Shown here piece by piece: positions 1 through 13,158 of a stretch of 13,158 nt of DNA. A program made the position numbers and the translations under genes. The stretch covers positions 1-13,158 of the forward strand of contig PWIZ01000025.1 in the NCBI GenBank assembly GCA_003560175.1, written 5' to 3'. The DNA comes from Halomonas sp. (lineage in GTDB: Bacteria; Pseudomonadota; Gammaproteobacteria; Pseudomonadales; Halomonadaceae). The stretch's first letter is position 1; each line of letters begins with the position of its first letter. The notes under the pieces are model-generated. The model made no database searches, was not told where the DNA came from, and saw only the letters and a list, made by a program, of their open reading frames with translations.

Positions 1-1060
1 ACGCGGAGATGATCTCCTCCATGGGCATGATCGGCAGCTGGCTCACGTCCTCGCTGATGCCGCTGAAGGCCAGGTAGGGCACCCGGTAGTGGTGGTCGGT
101 GGAGATGTCCCGGGCCACATCAAGAATGTCGGCCACCACCGACGACGCGGTGGGCTCGGCGCCGGCGCCGGCGCCGTAGTAGAGGGTCGGACCCACGGCG
201 TCGCCCATGATGGCAATGGCGTTCTTGACGCCGTGCACATTGGCCAGCAGCCGCTCCTTGGGGATCAGCGTCGGGTGCACGCGCAGTTCCAGACCCTGAT
301 CGGTGCGCTTGGAGATGCCCAGGTGCTTGATCACGTACCCCAGGTTATCGGCCTGCTCCACATCTTCGGCAGTCACCCGGGAGATCCCCTCGGTGAAGGC
401 CTTGTCGAACTGCAGCGGCACGCCATAGGCGATGGAGGCGAGGATGGTCAGCTTGTGGGCGGCGTCGATGCCCTCGACGTCGAAGGTGGGATCGGCTTCC
501 GCATAGCCCAGCGCCTGGGCCTCGGCCAGCACATCCTCGAAGGCGCGGCCCTCGTCACGCATGTGGGTGAGGATGTAGTTGCCGGTACCGTTGATGATGC
601 CAGCCACCCACTCGATGCGGTTGGCACCCAGTCCCTCGCGCAGCGACTTGATCACCGGGATACCCCCGGCCACCGCTGCCTCGAAGGCCACGATCACACC
701 CGCCTCGTGGGCCGCCGCGAAGATCTCGTTACCATGCACGGCGATCAGCGCCTTGTTGGCGGTAACCACGTGTTTGCCATTCTGGATGGCCGTGAGCACC
801 AGCTCCCGTGCCACGTCATAGCCGCCGATCAGCTCCACCAGTACATCGATATCGGGGTTGGTGGCCACCTCGAAGACATCGGCGGTGGTCTGAATACCGG
901 TGAGGTCGCACTCGGGATTGGGCGTGCGGTAGGCCACCTGCTCGATGACGATCGGGCGGCCCGCACGCCGCGCAATGTCATCGGCGTTGCGTGTCAGCAC
1001 GTTGAAGGTACCGCCGCCGACGGTACCCAGCCCACAGATTCCTACTCTCACCGGTTTCAA
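1..1060 (-). CDS. hom: Homoserine dehydrogenase, C-terminus cut by window edge
   Basis: NAD(P)-dependent reduction of aspartate semialdehyde to homoserine, the branch point to threonine and methionine; cytoplasmic. The visible 353 residues begin with a Rossmann nucleotide-binding loop (GICGLGTVGGGT, residues 7-18), followed by the TANKALIA segment (about 100-107), the NGTGNYI motif (157-163) and the catalytic pair Asp199/Lys203 in GIDAAHK. Family members have about 430 residues, so roughly 80 are missing, including most of the usual C-terminal ACT regulatory domain. Start choice: a TTG codon at 1060-1058 has a perfect AGGAG 7 nt upstream. The next in-frame candidate, GTG at 1051, is too far from that site, and no ATG fits. 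It lies 69 nt downstream of dsbC on the same strand with no hairpin between, so it is probably cotranscribed with xerD-dsbC. In pseudomonads thrC usually follows, just outside this window. Family assignment is very secure. Confidence 0.95.
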   Translation of the reverse strand, partial: MKPVRVGICGLGTVGGGTFNVLTRNADDIARRAGRPIVIEQVAYRTPNPECDLTGIQTTADVFEVATNPDIDVLVELIGGYDVARELVLTAIQNGKHVVTANKALIAVHGNEIFAAAHEAGVIVAFEAAVAGGIPVIKSLREGLGANRIEWVAGIINGTGNYILTHMRDEGRAFEDVLAEAQALGYAEADPTFDVEGIDAAHKLTILASIAYGVPLQFDKAFTEGISRVTAEDVEQADNLGYVIKHLGISKRTDQGLELRVHPTLIPKERLLANVHGVKNAIAIMGDAVGPTLYYGAGAGAEPTASSVVADILDVARDISTDHHYRVPYLAFSGISEDVSQLPIMPMEEIISA

Positions 1061-1067
1061 TGTCTCG

Positions 1068-1072
1068 CTCCT
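1068..1072 (-). promoter_or_regulatory. Shine-Dalgarno (AGGAG) that fixes a TTG start for hom
   Basis: On the minus strand AGGAG lies 7 nt before TTG (1060-1058), which encodes the residue before KPVRVGICG. The spacing is optimal for the TTG and too long (16 nt) for the GTG three codons later, so TTG is preferred. Confidence 0.7.
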
Positions 1073-1129
1073 GCTCGTCTGTTTCTTTGTGTTCAGGCGT
1101 GGTGTCTGTCGTGTATGGCTCGCCGGGAC

Positions 1130-1873
1130 TCAGTCTTCGATGCCGAGCATGGCGGCCAGGCGCTCCGCCGGCACATAGCCGGGGACCAGGCGGCCATCCG
1201 GCATCACGATGGCCGGGGTCCCCTGAACGCCGAGTTCCAAGCCCAGATGATACTGTGCCTCGACCGGATTGTCGCAGTCGGCGGCCCCGGAAAGCGACTC
1301 CTGGCGCTTGGCGGCGCTCATCGCCTCACTGGGGTTGGCGTCACACCAGATCTGCTGCATGGTGCGAGCGCCCTGGGCATTCATGCCCGTACGTGGGAAG
1401 GCAAGGTAATGCACCTCGATACCCATCTCGTTGAGCCGCGGCACCTCTTCATGGAGCTGGCGGCAGTACGGGCAGGTCGTGTCGGTGAAGATCACCACCG
1501 CGGCGCGACTCTCATCGGCGCCGCGGAAGATCACGCGCTCGGACTCGGGCACCTCGGCAAGGCGCGCGGCGCGCTCGCCATTACGCCCCTGCTCGGTCAG
1601 GTTGACAAGCCCCTGGTCGCCGTTCTCGTAGAGGTCGCCCACCAGGAAGTGGCGGCCCTCTGCGTCACTGTAGAAGCGCTCGCCTGTCTCCAGGTGCACC
1701 GAGAACAAGCCCGCCACGGGCGTCTCGCTCACGCTCTGCACCGGCATTGGCTGACCGTTGACGGCCAGCCGCTCGGCCAGCCGTTCCGTCGAATCGGCCT
1801 GGGCCAGCAGCTGCACGGAAAGGGTGGTGGCCAAGAGGCCGCCGAGCAGGGTCCGTAAAGAGATGTTCATCAT
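1130..1873 (-). CDS. dsbC: DsbC-type periplasmic thiol:disulfide interchange protein
   Basis: Disulfide isomerase that reshuffles wrong disulfides in periplasmic proteins; in the known family it is a V-shaped dimer kept reduced by DsbD. The 247-residue product has a signal peptide (hydrophobic stretch about 8-22, likely cleavage after LLAQA at 26), an N-terminal dimerisation domain, and a thioredoxin-like domain with the active-site motif Cys134-Pro-Tyr-Cys137. The cis-proline loop is Thr219-Pro220. A second cysteine pair, Cys177 and Cys200, matches the structural disulfide of E. coli DsbC. The first ATG (1873) directly abuts the xerD stop (TGAATG), with AGAGG just upstream inside xerD, so translation is probably coupled. 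A second ATG follows immediately, and the true start could be either. DsbG is the main alternative, but the xerD-dsbC adjacency is typical of dsbC. Confidence 0.93.
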   Translation of the reverse strand: MMNISLRTLLGGLLATTLSVQLLAQADSTERLAERLAVNGQPMPVQSVSETPVAGLFSVHLETGERFYSDAEGRHFLVGDLYENGDQGLVNLTEQGRNGERAARLAEVPESERVIFRGADESRAAVVIFTDTTCPYCRQLHEEVPRLNEMGIEVHYLAFPRTGMNAQGARTMQQIWCDANPSEAMSAAKRQESLSGAADCDNPVEAQYHLGLELGVQGTPAIVMPDGRLVPGYVPAERLAAMLGIED

Positions 1874-2773
1874 TCAGCCTCTGGGATGATGGTCAGCATG
1901 CAGACGCTCGAGGCGCGCCTGCGCCACATGGGTATAGATCTGCGTTGTCGAGAGGTCGCTGTGACCCAGCAGCAGCTGTACGACACGCAGGTTGGCCCCA
2001 TGATTCAACAAATGGGTAGCAAAGGCGTGACGCAGGGTGTGCGGCGACAGCGGTCGCTCGATCCCCGCGGTGCGCGCATGAGCCTTGATACGGTACCAGA
2101 AAGCCTGGCGAGTCATGGATCGGTCATGCCGCCCCGGAAAGAGCGCCGACCGGGTGGGGTCGCGCATCAGGCCGCCCCGTGACCCACGAAGGTAGCGTGA
2201 CAGCCACTCTATCGCCTCCTCACCCAGGGGCACCAGGCGGTCCTTGTCGCCCTTGCCGCGCACGCGCACCACACCCTGGCGCAGGTTGACGGCATCGGTG
2301 GTCAAACCGACCAATTCGGAGACGCGCAGCCCCGCCCCATAGAGCACTTCCAGCATTGCACGGTCACGCAGGCCAAGATCGGTGGCGACATCGGGAGCGG
2401 CGATCAGTCGCTCCACCTCGTCCTCCTCTAGGGTGTCCGGCAAGTTAGGCCGCACCCGAGGCAGCCGCACCTCGGCCAGCGGATCACCCTCGACGAGCCC
2501 CGACTCCAGGGCCCAGCGGTAAAAGCGGCGCAGGCTCGAGAGCAGCCGGGCGTTGCTGGTGAGCCGATAGCCCGCCGCGCGGCGCTCGTCGAGCCAGGTC
2601 GGCAGGACCGTCGGGGAGGACGCAAGCAGCGTCTCGTCGCTCTCGGCCAGACGCCTCACCCAGGCCGAGAGATCACGCCGATAGGCCGACAGGGTGTGCT
2701 CACTGACGCCCTGCTCAAGCCACAGGGCATCGAGGAAGGCATCGATACGAGCGCTGTCGTCGAGTGTATTCAT
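1874..2773 (-). CDS. xerD: Tyrosine recombinase XerD
   Basis: Site-specific recombinase that, with XerC, resolves chromosome dimers at dif under FtsK control. Its 299 residues match the usual length (about 298). The N-terminal SAM-like core-binding domain covers about residues 8-95 (TLSAYRRDL). The catalytic domain follows with Arg150 (GAGLRVSEL), Lys174 (VRGKGDKDR), His245/Arg248 (SPHTLRHAFATH), His271 (LLGHSDLSTTQ) and nucleophile Tyr280 (IYTHV). All six residues align with the E. coli XerD set (R148, K172, H244, R247, H270, Y279), so the enzyme should be active. XerD rather than XerC is called from these spacings and from the adjacent dsbC. The ATG at 2773 has only a weak Shine-Dalgarno (GAG). 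It is first in an apparent xerD-dsbC-hom unit and is separated from rplS by the hairpins at 2829-2887. No convincing promoter is visible in the short gap. Confidence 0.94.
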   Translation of the reverse strand: MNTLDDSARIDAFLDALWLEQGVSEHTLSAYRRDLSAWVRRLAESDETLLASSPTVLPTWLDERRAAGYRLTSNARLLSSLRRFYRWALESGLVEGDPLAEVRLPRVRPNLPDTLEEDEVERLIAAPDVATDLGLRDRAMLEVLYGAGLRVSELVGLTTDAVNLRQGVVRVRGKGDKDRLVPLGEEAIEWLSRYLRGSRGGLMRDPTRSALFPGRHDRSMTRQAFWYRIKAHARTAGIERPLSPHTLRHAFATHLLNHGANLRVVQLLLGHSDLSTTQIYTHVAQARLERLHADHHPRG

Positions 2774-2828
2774 GGCGACTCAAATGGCTCGTCAGGATGG
2801 CCCGCCGAGGCGACTGGCCCAGATGGCA

Positions 2829-2865
2829 CGAGACCCCGCCCCGCAATTGCGGTGACGGGGTCTCG
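2829..2865 (-). terminator. Second hairpin downstream of rplS (possible terminator)
   Basis: Perfect 10-bp arms CGAGACCCCG (2829-2838) and CGGGGTCTCG (2856-2865) enclose a further inverted pair, CCGCAA/TTGCGG (2841-2852). On the minus strand it lies just after the hairpin at 2869-2887. No strong U-tract follows, so it may act as a backup terminator or an mRNA 3'-end stabiliser for the rpsP-rplS operon. Confidence 0.5.
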
Positions 2866-2868
2866 AAA

Positions 2869-2887
2869 GGCCGGGCGATGCCCGGCC
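2869..2887 (-). terminator. Hairpin after rplS, probable operon terminator
   Basis: Perfect 8-bp GC stem GGCCGGGC (2869-2876) / GCCCGGCC (2880-2887) with a 3-nt loop, 22 nt past the rplS stop on the minus strand. It is followed by only three T residues before the next hairpin begins. The position fits the end of the rpsP-rimM-trmD-rplS transcript; the short T-run lowers confidence. Confidence 0.5.
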
Positions 2888-2909
2888 CGCCGGCGGAAGA
2901 GGCGGAGCC

Positions 2910-3266
2910 TCAGCCCAGCTTTTCCTTGATACGGGCAGACCTGCCGCTGCGCTCGCGGAGGTAGTACAGCTTGGCCTGACGCACGTCGCCGCGACGCTTG
3001 ACGCTGATGGAGTCGACCAGCGGGCTGTAGGTCTGGAAGGTACGCTCGACGCCGACGCCGTGGGAGAGCTTGCGCACGGTGAAGGCGGAGTTGAGGCCGC
3101 GGTTGCGCTTGCCGATCACCACGCCTTCGAAGGCCTGGAGACGCTCGCGAGAGCCTTCCTTGACCTTGACCTGGACGATGACAGTGTCACCGGGGGCGAA
3201 GGGCGGAATTTCCTTGCTCATCTGCTCGGTTTCGAGCGCCTGGATCACCTTGCTCTTGCTGCTCAT
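2910..3266 (-). CDS. rplS: 50S ribosomal protein L19
   Basis: Structural protein of the large ribosomal subunit, located at the subunit interface near a 30S bridge. The 118-residue product starts [16 protein letters not shown] and carries the family hallmarks [30 protein letters not shown], the segment ending in [10 protein letters not shown], and AKLYYLRE. Length is close to the 115 residues of E. coli L19. The reading frame is open for 10 more codons upstream (to 3296), but the ATG at 3266 has a strong AAGGAG 9 nt upstream and matches the family N-terminus, so it is chosen. It is the last gene of the rpsP-rimM-trmD-rplS operon, about 139 nt after trmD, a long gap that contains a small dyad and its own strong ribosome binding site. 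This fits the known higher expression of the ribosomal proteins than of RimM/TrmD within the operon. Confidence 0.97.
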
Positions 3267-3275
3267 GACAACTAA

Positions 3276-3281
3276 CTCCTT
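3276..3281 (-). promoter_or_regulatory. Shine-Dalgarno of rplS (AAGGAG)
   Basis: AAGGAG lies 9 nt before the ATG at 3266-3264 and within the coding stretch of the longer in-frame ORF. It therefore decides against the upstream ATG at 3296. Confidence 0.7.
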
Positions 3282-3289
3282 GATAACCT

Positions 3290-3322
3290 GATTCATCCGT
3301 CGGCTTGAACGGCCGATGAATC
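3290..3322 (-). repeat. Inverted repeat in the trmD-rplS gap
   Basis: Arms GATTCATC (3290-3297) and GATGAATC (3315-3322) pair perfectly over 8 bp around a 17-nt centre. The dyad sits 9 nt beyond the rplS Shine-Dalgarno (3276-3281) on the upstream side in the minus-strand transcript. It could be an mRNA-processing or translational-control structure separating poorly translated trmD from well translated rplS. Function is inferred only from position. Confidence 0.45.
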
Positions 3323-3405
3323 GTGATCCCGGCGCCCGAGCGAGCTCGAGAGCGCGGGAGATGATGGGTGACGCAGGTCCGCGACGGGGGGGATTGCCCG
3401 CAGGC

Positions 3406-4236
3406 TCAGCCCTCAGCGTCTTGCGTCCTGCACCTCCGCCCTGACCCGCTGACAGGCAGGGCGTGTTCTTCGATGAACTCAGCCAACAGCTGACGCTGCT
3501 CCTTGCTCAACACCCTGCCCTCGAGCAGGTCGGGGCGGCGCAGCCAGGTACGCCCCAGGGACTGCTTCAACCGCCAGCGTCGGATGGCGCCGTGGTTGCC
3601 GCTGAGCAGGACCTCCGGCACACACCGCCCGTCGATCTCCTCCGGGCGAGTATAATGCGGGCAGTCCAGCAGCCCGTCGTTGAACGAGTCCTCGACCGCA
3701 GAATCCTGATGACCCAGCACCCCGGGCACCAGCCGTGCCGCGGCGTCGATCAACACCATGGCCGGCAGCTCACCGCCACTCAGCACATAGTCACCGATCG
3801 ACCACTCCTCATCGATGTCCGCTTCCACCACGCGCTCATCGATGCCCTCATAGCGTCCGGCCACCACCACTAGCGGTGGGCCCGACACCAACTCCTGAAC
3901 GCCGGCCTGGTCGAGCCGCCGCCCCTGGGGCGACAGGTAGACCACCCTGGGACGCTGCCCGGCGGCCTGCTCGCCCCGCTCTCGAGCGGCGTGTATCGCC
4001 GCACGCAGGGTTTCGACCTTCATCAGCATCCCTGGGCCGCCACCATAGGGGCGGTCGTCCACGGTGCGATGCCGGTCGGCGGCGTAGTCGCGGGGGTTCC
4101 AGAACTCCAGCGCGATGCGCCCCTTCTCTACCGCTCGCCCGGTGACGCCGTGGCAGGTAATTGCCTCGAACATCTCGGGAAACAAAGAGACGACACCGAT
4201 CCACATCGCCGCTTGCTCATCGGAGCCATCGACCAT
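3406..4236 (-). CDS. trmD: tRNA (guanine37-N1)-methyltransferase TrmD
   Basis: Uses S-adenosylmethionine to methylate G37 next to the anticodon, preventing +1 frameshifting; cytoplasmic SPOUT-class (trefoil-knot) dimer. Visible hallmarks, numbered from the start used here, are [11 protein letters not shown] (16-26), [16 protein letters not shown] (55-70), [13 protein letters not shown] (100-112), the knot region [10 protein letters not shown] (127-136) and [15 protein letters not shown] (146-160), Arg168, Asp183 (matching catalytic Asp169 of the E. coli enzyme) and the C-terminal [17 protein letters not shown] segment (219-235). Start is uncertain. The ATG at 4236 overlaps the rimM stop by one base (TGATG) and gives 276 residues. 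The ATG at 4206 gives the classic MWIG N-terminus and 266 residues. Neither has a strong Shine-Dalgarno, consistent with translation coupled to rimM. The tail beyond about residue 260 is poorly conserved. Confidence 0.95.
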
Positions 4237-4787
4237 CAGAATTCGGGATCCCACTCGACGGTCATGACGCCACTCTCGAGATCCACCTCAAGGATTACCG
4301 CCTCGGGCAGATAGGGCAGCAGCCGCTCCGCGGCGTCGATGGCATCGACATCCAGCCCCCCCTTCACGACCATGACGTCGTTGGCGCCAGTTTCGAACAG
4401 GTGGTCGATGCGTCCCAGCACGACGCCTTCACGGGTCACGACCCGCAGGCCTTCGATCTGGTGCCAGTAAAGCTCCCCGGCATCGAGCTCGGGCAGCTCC
4501 GCCTTGGCCAGCAGGATATCGGCACCGGCCAGCGCCTCGGCATCCTCGCGGCTATTACACCCCTCGAACTGGGCCACCAGGCCCTTGCCGTGACGACGCC
4601 CCTGCAGCAGGCGACGACGCTCCAGGCTTTCACCACACCTCAATACCCACTCGGGGTAGTCGAGGATGCCCTCCATGGGGCTGGTGTAGGAATACACCTT
4701 GAGCCAGCCCTTGACGCCGAAGGGGCTGGTTAACTTCCCCAGCACCACGTGATCGTCAGCGGGCTGAACGGTAGCGTGTTCGCTCAT
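4236..4787 (-). CDS. rimM: 16S rRNA processing protein RimM
   Basis: Assembly factor that binds ribosomal protein S19 and helps mature the 30S head. The 183-residue product matches the usual size (E. coli 182). The N-terminal beta-barrel domain starts with [20 protein letters not shown] (about 14-33). The C-terminal PRC-barrel half spans about 104-183 ([36 protein letters not shown]). The frame stays open upstream to 4994, overlapping rpsP. The ATG at 4787 is selected because [12 protein letters not shown] leads directly into the conserved domain and GAGG lies 6 nt upstream. The stop overlaps the upstream trmD ATG by one base. It lies 64 nt after rpsP, in an untranslated gap with an imperfect 12-nt tandem repeat. 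Confidence 0.94.
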
Positions 4788-4805
4788 CGACGACCTCGGT
4801 ATTCT

Positions 4806-4826
4806 TTCTCGAACGTCTTCTCGAAC
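4806..4826 (-). repeat. Short tandem repeat in the rpsP-rimM gap
   Basis: The 9-mer TTCTCGAAC occurs at 4806-4814 and again at 4818-4826, a 12-nt period, between the rpsP stop and the rimM ribosome binding site. Small, and possibly chance. Confidence 0.4.
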
Positions 4827-4851
4827 TTCGGCGGAAGGCAGCAAGTCAGGC

Positions 4852-5100
4852 TCAAGCCTGCTTGCGAGCTTCCTTGACCAGCTCGGCGACGCGATCGGAG
4901 AGCATGGCGCCCTGACCCTGCCAGTGAGCAATGCGCTCGAGATCGACGCGCAGGCGCTCTTCCTGACCGCGAGCGATCGGGTTGAAGAAGCCAAGGCGCT
5001 CGATGAAGCGGCCGTCGCGGGAATTGCGAGAATCGGTAACGGTCAGGTGGTAGAAGGGACGCTTCTTGGCGCCACCACGTGCCAGACGAATGGTAACCAT
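4852..5100 (-). CDS. rpsP: 30S ribosomal protein S16
   Basis: Structural and assembly protein of the small ribosomal subunit. At 82 residues it is exactly the family size. Recognisable segments are [19 protein letters not shown] at the N-terminus, [21 protein letters not shown], and the helical [19 protein letters not shown] that contacts 16S rRNA. The ATG at 5100 is the family start; AAGGA lies about 11 nt upstream. It is the first gene of the rpsP-rimM-trmD-rplS operon, with a sigma70-type promoter at 5183-5211 and a leader hairpin at 5143-5165. ffh lies just upstream on the same strand without an obvious terminator, so readthrough from ffh is possible. Confidence 0.97.
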
Positions 5101-5142
5101 AGCCTAGTCAGTCCTTCGGTTGTGTTGGATTCGGTCACGACA

Positions 5143-5165
5143 AGGACCGCGACAATCGCGGTCCT
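5143..5165 (-). promoter_or_regulatory. Leader hairpin upstream of rpsP
   Basis: Perfect 9-bp stem AGGACCGCG (5143-5151) / CGCGGTCCT (5157-5165) with a 5-nt loop. It sits between the inferred rpsP promoter (start point about 5176) and the coding start at 5100. No U-run follows on the minus strand, so a simple terminator is unlikely; a 5'-end stabiliser, an attenuator arm or a protein-binding leader are the options. A boundary hairpin for ffh transcripts cannot be excluded. Confidence 0.5.
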
Positions 5166-5182
5166 GCCAGTGAAGAGGCAAT

Positions 5183-5211
5183 ATTCTACGGAATACAGCC
5201 ACGATTGGGAA
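5183..5211 (-). promoter_or_regulatory. sigma70-like promoter of the rpsP operon
   Basis: Minus-strand -35 TTCCCA (5211-5206, 4 of 6 consensus) and -10 TAGAAT (5188-5183, 5 of 6), separated by exactly 17 bp. They lie in a locally AT-richer stretch just after the ffh stop. Predicted transcription start is near 5176, giving a leader of about 75 nt. Confidence 0.65.
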
Positions 5212-5224
5212 CCTTTTTTCAGGC

Positions 5225-6634
5225 TCAGCGCCTGGGCAACCCGCCGGGGCCACCCATTCCCCCCATGCCGCCGGGGCCTCCAGGGCCTCCGCCGCCCATC
5301 ATGCCGGACATACCGCGCATCATGTTCTGCATGCCACCCTTCTTGCCGACCTTCTTCATCATCTTCTGCATCTGCTTGTGTTGCTTGAGCAGACGGTTGA
5401 GATCCGGCACCTGCAGGCCTGCGCCGGTGGCGATGCGCCGCTTGCGTGAGCCATTGATGATCTCCGGGCGACGGCGCTCCTGGGGGGTCATGGAATTGAT
5501 CAGCGCCTCGAGCTTACCCAGCTCCTTCTCGGGTCCGGGACCCTGAGCCATCTCGGCCATCTGCCCCATGCCGGGCAGCTTGCCCAGCAGGCCACCCATG
5601 CCGCCCATCTTCTTGAGCTGCTGGAGCTGGTCGCGGAAGTCCTCGAGGTCGAAGCCCTGACCCTTCTTGACCTTCCTGGCCAGCTGCTCCGCCTTGCTCT
5701 TGTCGACGGTGCGCTCGGCCTCCTCGATGAGCGACAGCATGTCGCCCATGCCAAGAATCCGCGACGCGATGCGGTCAGGGTGGAAGGGCTCCAGGGCGTC
5801 GACTTTCTCACCCATGCCCATGAACTTGATCGGCTTGCCGGTCACGTGGCGCACCGACAGAGCCGCGCCGCCACGGGCGTCGCCATCGGCTTTGGTGAGG
5901 ATCACGCCGGTCAGCGGCAGCGCTTCATGGAAAGCCTTGGCGGTGTTCGCTGCGTCCTGGCCGGTCATGGCATCGACGACGAACAGGGTCTCCTGGGGCG
6001 AGACGGCCTGATGCAGCGCCTTGATCTCGGCCATCATCGCCTCGTCGATGGCTAGACGACCGGCGGTATCCACGATCAGGACGTCGTGGAACTGGATCTT
6101 GGCATGCTTGATCGCCGCCTCGGCGATGTCCACAGGCTTCTGATCGGAGCGCGACGGGAAGAAATCGACGCCCACCTCGGCGGCCAGGGTCTCGAGCTGG
6201 TCGATGGCCGCCGGACGATAGACGTCGGCGGAAACTACCAGCACCTTCTTCTTTTCGCGCTGCTTGAGGTAGCGCGCCAGCTTGGCCACAGAGGTGGTCT
6301 TGCCGGCGCCCTGCAGGCCGGCCATCAGCACCACCGCAGGGGAGCCCTTGAGGGTCAACCCCTCGTTGGCCTCGCCCATGGTCGCCTCGAGCTCTTGCTG
6401 GACGATCTTGACGAACTGCTGGCCCGGCGAGAGGCTCTTGGAGACCTCCTGGCCCACCGCACGCTCGCGCACCCGTTCGATGAAGTCCTTGACCACCGGC
6501 AGGGCGACATCGGCCTCGAGCAGTGCCCGACGGACCTCGCGCAGGGTCTCCTTGATATTCTCTTCGGTCAGGCGCGCCTGACCCTTGATCGACTTGAGCG
6601 TCTGCGAAAGACGCTCGCTGAGATTCTGAAACAT
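5225..6634 (-). CDS. ffh: Signal recognition particle GTPase Ffh
   Basis: SRP54 homologue that binds 4.5S RNA and signal sequences of nascent membrane proteins and docks with FtsY. The order of domains is an N-domain helical bundle (about 1-90), a G-domain with P-loop GLQGAGKTT (106-114), SADVYRPAA (136-143), VDTAGR (188-193) and TKADGDARGG (247-256), and a methionine-rich M-domain (about 300-440). Within it, SRKRRIATGAG (396-406) and the following helices form the RNA-binding part. The 469 residues slightly exceed E. coli Ffh (453); the extra length is a Gly/Met/Pro-rich tail from about 434. The ATG at 6634 has GGAG 6 nt upstream and a good promoter at 6672-6700. It is divergent from ypjD, an arrangement also known in E. 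coli. Confidence 0.97.
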   Translation of the reverse strand: MFQNLSERLSQTLKSIKGQARLTEENIKETLREVRRALLEADVALPVVKDFIERVRERAVGQEVSKSLSPGQQFVKIVQQELEATMGEANEGLTLKGSPAVVLMAGLQGAGKTTSVAKLARYLKQREKKKVLVVSADVYRPAAIDQLETLAAEVGVDFFPSRSDQKPVDIAEAAIKHAKIQFHDVLIVDTAGRLAIDEAMMAEIKALHQAVSPQETLFVVDAMTGQDAANTAKAFHEALPLTGVILTKADGDARGGAALSVRHVTGKPIKFMGMGEKVDALEPFHPDRIASRILGMGDMLSLIEEAERTVDKSKAEQLARKVKKGQGFDLEDFRDQLQQLKKMGGMGGLLGKLPGMGQMAEMAQGPGPEKELGKLEALINSMTPQERRRPEIINGSRKRRIATGAGLQVPDLNRLLKQHKQMQKMMKKVGKKGGMQNMMRGMSGMMGGGGPGGPGGMGGMGGPGGLPRR

Positions 6635-6671
6635 TGGCCTCTCCAGAGATGACGGCCCGAAAGTGGCGACG

Positions 6672-6700
6672 ATTATACGCGCTGTGGCCGCCAGTCTCCA
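6672..6700 (-). promoter_or_regulatory. sigma70-like promoter of ffh
   Basis: Minus-strand -35 TGGAGA (6700-6695, 4 of 6) and a perfect consensus -10 TATAAT (6677-6672), with a 17-bp spacer. The predicted start near 6665 leaves a leader of about 30 nt that contains the GGAG ribosome binding site. Confidence 0.7.
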
Positions 6701-6718
6701 TGCGCTACGCCTCCCTGC

Positions 6719-6750
6719 CCCTGTCGCCGATTCCGGCCACGGCGACAGGG
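6719..6750. repeat. 11-bp perfect inverted repeat between ffh and ypjD
   Basis: Arms CCCTGTCGCCG (6719-6729) and CGGCGACAGGG (6740-6750) flank a 10-nt centre. It lies 19 bp upstream of the ffh -35 element and about 40 bp upstream of the ypjD -10 candidate, in the divergent promoter region. It could be an operator for a dimeric regulator or simply a DNA hairpin. Confidence 0.6.
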
Positions 6751-6790
6751 TGACACATCCGCTGCGCTGTGCGCTGCCCGGGGGATTGGG

Positions 6791-6796
6791 TATAGT
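6791..6796 (+). promoter_or_regulatory. Candidate -10 element for ypjD
   Basis: TATAGT (5 of 6 consensus) about 58 nt before the ypjD ATG. No good -35 is found 16-18 bp upstream, so the call is weak. Confidence 0.35.
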
Positions 6797-6853
6797 AGCA
6801 CCACGCCATTAACACTCACGTCATTCACTCCACAGGCGCACGGAACGCAATCG

Positions 6854-7654
6854 ATGCAGGCGCTCTCCCTGGCCATTCTGGCCTTGCTTCTCTATCTCGC
6901 CGCTGCCTCCTGGCAGGGCCTGGTGCTGCTTCACAGGGCCTCACCACAGCCGCTGCTGGTGCGCGGCATGATCCTGCTGGGGCTGCTCTGCCACCTGCCG
7001 CTGGCCGTCGGCCTGTTCGGTCACGGCGAGCCGGTGATGCCCGGCATCTCCACCAGCGTGATCCTGATCAGCGCCGGCGTGGTCGCGATGCTGCTGCTGG
7101 TCAGCCTGTTCAAGCCGATACTCAACGCGGCCGTGGGTATCCTGCCGCTGGCTGGGCTGGCACTGCTGCTGGCGGCGTGGCTCCCCAGCCCCGAGCGCGT
7201 CGAGGGACTGACCCCGGGTATCGCCCTGCACGCCCTGAGCTCGCTACTGGCCTTCGCCGTACTGGCCATTGCCGCCGTTCAAGCGGTGCTGCTGGGCCTG
7301 CAGAACCGAGCACTGCGCCAGCACCATATCCGCGGACTGGTTCAGGCGCTGCCACCGCTCACCACTATGGAGCGAGTTCTCTTCGAGCTGATCTGGGGCG
7401 GTGTGGGGCTGCTTACCCTGTCGATCTTCAGCGGCTTTCTGTTCCTCGACAGCATGTTCGCCCAGCACCTGGCCCACAAGACCATCCTCTCCCTGGCGGC
7501 CTGGATGATCTTCTCGGTGCTTCTTTTCAGCCACCACCGGCTGGGCTGGCGGGGCATGCGCGCGGTGCGCTGGACCCTGGGCGGCTGCGGCGTGCTGCTG
7601 ATCGCCTATTTCGGCAGCAAGTTCGTGCTGGAGGTCCTGCTGGGCCGCGGCTGA
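6854..7654 (+). CDS. ypjD: CcsA-like inner membrane protein YpjD (cytochrome c assembly family)
   Basis: Polytopic membrane protein of the cytochrome c assembly (CcsA/ResC-like) family; E. coli YpjD has 263 residues and this one has 266. Its exact function is not settled. By eye there are about eight hydrophobic segments, near residues 3-26, 36-55, 66-86, 92-110, 124-149, 176-198, 211-227 and 240-263. Conserved-looking histidines are His126 (IALHALSSLLAF) and His208 (LAHKTILSLAAW), the usual positions for haem-ligand histidines in this family. A canonical WWD haem-handling loop was not seen, which matches the YpjD subgroup rather than true CcsA. The ATG at 6854 has a weak GGA upstream. Order ffh/ypjD/corB is the same as in E. 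coli, which supports the name. Confidence 0.88.
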   Translation: MQALSLAILALLLYLAAASWQGLVLLHRASPQPLLVRGMILLGLLCHLPLAVGLFGHGEPVMPGISTSVILISAGVVAMLLLVSLFKPILNAAVGILPLAGLALLLAAWLPSPERVEGLTPGIALHALSSLLAFAVLAIAAVQAVLLGLQNRALRQHHIRGLVQALPPLTTMERVLFELIWGGVGLLTLSIFSGFLFLDSMFAQHLAHKTILSLAAWMIFSVLLFSHHRLGWRGMRAVRWTLGGCGVLLIAYFGSKFVLEVLLGRG

Positions 7655-7670
7655 GGCCCTCCCCGGCGCC

Positions 7671-7700
7671 TTGACAGCGTGCGTGCACGTCCCGTCAAAT
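7671..7700 (+). promoter_or_regulatory. Possible promoter/dyad between ypjD and corB
   Basis: A perfect -35 TTGACA (7671-7676) and TCAAAT (7695-7700, 4 of 6) are 18 bp apart. The same stretch holds TTGAC (7671-7675) and GTCAA (7694-7698) as inverted ends around a small palindrome CGTGCACG (7682-7689). It may give corB its own transcript, with a possible operator over the promoter. Confidence 0.35.
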
Positions 7701-7718
7701 CGAGCCTGACACGCCAAC

Positions 7719-7723
7719 GAGGA
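7719..7723 (+). promoter_or_regulatory. Shine-Dalgarno (GAGGA) that fixes a TTG start for corB
   Basis: GAGGA lies 9 nt before TTG 7733-7735. The upstream in-frame GTG at 7679 has no ribosome binding site and would add 18 residues absent from E. coli CorB. Confidence 0.65.
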
Positions 7724-7732
7724 CCCTTCGAC

Positions 7733-9004
7733 TTGAGCGACGACTTCCCGCTGGGATTGCTGTTCGGCCTACTGTTCCTGCTAATCTGCCTCTCCGCCTT
7801 CTTCTCCAGTTCCGAGACCGGCATGATGTCGCTCAACCGTTACCGGCTGAGCCACCAGGCCAACAGCGGCGAACCGAGGGCACAGCGCGTAGCGCGGCTA
7901 CTGGCCAGGCCAGACCGTCTGATCGGCGTGATCTTGATCGGCAACAACTTCGTCAACAACCTGGCGGCCTCCATCGCCACTATCATCGCCATCCATTTCT
8001 TCGGCGAGGTCACCGGCCCCGCGGTGGCCACGGCACTGCTGACTATCACCGTACTGATCTTCGCTGAGGTGACCCCCAAGACCTATGCGGCGGTGAAGCC
8101 CGAGCGTATCGCCTTCCCCGCCTCCCGCGTGCTGGAGCCACTGCTCAAGCTGCTCTACCCCCTGGTCTGGCTGGTCAATGCCATCTCCAACGGCCTGCTG
8201 CGCATGATGGGCGTGAAGAACATCGACGGCAGCGGCGACCACCTGACCCGCGACGAACTGCGCACCGTGGTCCACGAGGCGGGCACCCTGATTCCCCAGC
8301 GCCACCAGGCCATGCTGCTATCGATTCTCGACCTGGAGAACGTCACCGTGAACGACATCATGGTGCCGCGCCACGAAGTGATGGGTATCGACCTGGATGA
8401 CGACCTGGAAGTGATCCTGACCCAGATTCGCACCAGCCAGCACACCCGGGTGCCGGTCTACAAGGGCGACATCAACAACATCATCGGCATGCTGCATCTG
8501 CGCAACGCGGCGCGTTTTCTCTCCCGGGACGAGGTGACCAAGGCGGCCATCGTCCAGGAGGCCCGCGAGCCCTATTTCATTCCCGAGTCCACGCAGCTCC
8601 ATACACAGCTGCTCAATTTCCAGAAACAGAAACGGCGCATCGGCATCGTGGTGGACGAGTACGGTGACGTGGAGGGTCTGGTGACCCTGGAGGATATCCT
8701 CGAGGAGATCGTCGGCGAATTCACCACCGATGTGGCGGGCATGGAGCAGGATATCCACCGCCAGGAGGACGGCAGCCAGCTCATCGATGGCACCGCCACT
8801 ATTCGCGACATCAACAAGACCCTCGGCTGGCAGCTGCCCACCGACGGACCCAAGACCCTCAACGGCTTGATCCTCGAGCACCTGGAAGCCTTTCCCGACG
8901 GCCCCGCCTGCCTGCAGGTGGGCAACGTGCGCATGGAGATTCTCGAGGTGCGCGACAATCTGGTCACCGCCGCACGCTGCTGGCAAGCTCCTCGCCGCCG
9001 CTGA
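7733..9004 (+). CDS. corB: CNNM/CorC-family membrane protein CorB (HlyC/CorC family)
   Basis: Integral membrane protein of the CNNM/CorC family, implicated in Mg2+ (and Co2+) efflux or its control; E. coli CorB (YfjD) is the closest relative I recognise. The 423 residues show an N-terminal DUF21/CNNM membrane domain: first helix about 7-26, the SETG turn at 27-30, LIGNNFVNNLA (68-78) and FAEVTPKT with Glu112 and Pro115-Lys116. A regulatory CBS pair follows (NDIMVPRHEVMGID; then IVVDEYGDVEGLVTLEDILEEIVGEF), and a C-terminal CorC_HlyC domain with LIDGTATIRDINK. Start: no ATG is available. TTG at 7733 has GAGGA 9 nt upstream, whereas GTG 7679 has none. It follows ypjD by 78 nt, with a possible extra promoter in between. 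It is convergent with the acyltransferase gene, only 13 bp separating the stops. The HCC name HlyC is historical; no haemolysin is implied. Confidence 0.92.
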   Translation: MSDDFPLGLLFGLLFLLICLSAFFSSSETGMMSLNRYRLSHQANSGEPRAQRVARLLARPDRLIGVILIGNNFVNNLAASIATIIAIHFFGEVTGPAVATALLTITVLIFAEVTPKTYAAVKPERIAFPASRVLEPLLKLLYPLVWLVNAISNGLLRMMGVKNIDGSGDHLTRDELRTVVHEAGTLIPQRHQAMLLSILDLENVTVNDIMVPRHEVMGIDLDDDLEVILTQIRTSQHTRVPVYKGDINNIIGMLHLRNAARFLSRDEVTKAAIVQEAREPYFIPESTQLHTQLLNFQKQKRRIGIVVDEYGDVEGLVTLEDILEEIVGEFTTDVAGMEQDIHRQEDGSQLIDGTATIRDINKTLGWQLPTDGPKTLNGLILEHLEAFPDGPACLQVGNVRMEILEVRDNLVTAARCWQAPRRR

Positions 9005-9011
9005 GGGCGGC
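8994..9011. repeat. GC hairpin spanning the corB stop
   Basis: GCCGCC (8994-8999) / GGCGGC (9006-9011) form a 6-bp stem over the corB stop codon, in the 13-bp space between convergent corB and the acyltransferase gene. No T-run follows on either strand, so it is at best a weak bidirectional stop. Confidence 0.35.
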
Positions 9012-9017
9012 CCGGAA

Positions 9018-9755
9018 TCAGGGGCGCTCCAGCATCTCTTCCACCGCCGGTTCGGCCCAGCAGTCCGCCTCCGCCTTGAGCTCCCTGACTCGCCGCTCAA
9101 GCATCGCCCGGGTTGCCCACTCCGCGGGGTGCTGCTCGCCGAAGTGCAGCGCTACCCGGGCGCGGAAGCGGCGCGGCCGGCCGCTGAGAGCCGGACCGTT
9201 GGCGTGGGAGGTCCAGGAACCCCACAGACCCGAAAGCCCTGCCGGAATCACCGGCACCGGGTCCCGTGCCAGGATCAGCTCCAAGCCTCGACGGAAGTCG
9301 TGGATCTCCCCGTCCGGCGTCAGGCGCCCCTCGGGGAAGAGCATCACCACCTCGCCGTCGCTCAGGGCTCGACTCACCTCGTGAAGAGCACGGCGAACGT
9401 TGCCCGGGTCGTGGCGCTCCGACTCCACGGGGATCGCCCCCACCAGGCGGAACAGCCAATTGAGCCAGGGCGAGTCGTAGATCGGCTTGTCCATCAGGAA
9501 GCGTAGCGGGCGCCGACTGGCGCCGCCGATGACCAGGGCATCCATGAAGCTGACATGGTTGCAGACCACCAGGGCCGCACCATGGGCGGGAATATGGTCT
9601 GCGCCGCGCAGGCGCAGCCGGTAGACGAGACGCACCGTGAGGGAGACCAGGAGGCGCACCACCGGTCGCGGGCGACGCACCAACCACCAGATCAGCATCA
9701 GCCCCAGGCCAGCGAGCACTGCCCAGACAGCCAGCCCCCACTCCAGGGCAATCAC
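9018..9755 (-). CDS. PlsC-type 1-acyl-glycerol-3-phosphate acyltransferase family protein
   Basis: Membrane-associated acyltransferase of the LPLAT/PlsC superfamily, which transfers acyl chains to lysophospholipid-like acceptors; the real substrate is not determinable here. The 245-residue product has one N-terminal membrane helix (about 5-26), then a basic stretch. Block I is the catalytic NHVSFMD (His67, Asp72), block III is FPEGR (140-144), and block IV is VPVIPAGLSG (167-176). These match the HX4D and FPEG signatures and are intact. Length fits PlsC-like proteins (about 240-270). The start is GTG at 9755, overlapping the TGA of the upstream tetR gene by four bases (GTGA), with GAGG about 11 nt away, so translation is probably coupled to the regulator. 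It is not the essential plsC with certainty; it could be an accessory paralogue for membrane or lipid A remodelling, which the regulator pairing favours. Confidence 0.85.
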   Translation of the reverse strand: MIALEWGLAVWAVLAGLGLMLIWWLVRRPRPVVRLLVSLTVRLVYRLRLRGADHIPAHGAALVVCNHVSFMDALVIGGASRRPLRFLMDKPIYDSPWLNWLFRLVGAIPVESERHDPGNVRRALHEVSRALSDGEVVMLFPEGRLTPDGEIHDFRRGLELILARDPVPVIPAGLSGLWGSWTSHANGPALSGRPRRFRARVALHFGEQHPAEWATRAMLERRVRELKAEADCWAEPAVEEMLERP

Positions 9756-10369
9756 GTCGTGGACGGCCTCGCCTTGAGCCCCGCCAGGATGGTGCAGAGC
9801 AGTTGGTCCAGCAGTTCGCCGACCTCCAGCTGCTGACCCTGCCAGTAGCCCAGGCGTTCATTGAGCCCGAGCAGCACCAGGCCGTGAACGCTGCCCCAGA
9901 GGGTGCGTGCAAGGCGCCGAGCCTCCAGGTCATCCAGCGCCGGCTGATACTCCTTCAGGGTAGCCTCCACGCGCAGAAAGAGCCCTTCGATCATGTCGCT
10001 CTGACGCTTGTCCAGCTCGCCCTCCTGGGCCAGGGGATAGTCGAACAGCAGCTGCCAGCGATAGGCATCGCGCTGGGCAAACTCCCAATAGGCGCGCGCC
10101 AGGGCGCTGAGCCGCTCCTTCGGGGTGGCTTCGCTGGTCAACGGCTCGATCACTTCGCGCAGGTGCGCCAGGGTCTCGATGTTGACGTGCTGCAACAGAT
10201 TATTGAAGCTGCCGTACAGCTTGAGCAGGGTGCTGGGAGCGCAACCCACCTCCCGGGCCAGGGCGCGCAGGGAGAGGCTGTGCACCGGGTTCTCCTGCAG
10301 CCAGGCACCGCAAGCCGCCATGACCTGGGCATGGAGCGCCTCGGGTGCATGCTGTCTGGGACGAGCCAT
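9752..10369 (-). CDS. TetR/AcrR-family transcriptional regulator
   Basis: One-component repressor-type protein, 205 residues, typical for the family. The N-terminal helix-turn-helix is about residues 33-56 (SLRALAREVGCAPSTLLKLYGSF). The C-terminal ligand domain contains TLWGSVHGLVLLGL (157-169), resembling the W..HG signature of WHG-type TetR C-domains. The frame is open upstream to 10516, but the ATG at 10369 (MARPRQHAPE) is used because GAGGA lies 4 nt upstream. It is followed by the acyltransferase gene with a 4-base overlap, and both are probably one operon. A candidate promoter (10443-10472) and a palindrome (10409-10434) upstream suggest autoregulation. The effector is unknown; fatty acid or acyl-CoA sensing is a guess from the neighbour. 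Confidence 0.88.
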   Translation of the reverse strand: MARPRQHAPEALHAQVMAACGAWLQENPVHSLSLRALAREVGCAPSTLLKLYGSFNNLLQHVNIETLAHLREVIEPLTSEATPKERLSALARAYWEFAQRDAYRWQLLFDYPLAQEGELDKRQSDMIEGLFLRVEATLKEYQPALDDLEARRLARTLWGSVHGLVLLGLNERLGYWQGQQLEVGELLDQLLCTILAGLKARPSTT

Positions 10370-10408
10370 CGTTTCCTCGCGAGCCTCGAGCGGGCGGTTG
10401 CGTAAGCG

Positions 10409-10434
10409 GGACCGGTGCGAGGTCGCATCGGTCC
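10409..10434. promoter_or_regulatory. Candidate TetR operator (near-perfect palindrome)
   Basis: Half-sites GGACCGGTGCGA (10409-10420) and TCGCATCGGTCC (10423-10434) are reverse complements at 11 of 12 positions, with a 2-bp centre. The site sits at about the predicted tetR transcription start, 40 bp upstream of the tetR ATG, and 155 bp upstream of the SRAP-family gene on the other strand. Its size and position suit a TetR-family dimer binding its own promoter. Confidence 0.5.
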
Positions 10435-10442
10435 GGTCACCA

Positions 10443-10472
10443 AGGATAGCGCATTTCGAACACTGTTTTCGA
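10443..10472 (-). promoter_or_regulatory. Candidate promoter of tetR-acyltransferase operon
   Basis: Minus-strand -35 TCGAAA (10472-10467, 4 of 6) and -10 TATCCT (10448-10443, 4 of 6) with an 18-bp spacer. The predicted start near 10436 puts the palindrome directly downstream. An imperfect TCGAA/TTCGA dyad overlaps the -35. Confidence 0.45.
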
Positions 10473-10579
10473 TACCCGCACGTCCCCATGCCGCTTTTCC
10501 CGCTATCTCCCACCACAGAATGCGCTCCGCCCTTTCCTCCACTCCTTCACTTGGTTACCCTGAACGGCCTACCTCCTGC

Positions 10580-10583
10580 GGAG
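10580..10583 (+). promoter_or_regulatory. Shine-Dalgarno (GGAG) of the SRAP-family gene
   Basis: GGAG 5 nt before ATG 10589 fixes the MAGR start. The preceding CTCC (10573-10576) can pair with it in a 4-bp, 3-nt-loop hairpin. Confidence 0.55.
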
Positions 10584-10588
10584 CGCCC

Positions 10589-11263
10589 ATGGCCGGACGA
10601 CTGCATATCGCCCCCTTCGACCTCGCGCGCCTGCTGCCAGAACTGACCGTCGACGCTCCCTTGGTGACCAGCCCCAACATGGCCCCGCGCCGCATGCTCT
10701 CGGCCATTCGCCTGGAGGCTGGCCGGCTGCGGCTAAGCCGGCTGTTCTGGGGACTCACCCCACCCTGGCTGGAAGTACTCGACCACGCGCCCCACTGCGC
10801 CCGAGCAGAATCGCTGGAGTCGCGCCCGATGTTCCGCGAGGCCTTCCAGGCGAGGCGATGCCTGGTGCCGGCCAGCGGCGTCTATGCCTGGAAACCCCAG
10901 CCGCGTTTCAAGCAGCCCTTCCTGATAACCCGAGTCGACCGCGGCCCGCTGCTGCTGGCGGGGCTGTGGTGCCGCTTCCACACCAGCCTGGCGGAGCATA
11001 CCGACTCCCTGGCGCTGATCACGGTATCGACCAATCGGCTGCTGGCGCCGCTCACCGACCGCCTGCCGGCGGTGATCGACCCCGCACAGGCACAGCGCTG
11101 GCTCGATCCCGAAACGCCGCTGGAGGAGGCCCGGGCCCTGCTCGTTCCCGCCCCGTTGGAACTGTTGGGCGCTTTCCCGGTATCAAGACGTGTGAACAGT
11201 CCCGCGCAACAGGACGCCGCCTGCGCCCATCCGGTCGGGCCGATGCTGCGCCAGCCCGACTGA
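10589..11263 (+). CDS. SRAP (YedK/HMCES)-family protein lacking the catalytic residues
   Basis: 224 residues, about the size of E. coli YedK. The SRAP fold is evident from SPNMAPRRM (28-36), FWGLTPPWL (53-61), CARAES (70-75), a run covering residues 79-95 that leads into GVYAW (97-101), TDRLPAVI (156-163) and AFPVSRRVNSP (195-205). Active SRAP proteins link Cys2 to abasic sites in single-stranded DNA, helped by Asn75, Glu105 and His160 (YedK numbering). Here the second residue is Ala (MAGR instead of MCGR), NARxE reads CARAE (Cys70), the WFEW/FYEW Glu reads Ala100 (GVYAW), and the His before Asp-Arg reads Thr156. All four appear substituted, so cross-linking is predicted to be lost. A role in DNA binding or regulation is possible. 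The start is set by GGAG 5 nt upstream. It is divergent from tetR and 49 nt upstream of the M16 protease gene. Confidence 0.82.
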   Translation: MAGRLHIAPFDLARLLPELTVDAPLVTSPNMAPRRMLSAIRLEAGRLRLSRLFWGLTPPWLEVLDHAPHCARAESLESRPMFREAFQARRCLVPASGVYAWKPQPRFKQPFLITRVDRGPLLLAGLWCRFHTSLAEHTDSLALITVSTNRLLAPLTDRLPAVIDPAQAQRWLDPETPLEEARALLVPAPLELLGAFPVSRRVNSPAQQDAACAHPVGPMLRQPD

Positions 11264-11302
11264 GGCCACCGCAATACAACGAGCCACGATGCCCAGATCC
11301 AC

Positions 11303-11307
11303 AGGAG
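11303..11307 (+). promoter_or_regulatory. Shine-Dalgarno (AGGAG) of the M16 protease gene
   Basis: AGGAG 5 nt before ATG 11313 sets the start and lies inside an alternative in-frame extension from ATG 11289, which has no such site. Confidence 0.6.
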
Positions 11308-11312
11308 AGACG

Positions 11313-13158
11313 ATGTCCCTTACCCCGACCGCCCGCGGCCTGGCCGCTGCCGCGGCCCTGCTGATCACTGGCCCCGCCCTTGCCGAGCCCGCCCCCGAGG
11401 CCGACGCCATCGCCGAGGTGGTCACGCCGCTGGTCAGCCCCCACGACAGCCGCGACTACCGGGTACTGACCCTGGAGAACGGCCTCACCGCCCTGCTGGT
11501 CAGCGACCCCGATGCGGACAAGGCTGCCGCCTCCATGAACGTCTCGGTGGGCAGCGCTCAGGACCCGGGTGACCTCGCCGGCCTGGCCCACTTCCTGGAG
11601 CACATGCTGTTCCTGGGCACCGAGCCCTTTCCGGAAGCCGATGCCTACCAGGGCTATATCTCGCGACACGGCGGCAGCCACAACGCCTTTACCGCGCCAC
11701 GGGACACCAACTACTTCTTCGACATCGATCCCGACGCCCTGGAAGGCGCCCTGGACCGCTTCAGTCAGTTCTTCATCTCACCGCTGTTCAACGCCGACCA
11801 GCTGGAGAGTGAGCGCAATATCGTGCACTCCGAATACATGGCGCGCATCCGCGATGACGGCCGGCGCGAGAACGACGTGCTCAACGCGCTGCTCAATCCG
11901 GAGAACTCCACCACCGGCTTCTCCGTAGGCAGCCGCGAGACCCTGGCCGACCGCCCCCCGGGCGAGCCCAGCCTGCGCGAACGGGTGATCGACTTCTACC
12001 AGCGCTACTACGACGCCAACGTCATGCAGCTGGCGCTGGTGGCACCGCAGCCCCTGGACGAGCTCGAGTCTCTGGTCGCCGAGCGCTTCGCCGTCATCGC
12101 CGACCGCGGGCTGTCCGCTCCCCAGATCACCGAGCCGCTGGTGCTCGACGACACCCTCCCCCAACGGGTCGCGCTGCAATCGGTGCGCGACAGCCGTCAG
12201 CTGCGCCTGCTGTTCCCGATCCCCGACCCCATCGCCGAGTATCGGCACAAGCCCGCCGACCTCATCGCCCACCTGCTGGGCCACGAGGGTGACGGCAGCC
12301 TGCTGGCGGTGCTGCGGGAGGCCGGCTGGGCCGATGGCCTATCCGCCGGGGTCTCCCGCAGTGACGGCCACCACGCCCTGTTCAGCGTCAACGTCAGCCT
12401 GACCCCGGCCGGCGCCGAGGCTCGCGACGCCATCGAGGCAACCCTCTTCGCCGCCATCGAACGGCTACGCGAGGGGGGGCTCGAGGCATGGCGCTACGAC
12501 GAGAAGGCGAGGCTCGCCGAGCAGGAGTTTCGCTTCCAGCAGCATGGCGCGCCCCGCCAGGAGGCCATGCGGCTTTCCATGAACCTGTCGCGCTTCCCGG
12601 TGGAAGACGTGCAGTATGCCGCCTACCGCATGGATGGTTTCGAGTCTGAGCGCAGCGAGGCCTACCTCGATGCCCTCACCCCCGACAACCTGATCCGACT
12701 CTACAGCGCCCCCGACGTGGAGGGCGACGAAACCTCCCCCTGGTTCCACGCCCCTTGGGGTAAAGACAGGGTTGAAGACAAACGCCAGGAGGACAGTACC
12801 GCAGCCGCAGCGCTGTCCGGCCTGGCACTGCCCGATCCCAACCCCTTCATCGCCGAGGACCTCACGCTGCGTGACGCCCAGGACGAACGACCGCAGCGGC
12901 TGGTGGAGGAGCCAGCCTTCGACCTCTGGCACATGGCGGACGCCACCTTCAACACCCCCAAGGTGGAGTGGCGATTCAGCCTGCAGCACCCGGATGCGGC
13001 CAGCTCCGCCCGGGATGCCGCGCTGGCCCGGCTGCTGGCCGGCTGGCTGGATGACAGCCTCAACGAGGCCTTCTATCCGGCGCGCCTGGCCGGCCAGCAC
13101 TTCGAGGCCTATGCCCACGCACGCGGCATCACCCTCTCCTTCTCCGGCTGGCGCGACC
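11313..13158 (+). CDS. Pitrilysin-type M16 zinc peptidase, cut by window edge
   Basis: Secreted zinc metallopeptidase of family M16 (pitrilysin/insulinase subfamily), expected to degrade peptides in the periplasm. An N-terminal signal peptide is clear: hydrophobic stretch about 9-22, likely cleavage after GPALA at residue 25 minus one (Ala24). The zinc motif is His93-Phe-Leu-Glu96-His97, with Glu174 exactly 76 residues after His97, the family inverted HXXEH and third ligand; Glu167 is the conserved preceding acidic residue. The GGSHNAFT and NYFFDI segments are also typical. The visible 615 residues correspond to roughly two thirds of a 900-960 residue pitrilysin-like protein; no stop codon occurs before the right edge. 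E. coli PtrA is the nearest named relative, but I leave the symbol blank because orthology cannot be judged. It lies 49 nt after the SRAP-family gene and is probably cotranscribed with it. Confidence 0.92.
   Translation, partial: MSLTPTARGLAAAAALLITGPALAEPAPEADAIAEVVTPLVSPHDSRDYRVLTLENGLTALLVSDPDADKAAASMNVSVGSAQDPGDLAGLAHFLEHMLFLGTEPFPEADAYQGYISRHGGSHNAFTAPRDTNYFFDIDPDALEGALDRFSQFFISPLFNADQLESERNIVHSEYMARIRDDGRRENDVLNALLNPENSTTGFSVGSRETLADRPPGEPSLRERVIDFYQRYYDANVMQLALVAPQPLDELESLVAERFAVIADRGLSAPQITEPLVLDDTLPQRVALQSVRDSRQLRLLFPIPDPIAEYRHKPADLIAHLLGHEGDGSLLAVLREAGWADGLSAGVSRSDGHHALFSVNVSLTPAGAEARDAIEATLFAAIERLREGGLEAWRYDEKARLAEQEFRFQQHGAPRQEAMRLSMNLSRFPVEDVQYAAYRMDGFESERSEAYLDALTPDNLIRLYSAPDVEGDETSPWFHAPWGKDRVEDKRQEDSTAAAALSGLALPDPNPFIAEDLTLRDAQDERPQRLVEEPAFDLWHMADATFNTPKVEWRFSLQHPDAASSARDAALARLLAGWLDDSLNEAFYPARLAGQHFEAYAHARGITLSFSGWRD

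Follow-up and report, generated by a model that had tools for sequence, protein, structure and literature searches.

SRAP proteins are regarded as suicide cross-linkers defined by Cys2, a picture broken by the Halomonas protein described here, which I call SRAP*. Human HMCES differs from SRAP* in its long C-terminal tail. The catalytic residues of E. coli YedK (PDB 6NUA, 6KCQ, 8D2M) are Cys2, Asn75, Glu105 and His160, where SRAP* has Ala, Cys, Ala and Thr, and in comparison with the SRAP domain of HMCES (PDB 5KO9, 6OEA, 6OEB, 6OOV) the tetrad is likewise missing. PMC3765255 calls the residue-2 cysteine, the nucleophile, "absolutely conserved" in the superfamily; to the rule as worded there, the SRAP* family is an exception.

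The C2A mutant of YedK, seen as a Schiff-base complex (PDB 8D2M; PMC9436759), has Ala at residue 2 like SRAP*. Its Schiff base is trapped via the N-terminal Ala, the mutant is lyase-active, and YedK residue 75 is hydrogen-bonded to the backbone of residue 2 (PMC9436759). The C2A E105Q lyase is 25-fold slower than C2A, Cys2-blocked E105Q and H160Q proteins bind DNA and do not cleave it, and the effect of N75A is modest when the AP site is internal and larger at a 3'-PUA end. SRAP* is a natural counterpart of YedK C2A, yet because the equivalents of Asn75, Glu105 and His160 are missing too, it is predicted to be far less reactive. It offers a natural separation-of-function experiment on what SRAP does without cross-linking. 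In a literature search with most subscription papers outside its reach, no paper turned up that describes SRAP proteins without their catalytic residues, nor do passages of PMC8041192, PMC10250235 and PMC11078745 mention any.

The gene and its four replaced residues

In the window, meaning the whole stretch of 13,158 nucleotides that was analysed, SRAP* lies between two conserved neighbours (Table 1). Its translation (MAGRLHIAP...HCARAES...SGVYAWK...APLTDRLPA, then a stop) scores 145 bits with the SRAP superfamily profile PF02586, whose cut-off is 27.1, and has the SRAP fold. In the source databases the Halomonas SRAP* proteins are named "SOS response-associated peptidase" or "Abasic site processing protein"; judged by their residues, these names are unsupported.

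Table 1. Coordinates of SRAP*, its replaced codons and its neighbours in the window
Feature	Position	Strand	Basis and remarks
TetR-type regulator, conserved divergent upstream neighbour	9752..10369	-	Pfam (scan used 9752-10408); start 10369 is my own reading
SRAP*, SRAP-fold protein without all four catalytic residues	10589..11263	+	224 aa
Codon 2, Ala for catalytic Cys2	10592..10594	+	Translation and homologue alignment
Codon 70 (TGC), Cys for Asn75 of YedK	10796..10798	+	Translation and YedK alignment
Codon 100, Ala for Glu105	10886..10888	+	Translation and YedK alignment
Codon 156, Thr for His160	11054..11056	+	Translation and YedK alignment
M16 (pitrilysin-like) peptidase, conserved downstream neighbour	11313..13157	+	Pfam, NCBIfam; runs off the window; alternative start ATG 11289

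The HMMER alignment to YedK chains, which begins at SRAP* residue 22, places C70 on the Asn of NAR, A100 on the Glu of FEW and T156 on the His of HDR, and a structural alignment that covers the N-terminus pairs residue 2 with residue 2 from the start. The preliminary description, made from the DNA alone, had reported the replacements C2 to A, Asn75 to C70, Glu105 to A100 and His160 to T156; translation, HMMER and structural alignments agree that they are real and that the positions assigned are the catalytic ones. It had also called the start clean. The only in-frame starts upstream of ATG 10589, back to the stop at 10403, are ATG 10520, CTG 10463 and GTG 10415, and within the window none of them is directly followed by Cys; an in-frame Cys four codons before ATG 10589 has no start codon immediately preceding it, and GGAG stands 5 bases upstream of that ATG. 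A missed upstream start giving Cys2 is accordingly ruled out in the window, where no candidate start directly precedes a Cys. An upstream in-frame start with Cys directly after it occurs at 1 of 80 named loci and was taken as chance.

An alignment was made of 40 canonical SRAP sequences with 176 of the Halomonas type, 21 of the Oceanospirillum type and 14 of the Pseudomonas type; the 176 include near-duplicates and copies (the Halomonas- and Oceanospirillum-type rows together number 197, of which 182 are distinct), and the 40 include a YedK row entered by hand. At 25 positions the canonical sequences are at least 95% invariant. The four catalytic positions stand at 0.00 in the Halomonas type, where 0 of 176 rows keep any of them, and the other 21 are retained at 0.87-1.00, with Arg72 and Arg158, the arginines of NAR and HDR, both at 1.00. 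SRAP* itself has none of the catalytic equivalents (Ala2, Cys70, Ala100, Thr156) and all 21 of the remaining invariant residues, these arginines included. The chance that a random loss of four positions out of 25 would hit exactly the tetrad is 1 in 12,650, assuming independent positions; at a 90% threshold there are 31 positions, and Ala148 is additionally lost in the Halomonas type (0.22). Since the 21 others are kept while the tetrad is at 0.00, what has gone is the catalytic centre, and the conserved surface is otherwise intact.

The SRAP* group has further conserved residues of its own, His69 (1.00), Cys128 (0.93) and Cys212 (0.98), the last of which it has in common with the Pseudomonas type. 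A disulfide or metal pair of Cys70 and Cys212 is inconsistent with the Pseudomonas type, which has Cys212 without Cys70.

Distribution and copy number

When whole genomes of the host's family were searched, 198 of 201 gave a SRAP* match, every best E-value being at most 1.4e-36. The protein is present in 21 of 23 other genera (one genome each); it was not found in the remaining two, nor in one further genome examined. Among the best 120 of 834 homologues, which were aligned, residue 2 is A in 117, T in 2 and P in 1, and residue 70 is C in all 120; at residue 100 there is V (75), A (27), L (15) or I (3), and at residue 156 T (63), S (41), G (15) or V (1). Of A2/C70/A100/T156, whose sharing among orthologues the preliminary description had proposed to test, C70 is common to all 120 and A2 to 117, and residues 100 and 156 vary. 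The near-invariance of Cys70 in the Halomonas branch was not stressed in the first reading.

Cys2 is absent from 80 of 80 named loci, from Halomonas, Billgrantia, Litchfieldella, Vreelandella, Modicisalibacter, Onishia, Franzmannia and Bisbaumannia; these rank highest among 584 confirmed loci and are biased to close relatives. The 182 distinct sequences of the Halomonas and Oceanospirillum types all have A, T, S or P as residue 2. The exceptions at other positions are one genus with Ile at residue 70 and a GTG start (L071), another with a CARLD motif that retains Cys70 (L072), and three divergent genera (L073, L074, L075), in which residue 70 is M, S or T and residue 100 is V, E or Q.

Of 151 genomes of the family searched by Pfam family, 148 contain SRAP, with a single match in 88 and more in 60 (a hand count, fragments included). 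All 148 match SRAP* at E <= 1.4e-36 and the best canonical copy in the family reaches 1.2e-29, so that where the sequence of a single copy was unread I infer from the far stronger match that it is SRAP*. A disarmed SRAP is near-universal in a bacterial family and is taken to be the sole SRAP match in 88 of the 148 genomes. A second, canonical paralogue, which the preliminary description had proposed looking for, may be encoded in the 60 genomes with further SRAP matches, but the host assembly, 72% complete, has SRAP* as its sole match. Canonical MCGR copies in the family (e.g. L024, L036, L040, L002, L012) are patchy, and the extra copies include fragments. Ten ORFs flanking nine canonical loci comprise three Y-family polymerases, which stand next to three of the nine, one HsdR, one MoeA, one weak transposase match and four of no family. 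Three family genomes listed as 95-99% complete (G077, G083, G134) have no SRAP match whatsoever.

Gene order and order of losses

The conserved neighbours found for SRAP* are tetR, M16 and sbcB. In 20 of 20 genomes of 16 genera the M16 gene lies downstream on the same strand and is followed by a convergent sbcB (exonuclease I), two of which were checked and have the Pfam matches RNase_T and Exonuc_X-T_C; a divergent tetR is present in 18 and was not found in the other two (L147, L148). Exonuclease I is specific for ssDNA. A 21st genome (L074), with Oceanospirillum as its nearest named relatives, has SRAP*-M16-sbcB without a tetR match, and of the 80 named loci (best of 584) all have M16 downstream and 79 have tetR upstream; at L197 tetR overlaps the SRAP* start by a few bases. 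At nine of the 20 loci a candidate M16 start lies 4 bases inside the SRAP* end. A perfect CTGT-N8-ACAG LexA box within 250 bp upstream was found at 0 of the 80 named loci (L239 was scanned from a wrong start), and nothing therefore points to SOS control of SRAP* among them. The order SRAP*-M16-sbcB (L129-L148, L265) persists even at 37-41% SRAP* identity. The acyltransferase upstream, standalone in the window, is fused to an MFS transporter domain in L139 (L139:1943-3976) by Pfam.

In a tree of 84 rows (IQ-TREE, LG+C20+F+G4 PMSF) the Halomonas and Oceanospirillum types form one clade (100/100, stem 0.99), within which the Oceanospirillum branch has support of 100/91 and the Halomonas branch of 99/95; the extra canonical copies from the same family cluster with YedK (99/92), itself a long branch whose row was entered by hand. 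The Oceanospirillum-type proteins (P0121-P0138, L073-L075) are thus a sister branch. Like SRAP* they lack Cys2, Asn and His, each at 0.00, and they share the SRAP*-M16-sbcB order (in L147, L148 and L265); they differ from it in that Glu is kept in 0.90 of 21 rows and in having Thr, Pro or Ser at residue 2. Their residue 70 is S, L, A, T or M. Because the two types make a single clade, Cys2, Asn and His were lost before or by its base, and Glu was lost for the most part in the Halomonas branch; on the Oceanospirillum side it is missing from L073 and L075 as well. The four coordinated losses first proposed therefore hold for the Halomonas type, where all four residues are gone, but they were not simultaneous. 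The series from Oceanospirillum to Halomonas (without Cys2, Asn and His but with Glu, then without Glu) provides testable steps from lyase-like to inert.

Outside the family, a class-wide search of 369 genomes, from which 27 loci were fetched, found N, E and H kept in 27 of 27 and Cys2 in 25, the N-terminus being unread in the other two. At order level, 12 loci outside the family have Cys2 in ten and Ser2 in two, both of the Pseudomonas type. On a shared origin of SRAP* and the Pseudomonas-type SRAP the tree of 84 rows gives no resolution; six Pseudomonas-type stretches of 15 kb contain no match to the window's tetR or M16, or to the sbcB of L132, at E 1e-5. These Pseudomonas/Stutzerimonas proteins (P0144-P0263; L092-L097, L101) are a second, separate altered lineage: the best 120 of 7535 matches have Gln (84) or His (36) in place of Asn, a shorter His160 loop and, in all 120, the Glu; Cys2 has become Ser in 26. 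In L092 an M48 peptidase is next on the same strand.

Possible roles and selection

Loss of the tetrad with the rest kept suggests, from the alignment, that SRAP* now acts by binding rather than cross-linking. The reading I prefer, with moderate confidence, is that it would be a SRAP-fold pseudoenzyme that binds ssDNA, abasic sites or DNA ends non-covalently. It would still bind the SRAP ligand, ssDNA with an abasic site, gap or 3' end, through a putative surface made of the conserved Arg4, Arg72, Arg158 and Trp101; Arg72 and Arg158 presumably correspond to R98 and R212 of HMCES, which are DNA-contact residues. A thiazolidine cross-link to AP sites is predicted to be absent, being impossible under this mechanism, and SRAP* could hardly open the abasic sugar, so that it might serve as a reversible shield or recruiter in place of a suicide cross-linker. 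By analogy with the YedK mutants, a protein with Ala2 and without Glu and His should be almost inert, which favours the non-covalent binder; the Oceanospirillum type, as it keeps Glu, is by the same analogy predicted to be a weak lyase. A small residue at position 2 (A, T, S or P) permits removal of Met1, with which the residues at that position in the 182 distinct sequences are consistent, and the free N-terminal alanine could lie in a small uncharged pocket, perhaps for lesion reading. Against a binder, the conserved residues may serve the fold only, the co-directional neighbour is not a repair gene, M16 peptidases of this type being probably periplasmic, and the 80 named loci show no perfect LexA box.

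That neighbour bears also on the idea that the fold was exapted, with no action on DNA and another ligand or partner, possibly tied to the adjoining peptidase. I consider this unlikely: the same-strand pair in all 20 genomes and all 80 named loci, the nine loci with a candidate M16 start inside SRAP* and the absent LexA box argue for it, but the invariant residues kept outside the tetrad fit an ancestral ligand surface better, and SRAP*, by eye, has no signal peptide to bring it to a periplasmic M16.

Distinctly improbable is a relocation of the chemistry, in which the amine of Ala2, freed by the removal of Met1, would attack the abasic aldehyde and Cys70 would trap or tune the Schiff base, so that SRAP* would form another kind of covalent adduct or act slowly as an AP lyase. 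Cys70 in every one of the best 120 homologues, its codon varying synonymously among 59 genes (TGC 41, TGT 14), the A, T, S or P at residue 2 throughout the 182 distinct sequences, and both the Schiff base and lyase of YedK C2A and the contact of residue 75 with the residue-2 backbone (PMC9436759) would accord with it, yet Glu is gone, whose replacement slowed the C2A lyase as given above, and residue 70 is Ile in one genus and variable in the sister branch. More doubtful again is a true migration of the nucleophile, the thiol having moved from residue 2 to residue 70 and the processed N-terminal amine (Ala, Thr, Pro or Ser) staying free, with a new covalent reaction without the Glu/His acid-base pair; at abasic sites or 3' aldehyde ends that reaction would be reversible or differently bonded.

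Neutral decay or an annotation artefact (a missed start or an assembly error) has next to no probability: tetrad loss could be how decay begins, and the host assembly is fragmentary (439 contigs, as well as incomplete), but conservation across the family, dN/dS well below 1, orthologue frames free of internal stops among those listed, and a window offering no upstream start that supplies Cys all oppose it.

The dN/dS values (NG86) come from 59 distinct coding sequences, with starts placed where M/V is followed by A/T/P/S and then GRL, a pattern that every core locus has; 1603 of 1711 pairs gave values. The ratio is 0.09-0.33 in the 15 closest pairs, with a median of 0.275 over the 1140 pairs with dS of 0.05-1.5. 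The gene is under purifying selection, and pseudogene decay is refuted by the orthologue set. Orthologues across the family share the losses, which are not those of a single decaying strain, and the pseudo-SRAP subfamily under selection that the preliminary description had proposed is well supported by its family-wide presence, this selection and the conserved gene order. A mobile gene was also considered and rejected, since in the 1227 plasmid and 53 phage records that gave a match none reaches 60% identity; SRAP* is a chromosomal, family-wide gene. Like the Cys70 codon, those of Ala2, Arg4, Arg72 and Arg158 vary synonymously.
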